Shown here: positions 1 to 64,000 of the stretch, one piece after another
Layout of the letters: every line of letters starts with the position of its first letter
Position numbering within the stretch: the stretch's first letter is position 1
Source of the DNA: Thermogemmata fonticola
GTDB lineage: Bacteria > Planctomycetota > Planctomycetia > Gemmatales > Gemmataceae
Length of the DNA: 64,000 nucleotides
Direction of reading: 5' to 3'
Assembly (NCBI RefSeq): GCF_013694095.1
Contig: NZ_JACEFB010000005.1
Span: 186,001-250,000, forward strand
Notes under the pieces: model-generated
What the model saw: the letters and a program-made list of their open reading frames with translations, nothing else
What the model was told of the DNA's origin: nothing
Databases searched by the model: none
Made by a program: the position numbers and the translations under genes

Positions 1-5
1 CCGTC

Positions 6-419
6 ATGAAAAAGCAGCGGGTGACTAAGGAAGTAGAAGTAGAAGTCACTACCTTGCAACGGGTCGCCAAGACAGAAAAACGAAAAGTCACCGTGTGTGA
101 ACCCCAATGGGTTGAAAAGGAAGTCACCGTCTGCAAGTGTGTTCCTGTCCAGAAAGAAGGCAAGCGCAAGGTTTGCTATTATGAAACCGTGGAAAAGGAA
201 ATGGATGTATGCACACACAAGCTGGTAGAAAAGACCGGCGTACGTGTGGTGAAAAAATGTGTACCCGTGGAGAAGGTCGTCAAGCAGACGTTCGTCAAAT
301 GGGTACCCTACGAAACGACTGTGAAAGTGCCGGTGTACTCCTGTCCGGCACCGGCTCCACGCTGCAAGGGCTTACGGGGATGCTGTGGTAGTCGAGCTCG
401 CGTCGCTTGCTGCAACTAA
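6..419 (+). CDS. Cys-rich YTV-like repeat protein, probably the C-terminal part
   Basis: The 137 residues are built of repeating Val/Lys/Cys/Tyr units such as VTVCEP, VTVCKC, MDVCTH and VKVPVYSC. This is the style of planctomycete extracellular proteins with YTV-type repeats. The end is Cys-rich (GLRGCCG, VACCN). No signal peptide is visible, and the reading frame stays open to the window edge (a GTC codon precedes the ATG at 6), so the true start is probably outside the window and this is the tail of a longer surface protein. The role is unknown. A disulfide-linked envelope component is an inference from the Cys content and repeat style. Confidence 0.6.
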   Translation: MKKQRVTKEVEVEVTTLQRVAKTEKRKVTVCEPQWVEKEVTVCKCVPVQKEGKRKVCYYETVEKEMDVCTHKLVEKTGVRVVKKCVPVEKVVKQTFVKWVPYETTVKVPVYSCPAPAPRCKGLRGCCGSRARVACCN

Positions 420-713
420 AAGCGCCTGCCGGGGTCCATAGTCTAATCCCGACTTTAGTGCATGCTCGAACCCCGGCTGTGACTTCTTCCTGACCGCCGC
501 ATTCACCAACCATTTCACCGTCCATCCGCAAAAATGGCGCCTCCGATCCCCTTCTCTCAAAAGGAGGGGAATATTGGTTGACTTTTGGGTAGCCATTCAT
601 TCCAAGGCTAGCTTTATCCCTGGGCCATCTCGAAAGCTGGTGAAGGGCCAATCATTGGCAGAAATACCACTGCCCTTAAGGTCTCGTTTTATTCGGCCCT
701 CTTGGATGTACGG
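420..713. other. Non-coding stretch between the Cys-rich gene and hemP
   Basis: No convincing gene was found. An 8-bp inverted repeat (GCCGGGGT near 427 and ACCCCGGC near 471) encloses about 36 bases after the stop of the first gene, but it has no T-run, so it is at best a weak terminator. Frames open here on the minus strand run antisense into the first gene and are not supported. Confidence 0.4.
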
Positions 714-932
714 CTACTTTTGTAGAATCAGTCTGCCTCGGCGTGTCACGCGTAACCGATATGTTTGCCCCTCATGCAGAATCTGCACTTCCCGCTGACC
801 GGCCAGAATATCTTCGCTGCGGAGGACGCGACCTGTCGGCGGTGCAGTTTCCCGTTGATGAGATGAAGGCAACGGCGTTTGATCTGTGTTATTCTTGTTA
901 CGCCCCGAATTGGGATTAGTTGGCATGAGCAT
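714..932 (-). CDS. hemP: HemP-like small protein (hemin uptake protein family)
   Basis: The protein has 72 residues. Its C-terminal half has the HemP pattern: a Ser-Glu-Asp-Ile/Leu turn, GQREVQILHEG, then YRLRVTRRGRLILQK at the very end. The N-terminal 30 residues are polar and disordered-looking, as is usual in the family. The start at 932 is supported by AAGGAG eight bases upstream; a second ATG follows two codons later. HemP proteins are small cytoplasmic proteins often near heme or iron uptake genes, and their molecular role varies between bacteria. No heme receptor or transporter lies beside it here, so the functional link is by family only. A 10-bp palindrome sits just upstream. Confidence 0.75.
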   Translation of the reverse strand: MLMPTNPNSGRNKNNTDQTPLPSSHQRETAPPTGRVLRSEDILAGQREVQILHEGQTYRLRVTRRGRLILQK

Positions 933-958
933 TTCTTGGTCTCCTTATGCGACTGAGA

Positions 959-968
959 TGCAATTGCA
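959..968. promoter_or_regulatory. Palindrome TGCAATTGCA upstream of hemP
   Basis: A perfect 10-bp palindrome lies 27 bases before the hemP start and directly upstream of its ribosome site. It could be an operator. It does not match the classical Fur box well, so no regulator is named. Confidence 0.3.
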
Positions 969-1020
969 ACTATTTCCCCCACGCAAGATAGCCTTTTCGC
1001 TGCATCGCTAGTCTCAAACC

Positions 1021-1049
1021 TTGACTATACGGCATCGAGCACTTAAAGT
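1021..1049 (+). promoter_or_regulatory. Sigma70-type promoter for the DUF1559 gene
   Basis: TTGACT (1021-1026) and TAAAGT (1044-1049) are separated by exactly 17 bases. The -35 element matches 5 of 6 consensus bases and the -10 element 4 of 6. Transcription would begin near 1056 and give a leader of about 217 bases before the start codon at 1273. Confidence 0.5.
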
Positions 1050-1054
1050 AAAGG

Positions 1055-1081
1055 TGTTGTTGCGACTAAATCGCAACAACA
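1055..1081. promoter_or_regulatory. 11-bp perfect hairpin at the predicted mRNA 5' end
   Basis: TGTTGTTGCGA (1055-1065) and TCGCAACAACA (1071-1081) form a perfect stem around a CTAAA loop. No T-run follows on the + strand, so it is not a normal terminator. It covers the predicted transcription start and may be an operator or an mRNA-stabilising 5' stem. Confidence 0.55.
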
Positions 1082-1272
1082 TGGGGTCCGGGTGACCGTC
1101 GCTTGGATTCCATCGCTGACTGCTAAGCCAATGTTCTGGGAGGCACCGATGGCTCCACCTTCACCTGTGCGACGAGGATAGGAGCCGAAGACCACCACCC
1201 CCGGTGCTCACCTACCGCCGCCAAGCAGTCACTTTACTTCCGCTTCCTGCCCACTATTCAGGAGTCTTGGTG

Positions 1273-2319
1273 ATGCCACTACGACAGCGTTGTTCACGCG
1301 TCCCTCTGCGGTGCGAAGCTTTTACCTTGATCGAGCTATTGGTGGTAATAGCGATCATCGCCATCCTAATTGGGCTGCTGCTGCCTGCGGTCCAGAAGGT
1401 GCGCGAGGCGGCAGCACGTATCAAATGTGCCAATAATCTCAAGCAAATTGGGCTAGCGATGCACAACTATATGGATGTGAACAATGGCTTGCCTGCTAAT
1501 GGAAATTACATGTCCAGCGGAGGCATGATTGTGACGACCAATGCTTGGTCCGCCATGTCCCGGATACTTCCGTACATCGAACAGGAAAATCTGTTCCGCA
1601 ATATCGATTTCACGCAGAGTTACAATCTCCAGCCGGGGGTATCTTCCCAACGTGTCGCCACCTTCATTTGTCCCTCCGAGGTCAAGGATCAAGGTTACGG
1701 CACGGACCCGATCTATGGGCACAAGCATTGGATCATCAACTATGCGGTCAATCAGGGGAGTTGGGCCGTATTCATTCGCAAAAGCGGCGGGATGTATCTA
1801 GGAGACGGCGCCTTTGGGCCTAACCGCGGTTATCGCGCGACGGACTTCACCGACGGTATGAGCAACACGCTGGGAATCGCTGAAGTCAAGGCATTCACGC
1901 CTAAGGTACTAGGTTCCCCGAATACCGTCAGTTTTCCGACCCCGATGCCACCACCGACTACTCCAGGGGAGTTGGCGAATACCTTCGGGCTGAGCGGGAT
2001 CAGCCTGTCGTTTGATCCGAGCAAGGTCTGCCATGTGGAGTGGGTGGACGGCAAGGTGGACGAGACGGGTTTTACGACAGTCTTTCCCCCGAATACGGCG
2101 ATGTATTACGGCGGCTATGACGTCAATTTTGTCAGCGCACGGGAACCGAACCTGGGGGACACCTACGCGGTGATCACCAGCCGGAGCTATCATCCGAATG
2201 GCGTTAACGTGCTGCTCATGGATGGTTCGGTGCGCTTCGTGAGCAGCAATATACCGCTGGCTACTTGGCGTGCTCTGGGCACACGCAGCGGGGGAGAAAT
2301 CGTGGGGAGCTGGGAGTGA
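1273..2319 (+). CDS. DUF1559 pilin-like secreted protein
   Basis: The protein has 348 residues from the chosen start. The N-terminus is a type IV prepilin-like signal, [18 protein letters not shown] at about residues 14-31, followed by the typical [14 protein letters not shown] and [13 protein letters not shown]. The C-terminus ends with [13 protein letters not shown], the closing motif of the large planctomycete DUF1559 family. The ATG at 1273 is chosen over the upstream open frame because AGGAG lies at 1260-1264 and the prepilin signal starts soon after. Members of the family are thought to be processed and held at the membrane or secreted, but their function is not established. A clear promoter lies upstream and a modest hairpin downstream. 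Confidence 0.93.
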
Positions 2320-2365
2320 ACCTCTCTCTTCCCGCGATGTAACTTCGTGGTGACATCTAGCAGAC

Positions 2366-2392
2366 AGCGGAGGCCTCTCCTCCGCTCATTTA
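2366..2392 (+). terminator. Hairpin after the DUF1559 gene, weak terminator
   Basis: AGCGGAGG (2366-2373) pairs perfectly with CCTCCGCT (2379-2386) around a CCTCT loop and is followed by CATTTATT. The T-run is broken, so the terminator is likely but not certain. Confidence 0.45.
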
Positions 2393-2592
2393 TTGTGCAT
2401 GGGAGAACCTGTTTCGTGCTCTCCTCTAGACTAGCAGAAGCTTTGCGGTGGAAAGTCAACGTTTTCAGGCAGAAAGGAGGAACGTGTTCTGGTAGAAAAG
2501 AGGGACACCTTCCGATGACAAAGTTCAGATACCGATCATTCACGCAGGTTTAGCCCCGCGCCGGAGCTACTGCCAATGCCTAATCTGTCTCC

Positions 2593-3582
2593 ATGAGCAG
2601 CAGCGCGGAGATCCGGCCTTATTTGCTGATGTTGTGCGGCAGCTTTTCCTTCACCATTATGGCGGTGTTGGTGCACGACGTGGTGCAGGTGTCCCGGACG
2701 TGTGACTGGCAAACCACCGCGCTCTTTCGGGCCGGCCTGGTGGCGGTGTTTGCGGTGCTATTGGCACGGGCAGCGGGGGTGCGGCTGGTCTGGACACCGT
2801 GGCGCCTGTGGGTACGGAGCGGTGCGGGCAGTTGCAGCATGGTCTGCACCTTTTACGCATTTGGTAAACTTCCCACGGCGGATGTGATCACCTTGACGAA
2901 CACGTTTCCGCTATGGGTAGCGTTGTTATCGTGGCCATTGTACGGGCAACGACCAAGCCGGGCGATTCTTATGGCCATCGTGGCGGGCATTGTCGGCGTT
3001 GCTCTGGTGGAGCAACCCCATTTTGCAGAACGGAACTGGGGTGTAGTGGCGGCTCTAGCGGCGGCACTTTTTACTGCGGTCGCTATGTTAGGCCTCCACG
3101 CTCTCAAAGGGATCGACCCGACGGCGGTGGTCGTGCATTTCTCCACCGTGGCTACCGGTGTCTGTTTTGTAGTTTTCCTCTTCACACCCCAGGAGCATTC
3201 CTTGAACCGCTTGGGGGAAGGCTTTGCCTGGATCAAACTTTTGGGTATGGGTCTGGCGGCTCTCGTGGGGCAGATCTTCCTGACGCTAGCATTTGTCGGC
3301 GGTGCTCCCGCTGCGGTCTCGGTGGTGGGCCTCACCCAAATCGTGTTTGCTCTGGCATTCGACGTGTGGCTCTTTGGCCATAGAGTCAATGTGCTGACCC
3401 TGTTGGGGATGGTACTGGTCATAGCTCCGACAGCTTGGTTATTGGCACGGCCGATGCGCCTTCATTCCGCTTCGCCACCATCAGAGGTGGCCGCCTCCTC
3501 ACCGCCTCCGCGGGAAGCCCATTCCACAGCAGCAATCACTGCGCCTGCGATGGCGCTGGAACAGTCCCGCGCAGAGAAGTGA
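2593..3582 (+). CDS. EamA/DMT-superfamily membrane transporter
   Basis: The protein has 329 residues, with about ten hydrophobic segments arranged as two EamA-type halves. The first half contains FTIMAVLVHD and RAGLVAVFAVLL; the second runs from about residue 145 (WGVVAALAAALFTAVAMLGL) to LTLLGMVLVIAPTAWLLA near 285. The last 40 residues are a Ser/Pro/Ala-rich cytoplasmic tail. Such proteins export or import small metabolites across the inner membrane, but the substrate cannot be read from sequence. The start at 2593 is the first Met and no strong ribosome site is seen. It stands alone, with the kinase gene 540 bases downstream. Confidence 0.85.
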   Translation: MSSSAEIRPYLLMLCGSFSFTIMAVLVHDVVQVSRTCDWQTTALFRAGLVAVFAVLLARAAGVRLVWTPWRLWVRSGAGSCSMVCTFYAFGKLPTADVITLTNTFPLWVALLSWPLYGQRPSRAILMAIVAGIVGVALVEQPHFAERNWGVVAALAAALFTAVAMLGLHALKGIDPTAVVVHFSTVATGVCFVVFLFTPQEHSLNRLGEGFAWIKLLGMGLAALVGQIFLTLAFVGGAPAAVSVVGLTQIVFALAFDVWLFGHRVNVLTLLGMVLVIAPTAWLLARPMRLHSASPPSEVAASSPPPREAHSTAAITAPAMALEQSRAEK

Positions 3583-4124
3583 GGCCAAGGACGCCTTCAC
3601 CCGTTCCGCACGAAAGCGAAGGTTTCCTTGCGGTACATCCTCTGGGCTTACCTTCAGGCATGTTTTTTTGCCTTGAGCCGCAGGAAAACTGGACCTACCA
3701 TACGCTACCTCAGCCGGTTGCCGATTCGCGGTTCCGTTTTTTCCGGAGTCACCTAGGAGAAAGCCTGGGCCTCAGAGAATGCGCAGGTGTTTTCGCCAGA
3801 ATAAGCTGAGTCCCCGGTGGAGAGTTTTTGAACTTCTCCGGTGCCAAGAACGTCGAATTAGTAAGCGCGAGTTATCACAAGGGGGCGGTGCGGAAGCAAG
3901 CGCACAGCCTACCGGCAACGAAAGACCCACCAGAAGTCGCATTTTGCGAGCATCTTTGGTTTAGCGGTTCTGGCCAGTGAGGCGGAAAGGAGTGTTTCCC
4001 CAGAAAAGGCGAGATCGCCTTGTGCAGGCGGGCGAGAAGCTTTACAGTAGAGATAGACTCGCCACGCCCGGAGAGCACTCGCTGGAAGTCAGCCGCTCCA
4101 TCAATTTCATAAGGAGGGCGTGCC
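3583..4124. other. Non-coding stretch before the kinase gene
   Basis: 540 bases without a supported gene. Short open frames lack ribosome sites and any recognisable sequence. The only firm signal is the strong ribosome site AAGGAGGG at 4111-4118, which belongs to the kinase gene. No strong hairpin or promoter was found by eye. Confidence 0.4.
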
Positions 4125-6347
4125 ATGCCTTTGCTGCAAGCATTGTTGGAAAGTGTAGCTCAGGCCTTGTGCGAGAAGGGGCGCAAGGCCCTTTTGGGTC
4201 AATGGCCCTTTGCTGACGTACTTTCAGATGTCACGCGGACGGCCTTCGATTATCTGCACCGCAAGCTGGTCGGTCCCGATCAGCGGCTAGCCTTTCAGAT
4301 GTGCGCGGCAGTGGAAGGGCCGGAGTTGGAACGCCGCCTCAGTGAATTGATTGAGGATTTGTCGTTGACACATGCGGTGCCCAAAGAACAGTTGCGGGAC
4401 TACCTGCGGGCCTTGCCGGCAACGGTCCGGCAGATGTTCCGGCGTCCTTCGGACCCACAAGGGCGAACAGCTCCCGAGCAGTTTCAGATTCTCAAAGCGG
4501 AGGAACTCGCGGCTTTCCTACCTCCACGGATTCCCCGTTACCGCCCCGGAGATCAACCGCCGATTCTGGAAGGATGGAAGCTCGTGGAGCTACGAGGTTT
4601 CGGAGAATGTTCGGAGACCTGGGTTGCCGAGCATCCGAGCCAACCGGAGCTTTCTCCAGCGGTGATCAAGCTGGCGGTGGACCCCGAAAGCAACGAGCGT
4701 GTTCGCAGCAGCGCGGAGCTATTCCAAAAAGTGTTTACCCTCAACGGCATTGCGGGCATCGTCCCGTTGCGTTCGGTTTATCTGCCTCACGACGTCAAAG
4801 AGCCGGCCGCTCTGGAGTCGCCCTTCCTATCTGGTTACGATCTGGGCGGGTTACTTTACGAGTGGAAATGGCGCTACGACACTCCCAAGCCCGAAGCCGC
4901 TTTGAAACTGATGCGCCGCATCACCGCAGTCGTGGCCGAAGCTCATAAGCGGGGCATCATACATCGAGACCTAAAACCGAGCAACATTCTGCTCAAGCCA
5001 ACGGATGACCGCAAGTTCACGCTTTGGATCGCCGATTACGGCTGGGGACAGATCGAGAGCATGCGGTCCCTGGAGATTGCCCGGGTCGGGCCGCGGGCCG
5101 AGCAATTGCGGCTCAGCCAGCGGGGTTCCGCCACGGCTTTATATGCTTCCCCCCAGCAGATGAAGAAGGAAGCTCCCGCCCCCAGTGACGACGTGCATGC
5201 CTTAGGCATGATCTGGTATCAACTGCTCAGCCGTGATCCCGCTGCTTCTGCTCCGGTCGGCAATGAGTGGATCGAGGAATTCCGCCCCTACGGTTTTACC
5301 GACTCGCAAGCACGCGTGCTGCAAGCCTGCCTGTCCACCCGGCCGGACCGCCGACCCAAGGACGCGGTGGCGCTTGGGGAGATGCTGGCGCAGGTCACGG
5401 TAGCTCCGCCCAGCGAAATACCCGATGGCTCCCGCCTGATCTCCCTACGGGATCCTGGCTCGTCCGTGATTCATGCTCCATCGGTGACGATCCGGGGCAA
5501 GCCGGAAGCGAGTGAAGCGGCAGCCCACACCGCTGCCGCCATTCTCACTGCTGCCGGGGCCGCCGCGGCTGCCATTGCCTCTACCAGTCCTTCCAGCACC
5601 ACCGCCGGACTGCGGATCATCCGTAACTCCATCGGAATGACCTTCGTCCGGATCAATCCGGGCACCTTCCTCATGGGGTCGCCGGAGGATGAACCGGGGC
5701 GGCGCGAGGGGGAATCGCCCCAGCATGAAGTCCGCATCACCAAGCCGTTCTATATCTCTGTAACTCCCGTGACTCAGGAGCAATACGAGAAGGTCAAGAA
5801 CAAAAATCCTAGCCGGTTCCGGCGGCATCGCGGCGGTGGACCCGATCATCCCGTGGAAAATGTGACCTGGGACCAGGCCATGCGCTTCTGCGATCGCCTC
5901 AGCCGCATGCCGGAAGAGGAAATCCACCATCGCATTTACCGCCTGCCTACGGAAGCAGAATGGGAGTATGCCTGCCGTGCCGGAACCACCACGCCCTTTT
6001 ACTGCGGCAAGCAGTTGACCGGTGAGTACGCCATCTTCGCAGGTTCCGGGGGCAAATATGGTGGCAAAAGCACAGCTCCGGTCGGCCAGACCCTGGCTAA
6101 TGCCTGGGGCCTGCACGACATGCATGGCAACGTCTTCGAATGGGTGCAGGACTGGTTCGACGAATACTACTACTTCGACAGTCCCTCGGAGGACCCAACC
6201 GGCCCGAAAACCGGAACCCTGCGCACCATCCGTGGCGGCTGCTGGGAATCCCCCGCGCACGACTGCCGTAGTGCGGCCCGGCGCGGTCACATGCCTGATG
6301 CGCCCTCAGAAACCATCGGTTTCCGCGTCGTGCTCGTCATCGCCTAA
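4125..6347 (+). CDS. Ser/Thr protein kinase fused to an FGE/SUMF1-type domain
   Basis: The protein has 740 residues. Residues 1-140 are a helical N-terminal region. The kinase domain covers about 150-425: VAIK-type Lys182 in AVIKLAV, the catalytic loop HRDLKPSN with Asp282, and DYG in place of DFG with Asp304. An Ala/Ser/Thr-rich linker spans 455-495. An FGE/SUMF1-like domain spans 498-738 (FLMGSPEDE, LPTEAEWEYACRAG, GNVFEWVQDW, IRGGCWESP, GFRVV). True FGE enzymes use a Cys-x4-Cys pair near the end; here only Cys706 and Cys714 are present with different spacing, so generation of formylglycine is doubtful and a ligand-binding role is more likely. No membrane helix is apparent. The start is fixed by AAGGAGGG seven bases upstream. 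This fusion is common in planctomycetes; the substrate is unknown. Confidence 0.93.
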   Translation: MPLLQALLESVAQALCEKGRKALLGQWPFADVLSDVTRTAFDYLHRKLVGPDQRLAFQMCAAVEGPELERRLSELIEDLSLTHAVPKEQLRDYLRALPATVRQMFRRPSDPQGRTAPEQFQILKAEELAAFLPPRIPRYRPGDQPPILEGWKLVELRGFGECSETWVAEHPSQPELSPAVIKLAVDPESNERVRSSAELFQKVFTLNGIAGIVPLRSVYLPHDVKEPAALESPFLSGYDLGGLLYEWKWRYDTPKPEAALKLMRRITAVVAEAHKRGIIHRDLKPSNILLKPTDDRKFTLWIADYGWGQIESMRSLEIARVGPRAEQLRLSQRGSATALYASPQQMKKEAPAPSDDVHALGMIWYQLLSRDPAASAPVGNEWIEEFRPYGFTDSQARVLQACLSTRPDRRPKDAVALGEMLAQVTVAPPSEIPDGSRLISLRDPGSSVIHAPSVTIRGKPEASEAAAHTAAAILTAAGAAAAAIASTSPSSTTAGLRIIRNSIGMTFVRINPGTFLMGSPEDEPGRREGESPQHEVRITKPFYISVTPVTQEQYEKVKNKNPSRFRRHRGGGPDHPVENVTWDQAMRFCDRLSRMPEEEIHHRIYRLPTEAEWEYACRAGTTTPFYCGKQLTGEYAIFAGSGGKYGGKSTAPVGQTLANAWGLHDMHGNVFEWVQDWFDEYYYFDSPSEDPTGPKTGTLRTIRGGCWESPAHDCRSAARRGHMPDAPSETIGFRVVLVIA

Positions 6348-6409
6348 CCACTAGTCTCCCATAACGGTGGCTCAATCTTTTCCCGCCGTTCCAGTTCTCC
6401 AACCCCACG

Positions 6410-7597
6410 TCAACGCGATGGTCCAGCCGCCACACCACCGCTGGTCCCACGTGACGGCAGGGTTTTGTTCTCCTGGTCTCCCCCGTAATGCGTCTCCCCA
6501 TTATTCAATTTCATCTGCTGGGCTGGTCCGGAACTCAAAAGCTGTCCCCATCGCTCCCAACCTTCTACTTGCATGCAAACAACGCGAATCGCCGACATGA
6601 TTGGCATCGCCAGAAAAAGACCAGCTACACCCCACAACTCCTGCCAGAACAAGCAAGCCAGTATCACCGTGGTTGCATTCAGGTCCATACTCCGGCCCAT
6701 GATCCATGGGACGATCAAGTACCCTTCTATCGTGACAATCGCCGAATAAATGACCAGAATCATCAACCCCATGAGCGGATTGACAAATAGCATGGCGTCC
6801 AGCACCGGAGGAATACCCGCGGCGATTGTGCCCAAATACGGAACATAACTGAGGAGAATGACCAGGATGGCCCAAAGGTACCAATATTTGAGATCAGCAG
6901 CATTGTAGATGGCCCCTAATACGATCCCCAAGATGATGTTGATGATGGTGCGCCAGACCAAATAGGTCCGGATCGCTTCGGCCATCTCCCGAACTGCCGC
7001 CGTGACGCGATTTTGAATATCCTCCGCTGGTCCAAAAATCGCCCGCACTTTTTCGGTCAACATGCTCCCTTCGATGAGTAGGAACAGGGTGATGAAGAGG
7101 ATTAGGATAACATACCAAACATACTCACTGGTCCGAGCCAGCAAGGCCGCCAGAACATCGGAAATCTTGGAACCAGCGAAGAAATCACGGGCTGCCCGGT
7201 AGACGTTGGATTGATCAGGGTCCGGTGGCAGCCAACGCTCCACCCCATAAGGAAAGAGCAGGCTCAGGTTCTGCTGCACTTCGCGATACTGTTGCTTCCA
7301 TTCGTCCTCGCTTTTTGGCAAACCCTCGATGGTCCGCGACACGGAAATAGCCAGTGCGACCGTGATGATCAGCAGCAGCAGCAATGAGACCAGGATCGCT
7401 CCTACACAGGCGAAGAAGCGGGGCAGATAAGCCACCCGTTGGAGGAAGCGGGCTAGCGGATGCAAAACGGTCGCTAGTAACACGCCCAGTACTAAAGGGA
7501 TGAAGATGCTCCGCCCTAGATACAGAAGCAGGGATACTCCCAAAAACACGGAGAGATTCAGGCCCAAGCGGGTGGCTGTCGTCAGGTTGACCATCAT
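6410..7597 (-). CDS. AI-2E family transporter (PerM-like permease)
   Basis: The protein has 395 residues, with a hydrophobic N-terminal pair (LSVFLGVSLLLYLGRSIFIPLVLG), a long soluble stretch at about 90-150, then paired helices with FRTYLVW-type and YLGTIAAGIPPVL motifs and the terminal VAGLFLAMPIMSAIR typical of the AI-2E/PerM family. Members of this family export diverse molecules or ions; the name does not prove transport of autoinducer-2. The ATG at 7597 is preferred because GGAGGGAG lies ten bases before it; in-frame ATGs at 7618 and 7636 are alternatives. It lies downstream of folD on the same strand, with about 150 bases between. Confidence 0.88.
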   Translation of the reverse strand: MMVNLTTATRLGLNLSVFLGVSLLLYLGRSIFIPLVLGVLLATVLHPLARFLQRVAYLPRFFACVGAILVSLLLLLIITVALAISVSRTIEGLPKSEDEWKQQYREVQQNLSLLFPYGVERWLPPDPDQSNVYRAARDFFAGSKISDVLAALLARTSEYVWYVILILFITLFLLIEGSMLTEKVRAIFGPAEDIQNRVTAAVREMAEAIRTYLVWRTIINIILGIVLGAIYNAADLKYWYLWAILVILLSYVPYLGTIAAGIPPVLDAMLFVNPLMGLMILVIYSAIVTIEGYLIVPWIMGRSMDLNATTVILACLFWQELWGVAGLFLAMPIMSAIRVVCMQVEGWERWGQLLSSGPAQQMKLNNGETHYGGDQENKTLPSRGTSGGVAAGPSR

Positions 7598-7745
7598 AAC
7601 CGCTTTGCTCCCTCCCATGTCATGATGCCGCTGCACCCAGCCCCGCTACAACTCTGGGGCATTCGGGCGCCGGACCTGCTGAAGAGTGGTTCGCTGTCGG
7701 GAGCCGCCTCTTGCGGGTCATCCTGACATTGGCTGCTGGCGGTGC

Positions 7746-8669
7746 TCAGAGACCCAAGCGGAAACTGCGAGGGAACAGCTCCGAAGCCGATCCTCTACTG
7801 TCTATATGTTCAGCAGCTTGTAATGTGTTCACCAAGAGCATGGCGATGGTCATCGGTCCCACTCCACCGGGCACGGGGGAAAGGGCTGCGGCAATCTGAG
7901 CCACCTGGGGATGCACATCGCCGACCAACCGGCCCTCCACGGAATGAATCCCCACATCGACCACAATCGCACCCGGAGCCACCATCTCCGCGGTGATGAT
8001 CCCAGGGACCCCCGCGGCGACCACGAGGATTTCCGCCCGCCGGCACAAAGCAGGCAGGTCCCGGCTACGGGTATGAACCACAGTCACCGTCGCCTCGCCA
8101 CCCGCCGGATTCTGGGCGGTGCGCTTTTGCAAGAGCATCAACGCCAACGGTTTGCCAACAATATTGCTCCGGCCGACAATGACCACCTCTTTCCCTAGTG
8201 TGTCATAACCTGCGCGCCAAAGCAACTGAAGCACACCGTGTGGAGTGCACGGGTAAAAGCGGGGGCGTCCCAACGCCAGCAGTCCGGCGTTTTCAGGATG
8301 AAAGCCATCCACATCCTTGGAGGGGAGCACCGCTTGCTGAACCGCAAACTCGTCAATATGCCGCGGTAAGGGCAATTGCACTAGAATCCCATGGACCCGC
8401 GGATCGGCATTTAGCTCCTGGAGAAAGTCGAGCAGCCGCTCTTGAGAAATGTCGGCGGGAAGTTGGTGGACCCACGAGGCCATGCCCACTTGTTGGCAGG
8501 CTTTGTGCTTGTTACGGACATAGACTTGACTGGCGGGGTTATCACCCACCAGCACCGCGGCCAGGCCAGGAGGTGGAAGACCTTGTTGCCGGCGCCGCTC
8601 CACTTGAGCTGCCACCTCGGCCCGAATCGCCGCCGCTGTCTGCCTGCCATCCAACAGCCGGGCCGTCAT
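7746..8669 (-). CDS. folD: Bifunctional methylenetetrahydrofolate dehydrogenase/cyclohydrolase
   Basis: The protein has 307 residues. FolD interconverts 5,10-methylene-, methenyl- and 10-formyl-tetrahydrofolate in the cytoplasm. Key residues line up with the E. coli enzyme by position: Tyr50 and Lys54 in the YVRNKHKAC segment and Asp121 in PSKDVDGFHPEN. The signatures GILVQLPLP (about 94-102), VVIVGRSNIVGKP (NADP site) and PGGVGPMTIAMLL near the C-terminus are all present. Its ATG overlaps the stop of the upstream sirtuin gene by four bases (8666-8669), so the two are translated as one unit. Length is normal for the family. With GlyA elsewhere in the window this covers two central one-carbon steps. 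Confidence 0.97.
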   Translation of the reverse strand: MTARLLDGRQTAAAIRAEVAAQVERRRQQGLPPPGLAAVLVGDNPASQVYVRNKHKACQQVGMASWVHQLPADISQERLLDFLQELNADPRVHGILVQLPLPRHIDEFAVQQAVLPSKDVDGFHPENAGLLALGRPRFYPCTPHGVLQLLWRAGYDTLGKEVVIVGRSNIVGKPLALMLLQKRTAQNPAGGEATVTVVHTRSRDLPALCRRAEILVVAAGVPGIITAEMVAPGAIVVDVGIHSVEGRLVGDVHPQVAQIAAALSPVPGGVGPMTIAMLLVNTLQAAEHIDSRGSASELFPRSFRLGL

Positions 8670-9433
8670 GGCATGCTCTCCATCGCCCGGACCAACTCTG
8701 GCAACACGACCCCTGATGGGCCATGCAGACTCAGGTCCGCTTGGGGAGTGGCTTCGGTGCGCGTCAGGTTGATCTCCACAACCTTAGCCGGAGGCTGCCC
8801 GCGCCGGGCGATAGGGATGAGCGACGCCGCGGGATAGACAACAGCAGAGGTTCCCACCACCAAGAGCAGATCGCAGCTATGGGCCGCCCAAACGGCAGCT
8901 TCCCAGGTTTCCTCAGGCAACATTTCACCGAACCAGACGATGTCCGGGCGAAGCGGCCCGCCACAACGGGGACAACGGGGAAGCGGATCGAGCGGTTCCA
9001 AGCCGCGATCGCGCACCTCGCCACACCCCAGGCAGCGGGTCCGGCGCAGATTTCCGTGCAATTCCAGGACCTGGCGATTCCCAGCTGCCTGATGCAGACC
9101 ATCCACATTTTGTGTCACCAGCGTGAAGCGGTCCCCCCAGCGCCGCTCCAGCTCCGCCAAGGCGTAATGCCCCGGATTAGGTTGGACCTGCCGCAGATTG
9201 GCTCGCCGGGCATTGTAAAACTGCCACACTAAGGTGGGATTGCGGCGAAATCCCTCCGGACTTGCGACGTCCTCGATACGATGGCCTTCCCACAAACCAT
9301 CGCTGCCCCGGAACGTCGGTACCCCGCTTTCCGCAGACACCCCCGCGCCTGTCAGCACGCAGATACGCTCGGCTTGCCGGAGCCACTGGGCCGCCTGCTC
9401 CAATCCCGCCACGATTCCTGTGCTCGTTGTCAT
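8666..9433 (-). CDS. cobB: Sir2-family NAD-dependent protein deacylase
   Basis: The protein has 255 residues. The NAD site GAGVSAESGVPTFRG lies at about 29-43, TQNVDGLH at 107-114 and the catalytic His is at 126 (LHGN). A zinc ribbon uses Cys134/Cys137 and Cys154/Cys157. Tyr73 and Arg76 (FYNAR) match the Y-x-x-R motif that class III sirtuins such as SIRT5 and CobB use to bind acidic acyl groups, so desuccinylation as well as deacetylation is plausible. It removes acyl groups from lysines in the cytoplasm at the cost of NAD. The start has AAGGAT about nine bases upstream. The gene overlaps folD by four bases. Confidence 0.95.
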   Translation of the reverse strand: MTTSTGIVAGLEQAAQWLRQAERICVLTGAGVSAESGVPTFRGSDGLWEGHRIEDVASPEGFRRNPTLVWQFYNARRANLRQVQPNPGHYALAELERRWGDRFTLVTQNVDGLHQAAGNRQVLELHGNLRRTRCLGCGEVRDRGLEPLDPLPRCPRCGGPLRPDIVWFGEMLPEETWEAAVWAAHSCDLLLVVGTSAVVYPAASLIPIARRGQPPAKVVEINLTRTEATPQADLSLHGPSGVVLPELVRAMESMP

Positions 9434-9633
9434 AGAGGGCTATCCTTGACCGCGCCTGTCGTTCCTCATAACCAGATTACCGCCTCGTTGGCAGCCCAAC
9501 AAGCGCCATGTTTCACACCTAAAGCGCATTGGGGTCCGTCATCCGTCCTAGTTCCCCCCTTCCTTCTTCCCCTAGCTCCAGCGTTTTGTGTAGTTCCAGC
9601 CGTGTTGTGTGGCTCCACGGGCCTAGGCATGGT

Positions 9634-11028
9634 TCAGGCGTAAAGCTCAATGGCTTTGATAATTTCAGCGAGATCATTGGGGACCTGGACGGCGCGATTG
9701 GCGTAAGTCGCCCGCTTGACGCCGCGGCGGCCTAACTTCTGGTCGAAGAGAGCGCGATCATCTGTATGGTAGGCGACGGTGGCATCGGGGTCTTTGAGCA
9801 CATGGCCGGTTAGGATGCAGACGACTGTTTCCTCCGGTTGGATTACTCCTTCAGCCACAAGGCGGCGCAGGCCGGCTACAGTCGCGGCACTAGCCGGTTC
9901 ACATCCCAATCCGCCGGCTCCCACTTGGGCCTTAGCATCGAGGATTTCCTGATCGCTGACTTCCCGCACAACTCCACCGCAGATCTCCAAAGCACGCAGC
10001 GCCTTGGGCAGATTGACCGGGCGGTGGATTTCGATGGCGCTGGCCAGCGTGTCGGCTCGCCGGGCCGCTGCATCCAGTTCCTTCAGATAGATCTGAATCA
10101 CTTGCGGATCATAGCGGCCGCCATTCCAACGCAACCCGCGGCGTTCGTACAATTCGTAAAACGTGTTAGCCCCTTGGGCATTGATCACTGCCAAGCGGGG
10201 AGGCCGGCTCAGCAAGCTCAACTGCTGCAATTCGCCGAACGCCTTGCCGAAACTAGAGACATTCCCCAGATTCCCGCCCGGCACCACAATCCAATCGGGA
10301 GGCTGCCAGTGTAGCGATTCCAGCACGCGATACATAATGGTCTTCTGCCCTTCCAGGCGGAAGGGATTGATACTGTTGACCAGGTAGATTCCCAATTGGC
10401 GGGCGATCTCCTGGACCTGACGCAAGGCATCATCAAAATCGCCAGCAATCTGGATGGTCAAGGCACCATGTTCCAGCGCCTGGGAGAGTTTGCCATAGCT
10501 GATCTTGCCAGAACCAATGAAGATGATGCCGCGCATCAATCCGGAAGCGGCGCAGTACAATGCCAGGCTGGCGCTGGTGTTACCGGTGCTAGCGCAGGCT
10601 GCTCGCTTGGCCCCCGTCATCCGGGCATGGGTAAAGGCGGCTGTCATGCCATTGTCCTTGAAACTGCCGCTGGGATTTAAGCCTTCGTATTGCAGATAAA
10701 GCCGTCCTGGACGCAATCCGACATACGTAGCGACAGGATCAGACCGTAGGCACAGCGTCTGGCCTTCCCCGATGGTCACCACATGCCCTTCGGAGGCGAA
10801 AGGGAATAAGGCCCGGAAGCGCCACACCCCGGAAAAATCCAGAGGTTCGCGCCGCCGCGACCACGCCCCTTCCCACGCCGACAGCGATTGGGGCAACGGT
10901 AAACGTTCCCATTCGTAATCCACATCGAGCAGGCTGCCACAGCGGGGACAGCGAAATGTAGTTTCTCCCAAGTCCACTGTCGCCCGGCACTGCGGCATGA
11001 TACAGCGCTGAAACGCCCATTCCCTCAT
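9634..11028 (-). CDS. thrC: Threonine synthase with N-terminal Cys4 ribbon
   Basis: The protein has 464 residues. It converts O-phosphohomoserine to threonine with PLP. PLP Lys124 lies in GSFKDNGM; the motifs [21 protein letters not shown] and the late GCEPASAAT fit the fold-type II threonine synthase family. The N-terminus carries a small ribbon with Cys near residues 9, 14, 26 and 29 (CIMPQC and CPRCG), seen in many threonine synthases of this type. The start is uncertain: the frame stays open upstream to a TTG at 11127, but the conserved region begins at MREWAFQRC, so 11028 is chosen. The gene stands alone between sir2 and an AT-rich region. Confidence 0.93.
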
Positions 11029-11483
11029 GCCGCTGTTGTAGTGTTCCGCAGCCCCGTTGGGCACCTCGATTGTCCCTCTAACACATGCTTGCTGGACACC
11101 GGGATTGACCTCGCAGTCGTATTTCAAGCCTCCCGTGCTGCCAGACTAGTACCGCCCTGCCCAGTCCCGGTACCCGTGCGCTCATTCCGGAGCAGGTCAA
11201 CCACGCCATCCTGTTCGTTTCCACTTGGATCAGGTATTCCCTTTGGATCAATCGCCATTACACAGTCCGATCATGGGGTTTTCCCGCTTTGCTCTGGTAT
11301 AGCTCCCCGCAATGTGATAGAAATAACATAATACTAACCAACACCTTGATCAGCATGGAGTTTTATATGCTGATAGATGAATTTTTTGCTATAGAAGAAA
11401 TCCGCTCGGTTGCCGAAACCGCTTGGCCGCTCTGGCTCTTCCCTCCGAAAAACCAGCGGCTTGGTAAGGGGAAGTAACCGGCC
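11029..11483. other. AT-rich intergenic region with an inverted repeat
   Basis: Bases 11290-11400 are strikingly AT-rich compared with the neighbourhood. ATCAGCAT (11349-11356) and ATGCTGAT (11367-11374) form an 8-bp hairpin with a 10-base loop. A 40-codon frame (11355-11477) begins inside the hairpin and stops six bases before the FHA gene. It has no ribosome site and is not called as a gene, although a coupled leader peptide is possible. The region likely holds the promoters of thrC (minus) and the FHA gene (plus). Confidence 0.4.
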
Positions 11484-11843
11484 ATGCCCCTTCTCCTGCT
11501 AGCACTTTCCGAGGGTTCCCACATCCCGATCGACAAGCCAATTTTGCTCGTGGGCCGCAGTGACGAATGCGATGTGGTTATTCCCTCCCGCAAGGTCTCT
11601 CGCCGACACTGTGTGCTGGTTTCGCGGGGGCATGCCTTGCTCGTCCGGGACTTGGGCAGTACCAATGGCATCCGTATCAATGGTGTGCGGATAACCTGTG
11701 AATTACTTCAACCGGGCGACTTGTTACAAATCGCACATTTCCTCTACCAGTTGATCCATAAAACGACAGAACAACCGGGAGAAACTCAACAGCCGAACGA
11801 CTTTTTGCCAGTTCCGCCGGAGCCACGTTTTCTCACGAGTTAG
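11484..11843 (+). CDS. FHA-domain protein
   Basis: The protein has 119 residues and is almost wholly one forkhead-associated domain. The phosphothreonine-binding residues are in place: GRSDECDVVI (about 29-38), SRRHC (44-48) and LGSTNGIRING (62-72). The C-terminal 25 residues are polar and Pro-rich. FHA domains bind phospho-Thr peptides, so the protein is likely to read kinase output, perhaps from kinases such as the one at 4.1 kb; that partnership is inference. GGGGAAG lies about eight bases before the start. The zinc-ribbon/propeller gene follows 335 bases downstream on the same strand. Confidence 0.93.
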   Translation: MPLLLLALSEGSHIPIDKPILLVGRSDECDVVIPSRKVSRRHCVLVSRGHALLVRDLGSTNGIRINGVRITCELLQPGDLLQIAHFLYQLIHKTTEQPGETQQPNDFLPVPPEPRFLTS

Positions 11844-12178
11844 GGCGAAAAACAGGGACAGTGGGGATTATCGTGGGGCGTGACAGGAACAGTATGGCAT
11901 TATTGGGGCCAATAGCTATTGGCGGCCAGCGGCTGGTTTCTCAGATGATTCGGCCGCCTGAATAAAGTACTCCCCGATGATGCAGACTGTACCGCGAAAG
12001 TAGCGGTCACCAAAAACGATCAGGTGGGGAACGCAAAACCCCAAATATGATCTAAATATTTCACAACAGCATTCACGGCGCCGCTCCGGTTCCTCACCGG
12101 AACTGCCACTTCTAAACATGAGGAACACGTCAGGAGGATCACGGAGAAGGCCAGGCAAGTAAAGGGAGGGTTGTTCTT
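11844..12178. other. Intergenic region with a 16-bp palindrome
   Basis: GCCAATAGCTATTGGC at 11908-11923 is a perfect 16-bp palindrome about 65 bases after the FHA stop; it could be an operator or the stem of a cruciform. A 6-bp stem (TCCGGT/ACCGGA) lies near 12085-12101. AAAGGGAGGG at 12161-12170 is the ribosome site of the next gene. No supported gene. Confidence 0.4.
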
Positions 12179-14251
12179 ATGCCTGTCGAAGTAACTTGTC
12201 CGACATGTGGTGCCAAGTTGAAAGCTCCGGATGCTGCTATCGGCAAGCGAGCCAAATGTGGAAAATGCCGGAATCCTGTGCTAGTAACTCCCCCTTCGAC
12301 TGCCTCGAGTACTCCGCTGCCGCCACCCACCGGGGAACCGGAACCTTTTCCGACCCTGTCGGAAAGCGAAAACCCGTTTGACTTTGGCGCTCCGGCTCCG
12401 AGCAACCCGTCTCGCCCCCCTGCTTCCGCTTCCACACCTGCGGCCAATCCTCCCCCCCCAGCCGCCACGTCGCCTTCGGCGGATGTTGCTTCCCCCTTCG
12501 CCTTTGCCTCAGAACAGGCGCCATTCCCGTCTGCGACCTCCCCTCCCCCTTCCAAGCCCTCGCGTTACTCCCAGCGTGACACCAAGCCAGCCGCCGCTTC
12601 CGAAAAGCCCCCGGCGGAACCGCCCGCGTCCCGATACCGAATGGCGAGGAATCAACCCGCTTCTAATCGCTTGCTCTACGTTTCTTTCGCCGGAGCACTC
12701 CTCGCTCTGATCTTGGGTGTGGTCAGTGTGTATATTTTCCTCGACAGCAGCCGGCGCGCAGCGGAAGCTCAACAAAGCAAGAAAAGCGCATCAGACGCAG
12801 CAAGCAACGACACCCCCGCCCCCCTCAACGAGCCGCTCGTGCCCCAGGAAAAAACGGATTCGCCGCCAACTCAATCACCCCCCGGGAAATTACCCTCCAA
12901 CAATTCCAGTCAATCGACTAACTCTGTCTCTTCCAAGAAAGATTCCCAAAACCAAGACAAATCCACGAAATCCAGGCCGAAAGATGGGAAAACCTCGACG
13001 AGTCCCGGTGGTAAGACTTCGTCCCAACTTTCCCAGACGCCCTTGGCTCCCGATCACGACCCCGGACCGCCTCCTCAAGCAACCTTGTTGAAATTGCCGA
13101 CTTCGATCCGCACATTCACCTTCGCTCCTGCACCGGCTCCGAGAGAGATGGCTGATCGTGTGCGTCACGAACGAACACTGCCTGTACCCGCCTCGACCAT
13201 TCAGTATTTCCTACCACCCGCCAACCCCAACACGGATGACGCTTTCGTGGTGTATGAACAACCCGGTACCGAGGGAATCCAACCCCCGCGCTGGGTTCTG
13301 GAGCAGATCAGTTCAGTGGGGACAAGTGTCGTCCGCTTGGAGTGGGAGAAGGACCATCGGCCTGTTCCTCTCGTCGCTGTCCACCGGGGCGAGAAACAAT
13401 CCCTCTGCCTGGCGGCTATTCACAACCGTGTTCGTGTTTGGGACCTGAACAACAAAGAGGTGGTGAACGACAACCTGGCCCCATTCGCCGGCCTGCCGGA
13501 TGCCCAAACGGCGGAAATTGCTGCCCTCTATGCCGTGCGGGACCCGCAACATTTCATCGCCGTTGCTTCCTCGGGCCTTGCCGTCGTGTATGACCGTTCC
13601 CAAGGGAAAGTCATACACCAATTCCACCCGCCGCAACCGCAACCGGGGCGTGTCCGTTGGCTCCGCAGCACTTCCTCCAATAGCCAACAGGAGTCCTTTG
13701 CCATCGCCATCGGCGGACATCTTTACCACTTCCGCTGCGACAGCCAGCTTTCCCGTCTGGCAGAAATCCCCCTCGGCGGTGATGTGCAACGTTCCTGGGC
13801 TGTGGCGGCGGAAGGCGAGCGCGTCATTTATGTCTTTGATGCCGGTGAGGCCGCCCGCCAAGTCCGTATCATTCTCTTTGCCACACATCAAGGGCAAAAA
13901 TCGTTCCGTATCTTGGGCTGGCCACAAGAGGCCGGTGATCCCATCAGTGCAACTTGGAGCGAGGCGACGGCTATCCTCCGAGCCACCCGCGGCATCGTGC
14001 TGCTGGAACATGACGAAGGGAATCTCATCCCCTTTGCCTTACTCCAACCGGAAAGCGGCCCCGTTCCTTATGTAACAAGTCACGGCAGTCATCTCTGGTA
14101 TCTCTTGCCCGATCCTAAGGAACCCCAGAACCGCACCAGGGCATGCTGCCTCACTTTGCCGTTGGATGACTACGCCCAATTTGCGGAACGGTTCCAAGAT
14201 AAAAAACCATTGCCCTGCCTGTTCCTGACACCGGAGGGATTAAAGAAATAA
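12179..14251 (+). CDS. Zinc-ribbon, single-helix membrane protein with propeller-like C-terminus
   Basis: The protein has 690 residues. The first 35 are a zinc ribbon with Cys7, Cys10, Cys27 and Cys30. A Pro/Ala/Ser-rich linker runs to about 160, one membrane helix lies at about 165-188 (LLYVSFAGALLALILGVVSVYIF), then a Ser/Lys/Pro-rich stretch, and from about 300 a domain with WD40-like strands (HNRVRVWDLNNKEVV). The ribbon is probably cytoplasmic and the propeller outside; this topology is inferred. The start has GGGAGGG eight bases upstream. No enzyme motif is visible and the function is unknown. The ribbon and layout closely match the protein at 28-29 kb. Confidence 0.85.
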   Translation: MPVEVTCPTCGAKLKAPDAAIGKRAKCGKCRNPVLVTPPSTASSTPLPPPTGEPEPFPTLSESENPFDFGAPAPSNPSRPPASASTPAANPPPPAATSPSADVASPFAFASEQAPFPSATSPPPSKPSRYSQRDTKPAAASEKPPAEPPASRYRMARNQPASNRLLYVSFAGALLALILGVVSVYIFLDSSRRAAEAQQSKKSASDAASNDTPAPLNEPLVPQEKTDSPPTQSPPGKLPSNNSSQSTNSVSSKKDSQNQDKSTKSRPKDGKTSTSPGGKTSSQLSQTPLAPDHDPGPPPQATLLKLPTSIRTFTFAPAPAPREMADRVRHERTLPVPASTIQYFLPPANPNTDDAFVVYEQPGTEGIQPPRWVLEQISSVGTSVVRLEWEKDHRPVPLVAVHRGEKQSLCLAAIHNRVRVWDLNNKEVVNDNLAPFAGLPDAQTAEIAALYAVRDPQHFIAVASSGLAVVYDRSQGKVIHQFHPPQPQPGRVRWLRSTSSNSQQESFAIAIGGHLYHFRCDSQLSRLAEIPLGGDVQRSWAVAAEGERVIYVFDAGEAARQVRIILFATHQGQKSFRILGWPQEAGDPISATWSEATAILRATRGIVLLEHDEGNLIPFALLQPESGPVPYVTSHGSHLWYLLPDPKEPQNRTRACCLTLPLDDYAQFAERFQDKKPLPCLFLTPEGLKK

Positions 14252-14303
14252 TCAGATTGCCGGAAAACAACTCGCAACACCTCGTAGTCAGATGTAGGAC
14301 CAC

Positions 14304-15272
14304 CTAAGCCGAATAACCGATGGCTTGGAGATGCTCTGGTAGCAGTACGAACGGCTGGCGCGGAATCGCCTCCCAGCGGAATAAGGGGAGCAATTCCTGG
14401 ACACGGATGGGTTCGATCCGGTCCAGCCAGCCGCAGGACCAGGCAAGTAATCCCAGCAGCGCTTCCGCGTGCACCCCGGCTTGTCGCAGTTGTACCAGGC
14501 GGGTATCCCCGTGCCGTTTCGCTAGGCGTCGTCCATCTGTGCCCACCACCAGAGGAACATGAGCGAAAGCAGGCGGCACCCATCCCAAAGCTTCATACAG
14601 CAGCAATTGCCGAGGTGTGGAGGGAATCAAATCATCTCCCCGAACGACCTCAGTGATTCCCCCCGCCGCATCATCCACCACCACTGCCAACTGGTAAGCG
14701 GGGGTGTTATTGTTCTTCCAGACTACAAAATCTCCGCCCATTCGCCGCAGGTCCAGATGGACCTCTCCCGCCAGTCGATCCGTAAATACGGGGGTGTGCC
14801 GCACGCGGAATCGCCAGGCGTAAGCTCGCCCCTGCTGCTGCAACAGCTTCGCATCCGCCACCTGTCTTCCGGCGCATGTTCCCGGATACACCGGCCCTTC
14901 ATGTTCCGCATGAGGAGCACTAGCTGCCAGAGCAATGTCACTACGACTGCATGTACATGGATAAACCAACTCCTGAGCTTGCAAGTGTTGCAAGGCTTGC
15001 CTATAGACGGACAATCGCTGGGACTGCACGACGATCGGGCCATCCCAATCCAGACCGAGCCATCGCAAGTCTTCGACTAGTAGGTCTGCTGCTCCCGCTT
15101 TGACTCGCGGCGAATCGATATCCTCGATCCGCAAGCGAAGTTCCCCCCCTTGACTTCGCGCCGACAACCAGGCGATCAGATAGGTCCGGGCGTTGCCCAC
15201 ATGTTGCGCCCCGGTAGGCGACGGAGCCAAGCGACCCACCACCCGGCTGCCTCGGCTAACCTCCGGTTGCAT
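14304..15272 (-). CDS. gluQ: Glutamyl-Q tRNA(Asp) synthetase
   Basis: The protein has 322 residues. It has the class I synthetase core of glutamyl-tRNA synthetase without the anticodon-binding half: APSPTGAQHVGN at about 16-27 (HIGH-type motif), LRIEDIDSPR at 47-56, zinc ligands Cys106, Cys108, Tyr129 and Cys133, and a KRHGD signature replacing KMSKS. GluQRS attaches glutamate to queuosine in tRNA(Asp). The length is slightly above the usual 290-300 residues. It is convergent with the zinc-ribbon gene, with 52 bases between stops. No queuosine synthesis genes are in the window. Confidence 0.93.
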   Translation of the reverse strand: MQPEVSRGSRVVGRLAPSPTGAQHVGNARTYLIAWLSARSQGGELRLRIEDIDSPRVKAGAADLLVEDLRWLGLDWDGPIVVQSQRLSVYRQALQHLQAQELVYPCTCSRSDIALAASAPHAEHEGPVYPGTCAGRQVADAKLLQQQGRAYAWRFRVRHTPVFTDRLAGEVHLDLRRMGGDFVVWKNNNTPAYQLAVVVDDAAGGITEVVRGDDLIPSTPRQLLLYEALGWVPPAFAHVPLVVGTDGRRLAKRHGDTRLVQLRQAGVHAEALLGLLAWSCGWLDRIEPIRVQELLPLFRWEAIPRQPFVLLPEHLQAIGYSA

Positions 15273-15380
15273 CGCTCTTCTCCTCTAATGACCCCTCTCA
15301 GCCTGGGCTTGTCTCGAACGAGAGAATGTGTCATGTTCCTTCGAGTCGCCCGCAGTGTATCCTGAACGGGAGGCCTGTTC

Positions 15381-16220
15381 ATGTCGATGCGACCATTCCT
15401 GATGCTGGCCCTCGCGGCGTTTACTCTGAGTAACCTCACCGCTTCGTGGCTCTTCGGACAACAGACCCTTCCCTCGCCTGTGCCAAAAGTTCCGCCTCTT
15501 CGTCCCGACATGGTGCAACGCATCCCACCTGAGGATTATCAGATGATGAAGGCCATTTTCCAACAGATGCTTGAGCAGGCCGCCGATAGCTCTCCAAAAC
15601 CCATGCCGCCCCAGAGACCGGCTAACCAACTGCCCATTCCCCGAACGCCAGAGCGCGGCACAGTTCCCATGAATCCTGTCTATCCTTTGAGCTGCCCCAT
15701 GGGTGCGTGTCCTGCCTGTTCACCGGCCTCCGTTCCTCCGCAAGCGGTGGATCGGTCCCAAACAGCCCCTCCTAAGGCCGACCTCCCCGTCCTGGGAACG
15801 TGGCAACGGAAAACAGACCTGCTCTCCTGCATCCTGCAAATCAAACCAGACCATCTCAGCCTGGAAATGGACATTCGCAACCCCAATCTGGAACCCATAA
15901 AAATCTATGTCCTGGCAGAATACATTATCCTCAAAGATCAGCGTACAATTCTATGCTACATTACCAATATCGACATCATCTCTTATAAGAGTATTAGACA
16001 AGATGGGTTGAAAGCATGGAAAGAGATCGGGAACATTCAACAGGCATTTGTGGAAACCGCCGTGGTGGCCAAAGTTGCACTCTATCAGGATGCTTTCGTG
16101 ATCAGTAGCTTGCGGCTGGCTGGCATGGACAACACAGAGATCGCTTCCTTCTTACACCACATGATCTGTGGCCGGTACGAACGCGTTGAGCTGACTAAGA
16201 CCGTCCCAGCAAACCGGTGA
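15381..16220 (+). CDS. Secreted protein of unknown function
   Basis: The protein has 279 residues. A signal peptide is clear (MRPFLMLALAAFTLSNLTASWLFG). A Pro-rich segment with three cysteines (CPMGACPAC) lies around 110-118, and a C-terminal region of mixed beta and helix includes LGTWQRKTDLLSCILQIKPD and LEMDIRNPN. I do not recognise a family. The gene lies between GluQRS (divergent) and the amidohydrolase (convergent), and a weak hairpin follows. ATG at 15381 or 15387 could start it. Real coding is supported by the signal peptide and the uninterrupted length. Confidence 0.7.
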   Translation: MSMRPFLMLALAAFTLSNLTASWLFGQQTLPSPVPKVPPLRPDMVQRIPPEDYQMMKAIFQQMLEQAADSSPKPMPPQRPANQLPIPRTPERGTVPMNPVYPLSCPMGACPACSPASVPPQAVDRSQTAPPKADLPVLGTWQRKTDLLSCILQIKPDHLSLEMDIRNPNLEPIKIYVLAEYIILKDQRTILCYITNIDIISYKSIRQDGLKAWKEIGNIQQAFVETAVVAKVALYQDAFVISSLRLAGMDNTEIASFLHHMICGRYERVELTKTVPANR

Positions 16221-16303
16221 TCGCTGTCTGCCTGTACCGCCTGGGCAATCCGCCTTTTCATTTTAGCTACAAGCGTCCTAATCGAGATTTTGCTTCATTG
16301 TGG

Positions 16304-16328
16304 AAGCGGTCAGTGCGCCGCTTTCTTC
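16304..16328 (+). terminator. Weak hairpin between convergent genes
   Basis: AAGCGG (16304-16309) pairs with CCGCTT (16318-16323), followed by TCTTC. The stem is short and the T-run poor; possible terminator for the secreted protein gene. Confidence 0.3.
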
Positions 16329-16359
16329 ATACCCAGCAGATGGCGATGACACTGTCTTG

Positions 16360-17607
16360 TCATAATCGAAAGATCGTGCGCACGTTGTCATAGAGCAACT
16401 GTCGCCCCAGAGCGACAGCCTCCGTTTCGGAGAGCAAGCCGGGACGGACAAACTCCGCCGCCAACACCTCGGCCAAAATCTGCCGGTACATTCGATATTT
16501 CGGCAAGACGAATTCCAGCTTGTAGGCATCGGAGTAGTAACCGATCAATTTATTTTTGGGTACAGCAGTGATGCGCTCCGTCAAATCCTTCCGAATATAG
16601 GGTGGTGTGTTGGAATACCACCAATGACCATTGACTATCACATTGGGGAATATCCAAGAGTATGCCACCAATTCCTGATTCTGATTACTGGTTAGTACAG
16701 AGATGGGAAACAGTACCTCCGGGAAGGCGTTGAAGAGTTCCTGATACTGGATCAGGCTGGTGCGCTGGTCGAAGAGGTCTTGGCCTTGAAACACCCCGTG
16801 GCGATAGACACGCCGCTGCACACCGATCATGAGGTCGAAGGGGAGTTGGAAAGTGCGACAACATTCCGCGAGCAGCCAGAACAGGGCGGGAGCAAGGGCG
16901 GCGGAATCGGCTCGGCGCAGGGCGTTATCCAGCTCCGCATCACTTAGAGGGGCAGGGACAAATTGAGGCGGCAAGGAAATGGCGCAGGCTTTAGCTCCCC
17001 GATTCACAAATCGTTCCATCAAGGTCAGGAAAGCGCGACGGACACGGCCAGCATCTTCCGCCTCGATGCCAGTGCAAGCGGCCAGTCGCTGCCGCGTGTT
17101 CGGCTGGTGAAACTGAAAGACGAGAGTGTCGGTGCGCAAACAGGGGACATAAACGGTGGTGTCGAAGCCCTGCAACGGATCGTCAAATTCATTCGTGAGA
17201 AAGATTTTCTCCAGGCGAGTGCGCTGGCGGACCTCCGCCTCCCAGTGTAGCTGCTGGAAGACCCTCTCGGCAGTCTCGTAGAGCCAATCAGCATCGTTTA
17301 CTGTGACACGTTGTCCGGGAAAGTGCAAAAACGTTCGGGCAATCTCCACAAACCAGCGATACTGGGCAGTGTTGTCGTAATGACTCATGAAGCGGAGGAT
17401 TTCCCGCACACGCTCGCGGGAAGGAACTTGAGGTTGCAGGACTTGCTGGGACATGCCCGCAGAATGAGCCAATTCCGTGTAATAGTGGTAGCCCAGAATA
17501 TCCTCCAGGCTCCGAGCCACCGGTGATAAGGGATCGATGTGGGAATGTGGGTCAATGAGGGGAATTTCTTCCAGCCCCGCGAGGAGATCGGCAACCAGGG
17601 TGTCCAT
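16360..17607 (-). CDS. Uronate isomerase-like amidohydrolase
   Basis: The protein has 415 residues. The N-terminus has the metal site DPHSHID (about 19-25). Later parts resemble the glucuronate/galacturonate isomerase (UxaC) family: a VNGHWWYSN segment and IGYYSDAYKLEFVLPKY near residues 350-370. Family members isomerise hexuronates to ketouronic acids or act as hydrolases on related compounds; the exact substrate is not certain here and no uronate pathway genes adjoin. GCGGAGG lies five bases before the ATG at 17607. Upstream lies the C-tract-rich non-coding region. Confidence 0.75.
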   Translation of the reverse strand: MDTLVADLLAGLEEIPLIDPHSHIDPLSPVARSLEDILGYHYYTELAHSAGMSQQVLQPQVPSRERVREILRFMSHYDNTAQYRWFVEIARTFLHFPGQRVTVNDADWLYETAERVFQQLHWEAEVRQRTRLEKIFLTNEFDDPLQGFDTTVYVPCLRTDTLVFQFHQPNTRQRLAACTGIEAEDAGRVRRAFLTLMERFVNRGAKACAISLPPQFVPAPLSDAELDNALRRADSAALAPALFWLLAECCRTFQLPFDLMIGVQRRVYRHGVFQGQDLFDQRTSLIQYQELFNAFPEVLFPISVLTSNQNQELVAYSWIFPNVIVNGHWWYSNTPPYIRKDLTERITAVPKNKLIGYYSDAYKLEFVLPKYRMYRQILAEVLAAEFVRPGLLSETEAVALGRQLLYDNVRTIFRL

Positions 17608-17750
17608 AACAACCTCCGCAAAGCAGGTAAGAATAACAAGAGGCTTGAAGGAAAGTCTTACAATTTTCAGGAAGAAATTACAAAGGGGGTTTGGGTTTCG
17701 GCTTCACCAGGAGAACGTATGCCGGGAAGAAAAGGAAGATGTGCCAGGGG

Positions 17751-17775
17751 AAAAGCCACACCTCTGCGGCTTTTT
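17751..17775 (+). terminator. Hairpin with T-run in the C-tract region
   Basis: AAAAGCC (17751-17757) pairs with GGCTTTT (17768-17774) around a 10-base loop and ends in a T5 run. It could terminate a short + strand transcript, or act on both strands. Confidence 0.4.
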
Positions 17776-18063
17776 GTTCGAGGGAACCGCACAGGGCATG
17801 AATAGGGAACAGGTTTGGCACGCTCTCTGCACCACTATCACCCGTCCGCGATTCGCTCTCCCCCAGCGGATCGCGACTCAGCCTCCGGAAAGTGAAGTTG
17901 CTGTCCCCCCTCAAGCAACGACGCTATCCCCCAAGCGACCGGAGACTGATCCCAAGCGGTTCCGCTTCGTTTCCCCCAGAAGTGGAACCAAGGAGAGTTC
18001 CCCCCTCTCCTGAACGTTGTTCAATTCCATACTTTCTTTTCTTTCTGTCACACCTTCCCCCCT

Positions 18064-18096
18064 CCGCCGCCTTCCCCCGGGCGGCGGCTCTTTTTT
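18064..18096 (+). terminator. Strong Rho-independent terminator with no obvious gene upstream
   Basis: CCGCCGCC (18064-18071) pairs perfectly with GGCGGCGG (18080-18087) around an 8-base loop and is followed by CTC and a T6 run (18091-18096). The T-run makes it a + strand terminator, yet the nearest annotated + strand gene ends at 16220, with a minus strand gene in between. Confidence 0.7.
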
Positions 18097-18189
18097 CTTC
18101 CAGGCGACGGATTAGCTGTCTCGGTTCTCAGGTCTCCAACCTTCCGAATTGTCTACCAAATCCCAGCACCAAGGCTCAAAGGGGGCCGT

Positions 18190-19422
18190 TCACTTCCGGT
18201 TCTTCGCTTGCAGCGCCCATTCAAAAAATTGGGCGAGTAGTTCGTTGGCCTCCGCAGTGGGATCATGGGTCGGGCGATGGGTCATTGCGACCCGATGGGT
18301 CAAGCCGAGGAGTTGATTGACGGCCACGGAATGGACCAAGGCAGACCAGCGCTCTGGTGGGTCTTCCGCTCCGCCGGAGACGAGGAAGGGACGCGGGGCC
18401 ATGAGGGCATGCAGTTCGTGCAAATCTCGCTGATCAGCAATCAACTGCTTGTACGGACCAGTGCGGGGATTCTTTTCGCTGGGTACTCCTTGGGGGCGCT
18501 GTTTGGGCCGTCCTGGTTCGAATCCCAGATACCACCGTTCCCAATAATTGACATTTGGGCGTCGTTCGTCAAAGACGATTCCCGGATCAGACCAGGCTGC
18601 CGCGGCAAAATCGTCATACAAGCACGCGGCGAACATGGCCCACTTACCGCCGTAGGAATGCCCTACAATCCCAATCCGCCGGGCATCGACCTGTTTCATC
18701 CGTTGCAGGGCGCGGCAGGCATTAGCCGCCTCGTAAGCATGAAAAGCTAGCGGTTGCAAGCGGCATTGCTCCGCATTAGGATAATATGTTTCCGGCGGGC
18801 TTCCTAGAGAAAGCGCGACAAAACCGCGTTGCACAAGCAGCCGGGCATAATCCCGGTGCGGTCTCTTCCCTTCTCCAATCCCCGTCTTAGCATCGTAGAA
18901 GACCACGATCACCGCCGGATACACCCCTTGGCCCTTCGGTACCAGCAAGTAGGCATCGTCCGTCAGCCGTCCGGGTGCTGTCTCCAACCGCAGATGAAAT
19001 TGCTTGTAACTGCCTTTATCCTGCTGCTGAAGATATTCGATTTGGGGGTGGTCGAGCAGTGCCGGGGGGTCACCCAGCAGTTTCCACCAGTAACGGCGGA
19101 TCTGCTCGCGCCGACGGAGCCAATCGGCCGATGTCCGCACAGGGGAGCCATCATCGAACAGCAGCGGCGAGCGGTACTTCTCCGGGATAAGCTTGACGTC
19201 TGAAGGCGGGCGGAAAAAGGGAGCCAACGCTGGCGGAGGAGGACCGAGCGGATCAATCGCCTTCTTCTCCTCTTCGATCGTCTTACTGCTTCCCGCGGTG
19301 GAGATTCCCGATAGACCCACCATCAGCAAACCCGCCAGCCAGAGACTCGCTTTACCGTAACCCGCAATCCTACCTCGGTCGTGCCCGCCTACCGCCACTT
19401 TTGGTACCGCCACCTTCCCCAT
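18190..19422 (-). CDS. Secreted alpha/beta hydrolase (esterase-like)
   Basis: The protein has 410 residues. A basic N-terminus and hydrophobic segment (LWLAGLLMVGLSGISTAG) give an export signal. The nucleophile elbow is GHSYGGK near residue 255; an acid is plausible in VSGGAEDPPERW and the His in THRPTHDPTAEA near the end, giving a Ser-Asp-His triad. It resembles the dienelactone hydrolase and carbohydrate-esterase type hydrolases frequent in planctomycetes; the substrate is unknown. The start at 19422 is favoured over an upstream frame because GGGGGGAGG lies seven bases before it. OMP-like and esterase genes follow one another on this strand. Confidence 0.85.
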   Translation of the reverse strand: MGKVAVPKVAVGGHDRGRIAGYGKASLWLAGLLMVGLSGISTAGSSKTIEEEKKAIDPLGPPPPALAPFFRPPSDVKLIPEKYRSPLLFDDGSPVRTSADWLRRREQIRRYWWKLLGDPPALLDHPQIEYLQQQDKGSYKQFHLRLETAPGRLTDDAYLLVPKGQGVYPAVIVVFYDAKTGIGEGKRPHRDYARLLVQRGFVALSLGSPPETYYPNAEQCRLQPLAFHAYEAANACRALQRMKQVDARRIGIVGHSYGGKWAMFAACLYDDFAAAAWSDPGIVFDERRPNVNYWERWYLGFEPGRPKQRPQGVPSEKNPRTGPYKQLIADQRDLHELHALMAPRPFLVSGGAEDPPERWSALVHSVAVNQLLGLTHRVAMTHRPTHDPTAEANELLAQFFEWALQAKNRK

Positions 19423-19665
19423 GGCTGATCCTCCCCCCTGAGTTAGCTGACCCAAGAAAGTTCCCCGGATCAAGGAGCTGTGATCCGCCTCGACTTAGCA
19501 TTCTGGGGATTTACTATGCGGGGGAATACCTACGAGAAGTGCAGAAAACGGTCCGCCTATCTTCCCTCTGAGAAAATAAGTCTATTCCGAAGCGAGATAT
19601 TAGAGCCTGAGCTTGGACCTAACCTTGGAGCTTGTGATCTCCCCCAGCCAGCCTCGCATTGCGAC

Positions 19666-20967
19666 TCAGTACCAAATCGTCAGGTTGGCGAGGGCTTCCA
19701 CATTCCAGGGACGCGGAGCGATAGTCGGCACACTGATGGCTCCGCCAAGAGTGGCAAAGGGAAACCGAATATGCACACCGCTCGTGATGTTGAGCATATC
19801 CGGCACGAAGACCACGCCGTCACGATTGCGGTTGTTCAGGGGCGTTCGCAGGTGAACTTCCACTACCGGAACAACGCCGCGGATGAGGCGGTCCGCCGGA
19901 GCGCGATACAACCACCACCCTGCCGCTAAGCTGTTGGTTAGTAGCGTGGTATCCCGCCGATCCGTCGGAACAATGATCGCCGAGACACCCTGAACATACC
20001 ACCCACCAAACACGTTGATAAACCCCACCCACGGCTGGAGGAGTGTCGAACGTGGCACCCGCGTTCCATCCGCTAGCAGGACATTTCCTACACCTGTAGG
20101 CGTCGTGATGATCAAACCCGCTGAGACCACATCGCCTGTGACAAGATCGTTGATAAAGGCATACTTGGTCAGAATGGTTAGGTCGCCTGCTCCCTGCTCG
20201 TCGGCCAAGCCTCCCGGCGTATGCATTTGCACAAACGGCAGGCGCACGCCGATTGAGGCATCCCCATTCAGAAAGGTTTTCTCAAAGCCGATCAAGGGGC
20301 GATGCAGCGTCACATTTCCGAAGCCGGGATTAAGTTGGGCGGCAATCCCGTCGTAGTAACTGTGATGGTAGTAAAGTCGATCCGTCGGGCGGGGACTGTC
20401 ATTGTCGGTGATAGAAATGCCGTTGTAACGAGTGCCCACAGGAATGAGCACCTGCCGCCGATGCTCGACAACCACAGGAGCGAAGATTGGAAGGCGAATG
20501 ACGTTTCCCTGATAATCTCGGATGATTCGCGTATCGACTTGTCGGATTTCCGTCTGGCGGCTGACAATGGTCCGGCGATAAAAGGCCGCGAGCAAATCGC
20601 CATCGAACGATTCATTGAATGACCGCCCCTGGAATCCCCCAGCGGCAGTGGGAACGGCAAAGGGCATGACCAACTCATCCAGCACCCGTGGCGGAGGGGC
20701 AACCGGCGGCATTCCAGGAGGAACAGCAGGAGGCATCCCAGGGGGAGCCTCTCCGGGTGGGCGAGGGGACGGCTGAACATCAGCCCCAAGTGGCAAGTGC
20801 GGTAGGGCAGTCCCTGCGGACAAACCCGAACTTGCGCTGCGTATGGTCCTTTCAGCTCGTTGTTCTGCTCCCCATCCCTCAAATGATCCACCCTCGTACC
20901 CTTCCAATGGACCAGACCCGAATACGAACCCCGTGAGCAAGAGCCATGCAAGGTATCGCACCGCCAT
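19666..20967 (-). CDS. Probable outer-membrane beta-barrel protein
   Basis: The protein has 433 residues. A signal peptide (YLAWLLLTGFVFGSG) is followed by a Pro-rich segment with repeated PPGMPP units at about 65-90. From about 160 onward there are alternating strands typical of a barrel (ASIGVRLPFVQMHT, DLTILTKYAFIND, GWYVQGVSAIIV), ending in the aromatic pair Trp-Tyr as barrel assembly signals often do. It is likely to be a channel or porin-like protein; the substrate is unknown. It is followed on the minus strand by the esterase gene, 240 bases on. Confidence 0.75.
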   Translation of the reverse strand: MAVRYLAWLLLTGFVFGSGPLEGYEGGSFEGWGAEQRAERTIRSASSGLSAGTALPHLPLGADVQPSPRPPGEAPPGMPPAVPPGMPPVAPPPRVLDELVMPFAVPTAAGGFQGRSFNESFDGDLLAAFYRRTIVSRQTEIRQVDTRIIRDYQGNVIRLPIFAPVVVEHRRQVLIPVGTRYNGISITDNDSPRPTDRLYYHHSYYDGIAAQLNPGFGNVTLHRPLIGFEKTFLNGDASIGVRLPFVQMHTPGGLADEQGAGDLTILTKYAFINDLVTGDVVSAGLIITTPTGVGNVLLADGTRVPRSTLLQPWVGFINVFGGWYVQGVSAIIVPTDRRDTTLLTNSLAAGWWLYRAPADRLIRGVVPVVEVHLRTPLNNRNRDGVVFVPDMLNITSGVHIRFPFATLGGAISVPTIAPRPWNVEALANLTIWY

Positions 20968-21411
20968 GCTATACCCTCTCTTCGATTCCCAACGCTGGAG
21001 TGCACCTCAGAACCGTCCGCTGAAGCCCTACCCCTGCCAATCCCCCTCTACCGCCCCACCCAAAGGCCGCCCCTCTGCTGACGTTCCCAGCGCCGCACCT
21101 GACGATACACTGGGCTAGCTGCCGACCTTGGCCTCATCCATCAAACGGGTATTCAGTCGGTGAAAAATTTCGCCATGCAAATTCCGGCCCCAGAACTGGC
21201 GATCTTACCGCATTTATCGAAAATTCCAGGAATGAGACTTCAACGAATGCGCCAAGGACAGGATTACTACGCAACTTAGGGGGCCAAAACCCAATCTTCC
21301 GAAACCAAAACCGTGCGTCGAAAAATCCTTTTTCCGGCCTGTTTTGGTTCAAGGAATCAGGGCCAAGGGAAGGGAAGGTGGAATCCGTGGCGATAAACGG
21401 CAAGCGTCCAG
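20968..21411. other. Intergenic region with a nested inverted repeat
   Basis: 440 bases with no supported gene, lying upstream of the barrel-protein gene and downstream of the small larE-linked gene. The notable element is the nested repeat at 21303-21349, listed separately. The remainder shows no clear promoter or repeat by eye. Confidence 0.4.
21303..21349. repeat. Nested inverted repeat (cruciform-like)
   Basis: AACCAAAAC (21303-21311) pairs with GTTTTGGTT (21341-21349). Inside, GAAAAA (21320-21325) pairs with TTTTTC (21329-21334). The two perfect stems give a long hairpin with a short internal loop. It could be an RNA structure in the leader of the barrel-protein gene or a terminator of the small upstream gene. 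Confidence 0.55.
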
Positions 21412-21681
21412 TTACAGCCGGGGTTGAGGCCGAGGCCAAGAGGGATCGTAAGCTTGCGAGAAAATCATCTGGATGCGTTCCGCTTTGTCTGGAGCATCGG
21501 AGTTCAACACGGCCAAGGCATCACGAATTTGGCTCCAACGGCTATCCTGCGGCAGGTTTTCCGCCCCTTCTCCCGCTTGGAAGCGATCCAGGATCGCGGC
21601 CAGATCCAGGAGTTTCGCGCGCGCCTCCAGAAAATACAGATCGAGCGCTCGAGAAGCTGTCAACCGGCTCAGGCTCATCAT
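21412..21681 (-). CDS. Small helical protein downstream of larE
   Basis: The protein has 89 residues. AGAGGAG six bases upstream fixes the start at the ATG pair 21678-21681; a longer open frame overlapping larE is not needed. The sequence is helical and charged (SRLTASRALDLYFLEARAKLLDLAAILDRF), then acidic and polar; no cysteines or signal peptide. I do not recognise a family name. It begins 53 bases after the larE stop on the same strand, so the two are probably cotranscribed. It is likely cytoplasmic. Function unknown. Confidence 0.7.
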   Translation of the reverse strand: MMSLSRLTASRALDLYFLEARAKLLDLAAILDRFQAGEGAENLPQDSRWSQIRDALAVLNSDAPDKAERIQMIFSQAYDPSWPRPQPRL

Positions 21682-21733
21682 CCTTTTCTCCTCTTTATTG
21701 CGGTTCGGTGAACGGCGGGTAGCAGCCTCCAGG

Positions 21734-22612
21734 TCAGCGTTGTTCCACCGCTGGGCCACTGAAGCGCTTCCGAATCTCCAGCGGCACCAGAGCGTTCAGA
21801 CTTCCCGAACGTAAACCTTGCCAGTCGACCGTCACATACCGAAAACCCAGACGCAGCAACTCTTCGGTCAGCGCGGAACGCAACGGCTCGGCGGCGAGCA
21901 TCGGCAGATACTCCAGCGGCACCTCCACACGGGCCAGATCATCCGCATGATAGCGAACCCGGCAATCCCGTAAGCCTTGGGCCCGCAAGAAAGCCTCTGC
22001 TGCCTCGACACGATGCAGGCGTTCCACCGTCACGGCCACGCCCGGCGCCAATCGGCTCGACAAGCATGGCGAAGCGGGCTTATCCCATATCGGTAAGCCC
22101 CAATACCGGGCTAGCGCACGCACTTCAGCCTTACCTAAACCCACTTCCAGCAGGGGATGGCGTACTCCCTGCTCTGCCGCCGCTTGCAAACCGGGGCGAA
22201 AATCCCCTACATCGTCTCGATTCGCCCCGCTTACGATCGTCCACTGATTCTCCAACTCACCGTGGCTGCGCAAATACTGGGCAATGCAGGTGTACAACTC
22301 CGTCTTACAGTAATAGCAGCGCAAACCGTCGTTACGGCGATATTCCGGCTGCTCGACTTCCTGGGTCGGCAGGATAATGTGCGTGATTCCGATCTGCTTG
22401 GCCAATTGCTGGGCTGCTGCCAACTCCGCGCGGGGCACACTCGGACTATCCGCGGTGATGGCCAGCGCCGCGGAACCACAGGCCAGCCAAGCCGCCTGAG
22501 CCACAACCGCGCTGTCCACTCCGCCGCTGAATGCGACTGCTACACGGGTATGTTCCCTGAGCCATGCCAACAGTCGATCCCGTTTCGCCGCTATTTCTGC
22601 TGCGAGTTCCAT
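21734..22612 (-). CDS. larE: LarE-type ATP-dependent sacrificial sulfur transferase
   Basis: The protein has 292 residues. The PP-loop SGGVDS is at 29-34. A CYYCK motif (Cys99, Cys102) and Cys183 in ASPCLSSR follow; the latter aligns with the sulfur-donor cysteine of Lactobacillus LarE, and the three-Cys pattern resembles LarE variants that may carry an iron-sulfur cluster. LarE inserts sulfur into the nickel-pincer nucleotide cofactor. The partners LarB and LarC and a lactate racemase are not in this window, so the cofactor's user is unknown. Start at 22612 is the first ATG. The small helical gene lies immediately downstream. Confidence 0.9.
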   Translation of the reverse strand: MELAAEIAAKRDRLLAWLREHTRVAVAFSGGVDSAVVAQAAWLACGSAALAITADSPSVPRAELAAAQQLAKQIGITHIILPTQEVEQPEYRRNDGLRCYYCKTELYTCIAQYLRSHGELENQWTIVSGANRDDVGDFRPGLQAAAEQGVRHPLLEVGLGKAEVRALARYWGLPIWDKPASPCLSSRLAPGVAVTVERLHRVEAAEAFLRAQGLRDCRVRYHADDLARVEVPLEYLPMLAAEPLRSALTEELLRLGFRYVTVDWQGLRSGSLNALVPLEIRKRFSGPAVEQR

Positions 22613-22935
22613 ACCTTTATTCTACCCACCCTTTACTAGTCTGACAGCGTCCAGCCTAACGGGAGCTCCGCCGTATGGCCGCTCTTGGCTGGAAATGCAT
22701 GAAGTGGAAGGTTGTGGTGGACAGAAGAATAGACAGCCCGATCCTATCATGAAAACATACTTTATCGGGAAGGCATCTTTTCCGCTCGGAAAGCCTGCTG
22801 AAGCGGGGTTGGTCGAAAAGGTTTTTTGGGTTAGAGTAGGAGCAGTTCATTCTGGAGAGACTCAAGAGCTTATGGAAACGGACCTCCCTGAGAGTCCCGG
22901 AGCGCTTTCTCTGAGCCAAGGAAAGGTGGACAGCC
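22613..22935. other. Divergent intergenic region between larE and gmd
   Basis: No supported gene. It must hold the promoters of larE (minus) and gmd (plus). AAGGAAAGG ends about nine bases before the gmd ATG. An open frame crossing into gmd in another phase lacks support. Confidence 0.35.
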
Positions 22936-23931
22936 ATGAAACGAGCATTGATTACTGGCATTACCGGGCAGGATGGCAGCTATCTGTCGGAGTTTCTTTT
23001 GGAGAAAGGATACGAAGTCCACGGCATCGTGCGCCGTTCCAGTACAGAAAACTTCGAGCGGATCGCCCATCTAGCCGGGAAGATCCACCTGCACCAAGCG
23101 GACTTGCTGGATCAGCTTTCGATTATCGACGTGATGCGAGAGGTCAAGCCGGACGAGGTTTATAACTTGGCGGCGATGAGTTTCGTACCGACCAGTTGGA
23201 AACAGCCCGTTCTCACCGGGGAATTCACCGCCATTGGCGTCACCCGGATGCTGGAAGCTATCCGCCTCCTCGGCCGGGACCGCATCCGCTTTTACCAGGC
23301 CTCCTCCAGCGAAATGTTCGGAAAGGTTGTCGAGGTTCCTCAAAAGGAAACGACGCCCTTCTATCCCCGCAGTCCCTACGGCGTGGCCAAGGTGTATGGC
23401 CATTGGATTACGGTCAACTATCGGGAAAGTTACGGCATGTTCTGCTGTAGTGGGATATTATTCAATCATGAGAGCGAGCGGCGGGGACGGGAGTTCGTGA
23501 CACGCAAAGTGAGTGACGGCGTAGCTCGGATCAAATTAGGGCTAGCCCGCACCCTCAAGCTCGGCAACCTGGAAGCCCAGCGCGATTGGGGGTTTGCTGG
23601 TGACTATGTCCGGGCCATGTGGCTCATGCTCCAGCAAGACCAACCCGACGACTATGTGATCGCCACGGGGAAAACCCACACGGTCCGGCGTCTGGTGGAG
23701 CTGGCTTTCGATGTCGTCGGCCTGAACTGGCAGAAATACGTGGAAATCGACCCCACCTTGGTCCGCCCCGCTGAAGTAGACCTGCTCATCGGCGATGCGT
23801 CCAAAGCCCGCGCCAAATTGGGATGGAAACCGGAAGTCACTTTTGAACAGCTAGTGGAACGCATGGTTCTGGCCGATTTGGCACGATTGGAGGGCAAACC
23901 CATGCCCGACTTCAAAGCCAAGGGCATCTGA
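22936..23931 (+). CDS. gmd: GDP-mannose 4,6-dehydratase
   Basis: The protein has 331 residues. It is an extended SDR enzyme: NAD(P) site [14 protein letters not shown] at about 8-21, RRSST, the active-site Ser-Ser-Glu (ASSSEMFG), and the Tyr-x3-Lys in [10 protein letters not shown], followed by [10 protein letters not shown] and [16 protein letters not shown], all hallmarks of Gmd. It makes GDP-4-keto-6-deoxy-mannose from GDP-mannose in the cytoplasm. The next gene, 26 bases on, codes for a reductase that would complete a GDP-6-deoxy sugar, so this is a two-gene sugar-nucleotide operon for surface polysaccharide or glycoprotein. Confidence 0.95.
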
Positions 23932-23957
23932 TCATCGACGGACGGATAGCAAGGGGT

Positions 23958-24923
23958 ATGCGCATACTCGTCACAGGAGCTACGGGATTTGTCGGGGGCC
24001 ACCTGCTGGAGAAATTAGTAGGTGAAAACCATCATCTTTTTGGGATGTGCCGCCGGGGCCGTTGGCCGGCTGCCTTGTCCCATTTGGCCAGTCAGGTTGA
24101 GTTGCTGGCCGGTGAACTTCAGGACCTCCCTCGCATCGCCGCGATCCTGGAACAGGCCCGACCCGATTGGATCATCCATCTGGCCGGATATGCCAATCCA
24201 GGCCGCTCCTACGCCGAAGCCGATACATGCTGGCGCGACAACTTGCAGGGCACCCGCACCCTCTACGAGGCCGTCATCCGCACGGGACAACGACCCCGCA
24301 TCCTCTACGTCTCGACCGGACTGATCTACGGAGAACCCGATGAACCTGGCGGCACGTGCGATGAACGCACCACCTTCAAGCCAGCCACTCCGTACGCAGC
24401 CAGCAAAGCCGCGGCGGATATCCTGAGCTACCAATACACCCGCTACCCTGGCTTAGATATCGTCCGCATCCGGCTCTTCAATCAAATCGGTCCGCGGCAA
24501 AGTGCAGATTATGCCATCGCTAACTTTGCCCGTCAGATCGCAGCCGCCGAAGCCGGACGTCAGGCCCCTGTCATCGAAACCGGCGACCTCTCCGCTCAGC
24601 GGGACATCACCGACGTCCGCGACATGGTCGCCGCCTTCCCCTTACTACTACAGCACGGTCGCAGCGGGGAAGCCTACAACGCAGGACGCGGCCAAGCCTT
24701 CCGCGTCGGCGACCTGCTCGACCAATTGATCCAACTCGCCCGCATTCCCCTCGAAATTCGCGAGCGCAAAGAAGCCCGCCGGAGCCGCGACACCTTAGTC
24801 ACCAAAGCCAACACACAAAAGCTCTACCAGTGCACCGGCTGGCAACCCCAAATCCCCATCGAACAAACCCTCCGGGACATCCTCAACGATTGGCGCAAAA
24901 AAATGCTCGTCGCAGGTGAGTAA
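23958..24923 (+). CDS. rmd: NAD-dependent epimerase/reductase, likely GDP-6-deoxy-D-mannose reductase
   Basis: The protein has 321 residues. The NAD(P) site is GATGFVGGHLLEKL (about 7-20); active-site residues lie in VSTGLIYG and PYAASKAAAD (Tyr-x3-Lys), followed by RLFNQIGPRQ and DLSAQRDITDVRDM. These fit the GDP-4-keto-6-deoxymannose reductase group. Position directly after gmd with 26 bases between supports reduction of the Gmd product to GDP-rhamnose or a related GDP-deoxyhexose. A 3,5-epimerase/reductase (fucose route) is less likely. The exact product is inferred, not shown. Confidence 0.85.
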   Translation: MRILVTGATGFVGGHLLEKLVGENHHLFGMCRRGRWPAALSHLASQVELLAGELQDLPRIAAILEQARPDWIIHLAGYANPGRSYAEADTCWRDNLQGTRTLYEAVIRTGQRPRILYVSTGLIYGEPDEPGGTCDERTTFKPATPYAASKAAADILSYQYTRYPGLDIVRIRLFNQIGPRQSADYAIANFARQIAAAEAGRQAPVIETGDLSAQRDITDVRDMVAAFPLLLQHGRSGEAYNAGRGQAFRVGDLLDQLIQLARIPLEIRERKEARRSRDTLVTKANTQKLYQCTGWQPQIPIEQTLRDILNDWRKKMLVAGE

Positions 24924-24973
24924 AAGCCCGACGGCAGGGCGCCCTCACCAGGGTCTGGAAACCATCGGCCCGC

Positions 24974-25552
24974 TCAACGGCTACTCCCCGACTCCTGCAA
25001 CTCCATGACGGTTTCCATACTTTGATCCCGCAGCGAAACTTTCAAAACCATTTTCACCATCTCCATCGGTACGTTCTTGCACATCCATACCTTGACATGG
25101 GAATTGAGATTCACACCGGGCGATTTGGCCTGAATCCGATACTCCGTCCATGTACATTCGTAACTTTTGTCTCCAACCACTATTTTCTCCCGGCCTTCGT
25201 GTAGCTTTTGGACCTGCACCTCCGCCCCTTGAGGGAGTTGTGGGCTAAACTTTGTCGGATCATAGGGCTTCGTCAGGTCGATCTTTTGCTCCCGTGGTGG
25301 CAAAACTTGTGGACTACCCATATAACTCAATTTGCCCGTCGTCTTGATAGTCACTTCCTGATTTGTCTTCGCTATGACAGTTTGTGTCACCACTCCCTCC
25401 ATAGTCAAATGGGCAACTTTCATTTTGAGTGTATAGGTGGCATAATCGCCTACACGCACACGAGCATAAGGGTGTTCATCCGCTCGAACTGTTCCCGAAA
25501 AAAATATGGCCAGCACACACAAACTAACCCTGAGGGTAGATTGCCGAACCAT
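24974..25552 (-). CDS. Secreted protein of unknown function
   Basis: The protein has 192 residues. Signal peptide: LRVSLCVLAIFFSGTVRA, cleavage likely before DEHPYARV. The mature part is beta-rich (YATYTLKMKVAH, EVTIKTTGKLSYMG) and has two cysteines (YECTWTEY and VWMCKNVPMEMVKM). The layout resembles small planctomycete periplasmic proteins of unknown role, with a W/Y-rich strand pattern. I do not recognise a family name. It is convergent with the reductase gene and divergent from glgC. Confidence 0.7.
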   Translation of the reverse strand: MVRQSTLRVSLCVLAIFFSGTVRADEHPYARVRVGDYATYTLKMKVAHLTMEGVVTQTVIAKTNQEVTIKTTGKLSYMGSPQVLPPREQKIDLTKPYDPTKFSPQLPQGAEVQVQKLHEGREKIVVGDKSYECTWTEYRIQAKSPGVNLNSHVKVWMCKNVPMEMVKMVLKVSLRDQSMETVMELQESGSSR

Positions 25553-25909
25553 AGAATATCCTCCCCCTCCAGATGGGAAAAAACATCATGGCCACACTTC
25601 CATCAATCGCTACACCATTAGGTGAGCTACATGGCACATCCCTTGCCTCGATCCAGCAACACACGGAAGCCCCACCCCAATCGGAACCTGACAGCAAACC
25701 CAATAATCCTAGTCGCTCTCGCCCTATTGGATTGTCATCACGTAGCTAGACAAACCGATTGTAGAACATTCCCGAAGGCCAGTCACGGCATCCCTGCGAT
25801 ATTGGCAGGCATCTTCTGGCATTCACCCGCCCATCTGCTAATAATACTGGGAGGCACTGGAGCTGCGCGGCATACTTCTGGTCGTCCTGACCATTCTGAG
25901 CGAACGACT
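25553..25909. other. Divergent region upstream of glgC
   Basis: The open frame in front of glgC extends to 25622, but the segment carries no conserved sequence and is treated as non-coding. A 6-bp stem (CCAATA near 25699 and TATTGG near 25724) is visible. No convincing promoter was found by eye. Confidence 0.35.
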
Positions 25910-27202
25910 ATGCGAAAAGTATTGGCTCTGATTCTCGGCGGAGGAAGAGGCACCCGCTTGTTCCCTCTCACGCGCTCCCGATCCAAACCCGCGGTACCCG
26001 TGGGCGGCAAATACCGGCTGATCGACATTCCCATCTCCAATTGTATCAATAGTGGTCTGAAATCCATATATGTGCTCACACAGTTTCTCTCCGTGAGTCT
26101 GCATCGTCATATTGCCAACACATACAAGTTCGACATGTTTAGCCAGGGGTTCGTCGAGATCCTCGCTGCTCAGCAGACCAACGAAAGCACGGATTGGTAT
26201 CAAGGCACCGCCGACGCTGTTCGGCAAAACATTCCCTACATCGAGAGGGAAAACCCTGATGACGTCCTGATCCTCTCCGGAGATCAGCTTTACCGCATGG
26301 ATTTCCGGCATCTCATCGAAACTCATCACAGTGCTCAAGCCGATGTCACTATCGCTGCCATTCCTGTGACGGAGGAGCAGACAAGTGGTTTCGGACTGAT
26401 GAGTGTGGATACACACAATCGCATCACAGGTTTTGTAGAGAAACCCAAGACCCAGGATGAACGCGCTCCTTACTATGTTCCTGCGGAATGGCTTGAGCGC
26501 CGAGGTATACCCTGCAACAACCGGCATTATTTAGCCAACATGGGAATTTACCTGTTTCGCACCGACGTTCTTTACGAAGTGCTAACCGCCCGGCCGCTAG
26601 CGACGGACTTCGGCAAGGAGGTCTTCCCCCGCCATTACAAAAACAAACGCATGATCGCTCACTTCTTTGACGGCTATTGGGAAGACTTGGGGACGATCAA
26701 GAGCTACCATGAAGCTAGTATCGCCTTGGCCCGACCCAATCCGCCTTTCGATTTCTTCAGTCCCGATGGACCTATTTACACGCGCATGCGGAACTTGCCG
26801 GCGAGCCGAATCAACGGTGCCGTACTCGAACACAGCCTCATTGCTGATGGCTGCGTCATCGGAGAAGGCACACGAATTGAACATAGCCTAGTGGGTGTGC
26901 GTAGCATCATCGGACGCAATTGTGTTCTCCGTGAAACCGTCATGTTAGGTTCCGATGCTTATGAGTCGGACAAACAAAAGTTAGAAAATGTACGCCTTCA
27001 GCGCCCCAACCTCAACATCGGAGATGGGTCCATTATCGAACGAGCCATCCTCGACAAAGATAGCCGCATCGGGCGTTACGTTCAGCTCATCAACCGCGAA
27101 GGCCGCCAGCACTATGACGGCCCTAATGGCCTCTACTATATCCGAGATGGTATCATATGCATCCCGCGTGGCTCCATCATCCCAGACGGCACGATTATAT
27201 AA
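25910..27202 (+). CDS. glgC: Glucose-1-phosphate adenylyltransferase
   Basis: The protein has 430 residues from the chosen ATG. It makes ADP-glucose from ATP and glucose-1-phosphate for glycogen synthesis. Signatures: GGGRGTRLFPLT (about 8-19), KPAVPVGGKYRLID, GTADAVRQN, the Asp-Gln-Leu-Tyr of the active site, and FVEKPK; the C-terminus forms the left-handed beta-helix with repeated hexapeptides (IIGRNCVLRETVMLG). The upstream in-frame extension (from 25622) is not conserved and the GGGRGTR motif sits eight residues after the ATG, so 25910 is the start. scpA follows 22 bases downstream. No glgA or glgB is in the window. Confidence 0.95.
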   Translation: MRKVLALILGGGRGTRLFPLTRSRSKPAVPVGGKYRLIDIPISNCINSGLKSIYVLTQFLSVSLHRHIANTYKFDMFSQGFVEILAAQQTNESTDWYQGTADAVRQNIPYIERENPDDVLILSGDQLYRMDFRHLIETHHSAQADVTIAAIPVTEEQTSGFGLMSVDTHNRITGFVEKPKTQDERAPYYVPAEWLERRGIPCNNRHYLANMGIYLFRTDVLYEVLTARPLATDFGKEVFPRHYKNKRMIAHFFDGYWEDLGTIKSYHEASIALARPNPPFDFFSPDGPIYTRMRNLPASRINGAVLEHSLIADGCVIGEGTRIEHSLVGVRSIIGRNCVLRETVMLGSDAYESDKQKLENVRLQRPNLNIGDGSIIERAILDKDSRIGRYVQLINREGRQHYDGPNGLYYIRDGIICIPRGSIIPDGTII

Positions 27203-27224
27203 TAACTTCAACCCTTAATGCTTT

Positions 27225-28061
27225 ATGAAGTCAGATCATCCATATTTCCCATCAGATCATCATCTCTTTAAAGTAACACTGGACAAATACTACGGCCCTC
27301 TCGACCTGCTTCTGTATCTCCTCCGCCAGAATGAACTCGAAATCCAGGAAATCGCGGTCGCTCAAATTGCTGAACAATTCAAAGATTTTATCACAACCCT
27401 GGAAGAGTTGAATCTCTGGAAACTGGAAGTAGCCGGTGAATTCCTGGTCATGGCTTCACGACTGATGGAAATGAAAAGCCGGCTGTTGATCCAGGAACCC
27501 GGTGATGAAAACGAGGAGGCCCACTCCGCTAACCTCCAGGAGTCACAAAGAAATATCATCCAACAGCTTCTCGAATACAAACAAATCAAGGAAGCGGCGC
27601 AAATCCTGGAATCTCAAGCTGAAGTTCATAACACTCGCCATCCTCGATTGGATGCCACCCCCTCCCCTACGCCTCACTCGCCGTCCCTGAGGATCCGGCC
27701 GGTAGAGTTGTGGGACCTTATCGCTGCCTTTGCCCGGATTCTCCGCGAGATTCAACCGGTTGAAACTATCCCGCTTTCCCAAGATGACGTTCCTCAACAC
27801 GTCTATGAAAATGAAATCATCCGGTCATTGAAAGGCCCTCGTCAGATTCCACTCAGAGACATATTTCAGCCCCCTTACATACGCATGAGACTCATCGGGC
27901 TATTCCTAGCCCTACTTGAACTGATCCGCCGGTTTGTTGTCGATGTTATCAGCGATCAAGAGGGGAACATCGTTCTTGCACTCAAGAATCCTGGCGATCA
28001 ATCGGAGATAGCATGGAACTCCGAGAAGCCACATGTTCCTCTATCATCGGATATTGGCTAG
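27225..28061 (+). CDS. scpA: Segregation and condensation protein A (kleisin)
   Basis: The protein has 278 residues. The N-terminal kleisin motif YYGPLDLLLYLLRQNELEI (about 22-40) and FLVMASRLMEMKSRLLI (67-83) are typical; the C-terminal winged-helix region ends with LFLALLELIRR. ScpA bridges SMC heads in the chromosome condensin. ScpB is not adjacent. The gene follows glgC by 22 bases and its last 18 bases overlap the 3' end of the minus-strand zinc-ribbon gene, an uncommon tail-to-tail arrangement. Confidence 0.93.
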   Translation: MKSDHPYFPSDHHLFKVTLDKYYGPLDLLLYLLRQNELEIQEIAVAQIAEQFKDFITTLEELNLWKLEVAGEFLVMASRLMEMKSRLLIQEPGDENEEAHSANLQESQRNIIQQLLEYKQIKEAAQILESQAEVHNTRHPRLDATPSPTPHSPSLRIRPVELWDLIAAFARILREIQPVETIPLSQDDVPQHVYENEIIRSLKGPRQIPLRDIFQPPYIRMRLIGLFLALLELIRRFVVDVISDQEGNIVLALKNPGDQSEIAWNSEKPHVPLSSDIG

Positions 28062-29093
28062 GAATTGTTGCACCGCCATCGAGGCTTCATCCTTTGTAAT
28101 TTCTGTGGATGCTATGAAGATGTTTTGATCAGAAACCAGCGCCCATGATTCTATACTTCTACTTTCATCTGGACTACGGCTAAGGAGTCGATCAAAGTTT
28201 CGGCCACCGTGTGTAATGGTATTGCGTTCCACCAGCTTATATCCAGAGTCCAGATTCGCCAATTCTCGGATGATGGATTCAGTGTGTTTTCTACCCTGTT
28301 CTTCTGTGCTTCCCGCGGGTAGTTGCGCGACCACGAGTGTGCAAGCACTTCCTCCATCACTCCAGAGGTAAACATCCCCTGTCAGTCCATGCTTGACCAG
28401 CAGTTGCCGGGCGAGGGAATCCGATTTCCGCGGCGGGCCGGGAAACGTCACAGTCAGTCCCACAGGCGTGGTGATAGTCGGAGTGGTGCCATCTTTGGGT
28501 CGCGGAGAGCCACCCCCGCCGCCACCTTTGGTGGTGGGAGCACCTCCGCCCGTTTTCGGCACACCGCCTGCCACAGGACCGCCAGGGATGATGGGAATGA
28601 GAGGAGGGCCTTTCCCTATATTTTGAGCCTTATCCAACGGAACAAAGCCGCCTGGCGGCGGAGTCGCCGTATTGCTATCCGACTTGGCTGATGCTTGATC
28701 ATCACCATCTCTGTTGGCGAAAAATTTGGTGTAGTAGATATACCCAGCAACACCGAGGAGAATAACCAGAACAATACCCCCGATGATATTGCGAATGAGC
28801 ATCACATTGCTGTCGGAGTCCGAAGATTTTTTGTTTTTTTTCCGAACAGGCACCTCATCTTCATCATCCCCTACGGCAACAGCGACACGGGATGCCGGCG
28901 GTTTTCCTGGAGCGCGACCCGGCGGATGTGCAGGCGACGGAACGACTTCAACGTATCCCATCGAAGAGGCTGGTGCGGCTTGGGGAACGTTCACCAGAGT
29001 CTGACATTTCGGGCACTTGACACGCTTTCCCGCTGCGATATCCGGTGCATTCAAACGCGAACTACATTGCGGACAGACTACCGCTATAGCCAT
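28044..29093 (-). CDS. Zinc-ribbon, single-helix membrane protein
   Basis: The protein has 349 residues. The first 37 are a zinc ribbon with Cys7, Cys10, Cys27 and Cys30, exactly the spacing of the protein at 12.2 kb. A Pro/charged linker, then one membrane helix at about 97-121 (LIRNIIGGIVLVILLGVAGYIYY), a Gly-rich stretch (GGGGGSPRPKDG near 195), and a C-terminal globular part (GLTVTFPGPPRKSD, GRNFDRLLSRSPDESRS, FIASTEITKDEA). GGAG lies nine bases before the start. Function unknown. The 3' end overlaps scpA by 18 bases. fabI lies upstream on the same strand. Confidence 0.85.
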   Translation of the reverse strand: MAIAVVCPQCSSRLNAPDIAAGKRVKCPKCQTLVNVPQAAPASSMGYVEVVPSPAHPPGRAPGKPPASRVAVAVGDDEDEVPVRKKNKKSSDSDSNVMLIRNIIGGIVLVILLGVAGYIYYTKFFANRDGDDQASAKSDSNTATPPPGGFVPLDKAQNIGKGPPLIPIIPGGPVAGGVPKTGGGAPTTKGGGGGGSPRPKDGTTPTITTPVGLTVTFPGPPRKSDSLARQLLVKHGLTGDVYLWSDGGSACTLVVAQLPAGSTEEQGRKHTESIIRELANLDSGYKLVERNTITHGGRNFDRLLSRSPDESRSIESWALVSDQNIFIASTEITKDEASMAVQQFLANIR

Positions 29094-29188
29094 GGCAATG
29101 ACTCCAGGATGAGGAAGGGCGACAGTAGTATAAGCGAAGCGGAGGTGAAACGGAAGTGGCTGTTACAAAACGGGGAACAGCCGCCGTA

Positions 29189-30076
29189 TCACGTGGCCAT
29201 GATGTTGTAGCCACAGTCCACGTACAGGATTTGCCCCGTGATGGCACTGGCCAAGGGGCTGCACAGGAAGAGCACGCCATCGGCGACTTCCTCCGGTTTG
29301 ATAGGCCGGCGCAAGGGGGAGTGTTCAGCGGCATGCTGGATCAGTTTGTCGAAATCCTTATTGATCGCGCGCGCTGCACGGCTGCCGTAAGGTCCCGCTG
29401 AGATCAAATTGACCCGAATGTTGCGATCGCCTACGAACCAAGCCAACTGCTTAGCGTCGATCTGAAGGGCTGCCTTGCATGTCGCCATGCCGCCCCCATA
29501 ATGGGGCACCACTCGTTCCGCCGCAACATACGTCAATCCCACGACACTACCCCCGGATGGTCGATGGCTCATGTAGGGGACTGCGGCCCGCACCAGACTC
29601 GTGAGCGAGTAAGCAGAAATCCCCATCGCTTCGTGATAAGCCTTTCGGCTGGTTTCAATCAGTGGTTTCGTGACCTCGCGACTGAATGCGATCGAGTGAA
29701 TGAGGATGTCGATTCCTCCGAATTCCTTGCCGATAGCATCCACGGTCCCTTGAATCGAATATTCGGCAAATCGGGCATAACGCCGGTCGTTTTTGACTTC
29801 CGGAGGAACATCGTCCATGGTGTCGTAGCTAACATCACAGGGATAAATCCGTGCAGGTTGGAATTCCTGGCCATTGGAAAGTCTGCGGGATTCCACGTCG
29901 TCAGCATGCTGGCTGCGGAGTAACCCCTCGACAATATTGACCACCCGCGGATGGCACGCCAGAACGATCGTCGCCCCGGCTTCTTGCAAACGCTTGGCAA
30001 TGTACCAGGCAAAACTGTGGTTATCTCCCACACCAGTCACCAGAGCGACTTTGCCGCTCAAATCGATCGGAACCAT
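29189..30076 (-). CDS. fabI: Enoyl-ACP reductase, plant/chlamydia type
   Basis: The protein has 295 residues from the ATG at 30076, which has GGGAGG about ten bases upstream (alternative ATG at 30085). It reduces the trans-2 double bond of enoyl-ACP in fatty acid elongation with NAD(P)H. The sequence follows the plant and chlamydial FabI pattern: RLSNGQEF, KIYPCDVSYD-like segment, HSIAFSREVTKPL, and the Tyr-x7-Lys active site YGGGMATCK, where E. coli FabI has Tyr-x6-Lys. The end GQILYVDCGYNIM is also plant-like. The longer open frame to 30172 is not needed. Confidence 0.94.
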   Translation of the reverse strand: MVPIDLSGKVALVTGVGDNHSFAWYIAKRLQEAGATIVLACHPRVVNIVEGLLRSQHADDVESRRLSNGQEFQPARIYPCDVSYDTMDDVPPEVKNDRRYARFAEYSIQGTVDAIGKEFGGIDILIHSIAFSREVTKPLIETSRKAYHEAMGISAYSLTSLVRAAVPYMSHRPSGGSVVGLTYVAAERVVPHYGGGMATCKAALQIDAKQLAWFVGDRNIRVNLISAGPYGSRAARAINKDFDKLIQHAAEHSPLRRPIKPEEVADGVLFLCSPLASAITGQILYVDCGYNIMAT

Positions 30077-30354
30077 GACTCCCATGCCTCCCGTAAACCA
30101 CGAGGAGAATGCTCTCTCCTGCCAAGGTACCTGGTTCTCATGCGGTATATCGCCTTTGTTACCGTCAGGCAAGCACGCTTAACCCTCCATGCCGTTTGCC
30201 CACATTGCTTCATGCAGTGCCGGCAATGATGCGATACACGTGTTGCAAAGGTAAGCGGCGCACACCACTGCCTGATTGCAGGAGCCGCAGGCGGGGGTTA
30301 TGATGCTTGAAGTGGAGGGGACGGTCCCAACAGCCGCATTTCGGAGAACCAACC

Positions 30355-32094
30355 ATGTCAACGTGGCATTTCCGTTTGGGAGGGCTGCTCGCGGGCCTGA
30401 TTGGGGTTGTGGGAATCAGCGCGGAGTTGGAGGCGAGAAATGCTTTACAGAAAACCGCTCAGGAACAACCTGCCAAGCTCCAACCCACATTAGTGTTCCA
30501 AGGGCAACCGGTGGCTCAACTGCTTGCGTTAGCTCGCGAGGCCCTCCGCCGAATGGGCAAGGAAGAAGGCCCCCAACTGGTGGAATCTTTCGACTCGGCA
30601 CTCAAGAAGCAACTCGGAGACAAGGGGTTCGCGGGTTTGGACCTGAACCGGCCTTGGGGCGGTTTCGCCATCTGGAGAGCCAAATCCGAGGACACTGCTT
30701 TTGCCTTGATTCTGCCCATCACGGATACTGAGGCGTTTCTCGATTTACTTCAGCGCCTGGAGATTCGCGCCGAGAAAGATGTCAAAGACAAGTTTTTATA
30801 CAAAATTCATTTTCCCTCCTCACTGATTTCCAAAAGCTCCTACCTTCGGTTGATGCCAAACCAGTGGGCTTATCTTTTGCTGAATGTCGATTCACCGTGG
30901 CCAGCGTTGGCCCTGCCCAAGCCTGAGGAATTGTGGCGAGACCAACCCCAAACGATCATCAGCCTGCGATTGTATCCGGGACGAGTACCGCAAGACTCGG
31001 TCAAGGAACTCATCCAGGGAGTGAACAACGGTTTTGCTAAAATGCGAGGTCTGTTTGCGGGAAATGCGGGAGACAAGGGTAGCCAGGCCAAGCTCACCAA
31101 AGTTCTTTATGAGGATGTGCCGTCATGGCTGGTGCGGAATATCCAGAGCGTAGCCCAGGAAGCGGAGGAGCTTGAGATTCAGCTCCGCTGGGAACTCAAT
31201 GATCCCGGCGGTCAAGTGATCCTGGATGCGATTCTGCTCCCCCGGCCTGGTACTCCTCTTGCCCGTGTGGTGCAACAGCGGGGGCAAAGCCAGCAGCGTT
31301 TCTCTGGTCTTGCCCAAATCCCCTCCACGACAACGGCCCTGGTGATCCAACCCCCTCAATTTGCCCCGGAATGGCGAAAGCTCTGGAGCGCAATTGGAGA
31401 GATTGCCCAGGAGGAAATCAAGGGGGCGGGTTGGCCAAAGGAGGTAGCCGAGGTGTTTCTGGAAATCGCTCGGAGTTGGCAGCGCGACAGCGAGGAGGGG
31501 AAATTGGAAAGCGCTATTCTACTGCGGGAACCGAATGCCAAAGGCCATTACAGTGCCGCTGCGGTTTTGAGTTGCAGTGGTTCCAAGAACGTGGAGAAGG
31601 CGTTGAAGCATCTGGCCCAGCAGCGCTCGTTCGCACCGATGTTCGAGATGGATGCCGCCAAGGCCGGAGAATGGACGGTGCACCGTTTGAAGGTTTGGCC
31701 CCTATTGCCTGCCGAAGTGCGAGATCACGGTGAACGACTTTTCGGTGAGAACCCTGCCCTCTTCGTCGCCTGCGGTCCGGATGCCTTGGGTTTAGCTGTC
31801 GGACCCGAAGCCCTGACCATATTGCGACAGATCAGCCAACTGCAACCAGGTCCAGGAGCCGCCTTTGAGTGGCACTATCAACCGAAACAGTTTGCCGCCT
31901 TGGTAACCATACTCACGGGTGATGAAGAAGTCGGCGAACAAGTGCGCAACCGGCTTGGCCAAGAGAAAAATAGCATGATGGGATACCAAATTCAGCTCGA
32001 GGGCGGAGAACAACTCCGGCTGACGATACGATTTTACGATCGGCTGATCCTTGCGTCCCTGAAAATGTTTTTTGATTTCCGATTGGGAGAGTAA
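30355..32094 (+). CDS. Secreted protein of unknown function, planctomycete type
   Basis: The protein has 579 residues. A signal peptide (LGGLLAGLIGVVGISAELEA) follows the ATG at 30355, which has GGAG eight to nine bases upstream. The rest is a large soluble region with regular hydrophobic strands (DLNRPWGGFAIW, AYLLLNVDSPWP, LRLTIRFYDRLILA); no catalytic motif or cysteine pattern is obvious. It may belong to planctomycete families of periplasmic beta-sandwich proteins, but I do not recognise a named domain. It is divergent from fabI and lies upstream of the Gly/Met protein on the same strand. Confidence 0.75.
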   Translation: MSTWHFRLGGLLAGLIGVVGISAELEARNALQKTAQEQPAKLQPTLVFQGQPVAQLLALAREALRRMGKEEGPQLVESFDSALKKQLGDKGFAGLDLNRPWGGFAIWRAKSEDTAFALILPITDTEAFLDLLQRLEIRAEKDVKDKFLYKIHFPSSLISKSSYLRLMPNQWAYLLLNVDSPWPALALPKPEELWRDQPQTIISLRLYPGRVPQDSVKELIQGVNNGFAKMRGLFAGNAGDKGSQAKLTKVLYEDVPSWLVRNIQSVAQEAEELEIQLRWELNDPGGQVILDAILLPRPGTPLARVVQQRGQSQQRFSGLAQIPSTTTALVIQPPQFAPEWRKLWSAIGEIAQEEIKGAGWPKEVAEVFLEIARSWQRDSEEGKLESAILLREPNAKGHYSAAAVLSCSGSKNVEKALKHLAQQRSFAPMFEMDAAKAGEWTVHRLKVWPLLPAEVRDHGERLFGENPALFVACGPDALGLAVGPEALTILRQISQLQPGPGAAFEWHYQPKQFAALVTILTGDEEVGEQVRNRLGQEKNSMMGYQIQLEGGEQLRLTIRFYDRLILASLKMFFDFRLGE

Positions 32095-32362
32095 ACCGAC
32101 CCTACACTTTTTTCTCCCCTCCTGATCAATCCCATCAGTTCAAGACACCCGATATGGCAAGGAAAGGTAGATCGGGAGCAACTTTTTTATATTTTTTGAA
32201 ATTTTCCCCGCGCATTTTTCTTGTCAGCCTGTATGCTGAACCAATACTTGCCCTGGTGGGAGAGACTTGGCGGTCAGGTCATCCCAAGGGTCAATGCCGG
32301 TGGTGCTTCCTTTTCGTTGTCGAATTGCGGGACCATCCTTTCTGTCCGGTGAAGGAGCAGCA

Positions 32363-33340
32363 ATGTTGCGTACTCTACCCCGTGGGCTGGCTATGGTGGT
32401 CGGTGTCATGAGCGTTTGTGCCGTGGTACCTTGGGTGACAGGTGTGAAAGCTCAGCCGGGAAAAGGTCCCCTTCGCCCCGGCTTTTTGCCCTATGTTCCA
32501 CCCGGTGAATGGCGCCCCGCTGGTATTCAGGGAAACCAAGGGATCCAAGGCATCCAAGGCAACCGAGGCATCCAGGGAAATCAAGGGATCCAAGGGAATC
32601 AGGGCATTCAAGGCTTTCAGAACTTTGGTAACCGCGGCGGATTCCAAATCGGAGGCGGATTCCAGATCGGAGGCGGATTCGGCGGATTTCAGATCGGAGG
32701 TGGATTCGGGAGTTTTGCCGGTATCGGAGGTGGGTTCGGCGGATTTGGTGGCATCGGTGGCGGATTTGGTGGCATCGGAGGTGGGTTCGGCGGATTTGGT
32801 GGCATCGGCGGTGGATTTGGTGGCATCGGCGGAGGTGGTATTCAAATGCTGCCAACTATCCCCGGTGGCTACCTGGGCGGCATGGGTGGCATGATGGGCA
32901 TGATGGGAATGGGCGGAATGATGGGAATGATGGGAATGGGTGGCATGATGGGCATGATGGGCATGATGGGCATGATGGGCATGGGCGGAATGATGGGAAT
33001 GATGGGAATGGGTGGATTCAATATGATGGGAATGGGGGGATTTAGCATGATGGGGATGGGGGGATTCAACATGATGGGAATGATGGGGATGGGAGGCATG
33101 ATGGGCATGATGGGCATGGGTGGATTCAACATGATGGGGATGGGTGGATTCAATATGATGGGAATGGGGGGATTTAGCATGATGGGCATGGGGGGATTCA
33201 ACATGATGGGAATGATGGGGATGGGAGGATTTAATATGATGGGTATAGGTGGATTCAATATGATGGGAATTGCTGGAGGCATCGGGGGATTTGGCGGGTT
33301 CGGAGGAAAAATCGGTTTCAGCGGAGAGCTAGCCCAATAA
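32363..33340 (+). CDS. Secreted Gly/Met-repeat protein
   Basis: The protein has 325 residues with an export signal (residues 1-30, cleavage likely after VKA). Three low-complexity blocks follow: GIQGNQ units at about 54-84, Gly-Phe-Gly-Ile units at 90-168 (GGGFGGFGGIGG), and a Met-Gly block at about 174-302 made of MMGMGG and GGFNMMGM units. AAGGAG lies six bases before the ATG at 32363. The composition suggests a flexible surface or matrix protein; the many methionines could bind soft metals such as copper, which is inference only. A strong terminator follows, so it is likely a single-gene transcript. Confidence 0.8.
   Translation: MLRTLPRGLAMVVGVMSVCAVVPWVTGVKAQPGKGPLRPGFLPYVPPGEWRPAGIQGNQGIQGIQGNRGIQGNQGIQGNQGIQGFQNFGNRGGFQIGGGFQIGGGFGGFQIGGGFGSFAGIGGGFGGFGGIGGGFGGIGGGFGGFGGIGGGFGGIGGGGIQMLPTIPGGYLGGMGGMMGMMGMGGMMGMMGMGGMMGMMGMMGMMGMGGMMGMMGMGGFNMMGMGGFSMMGMGGFNMMGMMGMGGMMGMMGMGGFNMMGMGGFNMMGMGGFSMMGMGGFNMMGMMGMGGFNMMGIGGFNMMGIAGGIGGFGGFGGKIGFSGELAQ
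32882..33268 (+). repeat. Tandem repeat coding for Met-Gly units
   Basis: The DNA for residues 174-302 of the Gly/Met protein is a run of degenerate short repeats (units such as GGCATGATGGGCATG and GGATTCAACATGATG). Such arrays change length easily by slippage. Confidence 0.8.
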
Positions 33341-33390
33341 GGAGCTAGATAGATGAGAGCCACTTTGATACATTAACCTGATGTACTATT

Positions 33391-33424
33391 AATCCATCAG
33401 TATATCCATACTGATGGATTTTTA
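33391..33424 (+). terminator. Strong Rho-independent terminator after the Gly/Met gene
   Basis: AATCCATCAGTAT (33391-33403) and ATACTGATGGATT (33408-33420) form a perfect 13-bp stem around the loop ATCC, ending in a T5 run. It lies 50 bases after the stop codon. Confidence 0.9.
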
Positions 33425-33544
33425 CTTTGGAATAATACGTCATTAATGACTTGAATTCATCGGATTTCCGAGATTCATCAAATCCCCATGATGTTTCATT
33501 CTCCCGGCCTATCCATCTGGTATGGACTAAGCTGCCGAATTGGG

Positions 33545-34705
33545 TTAGTCCGTTTTCGGAGCTAAGCCGGCAGGCGGAGAAGGCTGAGCAGACTCTGGCG
33601 GATTATTCGCCAGACGTTCTCGTTTCGCTTGGAGCGCTGGCCGGATTTGCTGAGCATAAACAAACACAGCCACCAATGCCAACAGGAGAAGCACAACGCC
33701 CAAGACAGTCTTACCTTTTGAGCCGTAGAGGTGGAAAAGTGTCAGGAGGATTTGGAGGGTCAATCCCAGCGCCGCAACGGCTCCTGTCAGCGGGATCATC
33801 ATGGCGAAATACGGACCGTAGAGGTCAGAGAGGCGCGCCAACCACCACAAGGTGATGTCTGCCAAGAAAGCCAGCAGGACCCAAGGTGCGAGAATGTATC
33901 GCAGCAGGGGGGGGTAGTCGGTCAGGGCGAGGAGCAAGCCTGTGGCGGAAAAGAGAAGAGCGAAACTTAGCAAGTGGGCATGCGTGGATTGGGCCAATTT
34001 TTCGATACTTATGGGTGTGGACACCGCGACCCAACCCCCTCCCGGCGGCACTTCGATACTCGGCGGAACGACCAGGTATTTGGCAATTTGCTCGTAGGTT
34101 TCCAGGGGATAGTTCTCTTGCTCAGCTCCGGCGGCATGACAGCGGGCGCAGCGGTCGTTGAGGATCGACTTGACCTTAATCGCTCCGTCGGGATGACGAT
34201 AATCCGGGGTAATGTGAGTGGGAGCAGCTTGGGGTGGCGGAACGAAGCGATCGGCTTCGTAGGCCGCCCGACGTTGCTCATCGGGTGTACGGATCCAAAG
34301 GCGAAGGGCTTCGCGTTCCCCGTTACGTTCAGCCATGAGGCGCTTCTGCGTCTCCGGGTCCGCCTGCTCGTACTCCCGTTTGAAACCGGCTCCGTCCTTG
34401 TGGAAGAAGGCCGGGGCCATGCTTCCGGTACCATTCCAGGGCGCCCCTTCGATCGGCCCCATGATGAGCTTTTCAAGCTGGCTCACCGGCGGCGGAGGGG
34501 CGGTATCCAACCATTGCTTGCCCGTGTACTTGAGAATGACATCGGCCACGGTAGGCAAAGGGGTCCCACTGCGGCTATCCTGCACGTGAAGCTGGACAAG
34601 GGCAGCCAGATAACCGAGTCCCACTGCGATCAAGAAGACGGTCAGGACAAGGCGAGCGGGTCCCGGTAAACACCGGAGAGTCAAGCTGTTTTGTAGATGC
34701 GACAT
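33545..34705 (-). CDS. Membrane protein with a single heme c motif
   Basis: The protein has 386 residues. One N-terminal helix (LVLTVFLIAVGLGYLAALV), a long periplasmic stretch with the heme c site CARCH (LNDRCARCHAAG, near residue 188), and four or five C-terminal helices (LLSFALLFSATGLLLAL to VVLLLLALVAVFVY). This is a membrane-anchored cytochrome c-like layout; the electron partner is unknown. GGAG eight bases before 34705 fixes the start over an upstream frame. The gene follows nrnA by 48 bases on the minus strand and is probably in the same transcript. Confidence 0.8.
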   Translation of the reverse strand: MSHLQNSLTLRCLPGPARLVLTVFLIAVGLGYLAALVQLHVQDSRSGTPLPTVADVILKYTGKQWLDTAPPPPVSQLEKLIMGPIEGAPWNGTGSMAPAFFHKDGAGFKREYEQADPETQKRLMAERNGEREALRLWIRTPDEQRRAAYEADRFVPPPQAAPTHITPDYRHPDGAIKVKSILNDRCARCHAAGAEQENYPLETYEQIAKYLVVPPSIEVPPGGGWVAVSTPISIEKLAQSTHAHLLSFALLFSATGLLLALTDYPPLLRYILAPWVLLAFLADITLWWLARLSDLYGPYFAMMIPLTGAVAALGLTLQILLTLFHLYGSKGKTVLGVVLLLLALVAVFVYAQQIRPALQAKRERLANNPPESAQPSPPAGLAPKTD

Positions 34706-34752
34706 CGTGCTGTCTCCAACAAGTCCGTCACTCAGGCGGGCGGAAGGCAGGC

Positions 34753-35787
34753 TTAGTGGTGGGGTGGTTCCTGGGGGGAGGTCAGCAGAGGGCTGGCAGC
34801 ATCGGGAGACGGCGAGGGACGGAGCCATTCCTGGAGGGCAGCGAGGACGGTTTCCCGTGCCTGATGTAAAGGTAGAGGAAGAGTAGCGCCACAGGCCAGG
34901 GGATGGCCTCCTCCTCCGAAACGTTCCGCCAAGCGGGAAATATCCACACTTCGGGAGCGGAAGCTGACTTTGGTTCCGCCGGAGGCTTGCTCGATGAACA
35001 CTAAAGCTACTTCCACCCCTTCCAGGCTCCGGGGGTAGTTGATGAGTTCTTCCGTGTCGCCTGGTACGGCCCCGGTCAGCGGGTAATCTTTCAGGTAAAT
35101 CTCGGTATAGGCCACTTTGCCGCCCAAGGCGATGTGCAAGCGTTCCAGGGCTAGACCTACGAGTCGCAGGCGTGCCAAAGTTGCTGTTTCGTAAAGCTTC
35201 TCGTAGAGGATGGTCGGTTGTGCCCCTGCTTGCATGAGCGTGGCTGCCAGGGTGAACGTGTTGGGCGTCGTGTTGGCGTGCCGGAACCAGCCGGTATCCG
35301 TGGCCAGGGCCATGAACAGATTTTGAGCCGCACCCGGTCGCAGCGGCAAACCCAACGCCTGAATCAACTCATAAACCAGACGGCCTGTCGCTTCTGCGGT
35401 TACATCGACACACGCCAATCCGCCCAAATCGTCTTGGGTACGGTGATGGTCGATAACAACCCGCGGCAGCGTGGACCGGCGAAGCCAATCTGCGAAATCC
35501 CCCAGTTGGGCCCAAGTCCCAGTATCCAGGATCAGCACGCAATCACGGTCCTGCCAGTCGGCGGATTTGAAATCCTCGATGATCCGGCGCTCAGGGTCCA
35601 GAAAGGCGTAACGTGGGGGCAAACGACTCGCGATCGCCACGCGCGGATGCTTCCCCATCACTTGAAGCATCTCATACAAGGCCAATTGGGAGCCTAGCCC
35701 ATCGGCATCTGGTCGCACATGAGTCATCAGCAAGGGTCGATCCCGTTGCCGCAACAGGGTCACCAATCCAGACCAGTCCACGGGCAT
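34753..35787 (-). CDS. nrnA: DHH-family nanoRNase/pAp phosphatase
   Basis: The protein has 344 residues. The DHH domain has THVRPDADGLGS (about 22-33), LILDTGT, and VIDHHRTQDD near 113; the DHHA1 domain carries FGGGGHPLACGAT near 289. This is the NrnA set of motifs for degrading short oligonucleotides and pAp with divalent metal in the cytoplasm. Length is normal. A short Pro-rich tail follows (SPSPDAASPLL). The cytochrome-like membrane protein gene follows 48 bases on. Confidence 0.93.
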   Translation of the reverse strand: MPVDWSGLVTLLRQRDRPLLMTHVRPDADGLGSQLALYEMLQVMGKHPRVAIASRLPPRYAFLDPERRIIEDFKSADWQDRDCVLILDTGTWAQLGDFADWLRRSTLPRVVIDHHRTQDDLGGLACVDVTAEATGRLVYELIQALGLPLRPGAAQNLFMALATDTGWFRHANTTPNTFTLAATLMQAGAQPTILYEKLYETATLARLRLVGLALERLHIALGGKVAYTEIYLKDYPLTGAVPGDTEELINYPRSLEGVEVALVFIEQASGGTKVSFRSRSVDISRLAERFGGGGHPLACGATLPLPLHQARETVLAALQEWLRPSPSPDAASPLLTSPQEPPHH

Positions 35788-36117
35788 AAAGTGCTCCGCC
35801 AGGGTCGGTGGGGTTGCTGGAATTGTAGTCCACCCTTCCCATTCGGAACAGGGAAACCCGCTACTCTCCGCTATCCTTCTTCCACAACTTCGCTTCGTTC
35901 GACGCCGCTGCTAGTTTCTAATGAGCCACGACGAGACCGCTTGGACGCTTTTCCTCGGCACGTGTAACAGTTTACCAGTTTTCCGGCTTCTGCCTTGCTT
36001 CTCCGCAGCTTACAGGTACAACACCTCTGTTACGTTACTGCCGTATGCCTCACCTAACCTCGAAGACTTGCCCCCCTTCCTTAGCCGGGGGCTTGTCCCA
36101 TTGCAGGAGTAGACACC
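35788..36117. other. Divergent intergenic region
   Basis: No supported gene between nrnA (minus) and the Lys/Glu-repeat protein (plus). CAGGAG at 36104-36109 is the ribosome site of the GTG start at 36118. No clear promoter or hairpin by eye. Confidence 0.35.
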
Positions 36118-37284
36118 GTGTCACGGATCCGCCTGATGATTGCCTCGCTGGCCCTAGGGGTGTTCGTCGCTTTCACTGCGGCGCAAGACGTCAAAACACA
36201 ACCGCCCGCCCAGGAACAGCCCGCGAAATCCACCACCAGCCCCCAGGACCCGAAAAAGACAGAACCTAAGAAGGAGGAACCCAAAAAGGAAACACCCAAG
36301 AAAGAAGAGCCGAAAAAGGAGGAACCCAAAAAGGAGGAACCAAAGGCGGATCCTAATGCCCGGACTTTCGCACTCAAGTTCGAGAAGGACAAGAAGTTCT
36401 ACCAGGAACTCAAAACTCAAGTATCCCAGGTGATCAAAGTACAAGGTCAGGATGTGACCCAGAAACAGGAAAGCACCTATTACTTCAAGTGGAATCCGCT
36501 AAAGCAAGTGGGGGAAAAATGGGAACTGGAACAGGAAGTGGAAGGGCTGAAGGTCAGCATTGACATTTCCGGCAACACGATCAACTACGATTCGACGCAG
36601 CCGGACGCCAGTGTCACCGCTGGGAATCCGACCCTGATGGAGTTCTTCCGTAAGCTCGTCGGCACCAAATTCGTCGTCACCTTGGACAAGGCCTTCAAGG
36701 TGGAAGCGGTGAGTGGCAAGGACGAATTTATTCGCAAACTCTCCGGCGGGAATAACCAATTGGATAGCCTCTTCCGCAACATCGTCACGGATGACTCCCT
36801 CAAGCAGATGTGCGACCCCACCTTCTACCTTGTTCCGGATTCACCGCGGAAGCCTGGGGATACGTGGGAAAAGAAAGCTGCTATTTCCTTGGGACCCATC
36901 GGCAAGTACGAAGTTACGTATAAATTCAAGTATGTCGGCCCCGGAACAGAGGAAGGCAAGAAAGAATACGACAAGATTGAAGTGGAGACCGATGTGACCT
37001 ACACCGTTCCTAAAGAACCGGGAACCGATGGCCTATTCTTCCGCATTAAGGAAGGAAAATTGGAACAACCGAAAGGCATGGGAGAGCAACCTCCCAAGGG
37101 TGTGATCTATTACGATCCCAAAACGCAGCGGATCGTTTCAGCAGAAATCACGCTCAAGTTGAAAGGGGAGTTGACCGTCAATATCGGCGCCACGGACTCC
37201 AAAGTGGAAATCTACCAGGAGCAAAAGACGATACTACGCACAGGCGACAGTAGCTTCCTCTCGTCTCCGTCCACATCGAAGTAG
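36118..37284 (+). CDS. Secreted protein with a KKEEP repeat, possibly DUF6263-like
   Basis: The protein has 388 residues and starts at GTG with AGGAG eight bases upstream. Signal peptide: LMIASLALGVFVAFTAAQ. Residues about 40-75 are tandem EPKKE/TPKKE units, a very charged segment. The C-terminal region is beta-rich (LKFEKDKKFYQELK, YYFKWNPL, GDTWEKKAAISLGPIGKYEVTYKF), in the style of planctomycete DUF6263 proteins, an identification I hold tentatively. The lysine-rich stretch may bind wall polymers or nucleic acid; that is inference. A terminator hairpin follows at 37388. Confidence 0.75.
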   Translation: MSRIRLMIASLALGVFVAFTAAQDVKTQPPAQEQPAKSTTSPQDPKKTEPKKEEPKKETPKKEEPKKEEPKKEEPKADPNARTFALKFEKDKKFYQELKTQVSQVIKVQGQDVTQKQESTYYFKWNPLKQVGEKWELEQEVEGLKVSIDISGNTINYDSTQPDASVTAGNPTLMEFFRKLVGTKFVVTLDKAFKVEAVSGKDEFIRKLSGGNNQLDSLFRNIVTDDSLKQMCDPTFYLVPDSPRKPGDTWEKKAAISLGPIGKYEVTYKFKYVGPGTEEGKKEYDKIEVETDVTYTVPKEPGTDGLFFRIKEGKLEQPKGMGEQPPKGVIYYDPKTQRIVSAEITLKLKGELTVNIGATDSKVEIYQEQKTILRTGDSSFLSSPSTSK

Positions 37285-37618
37285 TTAGCGGCAGTTTAGC
37301 CTCTAGCATTCGTCCAATTGTGGCCAATGTCCTAGACTCTCATTGGCTGGAATGAGAATACGGCCTACAACGTAACGTTCGCTTCCCCAGGGCAGTCTGA
37401 CGGCTGCCCTGTTTCGTTTTGCTTCCTACCATTGTTTCGTCCTTGCCAATTCCAATGAGGGGAGAACTCAAAGAGAAAGTTGAAGTGCAGGAACTTGGCC
37501 GCTAAGGTATCCCGCAAACCCACGCTGAAGGGATTCGAGTTTGTCAGAACCGACAACCCCACTTTCCCGCAGGAAGCCACCGCAGTTATTCGTTGCTAGC
37601 AGCGGAGAGAATTACATG
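37285..37618. other. Intergenic region between convergent genes
   Basis: Contains the terminator at 37388-37420 and otherwise no supported gene. The 71-codon minus-strand frame at 37365-37580 has no support. Confidence 0.4.
37388..37420 (+). terminator. Hairpin terminator after the KKEEP-repeat gene
   Basis: CAGGGCAG (37388-37395) and CTGCCCTG (37404-37411) form a perfect 8-bp stem, followed by TTTCGTTTT. It lies about 100 bases after the stop. Confidence 0.7.
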
Positions 37619-38050
37619 TTAGGCAGCGGCGAGGATGTAGACTGCCGCCACCCCAGCGATGGCTGCGAGAATGGCGCCGATCATGAGCCACTGCACAAAC
37701 CAAACTTCGATCCCCTTACCGATGCGGATACCCATAAAGACGGCATGCATGGAAGCGGAGATCAACAGGTCTATAGGCAAAACCAGTAGGAACACGATCA
37801 ACCAGCCCTCCCAAGGCGGTAAGCCAAAACGTTGGCATCCCTGCTCCACCATCGTTTTCATGATGGCCTCAGCGACGGTTTTGCAAATCCAGATCAGCAC
37901 CAACATCCCAAAGGCCGTCCACATCGACGGCTTGGGAAGTCCGCACAAGACACAAGCATAACGGAAGGCAAATGTGAGGAGGTACACCGCCACCAAGGCC
38001 AAGGTGATCAAACCGCAGCAGAATAAAAGGACAATAACGGCAGCATTCAT
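37619..38050 (-). CDS. Small four-helix membrane protein of unknown function
   Basis: The protein has 143 residues, with hydrophobic segments at about 3-30 (VIVLLFCCGLITLALVAVYLLTFAF), 44-62 (AFGMLVLIWICKTVAEAI), 82-105 (WLIVFLLVLPIDLLISASM) and 118-142. A CVLCG pair lies after the first helix. I do not recognise a family. It lies downstream of glyA on the minus strand with about 150 bases between, and faces the KKEEP-repeat gene. Confidence 0.65.
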   Translation of the reverse strand: MNAAVIVLLFCCGLITLALVAVYLLTFAFRYACVLCGLPKPSMWTAFGMLVLIWICKTVAEAIMKTMVEQGCQRFGLPPWEGWLIVFLLVLPIDLLISASMHAVFMGIRIGKGIEVWFVQWLMIGAILAAIAGVAAVYILAAA

Positions 38051-38201
38051 ACTGACTCAAAGAATCGGAACGCACTGGAAGAGCAAACCGAGAGCACACT
38101 CTTGTGTGAAGTTTACCACATGTGCGGGGATGTCAAGGAGCAATGCCGGTCCTGACAGCCGAAGGATCAAGCCCCCTGCTTCCTCTTCGGGGGAGAACAT
38201 C

Positions 38202-39455
38202 TCAGCAGGCTCTTGCACTCTCTGCCGGAGCGGGAAACTGCTCGCACAATTCCCGGACTCCCGCTCGAACCCGTTCCAGGACAGTGGTATCTCCGGGATG
38301 GGATAGGACCTGATCGATCCAGCTCCCGATTCTTCGCATTTCGTCTTCCTTCATCCCCCGGGTGGTCAGAGCGGGTGTACCGATGCGGATTCCTGAGGGA
38401 TCGAACGGCTTGCGAGTATCAAAAGGAATCATATTTTTGTTGACGGTGATGCCGGCTGCATCGAGGAGCTGTTCCGCCTGCTTACCAGTCAAGCCCTTGG
38501 CTGTCACATCGACCAGAAGCAAATGCGTATCTGTACCGCCGGAGATGAGGGAAAATCCAGCACGTAAGAGAACCTCCGCCAGGGCATGGGCATTGGCAAT
38601 AATCTGGGCGGCATAGTTTCGGAAGGTGGGGCGGAGGGCTTCTCCAAAAGCCACGGCCTTCGCTGCGATGACGTGCATGAGCGGTCCGCCTTGGATGCCG
38701 GGAAAAACGGCCGCGTTGATGCGGTCAGCCCATTCCGCCTGGCACAAGATGAATCCGGAACGTGGCCCGCGAAGGGTCTTGTGCGTCGTACTGGTGACAA
38801 AGTGAGCGTAAGGTACCGGGTCCGGGTGGAGTTTGGCGGCGATGAGGCCGGCGATATGGGCCATATCCACGAGCAAGAGCGCTCCTACGGACTCAGCGAT
38901 TTCCGCAAAACGGGAAAAGTCGAGCTGCCGGGGATAGGCGCTGGCTCCCGCAATGATCAGACGCGGGCGGTGCTCCTTAGCCTTGCGAGCCAAGTCGTCG
39001 AAATCGATGCGGTGGTCCTCCCGGCGCACACCGTAACTGATCACCTGAAAGTATTTGCCGGAGAAATTCAAGCGCATGCCGTGGGTCAGGTGGCCGCCAT
39101 GAGCCAAATCCAGGCCAAGGATGACGTCGCCGGGCTGCAAAGCAGCGAAAAAGACCGCCATATTTGCCTGCGCGCCGGAATGCGGCTGGACATTCACGTG
39201 AGCCGCCCCAAAGAGTTGCTTCGCCCGTTCGATCGCCAAGCGTTCGACCTGATCCACATATTCGCAACCGCCGTAGTAACGCTTGCCGGGATACCCCTCC
39301 GCGTATTTGTTGGTCAGAACAGACCCTTGGGCTTCCAGAACAGCAGCGCTGGTGTAGTTTTCGCTTGCGATCATCTCCAGGCCGTACTGCTGTCGGCGCC
39401 GTTCCCCAGCGATGGCGGCATAAACTTCTGGATCCGCTTGCTCAAGCACGCTCAT
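38202..39455 (-). CDS. glyA: Serine hydroxymethyltransferase
   Basis: The protein has 417 residues. It moves a one-carbon unit from serine to tetrahydrofolate. The PLP Lys226 is in [26 protein letters not shown] (about 49-63), HGGHLTHG and [13 protein letters not shown] are all present. Length is normal. The cytoplasmic enzyme supplies methylene-tetrahydrofolate that FolD (7.7 kb) interconverts. The start at 39455 is the first ATG of the open frame, and a 4-TM membrane protein lies downstream. Confidence 0.97.
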
Positions 39456-39740
39456 GGATTCAGGACTCCTTCACTCCGGTCCACGTTATCAGCTTGTTGA
39501 GTCGTTTTAGCAAAAGTTCCTGGCAACGGCTGAGGGACGATTCCGCTCTACGGCCAACACCCCTCCGGTGGACGGGACAAATCGAGACTTGTTCTGCGAC
39601 CTTCGGCAAACAATGCACTTTCTATGGACAGGACGAACCGAAACAATATCTACTACTATTTATCCCCATACTCTCAATCGAATCGGAACGGTGAAAAGAG
39701 GCCAGAGAACATGGCGTGCCAATCGTAGAGGTGCACCAAC

Positions 39741-40457
39741 GTGATCGAATTGCGAGACCCAGTTAGTTCCTTATCCCACCTGCTCACAGCAATCTGGGCC
39801 GTGTTCGCGACTGCCCTGATGTATCGCCTGGCTCCGCAGCCATCCCGAACCGTTGCGATGATCTACGGCATGAGTATGGTGTTACTCTACACGGCAAGCG
39901 GCCTCTTCCACGGGTTGTATTACGAGAGCACCGCCCAGCATCGGTTGTTCCAGAAGCTGGATCAATCAGCCATATATCTGCTCATTGCTGGGACTAACAC
40001 GCCCATCATGGCGATCCTGCTGCCGCGGCGGTGGCGGCGATGGTTCCTCGGTGGTGTCTGGCTGATGGCGTGCCTGGGTATCGCGTCCCTCTGGGCTTTG
40101 CCTAAGCCGCCCCACACTCTGGTCGTCGGGGTCTACTTGGCGATGGGGTGGATCGGCATTATACCGATCCGCTGGTATTACCAGGCGTTGGGAGCGCGCG
40201 CGATGAACTGGGCCTGGCTCGGTGCTGCCTGCTACACCTTCGGTGCGGTGTGCGAGCTAAGCCGCTGGCCCGTGCTGATTCCCGGTTGGATTGGCCCCCA
40301 TGAGGTGCTCCACTTTTGCGACAGCGCCGGCAGCTTGGCCTTTTTTGTTTTCATCGTTCGCCACGTACTTCTGAGGCCAGGCGCCTCCCCAAGCGGCATC
40401 AGCGGAAAATATCCTGTCTTGCCCACTCACTTCATTAGCCAAAATCGGCTATGCTAA
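39741..40457 (+). CDS. Hemolysin III/PAQR-family membrane protein
   Basis: The protein has 238 residues with about seven membrane segments and a GTG start preceded by AGAGGTG. The family's conserved His/Asp/Ser set is present: ASGLFHGLYY (about 53-62), LDQSAIYLLIAGTNTP (77-92) and PHEVLHFCD near 200. Members are often called hemolysin III but their role in free-living bacteria is unclear; a metal-dependent membrane lipid hydrolase activity has been proposed for the PAQR fold. No virulence meaning is implied. It stands alone between glyA and the ceramidase-like gene. Confidence 0.87.
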   Translation: MIELRDPVSSLSHLLTAIWAVFATALMYRLAPQPSRTVAMIYGMSMVLLYTASGLFHGLYYESTAQHRLFQKLDQSAIYLLIAGTNTPIMAILLPRRWRRWFLGGVWLMACLGIASLWALPKPPHTLVVGVYLAMGWIGIIPIRWYYQALGARAMNWAWLGAACYTFGAVCELSRWPVLIPGWIGPHEVLHFCDSAGSLAFFVFIVRHVLLRPGASPSGISGKYPVLPTHFISQNRLC

Positions 40458-40572
40458 GGCTAGCCTCGCAGCCAGCGCGGGCTATGGGAGGATGCTCACG
40501 GCGGGTTGCACACTCCACTTGCCGAGGCGAATATAACTCAAGCCGACGATGCAAAGTTTGAGGTAACGGGCC

Positions 40573-41874
40573 ATGCCGGTGTTTCATGTGGCGACCTTCG
40601 AGTGTGATGTGACTCCTCCTCTGGGCCATCCTCTTTGCGGCGGATGGATTGAGCCGGTCCGCGGGGTGGACGATCCCTTGCGGGCTTTGGGAGTGGTGCT
40701 TTTGGGCGGAGATAAGCCAATCGTATTGTGTGCGGTGGACTGGACAGGGTTGCGCAACGAAGCCTACCGGCAGTGGCGGCAGGCACTCGCGGACGCTGCC
40801 CATACGGTGCCGGAGTATGTATCGGTGCATTGCGTACATCCGCATAATACCCCGTTTGCAGACTTGGAAGCCCAGAAACTGATCGCCGCTGCCGGGGCAC
40901 CCGATTCCCTGGATTTGAAGTTTTTTTCCGACTGCGTGCAGCGCTGTGCAGAAGCTTTGAAGGCGTCCTTACCCCGCGCCCAACGCTGGACGCACATCGG
41001 CATCGGAGCGGCACGGGTCGAGAAGGTAGCCTCGAATCGACGGGTACTCGGACCCGATGGCAAAGTCCAGTATGTGCGGACTAGTGCCACGAAAAACCCC
41101 GAAGCCCGCGCCGCCCCGGAAGGCTTGATCGATCCCATACTCCGCACGATCAGCTTCTGGCACGAGGATCGCCCTCTGGCGGCTCTGCACAGTTATGCCT
41201 GCCATCCCATGAGCTATTACGGAGACGGGCGGGTCAGCGCCGATTTTTGCGGCCTGGCCCGAGAGAAACGACGGCAGGAAACCGGCGTTTTTCAGGTCTA
41301 TTTCAACGGTTGCGGCGGGAACATCACCGCCGGCAAGTACAACGACGGCGCCAAGGAGAATCGGGGGGTGCTGCGGGATCGCATTCATGCGGCGATGGCA
41401 GCCGCCTGGAAAGCCACCACGACGCAACCCCTGCGCGGCTGGTCCTGGCGGTACAAGGCCATCCGCTTTCCTGCGCGGCGGGAAGAGTCATTCGGCGACG
41501 CTGCCAGCCGCAAGGTCCTGGAAGACCCCAAAGCTCCGCCCGCCCGCCGCAACAACGCCGCCTTCCAACTGGCGTGGCGCAAGCGCTTGCACATCCCCAT
41601 TGAGATCAACTGCCTGGACTTCGACAACCGCATTCTCGCCCTATTCTTGCCAGGCGAAGCCTTTGTCGAATATCAACTAGCGGCCCAAAAGATGCGGCCA
41701 GATGCCTTCGTGTTCACCGTAGCTTACGGCGACGGCGGAATGGGATACATTCCCACAGCCCGTGCCTTCCTCGAAGGCGGCTATGAACCCACAGTCGCCT
41801 TGGCCGCCCCCGAAAGCGAAGAACTTCTCTTGCGAACCATCCGCGAACTGCTCGGCAAAGCGCCGGGAGAATGA
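40573..41874 (+). CDS. Neutral ceramidase-like protein, stand-alone
   Basis: The protein has 433 residues. It follows the N-terminal domain of neutral/alkaline ceramidases: DVTPPLGHPLCGG near the start, a metal-type His segment SVHCVHPHNTP (about 79-89), HSYACHPMSYYG near 212, FNGCGGNITAGKYND near 250 and FLPGEAFVEYQL near 360. No signal peptide is visible, so it is probably cytoplasmic or exported by another route. The normal substrate of the fold is the amide bond of ceramides, but planctomycete members may act on other amides. The giant fusion gene downstream begins with a related domain. Confidence 0.75.
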   Translation: MPVFHVATFECDVTPPLGHPLCGGWIEPVRGVDDPLRALGVVLLGGDKPIVLCAVDWTGLRNEAYRQWRQALADAAHTVPEYVSVHCVHPHNTPFADLEAQKLIAAAGAPDSLDLKFFSDCVQRCAEALKASLPRAQRWTHIGIGAARVEKVASNRRVLGPDGKVQYVRTSATKNPEARAAPEGLIDPILRTISFWHEDRPLAALHSYACHPMSYYGDGRVSADFCGLAREKRRQETGVFQVYFNGCGGNITAGKYNDGAKENRGVLRDRIHAAMAAAWKATTTQPLRGWSWRYKAIRFPARREESFGDAASRKVLEDPKAPPARRNNAAFQLAWRKRLHIPIEINCLDFDNRILALFLPGEAFVEYQLAAQKMRPDAFVFTVAYGDGGMGYIPTARAFLEGGYEPTVALAAPESEELLLRTIRELLGKAPGE

Positions 41875-42308
41875 TCCTTCCGGGACGGCCGCAACAAACG
41901 CCAGGCTCCGGATACCGGTAGGGTCTTGCAAATATCCATACTGCAATCTGAACTAAAATCTCTATGGTATGCTGTGTTCCTTGCCGGCCTTATGTTAGGA
42001 AAACATGATAACCATAAAGACCTCTTGCTTCAGTTACTCCGTGACTTGCCTAGTATCTGTTCTCCGGGAAGCGGAACATCTAAAAACAGTCCCCTGCCTG
42101 GTTTCGAGGATATGATGAAAATCCCAGAGATAATAGGAAAAATCATTGGGGTATGATCTTGGGGTGTAACTAGATTCTCTGGGGGTGGGGGCTGAACCCG
42201 CGAGGTATTTCCCCAGACGAGCAGAGCTGCCCGACAGGGCCCCCCAGAAAATCTGGCTGCACCCTGATCTTGCTGCTCGCTGTTTTTCCTCTATGGGGGA
42301 AGAAAATC
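41875..42308. other. AT-rich intergenic region upstream of the fusion gene
   Basis: Bases 41930-42170 are richer in A and T than the neighbouring genes. A 76-codon frame (41926-42156) needs a TTG start and has no ribosome site, so it is not called. GGGGGAAG ends eight to nine bases before the ATG at 42309. Confidence 0.35.
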
Positions 42309-45300
42309 ATGCGCACCTGTACGCTTCTGTCCATCGCTGGGATCGCTTGGGTGATCAGTGGCGTCTGGAATGTCACGTCTGCCGTCGGGGTCGCCGCGGA
42401 GGGAGAATACAAAGCGGGTGTGGCTGTCAAGGTCATCACACCTGTGGAGCCAATGTGGATGGCAGGTTATGCCGCCCGGAACAAACCAGCAGAAGGCAAG
42501 GTTCATGACTTGTACGCCAAAGCCTTGTGCCTCCAGGATGCGCAGGGCAAAAAACTGATCCTGGTCACGACGGACCTAATCGGCATCCCACGCCCGTTGG
42601 CGGAAAAGGTGACTCAAGCTATCGAGAAAAAACACGGCATTCCCCGCTCCGCCATTATGCTTACGTCCTCTCACACGCATTGCGGACCAGTTCTCCGAGC
42701 CAATCTCATTGACATGTATGGCCTCAATCCTCAAGAGGCTCGCAAAGTCGAAGTGTACACTGACAAACTCTCCCAGGACTTGATCGATTTGATCGATTCC
42801 GCGGTGCAGAAGCTCGAACCGGTGCAACTCCAATTCGGCGAAGGAGCGGCCGGTTTCGCCATCAATCGACGCCAGCCGACACCTAAGGGTATTGTCATCG
42901 GGGTCAATCGAGAAGGTCCTGTCGATCACTCGGTGCCGGTATTGGTCGTGCGCCAAGGTGATGGCAAACCCTGGGTCATCGTGTTCGGTTACGCCTGTCA
43001 TAACACCACTCTGAGCTTCTATCAGTGGTGCGGGGATTACGCCGGTTTTGCTCAGCTCGAAGTGGAGAAAGCATTTCCTGGAGCCGTGGCCATGTTCTGG
43101 AGTGGCTGTGGCGGAGATGCCAATCCCCATCCCCGAGGCACTCTAGAGCTATGTGAGAAGCACGGACAGGAACTCGCCGAAGCGGTACGCAAGGTCGTCT
43201 TGGGAAAACTCCAGACGATCCGCGGGCCTTTTTCGACCCGTTACGACACCATTACCCTCAAGATCGAAGCAGTCCCGACTCGCGAGCAGCTCAATGCCGA
43301 TCTGTTGAGCAAGAACCCGGCGGTCCAACGCCGCGCCCAGCGCCTGCTGCAAGAGCTGGAAAGCCGCGGGCGCATCTCAGACACCTACCCCTACTACCCA
43401 GTCCAAACCTGGATGTTGGGCGATCAGGTTCACTGGGTGGCTTTAGGCGGCGAAGTGGTGGTCGATTATGCCTTGCGATTGAAGAAGGAATTGCCGCACA
43501 AGCCGGCAATATGGGTCACCGGTTATGCCAACGACGTCATGGCGTACATTCCCACAGCGCGACTGCTCCGAGAAGGGGGATACGAAGCCGACTTTTCGCA
43601 AATCTACTATGGCATGCCGGGAAAATGGAGCGCCGCTATCGAGGAGTTGATTATCACCAAAGTCAAACAACAGGCGGGGGTCACCGGCAAACTGCCCCAG
43701 GCGCCCGGCCCCTTGTCACCCCAGGAGGAACTCGCCTCCTTTCGCATCGTCGAGGGATTCCAGATTGAACTGGTCGCAGCGGAGCCAGACGTGGTCGATC
43801 CCGTAGCCATGTGCTTTGACGCAAAAGGCCGCCTCTATGTCTGCGAGATGCGAGGATACCCCAACGGAGGCGTCGGAACCGGCCCGGAAACCCGCGGACG
43901 CATTCGCTGCCTGATCGACACGGATCGAGACGGCCGATTTGATCGGTCCACCATTTATGCTGACCAATTGCGCTTTCCCATGGGGATCACGCCCTACCGA
44001 GACGGCGTCATAGTTGCGGTGGCACCGGATATCCTCTTTCTGCAAGACACCGATGGGGATGGCGTAGCGGATAAAAAGCGCGTGCTGTACACCGGCTTCA
44101 ACCTCGCTAACATCCAGCAGATGGTGAACAGTTTGCAGTGGGGGGTGGACCATTGGGTTTATGGCTGTGCAGGCAATGACGGGGGAACTGTCCGATCCGC
44201 CGAAAAGCCTCAATCTCCGGCAGTGAGTTTGCGGAATCGGGGTTTGCGCTTCCGCCCAGACATACCGGCAAGTCTGGAACCGACCAGCGGTGGGGGACAA
44301 TACGGGCTGACCGCGGATGATTTTCAGCACTGGTTCACGGCAACCAACAGCCAGCATCTACGGCAAATCGTGCTTCCCGACCACTACTTGCGCCGCCATC
44401 CTCACTTGCCTGTGACAGCGGTCACCGCCGATATTCCTGAGCATGGTCCCGCGGCTCGCGTCTTCCGCATTTCCCCGTTTGAACCATGGCGCGTGGAACG
44501 CACAGCCCGACGAGCGGGAGGAAGCGATGCGGGACGTTTCGCCACTACGGAATTGGTGCCGGGAGGTTACTTCACCTCCGCGTGCAGCCCGTGCATCTAC
44601 ACCGGCGATCTGTTTCCCCCGGAATTCTACGGCGACAACTTCGTCTGTGATCCGGCCAACAATCTGATCCATCGCGAACGTTTGGTCCCTCATGGTTCCC
44701 TTTTCCGTGCCGTCCGGACTTATGCGGACCGCGAATTTCTGGCTTCCACAGATAATTGGTTCCGGCCCGTTTTTCTCACCGTGGGACCCGAAGGCGCCCT
44801 TTATGTGCTCGATTTCTACCGGGAAGTTATCGAGACCCCCCTATCCCTTCCCGATGACATCAAGCAGCAACTGAACTTGGAAAGCCGCGGGCGCGGGCGC
44901 ATCTGGCGCATCACGCCGAAAGGATACCAAGTCAGCCCCCTCCCTGACCTGACACAATTGACCCCGGAACAACTGGCCCAGGAGTTAGCTCATGCCAATC
45001 CCTGGCGAAGGATGACCGCCCAACGTCTCTTCTTTGAAAATCCCACTCCCCATCTGGCACCTCGCCTGCGGCAATTGCTCCTGCAAACGCGAGGCCGGCC
45101 GGCGCGTGTTAACATCGCCTGGACTTTACAGGGTTGGGGAGCGCTCCGCCCGGAGGATATTCTGCTTCTTCTGGAGGACCCCTTAGCAGGGGTGCGGGAA
45201 CACGGTCTGCGCCTGGCCGAAACCCTTCTGCCACAGCACGCCTCACTTGTTCAGGCCTGTCAACGCCTCAAGAATGACGCCGACCCGATGGTCCGGCTGC

Positions 45301-46592
45301 AACTAGCTTTCACCGCGGGTTACCTGCCCCCCTCCACCGCCGTAGAGGTCCTGGAGCATCTACTGACGCGACAGGATTCGGACGCTTGGCTCGTCACGGC
45401 GGCTCTCAGCTCCAGCCGGGGTCTGGAAATCCCGCTGCTCCAGAAGCTCATAGCCCACCCGTCCCCTCCTCTTGTTCTGTGCCAGAGGCTGGCTGCTTTG
45501 ATCGGAGCGCGGGGAAACAGCGGAGAAATCGCCACTATCATCAGCCTGATCGCCAAGGAGCGGCGGAGTGAGACCCTCCAGCACAACCTGCTGGAAGGCT
45601 TGGGACAGGGGATGCGGCAGGCGCGCATCAATCTGGCGGCGTGGCTCGCGCAGCCTCCGCAAGATGCTCAAGAAGCAGTCGCCACTATCAAGGCACGTCT
45701 GGAGCAGGCTTGCCGCACTGTCGGGGATGAACAGGCTTCTCTTCCCGCCCGCTTAGCTGCGGCACGACTTTTAGCCTACGCTCCCTTGGATTGGAGCTTT
45801 TCGGCTCTCCAGCAAGCGCTCCAACCCTCTGTACCCTCGACGGTTCAGCAGACGGCGCTTCAGGCCTTGGCCTCCCATAACGACCCCCGCGTGACGGCTC
45901 TGCTCCTGGAACGTTATCCTGCCTTTCCTCCGGCGACACGCACCCTGGCGCGGGACATCCTTTTGAGCCGGCCGGATCGCATCCTGGCTTTGTTGAGCGC
46001 CATTGAACAAAGACGATTGCCCGCCAGCGAGTTATCCTCCGCCCAGGTCCAGCAGTTGCGCACGCATCCCACCGCCTCCGTCCGGCAAAAAGCCCAAGCA
46101 GTTTTGTCGCTTGCCGTCAATCCGGATCGCGCTCGCGTGGTTGCAGCTTATCAAGGCGCCTTGCAGATGCGGGGAGACGCCGCCGCCGGAAAACAGGTCT
46201 TCCAAAAGCACTGTGCGTCCTGCCACCGCTTGGACGGAGTGGGCCATCCCGTCGGTCCCGACTTGCTGGCCGTACTGGGAAACAAATCCGGAGAGGACCT
46301 CCTCATTGCTATCTTTGATCCCAATCGGGAAGTGGACCCACGGTACCGGGCCTACCAAATTACCACAGCCGATGAGCGAGTCCTAACCGGCATCCTTACC
46401 GCTGAAACTCCGACCAGCATCACGCTCCGACGGCCTGATGGGGCGGAGGATACCCTCCTGCGTGCCGCGATCCTCTCCTTCCAGGCGACTCCGGTATCGC
46501 TGATGCCTGAAGGGCTGGAAAAAGAACTCCAACCTCAAGACGTAGCCAACTTGCTCGCCTATCTGCGGACCGCGGGGCGCCGGGACCAGTAA
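42309..46592 (+). CDS. Ceramidase-like/PVC-type dehydrogenase/cytochrome c fusion
   Basis: The protein has 1427 residues. A signal peptide (LLSIAGIAWVISG) precedes a neutral ceramidase-like domain to about 470 (AGYAARNKPAEGK, SSHTHCGP, FGYACHNTT, SGCGGDANPH). A PVC-type membrane-bound dehydrogenase propeller runs from about 480 to 900 (FRIVEGFQIELVAAEPD, DAKGRLYVCEMRGYPNG, VLYVLDFYREVIE-like end). HEAT-type repeats run from about 905 to 1290. A heme c domain follows, with CASCH at 1302-1306 and the closing LLAYLRTAGR. It is exported and probably periplasmic. This joins a hydrolase-type and an electron-carrier module in one chain; the substrate is unknown. Confidence 0.9.
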   Translation: MRTCTLLSIAGIAWVISGVWNVTSAVGVAAEGEYKAGVAVKVITPVEPMWMAGYAARNKPAEGKVHDLYAKALCLQDAQGKKLILVTTDLIGIPRPLAEKVTQAIEKKHGIPRSAIMLTSSHTHCGPVLRANLIDMYGLNPQEARKVEVYTDKLSQDLIDLIDSAVQKLEPVQLQFGEGAAGFAINRRQPTPKGIVIGVNREGPVDHSVPVLVVRQGDGKPWVIVFGYACHNTTLSFYQWCGDYAGFAQLEVEKAFPGAVAMFWSGCGGDANPHPRGTLELCEKHGQELAEAVRKVVLGKLQTIRGPFSTRYDTITLKIEAVPTREQLNADLLSKNPAVQRRAQRLLQELESRGRISDTYPYYPVQTWMLGDQVHWVALGGEVVVDYALRLKKELPHKPAIWVTGYANDVMAYIPTARLLREGGYEADFSQIYYGMPGKWSAAIEELIITKVKQQAGVTGKLPQAPGPLSPQEELASFRIVEGFQIELVAAEPDVVDPVAMCFDAKGRLYVCEMRGYPNGGVGTGPETRGRIRCLIDTDRDGRFDRSTIYADQLRFPMGITPYRDGVIVAVAPDILFLQDTDGDGVADKKRVLYTGFNLANIQQMVNSLQWGVDHWVYGCAGNDGGTVRSAEKPQSPAVSLRNRGLRFRPDIPASLEPTSGGGQYGLTADDFQHWFTATNSQHLRQIVLPDHYLRRHPHLPVTAVTADIPEHGPAARVFRISPFEPWRVERTARRAGGSDAGRFATTELVPGGYFTSACSPCIYTGDLFPPEFYGDNFVCDPANNLIHRERLVPHGSLFRAVRTYADREFLASTDNWFRPVFLTVGPEGALYVLDFYREVIETPLSLPDDIKQQLNLESRGRGRIWRITPKGYQVSPLPDLTQLTPEQLAQELAHANPWRRMTAQRLFFENPTPHLAPRLRQLLLQTRGRPARVNIAWTLQGWGALRPEDILLLLEDPLAGVREHGLRLAETLLPQHASLVQACQRLKNDADPMVRLQLAFTAGYLPPSTAVEVLEHLLTRQDSDAWLVTAALSSSRGLEIPLLQKLIAHPSPPLVLCQRLAALIGARGNSGEIATIISLIAKERRSETLQHNLLEGLGQGMRQARINLAAWLAQPPQDAQEAVATIKARLEQACRTVGDEQASLPARLAAARLLAYAPLDWSFSALQQALQPSVPSTVQQTALQALASHNDPRVTALLLERYPAFPPATRTLARDILLSRPDRILALLSAIEQRRLPASELSSAQVQQLRTHPTASVRQKAQAVLSLAVNPDRARVVAAYQGALQMRGDAAAGKQVFQKHCASCHRLDGVGHPVGPDLLAVLGNKSGEDLLIAIFDPNREVDPRYRAYQITTADERVLTGILTAETPTSITLRRPDGAEDTLLRAAILSFQATPVSLMPEGLEKELQPQDVANLLAYLRTAGRRDQ

Positions 46593-46700
46593 GGCTCTTT
46601 CCCTCGCCCGACTCTTGGAAACCGGCGAATGCCCCAAGCGGGGGAAGCCGAGGATTCATGATCCGCCCACCCGTGCCGAGGAACGAAAAAAGTATCTGAC

Positions 46701-47363
46701 ATGGGCTTCTGCAGGACAACGTGCGTGAAGTATCACAAGCGTTACATGATGGAATGTGCCTTGTCTGAGGAGCCAGGGTGGGAGGTACGGCTTCCGCCGG
46801 GATATGTTTGGGTGCCGTGGTCGGACGCCGTGGTGGAACGGCATGCCGCGGTACTGTATGAGAGTTTTCGGGATTCCCCTGATGCAACCATACTTCCGTC
46901 GCTGGGGACCGTGACCGGATGTCTGGTTCTCGTTCGTACCTTGGCACGCTGGCGTGGTTTCTGTCCCGCGGCTAATTGGTTGATCGCTTACCAGAACAGC
47001 CAAGACGTAGCCTGCCTCCAGGCCGCTTTGGACACCAGGGATCATGGGGTGATCATCAATCTGGCAGTTCTCTCGCCGCACCGGGGACAAGGTTTGGGGA
47101 CCGCTTTACTGCGTCGCGGCTTGCAGGGACTGTACCAGGCTGGTGCCCGCCGTGTCTATCTGGAAGTAACTGCCAGCAATCAGGCTGCCTTGAACTTGTA
47201 TCGCCGCCACCATTTCCGTTGCTACAAAACTCTGTATCGTGAAGCGATCGCAGGAGAAGGGGCCGCGTGCAAGCCGGGAACGGGATGCAGCGGAGCTGCC
47301 GATCGAGAAGGTGCTCCTGCGGAAGCGGGGGAACCGTCTTTCCCCCCGGCGACATCCAATTGA
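46701..47363 (+). CDS. GNAT-family N-acetyltransferase
   Basis: The protein has 220 residues. The acetyl-CoA motif A is VLSPHRGQGLGTALLRRGL at about 123-141, followed by LEVTASNQAALNLYRRHHFR (motif B). The N-terminal 100 residues are the substrate part. Start is uncertain: 46701 or an ATG at 46746, neither with a strong ribosome site. The C-terminal 25 residues are Gly/Ala/Pro-rich. The acceptor is unknown. The stop lies nine bases before the first M16 peptidase start, so the genes are probably cotranscribed. Confidence 0.88.
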   Translation: MGFCRTTCVKYHKRYMMECALSEEPGWEVRLPPGYVWVPWSDAVVERHAAVLYESFRDSPDATILPSLGTVTGCLVLVRTLARWRGFCPAANWLIAYQNSQDVACLQAALDTRDHGVIINLAVLSPHRGQGLGTALLRRGLQGLYQAGARRVYLEVTASNQAALNLYRRHHFRCYKTLYREAIAGEGAACKPGTGCSGAADREGAPAEAGEPSFPPATSN

Positions 47364-47371
47364 TACTGAGG

Positions 47372-48661
47372 ATGGAACGCCCTGTGAGCCAGATGCTATT
47401 CCAGCACACGCTTGCCAACGGCATGGTTCTGATCGCGGAGCGGATGGAACATGTTCGCTCGGCGGCCTTCAACTTCCTGCTCCCCGGCGGCTCGGCCTAC
47501 GATCCTCCGGAACAGCGGGGAATAGGCAGCCTGCTCGCGGAAATGATCGTCCGCGGCGCTGGGTCCCGCAATCACCGGGAATTGTCAACAGTGCTCAATT
47601 CGCTGGGAACAGATCGCTCGGAATCAGCCGGCCGCATCGCCTTGCATCTGGGATGCTCAATGCTAGCCCGCCATCTCCCCGCGGTGCTGGAAGTGTATGC
47701 CGACATTCTCCGCCGTCCCCATCTGCCACCGGAAGAACTCCCCGCTGTGCAAGCCCTCGCCCTCCAGGACCTAGACTCTCTCGAAGATAACCCCTCCTCC
47801 CAGGTCCGGATTGAACTGCACCATTGCCATTTTCCCCCGCCGCTGAACCAGGACTCCTACGGGACCGCTGAGGGCATTCGTGCTGTCACCCCGGAGAGTT
47901 TGCGAAACCACTATGAACGATGTGTCAAACCCAACGGCATTATCTTGGCCGTCGCGGGAGACATCCAATGGGAACCGCTACGCGACGTGGTAGAACGTCT
48001 CTTTGGCGATTGGCCTGCCGGACCGCTGCCAGAACTTGCCATCGGTTCGCATACACCTTATTCCCGGCATCTCTTCAAAGACACGCATCAGACCCACATT
48101 GCTTTTGCCTATCCGAGCGTGCCAGTGAATCATCCGCAGTATTACGCCGCTCGGGCAGCCGAGGCGGTTCTCTGCGGCGGAATGAGTTCCCGCCTTTTCA
48201 CAGAGGTTCGGGAGAAACGGGGATTGTGCTATTCGATTTCTCTGAGACACAAAACATTCCGGCATGTCGCTGCGATCGTCGGTTATGCGGGGACCGGAGC
48301 GGATCGGGCACAACAGACCCTGGAAGTCACGTTAAGTGAACTGCGGCGCCTAGCGGAAGGGGTGGAAGCCGATGAGGTGGACCGCATCCGAGCCGGTCTC
48401 AAATCGGGCCTGATCATGCAACAGGAATCGACGAAATCCCGTGCCGGTATTATGGCCTCGGATTGGTTTTTCCTCGGCCGGGTCCGTACCTTCGATGAAA
48501 TGCAACAGATCATCGATCAACTCACCCCTGAGATGATCCTGGAGCATGTGCGAGCCTTCCCCTGCGAGCCGGTCACAGTGGCCACTCTCGGACCCCATCC
48601 GTTGACCTTGCCGCCGTACTGCCACCCCTATCAACCCAATTTCGTTCCCAAGGCTCCCTAG
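47372..48661 (+). CDS. M16-family subunit with R/Y motif, lacking the zinc site
   Basis: The protein has 429 residues from the chosen ATG (start ambiguous; ATG 47393 or GTG 47384 possible). Fold features of M16B peptidases are clear: LANGMVLIAERM, GGMSSRLFTEVREKRGLCYSI (Arg-Tyr motif) and the closing region. But where active members have His-x2-Glu-His it reads GSLLAEM, so no zinc site. Such subunits pair with a zinc-bearing partner, which follows at 49044. It is likely the substrate-binding half of a two-subunit peptidase in the cytoplasm or periplasm; no signal peptide is seen. Confidence 0.88.
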   Translation: MERPVSQMLFQHTLANGMVLIAERMEHVRSAAFNFLLPGGSAYDPPEQRGIGSLLAEMIVRGAGSRNHRELSTVLNSLGTDRSESAGRIALHLGCSMLARHLPAVLEVYADILRRPHLPPEELPAVQALALQDLDSLEDNPSSQVRIELHHCHFPPPLNQDSYGTAEGIRAVTPESLRNHYERCVKPNGIILAVAGDIQWEPLRDVVERLFGDWPAGPLPELAIGSHTPYSRHLFKDTHQTHIAFAYPSVPVNHPQYYAARAAEAVLCGGMSSRLFTEVREKRGLCYSISLRHKTFRHVAAIVGYAGTGADRAQQTLEVTLSELRRLAEGVEADEVDRIRAGLKSGLIMQQESTKSRAGIMASDWFFLGRVRTFDEMQQIIDQLTPEMILEHVRAFPCEPVTVATLGPHPLTLPPYCHPYQPNFVPKAP

Positions 48662-48766
48662 CCAACCGATGAAGGAAAGCGATCACGGGGGAACGATGAC
48701 CGGGAGGAGATAGCGACTACTCTTGACGACCAATATGAGACATGCCTGCGCATGCTGGAGATGCCC

Positions 48767-48925
48767 ATGAGAAACACCGCCCTCCACACCGCCTCAACCG
48801 CTTCATCCACGCCCCGCGAAGCGGATGAGGTAGCAGCCCCCTATGTGTTCGCCTACATCGGGCTAGTTGTCCTTTGGCTGGCCGCTGTGCTCTGGTGGGT
48901 GTTTTGGCAGCGGGGTTATGCCTGA
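48767..48925 (+). CDS. 52-residue membrane protein between the M16 genes
   Basis: The frame codes for 52 residues: a polar, Ser/Thr-rich N-terminus (TASTASSTPREADE), one membrane helix (YIGLVVLWLAAVLWWVFW) and a basic C-terminus. GGAG lies six bases before the ATG at 48767 (an earlier in-frame ATG at 48752 is less well placed). Third positions fit the local usage. It lies between two M16 genes on the same strand, so a role in anchoring or exporting the peptidase is a possible inference. The product has no recognised family and is too short for most gene callers, so it could easily be missed. Confidence 0.6.
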   Translation: MRNTALHTASTASSTPREADEVAAPYVFAYIGLVVLWLAAVLWWVFWQRGYA

Positions 48926-49043
48926 CACTGGTTCGAGCCGCGCCTTCAGGCAGCCACACTCTTGGGTGCTGCTGGAGGCGAGACACAGGAATGATGGATC
49001 CATTGTACGTAATCCAAACGTGCGCATTGCGGCGAGGTGATCT

Positions 49044-50297
49044 ATGCCTTTCTTCCAGACTGTATTGCCCAATGGCTTGACTGTGCTGGCAGAGATACTT
49101 CCCACGGCTCGCTCAGTAGCTCTCGGCTTCTTCGTCAATACCGGCGCTCGCGATGAGAATGAAGATGAAGCTGGGGTTTCTCATTTTCTAGAACATATGG
49201 CCTTCAAAGGGACTGCTCGTCGCACAGCGTGGGATGTCAATCGGGACTTTGACCGGATTGGAGCCGCCTACAACGCCTACACCAGTGAAGAGAACACCGT
49301 TTTTTATGCTGTGGTGCTGCCCGAATATCTGCCTCAGGCTATGGACATCCTGGCGGACATCCTCCGTCCGAGTCTCCGTCAGGAAGATTTCGACACAGAA
49401 AAGCAAGTGATTCTGGAAGAGATCAAAATGTACGAGGATGTGCCGGAGTCGGTAGCTTGGGAACATGCCCGCAAGCTGTATTACGACGGGCATCCGTTAG
49501 GCCACAGCGTGCTCGGCAGTCTCGAGAGCATCCAAGCCCTAACACGGGAGCAGATGTACGCTTACTTTCAGCGCCGTTATGGGGCGGAGAATATCATTCT
49601 GTCTGTTGCCGGGCCGGTCAGTGGGGAGCAGATCGCCCAACTTGCGGAAAAGCACTGTGCGGCGTGGTTCCGGGGCAACTCCGAGCGCACCGATCGGCGA
49701 GAATGGCGGCGTCCTCCCGCCACCTATGTGCTCACGCGCGAAAAGGTAGTGCAAGAACACGTTATGCTTTTCACTGCCGCACCCCCGGCCGATTCCCCCT
49801 TGCGATATGCCTGCGACATTCTGGCCATGACCTTAGGAGATGGCACCTTCAGCCGGCTTTATTGGGAGCTGGTCGATCCGGGACATGCCGACTCCGCAGA
49901 TTGCAACTACTACGAACACGACGGCAGCGGCTGCCTGCATGTTTCCTACTCCTGCGAGGCTGAGAAGACGGAAGCCAACCGCGAACGGGTCCAGCGTATC
50001 CTCGACGATGTGCAAAGTCACGGCATTACCGCCGAAGAGTTGCAGATTGCTAAAAATAAAATTGCCTCGCGGGTAGCGCGGGTGTCGGAGCGCCCCATGG
50101 GCCACATGGTTTCGCTTGCGAGAATGTGGTGGGCCACCGGCAGCTATCATGATTTGGATACGGAGCTTCGCCTCTACGAAGCCGTCCAATTGGAGGATAT
50201 CCGCACTTGTCTTGATCTCTATCCGATCCAGTCTTGTACTGTAGTGGCCTTTGGACCAGCAACCCAGTTGTTTGGCCTGACCGCCCAGCCGGTATAG
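49044..50297 (+). CDS. M16-family zinc peptidase subunit with HxxEH
   Basis: The protein has 417 residues. The inverted zinc motif His47-x-x-Glu50-His51 is in VSHFLEHMAFKG, with the downstream acidic ligand in LEEIKMYEDVP near residue 128. The C-terminal half lacks the Arg-Tyr motif (SRLYWELVDPG instead of REKRG-type). It is therefore complementary to the protein at 47372, the classic pattern of a split M16B heterodimer. No signal peptide is seen. Likely substrates are short peptides; the true one is unknown. Confidence 0.9.
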   Translation: MPFFQTVLPNGLTVLAEILPTARSVALGFFVNTGARDENEDEAGVSHFLEHMAFKGTARRTAWDVNRDFDRIGAAYNAYTSEENTVFYAVVLPEYLPQAMDILADILRPSLRQEDFDTEKQVILEEIKMYEDVPESVAWEHARKLYYDGHPLGHSVLGSLESIQALTREQMYAYFQRRYGAENIILSVAGPVSGEQIAQLAEKHCAAWFRGNSERTDRREWRRPPATYVLTREKVVQEHVMLFTAAPPADSPLRYACDILAMTLGDGTFSRLYWELVDPGHADSADCNYYEHDGSGCLHVSYSCEAEKTEANRERVQRILDDVQSHGITAEELQIAKNKIASRVARVSERPMGHMVSLARMWWATGSYHDLDTELRLYEAVQLEDIRTCLDLYPIQSCTVVAFGPATQLFGLTAQPV

Positions 50298-50358
50298 GTC
50301 CACAAAGCCCTCACCGCAGGGAATCCAGGGCTGTCCCAGAGAATTCGAATCGTGTCAC

Positions 50359-53300
50359 TCAAGGCCGGCTGGCAGAACGGCTCGGTGAATCGTCTGGAAT
50401 CAGGCGGATGCGTTGATTGTAGGTACCGATCATGATTTCACCGTTTTTGAGGTTGACATCGAGCTTCTGGAAGAATCCCTGCCAGGGCAGTGTTTGGTCG
50501 AACAGCAGCCGCCCGCGGTCCTTCTCAATCACGGTGGCCTGGTAAGTGATGGCACCCTGGCGGTTGTGGCAGGGCACCGCCGCAATGATCACGGGAAGCT
50601 CCTCAAAGCGGTCCAGCACGAGTTGATGCTGCTCCAATACGCCCTCGCCATGGAACCAGAGCCGCTGGCCGGTGGTTCGGTCGAAAGCGTAAATCGGCCC
50701 GTTGATGTTCAAGACGTTGAGGCTTTGCCCACCCCCGATATTCGCTCGCCGTCGGCCATTCGGAGCGGGCTTGTTGGGGTTTTGATCCAGAACGAGGTAG
50801 AATCGCTGGGGATCAACGAGCATTTGGACGCGGGTGCACGGCTTGACGTGCGCCTCCAGATTTTCAGCATCGATGCGGAGAGTCGCTCGGACCTGACCTG
50901 TCAGCGCATCCACGATCGTAGCAGTCCCATCCTTAGTGTGAAGAGCACCCACCCACTCCGCACGAAGGGATTGGATAGGCAGGACAGAGGCGGGAAACTC
51001 TTTGCGCCAGATTTCTTTGCCTGTAACCAAGTCCAAGCGGCGGATGATTAACGCTTGCTCCCCTCCACCCTGAGAAATCAGGGCCTGAGTCCCGCTGATG
51101 ATAAAACTCGTAGCCTCAGCGAGGGTCGGTCCCAAATCCGGAGCCTCGGGAACAGGGGCGCCATCGACTGCTCGGAGCAGGCGGATACTCGTAGGCCGGC
51201 CTTGCGGATTGGTTTCCACAAGGACGAGATAACGGTCATCCCCGAAGAGGTGCGTACGGTCCTTGATGTCCTGCCGGATCCACAAACGCTGCTCCAGGGA
51301 ACGGGGGTCGCAGACCTCCAGTCCATTGGCGGTCAGCACCGCGACATAGCTTGGTTGGATCACGGCCATTTTGCCGACGGTCATGGAGTAATTATTGTCG
51401 TAACGGATGACGATATCGCCGTTAGGCAGCATTTGGGCCTGGATGCCCCGATTCGGATTGGGGCCGTTTCCTTCGCCCAGCAGATTGATTTTCCACAATT
51501 CCGTCTTGGTTTCCTTCCCCCGGCTCAGATCGTAGCAGTAAATCATGTAGCCAAAGTGCAGCAGGACGAGGTGTCCGCAGGCTTGGAGGCTCCGCGCCAC
51601 CCCCGAACCGTTGGGCAGGTAGAAAGTGGCTTGGGGCGCTATACTGGTAAACCGCATTTCTTCCTTGCCCGTCACCTTGTCAAAGACCCGCAAGGACCAG
51701 CTTCCGTTTCCGGCAACGGTTTGATCGAGCACAAAGCGGAATCGGCGATACATGGGGAACAATTCCCCTAGCGGTTCCAATTCAAATTGTGGCTGGATGG
51801 GTTGCGGTTCCTGCCGCAGCTCCGCCTTGTAGCGAGCGGGAAGCGGATAGCGTTGCGGCTCCAGGTAAGGCAATAGCCGCTTGTCCGTCAGCAGACGGAT
51901 AGCAAAGTCCGCCCCGGTCATATTGTCTCGGATCACGACATCTGGGTATTCCCGCTCCAGTTGCAGATAAAGGGCCACAGCATCTTCCAGATGCCGCTGC
52001 TGGATTAGAATGCTAGCCAAGCGTTCGATAGCGCGGGCGCGGAAGGTTCGATCGGGAGCGGCGATCCGCAATTGCAACAGCAGGTGCTGGGCTTCCTGCA
52101 AGTCCGCCGCATTGCGCGTTTCCTGGAGGCGTTCCACCAGGTAAAGCTGAGCCTCTGCTCCGAGAGGAGAATGCGGGCCGAAGATCCTCACGAAGCGGCG
52201 CAAGCGGAGGAGATCGTTGCTCTGGCGGATGTCGCTCCACTCCTGGTGCAGACGCTGTTCGAGCTGGCGCCGAGCTTCGGCGTTGGTGTGATTCTGAAGC
52301 AAAGCCTCCAGCCGTCCCCGTGCCCAGACATCCGGACGGACGCGGACATTCGGTTCATCGGGCATGTCGATGAGTTTTTGAGCATCTCCGAGTTGGGCCA
52401 AGCGCAGGTAGTGCTCAAAGGCATCGACCAATCGGCCTTGCTTTTCCCGCCCGCGAGCCATGAGATACTCGAATTTGCGCAAACGCCGTTCAGTTTCCTC
52501 CAGGCGGCGGTTTTTGTCCTCAGGGAGTTCGCCAGGCACGGGCGGCAACTCGCACAAGGCCCGATATTCGTTCACATAATTTTCTGCGGCGGCGAAGTCT
52601 TTGGTGAGAAGTTCCGTAAGGGCGATGTAACGCTTCTCGCGCAGTAACAGCCGCTTTTCTTCGGGGGGATTGTTCCGCAAGGCAGCATCAAAGTCACGTA
52701 TAGCGTCGAGGATTTTGCCTTCGTCGAGGTGCAACTCGCCGCGAGTGATCAGGCCAATGGGGTCATTCGGGTTCGCCGCCAGGAGGCGATCCATTTCCTG
52801 GCGTTTCTGTTCCAGATAGGGGTAGGCGGCCAGTTCCCAGGCGGATTGAGCGATAACTAGGTTGTCCAAGTAGACCAGATTTCCAAGGCCGAGGCGGGCC
52901 AGTTCCACGTCGTTGCCGATCAAGCGGGCCGCGGTTTTTGATCGCACCGTTCCAGTTTCGACATCGATGGCCCAGATTTCCGCGGAGGGATTCTCTCCCT
53001 TGCCGGCATTCTCCGGTCGGACGGGAATGTAGTACACACCTTTCCCTGCGGCGCCATGGCCAGTCGGGGTAGGAATAACCACGCCGTCGAAGGCCAAGCG
53101 GGGGCGTTGCTGCTGGACATCCTCACCGAAGAGGTGGTAGGCCCGCACCTGATTCCGTCCCACTACGATGACCTTGTCGTTGATAACACCGCCCACATAC
53201 AAATCGTTGACATCGCGGGGAACGGACCAGATCAGACGCCCTGTGCGCAGATCGAGGCAATCGAGGGTGTCTGAGTCGTAAGCGGATAACAGTACCCGAC

Positions 53301-55452
53301 CGGAGGCAATGATCGGGACAGCCGCATGCCAGCGGTCTGTTTTCAATCCCATGTTGTAGTTCGGCGGGACTCCGGGCCGGATGATAACACCCCCTCCCGG
53401 TCTAACTGGAGTATCACGACGGGCCCGGCCGTAGCCGTAGGCCCAAAGCAAACTGTGCGACATCAAGTCCACGGCGATGACAGCTCCCGAGTTGGTCGGG
53501 CAAACAATCACGCCGTCACTAGCAGCCAATTGGCAGCATTGGAAACGCCGCACAGCATCGTCGGGCAGGGTTTGAGCCGGCTGGCCTAAACGCTGGCTCC
53601 AAAGCAACACCGGTGTGCGGATGTGCGGACGTCCCGGTACCGGCTCCAGGTTGAAGGGGTCCAGGCACAACAAGCGGATGACACCGGCTTGTTCGATCAG
53701 CACGTAGAGCTTCCCATGGAGTGGTAAGGGTGGGCCAAGGAAAATCGCATCCAAGCACAGGTGGAAAGCGCTGGTCGCTTGGTCCGCCTCCTCCTCCTTG
53801 AGGGGAGGGGGAAGGGGCGGCGGTAACGGATCGCCGGGGAAGCGATGCTCGATCACTCGCCCCAACTGCCAAACCCGGCTGCCGGTTTTGAGATTGACGG
53901 CCACTAACTGCCCAGCGTGGACATACTTGCCCAACGTCGATTCCCGGCGATAACTTGGCGGAACGACAATTCCCAGATTGGGGTCGCTTCGGGTGGAGGG
54001 AGGCACAAGCCAGATGTCATCCACGTAATAGGCGTATTCACCATCGTGCGAAAGACTCCCGACCAGCGGATTCTCGTAAAGCATGCTCGACAGCGGTGTC
54101 CGTTTGATCTGCTCCCACCAACCCCGAATTTTCGATTCGGGGTTGGATTCATCCTGAAATTCATCGGAGGAGAGCAGTTGGAACAAGCCCGCTTCCGTGC
54201 GGGAAGCCCAGAGCAATTCTCCGGCGCGCACCGCGCGGCCGTGGACCACCTGATCCCGTGCTGCCACTGCATAGATTCCGTCGTAAGTTCGGAAGAGAAT
54301 CGCATCCCCCGTGGTGATCGGGAAAAATCCCGGCAGGCGTACTTCCGACCGCGAACTCCCTTGGGTAGGCTGCCTGTACAAATCCTCCAATTGGACTCGG
54401 ATCCAATCGCTGGCTTGCTGAGCCGCAGGACTGCTGGCGTAGGGCAAGAGGCGGAACTGGAATAACGGGACCAGAAACGGCGGTCCACCCGCTGTCACGC
54501 CGTTACGCGTGGGTGTTCCGCCGCGCATCGGCCATTCACTGAGCGTCTGAACAACCCTCAGTCCTTCAACAGGGCGTTGAATCTCCGCAAGCAATTGCTG
54601 GTAGGTATAGACCCGCTCGCCAATCTTCAAACCCCCGCGGCGCTCGGTGAGTCGCTGAAGGTCGGCCAAGACAATTTTGAGCAACTCGGCATGGCGTGGA
54701 TCGCCGCTGCGTTGAAAGGCTAGCGCGGCTTTGAACAGGGTCAACGGTGTCTTAAACGCGTCGCTATTGGGGCGTTGCCAGAGGCGCTCAAAGGCATAAG
54801 CGGCCTCCAAGTAATTGCTCCGTTCCAAATACAAGGAGGCCAGCAACACGGTGGCTTCCCCGCCGGCACGAGTGTGGAAGTACTTCTGAGACACTTCCGT
54901 CAGGCGGGCCAGATCGTAATGATTCCGGATGGCCTCCTCTAACTGCGCGGCAGCAGTCTGCCCGTATGCCTGTTGATAGAACTCCAATCCCTCTTTCGGA
55001 AAAGAAGCGATAATCCGGTTGGCCTCGGTCCGCACACTGACCCGATGCAACTTCTTCTTGCCGCCCACTGTGTAGTAGGTGCTGTAAAACGAATCGCTTT
55101 TGGACTCCAGGATGTTCTGCAACAACGCCGTGACGGTCTGCCACGGAGGCTGCTTTGAGCCCGCCAGGTATTCACGGGCACCTTGCAAATAATTCCGCAC
55201 GTTGCGATCGTAGGGGAAGGAAAACGGCACGTCCTCCTCATCCTCTGACCGCTCTTCTGCCGGGTCTTTGTCTTTTTTGCCCTCGTCCTGCTGATCCGGC
55301 TTGCCCGGTAACGGGGGTTGAGCCAGTTGAATTTGGACCTGACCAATGAGCACGTCGCTCCAGCCGATGACCAGAGCTATAGCGCCTATGAGCAGCAAAG
55401 CACCACCATATCGGATTCGGTAGGTCCACACCCTGCGTGGTTTCATGACCAT
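50359..55452 (-). CDS. Giant membrane-anchored propeller/TPR protein
   Basis: The protein has 1697 residues. An N-terminal helix (YGGALLLIGAIALVIGWS, about 15-32) anchors it; an acidic charged segment follows (PAEERSEDEEDVP). Tetratricopeptide-like helices run from about 80 to 290. A PQQ-type propeller covers about 320-880 (SGAVIAVDLMSHSLLWAYG, LDCLDLRTGRLIWSV, AIDVETGTVRS). A second helical region lies at about 900-1200 (AIRDFDAALRNNPPEE, LASILIQQRHLEDAVALYLQLE), and a second propeller at about 1230-1690 (LDLVTGKEIWRKEF, YAFDRTTGQRLWFHGEG). No catalytic residues are evident. It probably scaffolds other envelope proteins; the partner is unknown. Start could also be 55446. Confidence 0.88.
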   Translation of the reverse strand: MVMKPRRVWTYRIRYGGALLLIGAIALVIGWSDVLIGQVQIQLAQPPLPGKPDQQDEGKKDKDPAEERSEDEEDVPFSFPYDRNVRNYLQGAREYLAGSKQPPWQTVTALLQNILESKSDSFYSTYYTVGGKKKLHRVSVRTEANRIIASFPKEGLEFYQQAYGQTAAAQLEEAIRNHYDLARLTEVSQKYFHTRAGGEATVLLASLYLERSNYLEAAYAFERLWQRPNSDAFKTPLTLFKAALAFQRSGDPRHAELLKIVLADLQRLTERRGGLKIGERVYTYQQLLAEIQRPVEGLRVVQTLSEWPMRGGTPTRNGVTAGGPPFLVPLFQFRLLPYASSPAAQQASDWIRVQLEDLYRQPTQGSSRSEVRLPGFFPITTGDAILFRTYDGIYAVAARDQVVHGRAVRAGELLWASRTEAGLFQLLSSDEFQDESNPESKIRGWWEQIKRTPLSSMLYENPLVGSLSHDGEYAYYVDDIWLVPPSTRSDPNLGIVVPPSYRRESTLGKYVHAGQLVAVNLKTGSRVWQLGRVIEHRFPGDPLPPPLPPPLKEEEADQATSAFHLCLDAIFLGPPLPLHGKLYVLIEQAGVIRLLCLDPFNLEPVPGRPHIRTPVLLWSQRLGQPAQTLPDDAVRRFQCCQLAASDGVIVCPTNSGAVIAVDLMSHSLLWAYGYGRARRDTPVRPGGGVIIRPGVPPNYNMGLKTDRWHAAVPIIASGRVLLSAYDSDTLDCLDLRTGRLIWSVPRDVNDLYVGGVINDKVIVVGRNQVRAYHLFGEDVQQQRPRLAFDGVVIPTPTGHGAAGKGVYYIPVRPENAGKGENPSAEIWAIDVETGTVRSKTAARLIGNDVELARLGLGNLVYLDNLVIAQSAWELAAYPYLEQKRQEMDRLLAANPNDPIGLITRGELHLDEGKILDAIRDFDAALRNNPPEEKRLLLREKRYIALTELLTKDFAAAENYVNEYRALCELPPVPGELPEDKNRRLEETERRLRKFEYLMARGREKQGRLVDAFEHYLRLAQLGDAQKLIDMPDEPNVRVRPDVWARGRLEALLQNHTNAEARRQLEQRLHQEWSDIRQSNDLLRLRRFVRIFGPHSPLGAEAQLYLVERLQETRNAADLQEAQHLLLQLRIAAPDRTFRARAIERLASILIQQRHLEDAVALYLQLEREYPDVVIRDNMTGADFAIRLLTDKRLLPYLEPQRYPLPARYKAELRQEPQPIQPQFELEPLGELFPMYRRFRFVLDQTVAGNGSWSLRVFDKVTGKEEMRFTSIAPQATFYLPNGSGVARSLQACGHLVLLHFGYMIYCYDLSRGKETKTELWKINLLGEGNGPNPNRGIQAQMLPNGDIVIRYDNNYSMTVGKMAVIQPSYVAVLTANGLEVCDPRSLEQRLWIRQDIKDRTHLFGDDRYLVLVETNPQGRPTSIRLLRAVDGAPVPEAPDLGPTLAEATSFIISGTQALISQGGGEQALIIRRLDLVTGKEIWRKEFPASVLPIQSLRAEWVGALHTKDGTATIVDALTGQVRATLRIDAENLEAHVKPCTRVQMLVDPQRFYLVLDQNPNKPAPNGRRRANIGGGQSLNVLNINGPIYAFDRTTGQRLWFHGEGVLEQHQLVLDRFEELPVIIAAVPCHNRQGAITYQATVIEKDRGRLLFDQTLPWQGFFQKLDVNLKNGEIMIGTYNQRIRLIPDDSPSRSASRP

Positions 55453-56094
55453 AGCCCTGTCTCGCTTTTGCTAGCCACAGCGGTCCGGTACTTCCTCGAC
55501 GGGCACCCACAACTCCTTCAACCTCTGCTTTCTCATCTCATAAGGTTCGTTGTATGGATTGTGACGCACCTTCGAGGCTTTGGCAAGGACGTTTCCTCGG
55601 CTCGGACGGACCACCCTGCTAAGGTCGCCATTTGGGGGAATGTTCCTTTGCTTCCCGCAGGGTTCACTTCCCTTGGGGTTGGATGGCGTACCTTCGCCCC
55701 AGCAAGGTCCGGCACGCCTTCACTTGCATGGACGCATGAGAGAACCCATTTCTAACCGCCCGTGGCCCAGATAACCGCCGGGTCAGCCATGAGAGTGTCT
55801 ATATCATTTGGGAACGAACTTTTGGGATAGCTGGGCTGTAATTGGGATGGCTGGGCTGTAGACTGGGAGATTGCCTTCCTAACTACCGGCAGGCCGTTTT
55901 CTGCTCAGGATCATGCTACCGAACTTTTTGAGGCACCATCCACTAGCCTATTTCCTAGAAATAACCTGGTAATCCAGACGGGGAGCGCAAGTAGCCAGAA
56001 TCAAGAGGAAGCTTTGAGCTGGCGTGAGTAAGTAAGCCGCGCCCCAGCAGCCGGTGTCTTCAAGGGATTACAAGGAACCTCGGGCAGGTGTCCC
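55453..56094. other. 640-base intergenic region
   Basis: No supported gene. It contains the tandem repeat at 55822-55861. An open frame that starts inside the giant minus-strand gene and reaches 55755 has no recognised sequence. It separates the divergent promoters of the giant gene and the oxidoreductase. Confidence 0.4.
55822..55861 (+). repeat. Two tandem 20-base repeats
   Basis: TTGGGATAGCTGGGCTGTAA (55822-55841) is followed directly by TTGGGATGGCTGGGCTGTAG (55842-55861): 18 of 20 bases match. It lies about 230 bases before the oxidoreductase start and could be a paired regulator site or a recent duplication. Confidence 0.75.
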
Positions 56095-57384
56095 ATGGGA
56101 ACTACGTCACAAACGATGCCTCAACTCCGCGTGGGAATGGTGGGCGTGGGCATGATATTCGAGGAGACGTATGCCCCCTTCTTCGAGACCGCGGCAGAGA
56201 CGCCCCTTTACGACGTAGCGACCGGCCCGGTGCAGGTGCAGCTAGCTGCTTTGGTGTCCCGCACGGGTCAACGTGCTGCCCGATACCTACAACACCGGGC
56301 CAACCTCTTTCCCTCGTGCCAGAATCTGGCGGGTGCTCAAGCCTTGAAGGAATTGCTTCGTCAACCTCTTGAGGTGGTCTGCATCGCTACGCCAGATAAT
56401 CGGCATTACGAACCAGCCCGCTGCGCCTTGGCAGCCGGCAAGCATGTGCTGATCGAAAAGCCCTCGGTTCTGAATTTGAGCGAACTGGATGAACTCGTTG
56501 CCTTGGCTCAGCGTCAAGGCGTGTTGGCCAAAGTCGTTTATCATAAACTGCTGGACCCGGACCACAAACGCCTGCGTACCCTGGTCTGTGACGGCATCCT
56601 GAGGCACGTCAACAACGGCTATTGCTCTCTGCTGGAACCCAAATCCATCAGCGGCAGCCAATTCGCCGAATGGATTCACGGCCGCAATCCGGCGACCTAT
56701 GTCGCGGTCCATTACCTGAAGCTGATCGACTTCACCTTCGGCCCCGATTGGTCGCTGGATCGTGTGACGGCTACTGGCCAGCGCGGATTGGTGGGCAGTC
56801 CGGATGGTTATACGTGGGATTCGGTCCAACTTCAGGTGGTGTATCGACACCCCGATCAGCGGGAGGCCGCCTTTGACATCCATACCAGTTGGGTCAACCC
56901 CGACAATTTCCCCGGTTACGTGGAACAGGAGGTCCAGTTCCGGTTTGACAATGGGGTTTGGAACGCTCACCAACGCAAGCGGGGGGTTGAGGTGACGGTC
57001 GAAGGGCATAACCCTCGGGAATTCAAAATCACGCCGAACCATCATTATAATGCGGAATTTTTGGAGCCTTGGGGCCAGCGGCGCCGCCGGGGTTACGGGA
57101 TTGAAGTTCTGGAGCGTTTTTTCCGGGAGGTAGCCTACGTGGAGTACGGCGGGCCACCCCAACAACGGGACCAAAGGCTACGCGCTATGCAGCAATTGGA
57201 CTATAACGATCTTGCAGCAGACCGGCGATGCGTTGCCATCGTGCAAGCCCTGGAGGCCATCCTGGAACGTGCTGCACGAGGGAAAACCGGCTGCGTTGTC
57301 CGAGTCAATGGACCTGATGGGGGGCTGGTCCTTTACGAGCCGGGTTGCCCGGAGAAAGTCGTATTGTACGCCCCCTCCGTCTGA
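56095..57384 (+). CDS. Gfo/Idh/MocA-family oxidoreductase
   Basis: The protein has 429 residues. The NAD(P) site is GMVGVGMIFEE (about 13-23), and the family's EKP motif is in LIEKPSVLNLSELDEL; a YHKLLDPDHKRLR segment and the C-terminal beta-sheet domain (TSWVNPDNFPGYVEQEVQFRFDNGVWNAHQRKRG) follow. Such enzymes oxidise or reduce sugar or polyol groups. The substrate is unknown. AGGTG precedes the start, and a second ATG at 56116 is possible. It is probably a single gene, 160 bases before the aminotransferase. Confidence 0.88.
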   Translation: MGTTSQTMPQLRVGMVGVGMIFEETYAPFFETAAETPLYDVATGPVQVQLAALVSRTGQRAARYLQHRANLFPSCQNLAGAQALKELLRQPLEVVCIATPDNRHYEPARCALAAGKHVLIEKPSVLNLSELDELVALAQRQGVLAKVVYHKLLDPDHKRLRTLVCDGILRHVNNGYCSLLEPKSISGSQFAEWIHGRNPATYVAVHYLKLIDFTFGPDWSLDRVTATGQRGLVGSPDGYTWDSVQLQVVYRHPDQREAAFDIHTSWVNPDNFPGYVEQEVQFRFDNGVWNAHQRKRGVEVTVEGHNPREFKITPNHHYNAEFLEPWGQRRRRGYGIEVLERFFREVAYVEYGGPPQQRDQRLRAMQQLDYNDLAADRRCVAIVQALEAILERAARGKTGCVVRVNGPDGGLVLYEPGCPEKVVLYAPSV

Positions 57385-57545
57385 TTCCCTGGCGGCGCAG
57401 CAGGCGATATGGACATCCCAAATTTCTCGCTAGAGCGATCATACGGACCACGAGAGGCGGCGGAGAAGAAGGGGACCTAGCACCCTGTTTGCCTCTGCTA
57501 TCCTAAAAGCAGTCACCCCGTACATACCCAGATGGGGAAACGCCC

Positions 57546-59195
57546 ATGACACCAGCCCGTGATTCCTTGTCGGTTGGGACCGCTGAACTGTCCCGTCGTG
57601 CGGAAAATACATCCGTCCTGGCCGAAGCGAATGGAACCACAGTGTCTTCTGCGGACATCGCCCAGGACGCAGGCGGCCTCGGCTGGTCGATTCACACCCA
57701 GCCGACGCTGCCCCCGCAGATCGAACACCCCGAGGAACCTGAAGGGAATCGGATCCGGCATGTCCTTCACTTCGGGGAACCCAAGTCCCTGCGGACCTAC
57801 ACCCCGACGCAAGCTGCCCTCACACGTGCCAGTGGTGTCCTGCTGTGGACTGCCGATGGCCGCCCCCTCTACGACTTCACCTCCGGTGTTCTGGTAGCCA
57901 ATCTGGGACACTATCCCCGGACGTGGACACGGAAGTGGTTTGCCCTCATGGGCTGGCCTGTGCCAGCAGAGGCAGGTTCCGCTGACAGTAACACCACCTC
58001 CCAGGGGGAATGGTGGCCATCGGCAGCCTCCGGACCCAGGCCAGGTATTGTTCCTGGGAATGCGGAGGAGTTCGGCCTAGCAGTTCCACTGACGGCTTAC
58101 AACGCGATGACGGCAGTGGAAGCCCACGCCGTGCAGGCTCTGGTGCAGTTGCTGCAATCCCGTCCGGGTGGACGGCGGCTGGAGCAAGTCCTGTGGGCGG
58201 CCTCCGGCTCGGAAGCCATTCAAAAGGCCCTTTGGGCGGCGCTTGCCTTCCAGCGTGATCGCCCGATGATCCTGGCCACCCGCTACGGCTTCCACGGCAA
58301 AAAGGGACTCGCCCAAGCCGTCACCGGCTGCGAGACCGATCCGGAACGTGATCCCCGCGTGCGCTTCATCTCGTTCCCCATGGAGGAATGCCGGGATGTC
58401 CGCCAGCGGGATCAGTTTTTCGACCCCACTCCTTACGAACGGGAATTGCAGCAGGTGCTTCACCAATTTGGGCGCAAGATCGGCACCCTGATCACGGAGC
58501 CGTACCTGGGAGGCGGCGGTTCCTTCCATCCTCCCAAGGCTTACTTGCAACTCTTGCAGCGATTCTGCCGGGAGAACGACATCTTATTCATTCTGGATGA
58601 AGTGCAATCTAATTTCGGCCGGACAGGATCGCTTTTCGCCTTTGAAACCTACGGTTTAGAGCCAGATATTGTGGTGTTGGGCAAGGGATTGGGCAATGGT
58701 GTTCCCGTAGCGGCGGCGGCAGGCCGAGCGGATGTATTCGCTGCGCTGAATTATGGCGATGCTTCGGACACCTACAGCGCCCACCCCCTCGGTTGCGCCG
58801 CAGTGCTCGCCACTATCTCGGAATATCAGAGCCGGGACGTACTGGCCGCGATGCGCCCCGTCTCCGAGCAGATCGAAGCCGGTTTGGTCGCGTTGCGGGA
58901 ATACCCCTTTGTGGCAGCGGTGCGTGGCGAGAAAGGGGGAATGGTGTGGGGTGTGGAAATGCAGGATTATGATGGCCGGTCCGCCAGCGAATGGGCCAAT
59001 GCTTTCGTTCTGGCTGCCTATCGCGGCAGTGGAGCCAAGCAACCAGGCGTTCATCTTCTCGGACCGCTCGCCAAGAAGGTTGTGCGGATTGCACCGCCAC
59101 TGGTCATTACAGCGGAACAGGCGCAACAGGCTTTGCAAATCCTGCACCTCGGCGCTCGAACCCTCCTGCACCAGAAGTGCCTGCCATGCTCGTAA
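57546..59195 (+). CDS. Class III PLP aminotransferase
   Basis: The protein has 549 residues, longer than the usual 430-450 because of a 75-residue N-terminal extension and an insertion before the core. PLP Lys380 is in VVLGKGLGNGVP; the core shows AASGSEAIQKALWAALAF, RYGFHGKKGLAQA, EPYLGGGGSF and FILDEVQSNFGRTG. The substrate could be an ornithine-, lysine- or beta-alanine-type amine and cannot be told from sequence. Its last ten bases overlap the start of the metal permease gene, an unusual link to metal transport. Confidence 0.88.
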   Translation: MTPARDSLSVGTAELSRRAENTSVLAEANGTTVSSADIAQDAGGLGWSIHTQPTLPPQIEHPEEPEGNRIRHVLHFGEPKSLRTYTPTQAALTRASGVLLWTADGRPLYDFTSGVLVANLGHYPRTWTRKWFALMGWPVPAEAGSADSNTTSQGEWWPSAASGPRPGIVPGNAEEFGLAVPLTAYNAMTAVEAHAVQALVQLLQSRPGGRRLEQVLWAASGSEAIQKALWAALAFQRDRPMILATRYGFHGKKGLAQAVTGCETDPERDPRVRFISFPMEECRDVRQRDQFFDPTPYERELQQVLHQFGRKIGTLITEPYLGGGGSFHPPKAYLQLLQRFCRENDILFILDEVQSNFGRTGSLFAFETYGLEPDIVVLGKGLGNGVPVAAAAGRADVFAALNYGDASDTYSAHPLGCAAVLATISEYQSRDVLAAMRPVSEQIEAGLVALREYPFVAAVRGEKGGMVWGVEMQDYDGRSASEWANAFVLAAYRGSGAKQPGVHLLGPLAKKVVRIAPPLVITAEQAQQALQILHLGARTLLHQKCLPCS

Positions 59196-60172
59196 AGGCC
59201 CTGGGCCAACTGGTCGAACTGCTCGCCCAGCAAAGCGGGGCGGAACTCTTTGTTGTCAAGGGAGTGCTCGCTGTCATTATCGTCTGCACTCTCTGCGGCA
59301 TGGTAGGCTCTCTGGTCGTCGGCAATCGCATGGCGTTCTTCTCCGATGCGATGGCCCACTGTGCCTTCGCCGGCGTCTCCTTGGGGTATCTCGGCGTACT
59401 GCTCACCCATGCCGATCGGAGTGTGGCCACCTGGGTCGTGCCGCTCGTCATGGTCACCTTCGGCATTGCCGCGGGTATCGGTATGGTTTACGTTCGGGAA
59501 CGCACCGGCCTGGCTCACGATACGGTCATTGGAGTCTTTTTCGCCTTTGCCATCGGCTTCGGTGCAATGCTCTTCCAGATTCTGGCGGTGAAGAGCAGCT
59601 TCAACCCGGAGTACTTCCTTTTCGGCAACTTGGTCCTGATTCCCGATGAGGACCTATTCCTTCTACTCCTGGTACTGGTCCTGGTCGCGCCGCTCTTTGC
59701 CTGGCGGTACAATCAGATTGTTTTCGCCAGTTTCAACACGACTTTGGCCCGCACTCGCGGTTTGCCCACGCGCTTCAACGACTACCTGTTTATCGTGCTT
59801 TTGGCTCTTGTGGTCAATCTTTCGATCAAGGCAGTTGGGGCTTTGCTCATCAATGCGTTGTTGGTCGTACCGGCAGCCGCCGCGGCCAATTTGGCCCGAA
59901 ATCTGCGGCAAATGTTTTGGCTCACGATTGCTCTGTGCCTGGGAGCCGGCCTGCTCGGCTTCGGGCTGCGTAACAGTGTCGAGCTACGCTTGGGCGGTGG
60001 AGAACCGATTCCCTTTGGCCCCAGTGGTCTCATTGTAGTGCTGACGGTCGTGTTCTTTTTTGGCACTATGGTCCTACGCCGGGTCTGGAACCGCCTCGCT
60101 CCGCTGTTAGGTTGTTCCTCTCTGCCGGACCACCCGACTGATCACCCTCCCCTGCACCACGAGACTTCTTGA
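59186..60172 (+). CDS. Metal ABC transporter permease (ZnuB/ABC-3 family)
   Basis: The protein has 328 residues from the ATG at 59186, with about nine membrane segments. ABC-3 family landmarks: a GMVGSLVVGNRMAFFSDAMAHCAFAGVSLGYLGV stretch at about 38-72 (shown here as parts of 20 or fewer: GMVGSLVVGNRMAF, SDAMAHCAFAG), TGLAHDTVIGVFFAFAIGFG, and AVGALLINALLVVPAAAAANLARN. It would form the channel for zinc, manganese or iron import. The ATPase and binding protein are not in the window. It overlaps the aminotransferase stop by ten bases; the longer upstream frame (from 58991) lies inside that gene and is rejected. Confidence 0.88.
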   Translation: MLVKALGQLVELLAQQSGAELFVVKGVLAVIIVCTLCGMVGSLVVGNRMAFFSDAMAHCAFAGVSLGYLGVLLTHADRSVATWVVPLVMVTFGIAAGIGMVYVRERTGLAHDTVIGVFFAFAIGFGAMLFQILAVKSSFNPEYFLFGNLVLIPDEDLFLLLLVLVLVAPLFAWRYNQIVFASFNTTLARTRGLPTRFNDYLFIVLLALVVNLSIKAVGALLINALLVVPAAAAANLARNLRQMFWLTIALCLGAGLLGFGLRNSVELRLGGGEPIPFGPSGLIVVLTVVFFFGTMVLRRVWNRLAPLLGCSSLPDHPTDHPPLHHETS

Positions 60173-60338
60173 GGCTTGCTCTCCGCCGCAGCCCTTCGGA
60201 CAATGCCAATAACGGAACGAAACCCGGTGAGGAAGCCACCGCCATAATCCCTGCGTGTTGTCGAGCAAGTATGGCAGTGCTTCCTCCCGCCGGGATGATT
60301 CGAGCCGGTGATTTTCCGCTCGCGGATTGAGGTGACTC

Positions 60339-61307
60339 GTGGATCCAACGCTTCTGGATTTTCTGCTCACCTTCAGCGCCATCTTGTGGGAGGCGATGCC
60401 GTTCATCGTGGTGGGAGCGATGGTTGCTGGGGTGCTGGAAGAGTTTCTGCCCCAGCAATTCATCACCCGCATTTTACCGCCCCGCCTACTCCCTTCCGTC
60501 ATGGTAGGGGCTGGCTTGGGACTCGTTTTCCCGATGTGCGAGTGCGGAATCGTCGTCGTCATGCGCCGGCTGCTGCGTAAGGGACTTCCCCTAGCCTGCT
60601 GCATCGCCTATCTGCTAGCCGGGCCGATCATCAACATGGTTGTCATTTTCAGTACCTGGTTTGCTTTCCGGGATCACAAGATCGGACCGGAAATGGTGGG
60701 ATTGCGCTGCGGCCTGGGGTTTCTGGTGGCCGTGGTCACCGCCTTGATCGTGCACGGACAGTACCGCAAGTATGGTGCCGATTTGCTGACTCCTCTGGCA
60801 CATCCTGGCCCCCCAGGAAAGAGCCAATCTTCCACCTCCTCCGCCTCCGGCTCCGCCCCACGGCGATCCTTGTTCCAGCGACTCAGTCATATATCGGCCA
60901 CCGCGTTGCACGATTTTGTCGATATCACAGTGTTTCTGATTCTAGGAGCCGTGTTGGCGGCTGTGGCCAAGCAATATATCGCGCCGGACGAAGTCGAGCG
61001 CCTGTCGCGGGAAGCTCCGCTCTTGGTCATTGCCGGTATGATGCTATTGGCAGCCCTGATGTGCTTGTGTAGTGAAGCGGATGCCTTTGTCGCCGCGAGC
61101 TTCACCAGCCTGCACATTTCGGGCAAATTGGCCTTCCTCGTCTATGGCCCGATGGTGGACATCAAGCTAATGATGATGTACACCCGGATTTTCCGCCCCC
61201 GGTTGATCCTGATCATCCTTGTGGCGGTGACCACGCAAGTGTTCCTCTACACCGCTATCGTCCACCTGATCTACCAGCTCAACGGCTGGACGGGTTTACC
61301 TGGTTAG
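60339..61307 (+). CDS. Permease of the YcgR/YraQ (UPF0718, ArsP-like) family
   Basis: The protein has 322 residues and a GTG start preceded by GAGGTG. About eight helices: MPFIVVGAMVAGVLEEFLP near 20, VGAGLGLVFPMCECGIVVVMRR near 50-70 (the Cys-Glu-Cys pair is characteristic), LAGPIINMVVIFSTWF, and a C-terminal half with FVDITVFLILGAVLAAVAKQ, LMCLCSEADAFVAASF and YGPMVDIKLMMMY. A soluble Ser-rich loop joins the halves. Such permeases often pair with a DUF1980/YcgQ protein, which is exactly the next gene. The substrate is unproven; metal or organo-arsenic type compounds have been proposed for relatives. Confidence 0.88.
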   Translation: MDPTLLDFLLTFSAILWEAMPFIVVGAMVAGVLEEFLPQQFITRILPPRLLPSVMVGAGLGLVFPMCECGIVVVMRRLLRKGLPLACCIAYLLAGPIINMVVIFSTWFAFRDHKIGPEMVGLRCGLGFLVAVVTALIVHGQYRKYGADLLTPLAHPGPPGKSQSSTSSASGSAPRRSLFQRLSHISATALHDFVDITVFLILGAVLAAVAKQYIAPDEVERLSREAPLLVIAGMMLLAALMCLCSEADAFVAASFTSLHISGKLAFLVYGPMVDIKLMMMYTRIFRPRLILIILVAVTTQVFLYTAIVHLIYQLNGWTGLPG

Positions 61308-61370
61308 CCAACGTCCAGGAACGATTACCACTAAGCTTACGAAACTCTTAAACGACACGAGATGTAGACT

Positions 61371-62657
61371 ATGGCAGATGCACATCACCAGACCCAAGTT
61401 CACGACCACTCAGACCATCACCATCACCACGATGGTGAAGCCATCAGTGCGTATTTCACAGAGCAGTTGCTCACCATTCTGGTAGCGGGTCTGTTCGGCT
61501 TCGTCGCCATTCAGATGTATCGCGGCGGAATGCTAAATAATCTGCTGGCTCCGCAGTTCCATGCCTGGGTTCTCGGTGGCGGCATTGCGATCTTGGCTCT
61601 GGTGGTTCTCCGGGCGGTCGCCGTTTGGCATGAAGCCAGCCAAGTGCATGCTCATGCCGGCCATGTGCATATCCACGATGGCCATCTGCACGTGCACTCT
61701 CACGCCCACCATCATCATGAGCACGAACACCATCATCATGACCACGCCCACCATCATCACGAGCACGAGCACCACCCCGGTTGCACTCATGCCGCGCACA
61801 CGCATTTCCCCGCGTCAGCCGAGGGTCATTCTCATGGGGAGCAGGAGCGCGTTCCTACGCAGACGGATTCACCTTCTGCTGCAAGCGATTCCTATGGTTC
61901 CACTGGCAGGGAATCCTCGCCTTCGCAACCCACTCCCGAACCGGATCGCAGTGATGCAAACGCTGAAGAAGAAGACGAACACGAGGCCGACCACGGGCAC
62001 AGCCACGATCTATCGTGGGTAATGGCCCGTATGCTCGTGTTGATATTCCCGGTGTCCCTGTATTTCCTCGGTCTTCCCAACGCCACCTATAGCAAGGAAC
62101 GCCAGCTTCGTATGCTGGGTCAGGAATCGTCCATCGGGACAGAATTGCTCCAGGAGTTGGCCAAAGACGCCGAGGTTGTCGCAGAAAAAACCTTAGAGGA
62201 CGGAAGTCTTCAACGGACGTTGAAGACGAAGACTGGCTTGCGGCTCCTCGAGACACGCAAACCCGATGGCAGCCAGCCCCGCTTGGAGGTTCTCAGCGGC
62301 GAGGGCCGGCGGATGCGCTTCAATGATCTCAATGATGCAGCCTTTGACGAAGCCAAACGGCAAAGCCTCCAGGGACAGATCGCCATTTTGGAAGGCCGCT
62401 TTCGCCGCTTGGGGGACAAGGAGTTTACCCTCTTCCGCCTCAAAATGACTTGCTGTGCCGCCGATACGGTGCCCCTACGCGTTCGTATTGTCGTCCCCCA
62501 AGCCCTCAGTGGTTTCCAAGATTTCGATTGGGTGGAAGTCAAAGGACAAATCCAATTTGTCAAAGTACCGGGGCAGGAGCGCTATCTCCCCGTCATCATA
62601 GTGGCCGACATCACCGATGTTCGCAAAACCGAACCGAAAGGGGAGTACGAGCTGTAA
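61371..62657 (+). CDS. YcgQ/DUF1980-family partner with a His-rich loop
   Basis: The protein has 428 residues. Two membrane helices at about 33-52 and 65-86 are followed by a loop packed with His (HSHAHHHHEHEHHHHDHAHH at about 106-126, more at the start DHHHHHDG and the end HEADHGHSHD). A third helix lies at about 220-240 (MLVLIFPVSLYFLGLPNA). The C-terminal domain (LEGRFRRLG, FTLFRLKMTCCAADTVPLRV, FDWVEVKGQIQFV) is the family core with its conserved Cys-Cys. It is 63 bases after the permease and would work with it. The His-rich loop suggests zinc, nickel or copper binding; that is inferred. Confidence 0.87.
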   Translation: MADAHHQTQVHDHSDHHHHHDGEAISAYFTEQLLTILVAGLFGFVAIQMYRGGMLNNLLAPQFHAWVLGGGIAILALVVLRAVAVWHEASQVHAHAGHVHIHDGHLHVHSHAHHHHEHEHHHHDHAHHHHEHEHHPGCTHAAHTHFPASAEGHSHGEQERVPTQTDSPSAASDSYGSTGRESSPSQPTPEPDRSDANAEEEDEHEADHGHSHDLSWVMARMLVLIFPVSLYFLGLPNATYSKERQLRMLGQESSIGTELLQELAKDAEVVAEKTLEDGSLQRTLKTKTGLRLLETRKPDGSQPRLEVLSGEGRRMRFNDLNDAAFDEAKRQSLQGQIAILEGRFRRLGDKEFTLFRLKMTCCAADTVPLRVRIVVPQALSGFQDFDWVEVKGQIQFVKVPGQERYLPVIIVADITDVRKTEPKGEYEL

Positions 62658-62729
62658 CAGTGCCTTGCGGTTATATTGTTTCCCTCATCCTCTCCCCTCT
62701 TTTCGCGGTCATTGCGGTCACTACGCTAA

Positions 62730-62748
62730 CTATTCCCGTGAGGAATAG
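62730..62748. promoter_or_regulatory. 7-bp perfect hairpin upstream of rpsR
   Basis: CTATTCC (62730-62736) and GGAATAG (62742-62748) form a perfect stem around CGTGA, about 220 bases before the bS18 gene and 70 bases after the DUF1980 stop. The rest of the roughly 310-base gap (62658-62970) shows no supported gene. Confidence 0.4.
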
Positions 62749-62970
62749 CCACGGGCGAGAGGGTATTTCGTCCGCCATCCAGCTCCGTCCCGGCCCAATC
62801 CATGAGACGTACAGCATAAAGGGGAAGTCGGTACGGAGACTTTCGGCAGAAGCGGCCATCATAACCTCCGCCCCCACGGAATGGCCTGAAGGGATGGCCT
62901 GCCCTCCGGGAAGAGAATAAACCATTAGAATGAACCGCTGGAATTTGATTTGAAGAGGAGCGAGGAAATC

Positions 62971-63213
62971 ATGCAACCGAAGAAGTTACGACGCCACCGT
63001 CATTTGCAGTGCCGTTACTGCACCAAGCAGGGGTGTCCTCGGCCGGCCTTTGTCGATTACAAGGACGTGGCCAATCTCAAGAAGATGATGACGAGCAATG
63101 CCAAGTTGTTCGGGCGCAAGCGGAGCGGTTTGTGCGCCACCTATCAGCGTGCGATGGCGGAAGCCGTCAAGCGGGCGCGCTTCATGGGCTTGCTTCCTTA
63201 CGTCGGAGAGTAG
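62971..63213 (+). CDS. rpsR: Ribosomal protein bS18 with zinc-type cysteines
   Basis: The protein has 80 residues. AGGAGCGAGGA precedes the ATG at 62971 (an upstream in-frame start at 62950 is less likely). The bS18 core is clear: FVDYKDVANLKKMM, GRKRSGLCATYQRAM and the closing KRARFMGLLPYVGE. A Cys-x2-Cys-x4-Cys cluster near the start (CRYCTKQGC) plus Cys in GLC gives four zinc-ligand-type cysteines, the so-called C+ form. It binds the small ribosomal subunit. Here it is apart from the usual rpsF, ssb and rplI neighbours, next to a putative metal transport pair. Confidence 0.95.
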   Translation: MQPKKLRRHRHLQCRYCTKQGCPRPAFVDYKDVANLKKMMTSNAKLFGRKRSGLCATYQRAMAEAVKRARFMGLLPYVGE

Positions 63214-63665
63214 GCCCGCTGAGACGTGCGGCCTCCCGCCCGGTGAAGTTCTGCCGTGGTGAATCCCGTGGTGCACTTCTTTGCCATCGGGACTGATTTG
63301 GTCTGTGTGGAGTAAACTTTATCGCTTTCAGTATGAGCCGGGATTCGGATCATTCACCCGGTGCCTCCACATAGCTGAAGTGGAGTAGCTCATGCCGGCC
63401 TACCGGCCCGTGTCCGTCGTTTCTCCCCCGGAAGCACTTGCCATCCGAGTCCGGCAGTTCCGGAACGGAAAGTACCAGCCGACACCTACCCCCCTGCATC
63501 GGCGGCGAATGATAAGCACTCCTCGGCAGCGAGACCAGACAAACACAAACTGTTCACACCGCGACTATTCCGGCTCGGTGCGAGCTTGCGTGCAGGAAGG
63601 GTAGGGCTGGTGAGACAAGCAATCCTCGCCGCTCAGAGAACAGTTCTGTGAATGGGGACCAAGTG
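63214..63665. other. Intergenic region between rpsR and pyruvate kinase
   Basis: 450 bases. It includes one marginal small open frame (listed separately). No strong terminator after rpsR; a promoter for pyruvate kinase is expected but not clear by eye. Confidence 0.35.
63392..63604 (+). CDS. Marginal 70-residue open frame
   Basis: The frame starts with ATG eight bases after GGAG (GTGGAGTAGCTC). The product is basic and polar (IRVRQFRNGKYQPTPTPLHR), with no recognised family, helix or signal. GC-rich third positions in the first 40 codons are mild support for coding. It lies between rpsR and pyruvate kinase. It may be a chance frame. Confidence 0.25.
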   Translation: MPAYRPVSVVSPPEALAIRVRQFRNGKYQPTPTPLHRRRMISTPRQRDQTNTNCSHRDYSGSVRACVQEG

Positions 63666-64000
63666 ATGAGGAATAACCAGCGGCGGACACGGATCATTGC
63701 TACCCTGGGACCGTCCACGGATAGCGCAGAGAAACTGGAAGCCTTGCTGAGTGCGGGAGCAGATGTCGCACGAATCAACTTCTCTCACGGTACACCAGAC
63801 GATCACATTCGGCGCATTCGGGCCTGGCGCCAAGCAGCGGCCAAGACCGGGCGGATCGCGGGCATACTGGCAGATTTACCGGGTCCTAAGTTACGGCTGT
63901 TGCTTCCAGCACCAGTATCTCTTCAGTCGGGGGACTGGATTTATCTGACCCCTGGAGACGATTGGCGGAGCTTACCGCACGTGGTGGGCGTAACCGAACC
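63666..64000 (+). CDS. pyk: Pyruvate kinase, N-terminal part, cut by window end
   Basis: The frame codes for about 111 residues and remains open at 64000. It has the N-terminal pyruvate kinase signatures: RRTRIIATLGPSTDS, AGADVARINFSHG (about 31-43) and GILADLPGPKLRLL, the last being the family's phosphoenolpyruvate/metal region. It converts phosphoenolpyruvate and ADP to pyruvate and ATP in glycolysis. GGGGACC lies about nine bases before the ATG. The rest of the gene is outside the window. Confidence 0.93.
   Translation, partial: MRNNQRRTRIIATLGPSTDSAEKLEALLSAGADVARINFSHGTPDDHIRRIRAWRQAAAKTGRIAGILADLPGPKLRLLLPAPVSLQSGDWIYLTPGDDWRSLPHVVGVTE

Follow-up and report, generated by a model that had tools for sequence, protein, structure and literature searches.

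A conserved family of predicted structured UCCCCC-loop RNAs in Gemmataceae with a putative sigma-54 promoter

Between two minus-strand genes of Thermogemmata fonticola lies a conserved element predicted to encode a small RNA (sRNA) of ~255 nt, read from the + strand behind a sigma-54-type promoter and displaying UCCCCC tracts in its hairpin loops ("C-loops"). Sequence analysis of the window (the whole 64-kb stretch analyzed here, from a genome of 4.8 Mb) and of related genomes supports the conserved structure, the strand, the terminator, the promoter consensus, the upstream motif, and the family of homologues; that the RNA is transcribed, depends on sigma-54, and pairs with G-rich sites, and in which direction it regulates, is inferred only. 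That a real RNA is encoded at 17842–18096, a prediction made without transcript data, we consider close to certain. The best explanation of the whole, to which we assign a probability of about 0.62, is a sigma-54-driven, trans-acting C-loop sRNA that pairs with G-rich mRNA sites.

Features of the region, in window coordinates:
16360–17607, minus strand: divergent glucuronate isomerase-like (UxaC-like) metal-dependent hydrolase of 415 aa (NCBIfam PRK02925, E 4.7e-17; Pfam UxaC, E 1.3e-4; both matches below cut-off)
17657–17684, + strand: upstream motif CTTACAA-N12-AATTACAAA, proposed enhancer (UAS), conserved upstream of the promoter
17815–17830, + strand: putative sigma-54 promoter TTGGCACGCTCTCTGC, that is, TTGGCACG-CTCT-CTGC (−24 GG at 17817–17818; −12 GC at 17829–17830)
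17842–18096, + strand: predicted small RNA, ~255 nt (homologues by blastn and covariance model)
17844–17877, + strand: hairpin P1, loop CTCCCCC (fold; covariation in alignment A5)
17878–17949, + strand: branched stem P2 (CUCAG-CUCCGG / CCGGAG-CUGA), enclosing P2a and P2b (fold; changes on both sides in 8 of 12 pairs)
17897–17919, + strand: hairpin P2a, loop GTCCCCCCTCA (fold)
17922–17937, + strand: hairpin P2b, loop ATCCCCCA (fold)
17958–17989, + strand: hairpin P3, loop GTTTCCCCCA (fold; 11 of 11 model pairs covary, helices 1–2)
17991–18011, + strand: hairpin P4, GGAGAG-UUCCCCCC-UCUCC (fold; 6 of 8 pairs covary, helix 3), the best conserved hairpin of the RNA
18012–18063, + strand: pyrimidine-rich, mostly unpaired linker holding the sixth tract (18056; unpaired probability 0.99)
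18064–18097, + strand: intrinsic terminator P5, loop TTCCCCC, then CTCTTTTTTC (9 of 10 pairs covary, helix 4)
ending at 18190, minus strand: alpha/beta-hydrolase-like gene, the other flank of the region

Fold, conservation, and distribution of the predicted RNA

Seven TCCCCC tracts occur on the + strand (17859, 17904, 17927, 17972, 17999, 18056, and 18073), spanning 220 bases in which ~0.15 would be expected from the intergenic background of the genome (~0.7 per kb per strand). Across 800 kb of contig C1 of this genome, the densest cluster in a TCCCCC scan held five, within a low-complexity stretch. A preliminary description of the region had reported these tracts, with first spacings of 45, 23, 45, and 27 bases, and our positions match it; the helix-turn-like regularity that it read into them drifts among relatives, which retain loop order and stems. 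The GC stem and T6 run that it described are likewise present (CCGCCGCC-loop-GGCGGCGG at 18064–18087, then CTCTTTTTTC). The T-run is on the + strand, where the nearest preceding ORF ends at 16220, ~1.8 kb before the terminator, as had been noted; both flanking genes are on the minus strand, and no + strand gene was found that explains the terminator. Its AAGCGG-TT-CCGCTT hairpin fared less well: the palindrome exists (~17955–17968) but is not a conserved structure. We rejected it as a functional unit, since its loop has two bases and P3, whose 5′ arm is the right half of the palindrome, takes its place in the conserved fold.

The start of the RNA was placed, by inference, 12 nt downstream of the −12 C, and its end in the T-run. 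Its minimum free energy lies ~6 SD below dinucleotide shuffles (row L044), and predicted lengths across homologues are 202–269 nt (median 258.5). Our first fold statistics ended several RNAs early at an internal T-run; the loop and length figures given here come from a recomputation with correct ends. All seven window tracts are predicted to be unpaired (probability 0.85–1.00), six in hairpin loops and one in the single-stranded linker. Across homologues, 175 of 273 tracts of at least four C fall in hairpin loops of minimum-energy folds, and 90% of C within tracts are unpaired versus 29% of other C. Each RNA carries five to eleven tracts, and the stems vary freely whereas the loops are near-identical; the loops are therefore probably the working parts of the molecule. 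The intrinsic terminator (GC stem plus T-run) is conserved at the 3′ end, with 98.2% of cells paired in helix 4, and most Gemmata-group copies have a weaker T-run (CGTCTTTT). In the Gemmata-group copies, the stretch linking P4 to the terminator shows good conservation and no pairing (GAACCUUUCAGACAACACGUCCGUUCCCC); it is possibly a second, specific pairing site.

Covariation supports the fold in both halves. In the 3′ half, both sides change with pairing kept in 26 of the 29 model pairs across 34 elements, giving 131 double-change cells versus 26.4 in shuffles and 12–28 in slid versions; this alignment was fitted to the model structure and is hence biased toward it. The 5′ half, taken from a plain, unfitted MAFFT alignment, has changes on both sides at 16 of 30 pairs and 42 double-change cells, versus 15.0 in shuffles and 0–12 in slid registers. 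Loops remain UCCCCC while stems covary, and these compensatory changes were counted toward a noncoding nature. A protein-coding reading was rejected: The overlapping ORFs on the two strands (17537–18013, 17892–18320, and 17678–17914) match no Pfam family.

Loss of the stem in related genomes had been named in the preliminary description as grounds for refutation; the stems proved conserved. A congener (G001) shows 75% identity over window positions 17848–18096 (blastn, E 2e-39), a match to the 3′ part of the RNA occurs in another genus (G016), and family-wide blastn found the element in 15 genomes. A covariance model built on the 3′ half (R1) gave matches with E no higher than 0.01 in 36 of the 95 family genomes, with values from 5e-22 in T. 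fonticola itself down to 5e-41 in Gemmata relatives. After inspection 34 elements were convincing, in 32 genomes and 10 genera; by sequence comparison, the element is present in at least that many genomes and genera of the Gemmataceae. Public named records with the element comprise 13 contigs, from Gemmata sp. IIL30 and twelve metagenome-assembled genomes. Two further genomes (G010 and G008) hold diverged copies that keep the layout and were missed by R1; the RNA family thus extends beyond what the model detects. Outside the Gemmataceae, nothing clear emerged from a class-wide sample of 298 genomes, the few matches having E ~0.001 or worse. Weak R1 matches (G000:C7:37800, G065:C2:313220, G028:C29) and out-of-family matches (G289, G172, G222, G126) were rejected as chance-like or at noise level; none, where inspected, had both promoter and loop array.

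The common layout, with small departures, runs TTGGCACG-N4-[CG]TGC[AT], ~25 bases, and then hairpins with C5–6 loops; on the 3′ side follow a conserved GAGA-N-UUCCCCCCUCUC hairpin, the CCGCCGCC/GGCGGCGG C-loop hairpin, and the T-run. Two genomes of genus g32, G116 and G112, each hold two elements; the second copies (L052, G116:C550; L053, G112:C516) are diverged versions of the window RNA type without a UxaC-like neighbor. Separately, the G016 intergenic region beside the RNA contains a ~30-bp repeat, CCTACGGTTGAGGGCGTCGAANCCTCNTCAGG, three times (L006:970–1150).

Putative promoter, upstream motif, and neighboring gene

The sequence TTGGCACGCTCTCTGC fits the −24/−12 pattern (TGGCACG-N4-TTGC type, with invariant GG and GC at a fixed distance), and this element is kept in nearly every homologue at a nearly fixed distance before P1. 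In 400 kb of three genomes, its strict consensus was matched 0, 1, and 0 times, and the single match belongs to another C-loop RNA. The T. fonticola genome encodes RpoN (one Sigma54_DBD gene) and has nine strong matches to enhancer-binding ATPases (PF00158). By consensus match alone, TTGGCACG-N4-NTGC is assigned as a sigma-54 promoter; dependence of the RNA on sigma-54 is inferred in the absence of expression data, and we predict it with high confidence.

The upstream motif, also written CTTACAA...ATTACAAA, is recognizable in most homologues ~130–150 nt upstream of the −24 element, a judgment made partly by eye; many relatives have GTCTTACAACGCCCGGCAAGAATTACAAAC, and the whole T. fonticola genome contains one match. 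Its half-motif consensus CCGGYAAGRNTTRCAA gave eight sites in eight genomes searched, all upstream of C-loop RNAs and typically ~145 bp before the promoter, versus none for a reversed control. We infer that the motif would act as an enhancer for an as yet unidentified sigma-54 activator.

The motif also lies near the start of the UxaC-like gene and may therefore serve both gene and RNA. That gene is adjacent and divergent at 25 of the 32 loci, as well as in G010 and G008. In G001, promoter, motif, and RNA persist without any UxaC-like match in the assembly, and in G069 they persist with the gene ~23 kb away; a role for the motif as uxaC promoter only was rejected, since it stays with the RNA in both genomes. 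Immediately upstream of the UxaC-like gene of G069 (L083; G069:C19 near 88631–89869) is an ORF that looks integrase-like by eye, which suggests that a mobile island split the pair there.

Proposed mode of action and competing explanations

Under the favored reading, sigma-54 RNA polymerase would be activated from the upstream motif by an enhancer-binding protein of unknown identity and would transcribe the ~255-nt trans-acting RNA from the + strand as far as the intrinsic terminator P5. The folded RNA would expose six UCCCCC tracts in hairpin loops and one in a single-stranded linker, and the C-loops would pair with GGGGGA-like G-rich stretches near the ribosome-binding sites of several mRNAs, altering translation. 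Several loops could serve several targets or raise affinity, and silencing of message sets with G-rich sites would be the probable outcome. That base pairing of the C-loops is the main mode of action is itself an inference, which we favor only somewhat.

The distribution of GGGGGA offers limited support. Across 457 genes of T. fonticola, the word occurs 16 times in the 20 nt directly preceding start codons versus 5–8 times per upstream 20-nt bin, and in one Gemmata-group genome 6 times versus 1–5 per upstream bin, gene starts being taken from a simple home-made caller. The general Shine-Dalgarno sequence of the T. fonticola genome consists of GGAGG words, not GGGGGA. Because the GGGGGA enrichment (~2.7-fold) is no stronger than that of ordinary GGAGG (~3.3-fold), it may reflect only ribosome binding; it is consistent with base pairing, is no proof of it, and identifies no individual target.

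The main alternative to pairing is protein titration, in which the same sigma-54-driven RNA would act as a sponge whose UCCCCC loops capture a C-tract-reading RNA-binding protein and so relieve its targets. Five to eleven tracts per RNA, near-identical loops on freely varying stems, and related RNAs with loops, promoter, and upstream motif in common all fit such a role. Precedents exist: CsrB and RsmZ titrate CsrA, and CrcZ sequesters Crc/Hfq. CrcZ and CrcY are moreover sigma-54-dependent sRNAs that sequester a regulator (PMC6296734). However, G-rich mRNA is the pairing partner of those C-rich sRNA loops that have been studied to date, and start codons are preceded by an at least modest enrichment of GGGGGA. 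We also know of no C-tract-binding post-transcriptional regulator in these bacteria. Titration remains possible but on present evidence less likely than pairing.

The remaining explanations do not involve a + strand RNA. The minus strand also folds and would show GGA in each loop, so a CsrB-like minus-strand RNA with GGGGGA loops binding CsrA can be conceived; yet promoter and T-run both face the + strand, no terminator call on the minus strand fell inside the element or shortly past it, and such a transcript would run into the UxaC-like gene. G-U cells also exceed A-C cells, 29 to 15, as expected for a + RNA, although the cells are not independent. We regard a minus-strand function as very improbable.

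The preliminary description had proposed either an unannotated small RNA or a set of protein-binding sites. Homologues, covariation, a conserved promoter on the same strand, and a conserved terminator support the small RNA. A DNA-binding-site array, or a leader or cis-element of the divergent UxaC-like gene, could draw on the regular spacing of the first five tracts and on the frequent adjacency of that gene, but we give it hardly any credence: An array would not account for stems that covary around constant loops, the spacing is not retained, the RNA is encoded opposite to the gene and upstream of it, and promoter, motif, and RNA persist in G001 and G069 without the gene beside them. A chance cluster in C-rich intergenic DNA next to a stray terminator, for which one could cite only that TCCCCC is fairly common in this genome, is refuted by the homologues, conserved across genera with covariation and covariance-model E-values of 5e-22 to 5e-41.

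Sister RNAs, known systems, and significance

A TCCCCC cluster scan of a Gemmata-group genome found another predicted RNA, distinct from the first but likewise combining this type of promoter with C-loops and a terminator. The combined pattern of promoter plus C5 matched in 48 of 95 family genomes, with ~90 matches listed (some overlapping) versus 9 for the reversed pattern; 17 of 20 inspected loci had C-tracts with a terminator, or C-tracts alone at a contig end, and three were chance-like. Several Gemmata genomes hold two to four different predicted sigma-54-driven C-loop RNAs each, of at least three types. RNAs of the second type (L228 at G063:C1:158550 +, L224, L231, L238, L251) are ~150–165 nt long, read CGTCGAAAACGGTTC-UCCCCC-AGAACC..., have a strong C-loop terminator, and share the upstream motif CCGGTAAGAGTTGCAA. 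Those of the third type (L225, L229, L230, L232, L233, and L237, all Gemmata-group) are ~120–130 nt, with CGACGAACACNAATCGGG..UUCCCCC.GGCC, and in several copies GTAAGNCTTACAA precedes the sigma-54 promoter. A candidate second C-loop RNA in T. fonticola (L252, G000:C2:611933 +) was rejected: Its sigma-54-like promoter TTGGCATG-N4-CTGC leads into a likely leader with a Shine-Dalgarno sequence and the start codon of a short ORF (ATGATCTCGACACG...), without C-loop hairpins, and it is perhaps a sigma-54-driven small protein.

A scan of 4,227 Rfam families over the 64-kb window gave no match at the gathering threshold. The 6C RNA model (RF01066) reached 18.8 bits (E 5.4) against a cut-off of 47 bits, so the element is not a member, and rli32 also scored far below its cut-off. 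The 6C definition asks for a pair of stem-loops whose loops contain about six C; C5–6 loops are present here, six on hairpins plus one tract in the linker, in a different overall fold. The mycobacterial 6C/B11 RNA is similar in being a short RNA that exposes C-rich hairpin loops, and differs in being actinobacterial with two loops, versus seven or more tracts here. To our knowledge 6C has no link to sigma-54. In Mycobacterium abscessus, B11 represses eccB4, whose 5′ UTR carries a six-G tract, and single-loop mutants leave repression intact, i.e., the loops are redundant (PMC10470900). Stable stems with apical C-rich loops, as here, are also a feature of sX13 of Xanthomonas, which has three loops, belongs to a different phylum, and shows no sequence relation in the Rfam scan. 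Its exposed loops are known to act on G-rich sites close to start codons, and its targets are enriched for such motifs; it is Hfq-independent, and one loop contains UCCCCCU, found also in Helicobacter HPnc5490 (PMC3771888). One property of C-loop sRNAs of the 6C and sX13 type, C-tracts exposed in apical loops, is present in the predicted fold.

Other multicopy or multihairpin systems resemble the element in part. The Qrr sRNAs of Vibrio are likewise several sigma-54-dependent sRNAs per genome, under a common activator, but are ~100 nt long, Hfq-dependent, and without a C-loop array. CsrB/RsmZ display one short motif on many hairpins, but that motif is GGA on the transcribed strand, whereas the + strand loops here are UCCCCC. 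CrcZ/CrcY of Pseudomonas are also sigma-54-transcribed sRNAs with several copies per genome, whose repeated motifs are A-rich and bind Hfq/Crc, in contrast to the UCCCCC hairpin loops here. Their transcription involves an enhancer-binding activator at upstream subsites (PMC6296734). The literature searched, which left subscription journals mostly out of reach, contained no report of this RNA family and no characterized small regulatory RNA in Planctomycetes. The C-loop sRNA type is already known; new here are the many loops, the predicted sigma-54 control, and the sister RNAs.

Because a Gemmata isolate carries the element, the RNA is open to experiment; the candidate enhancer motif provides a route to the activator, and the sister RNAs form a ready list. 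For Planctomycetes, this would mean a post-transcriptional regulator that is conserved and has a promoter of defined class. A broader proposal, which we consider doubtful at present, is that the sigma-54 regulon of Gemmataceae consists largely of several structured UCCCCC-loop RNAs per genome, several sharing an enhancer motif, that would jointly titrate one unknown C-tract-binding protein; if true, Planctomycetes would have a global post-transcriptional system of the Csr or Crc kind. Returning to the pairing sRNA that we favor, independent arrival at a C-loop design in Actinobacteria, Xanthomonas, Helicobacter, and Gemmataceae would point to convergence, with G-rich mRNA sites as a general regulatory code that is here coupled to sigma-54 signaling.
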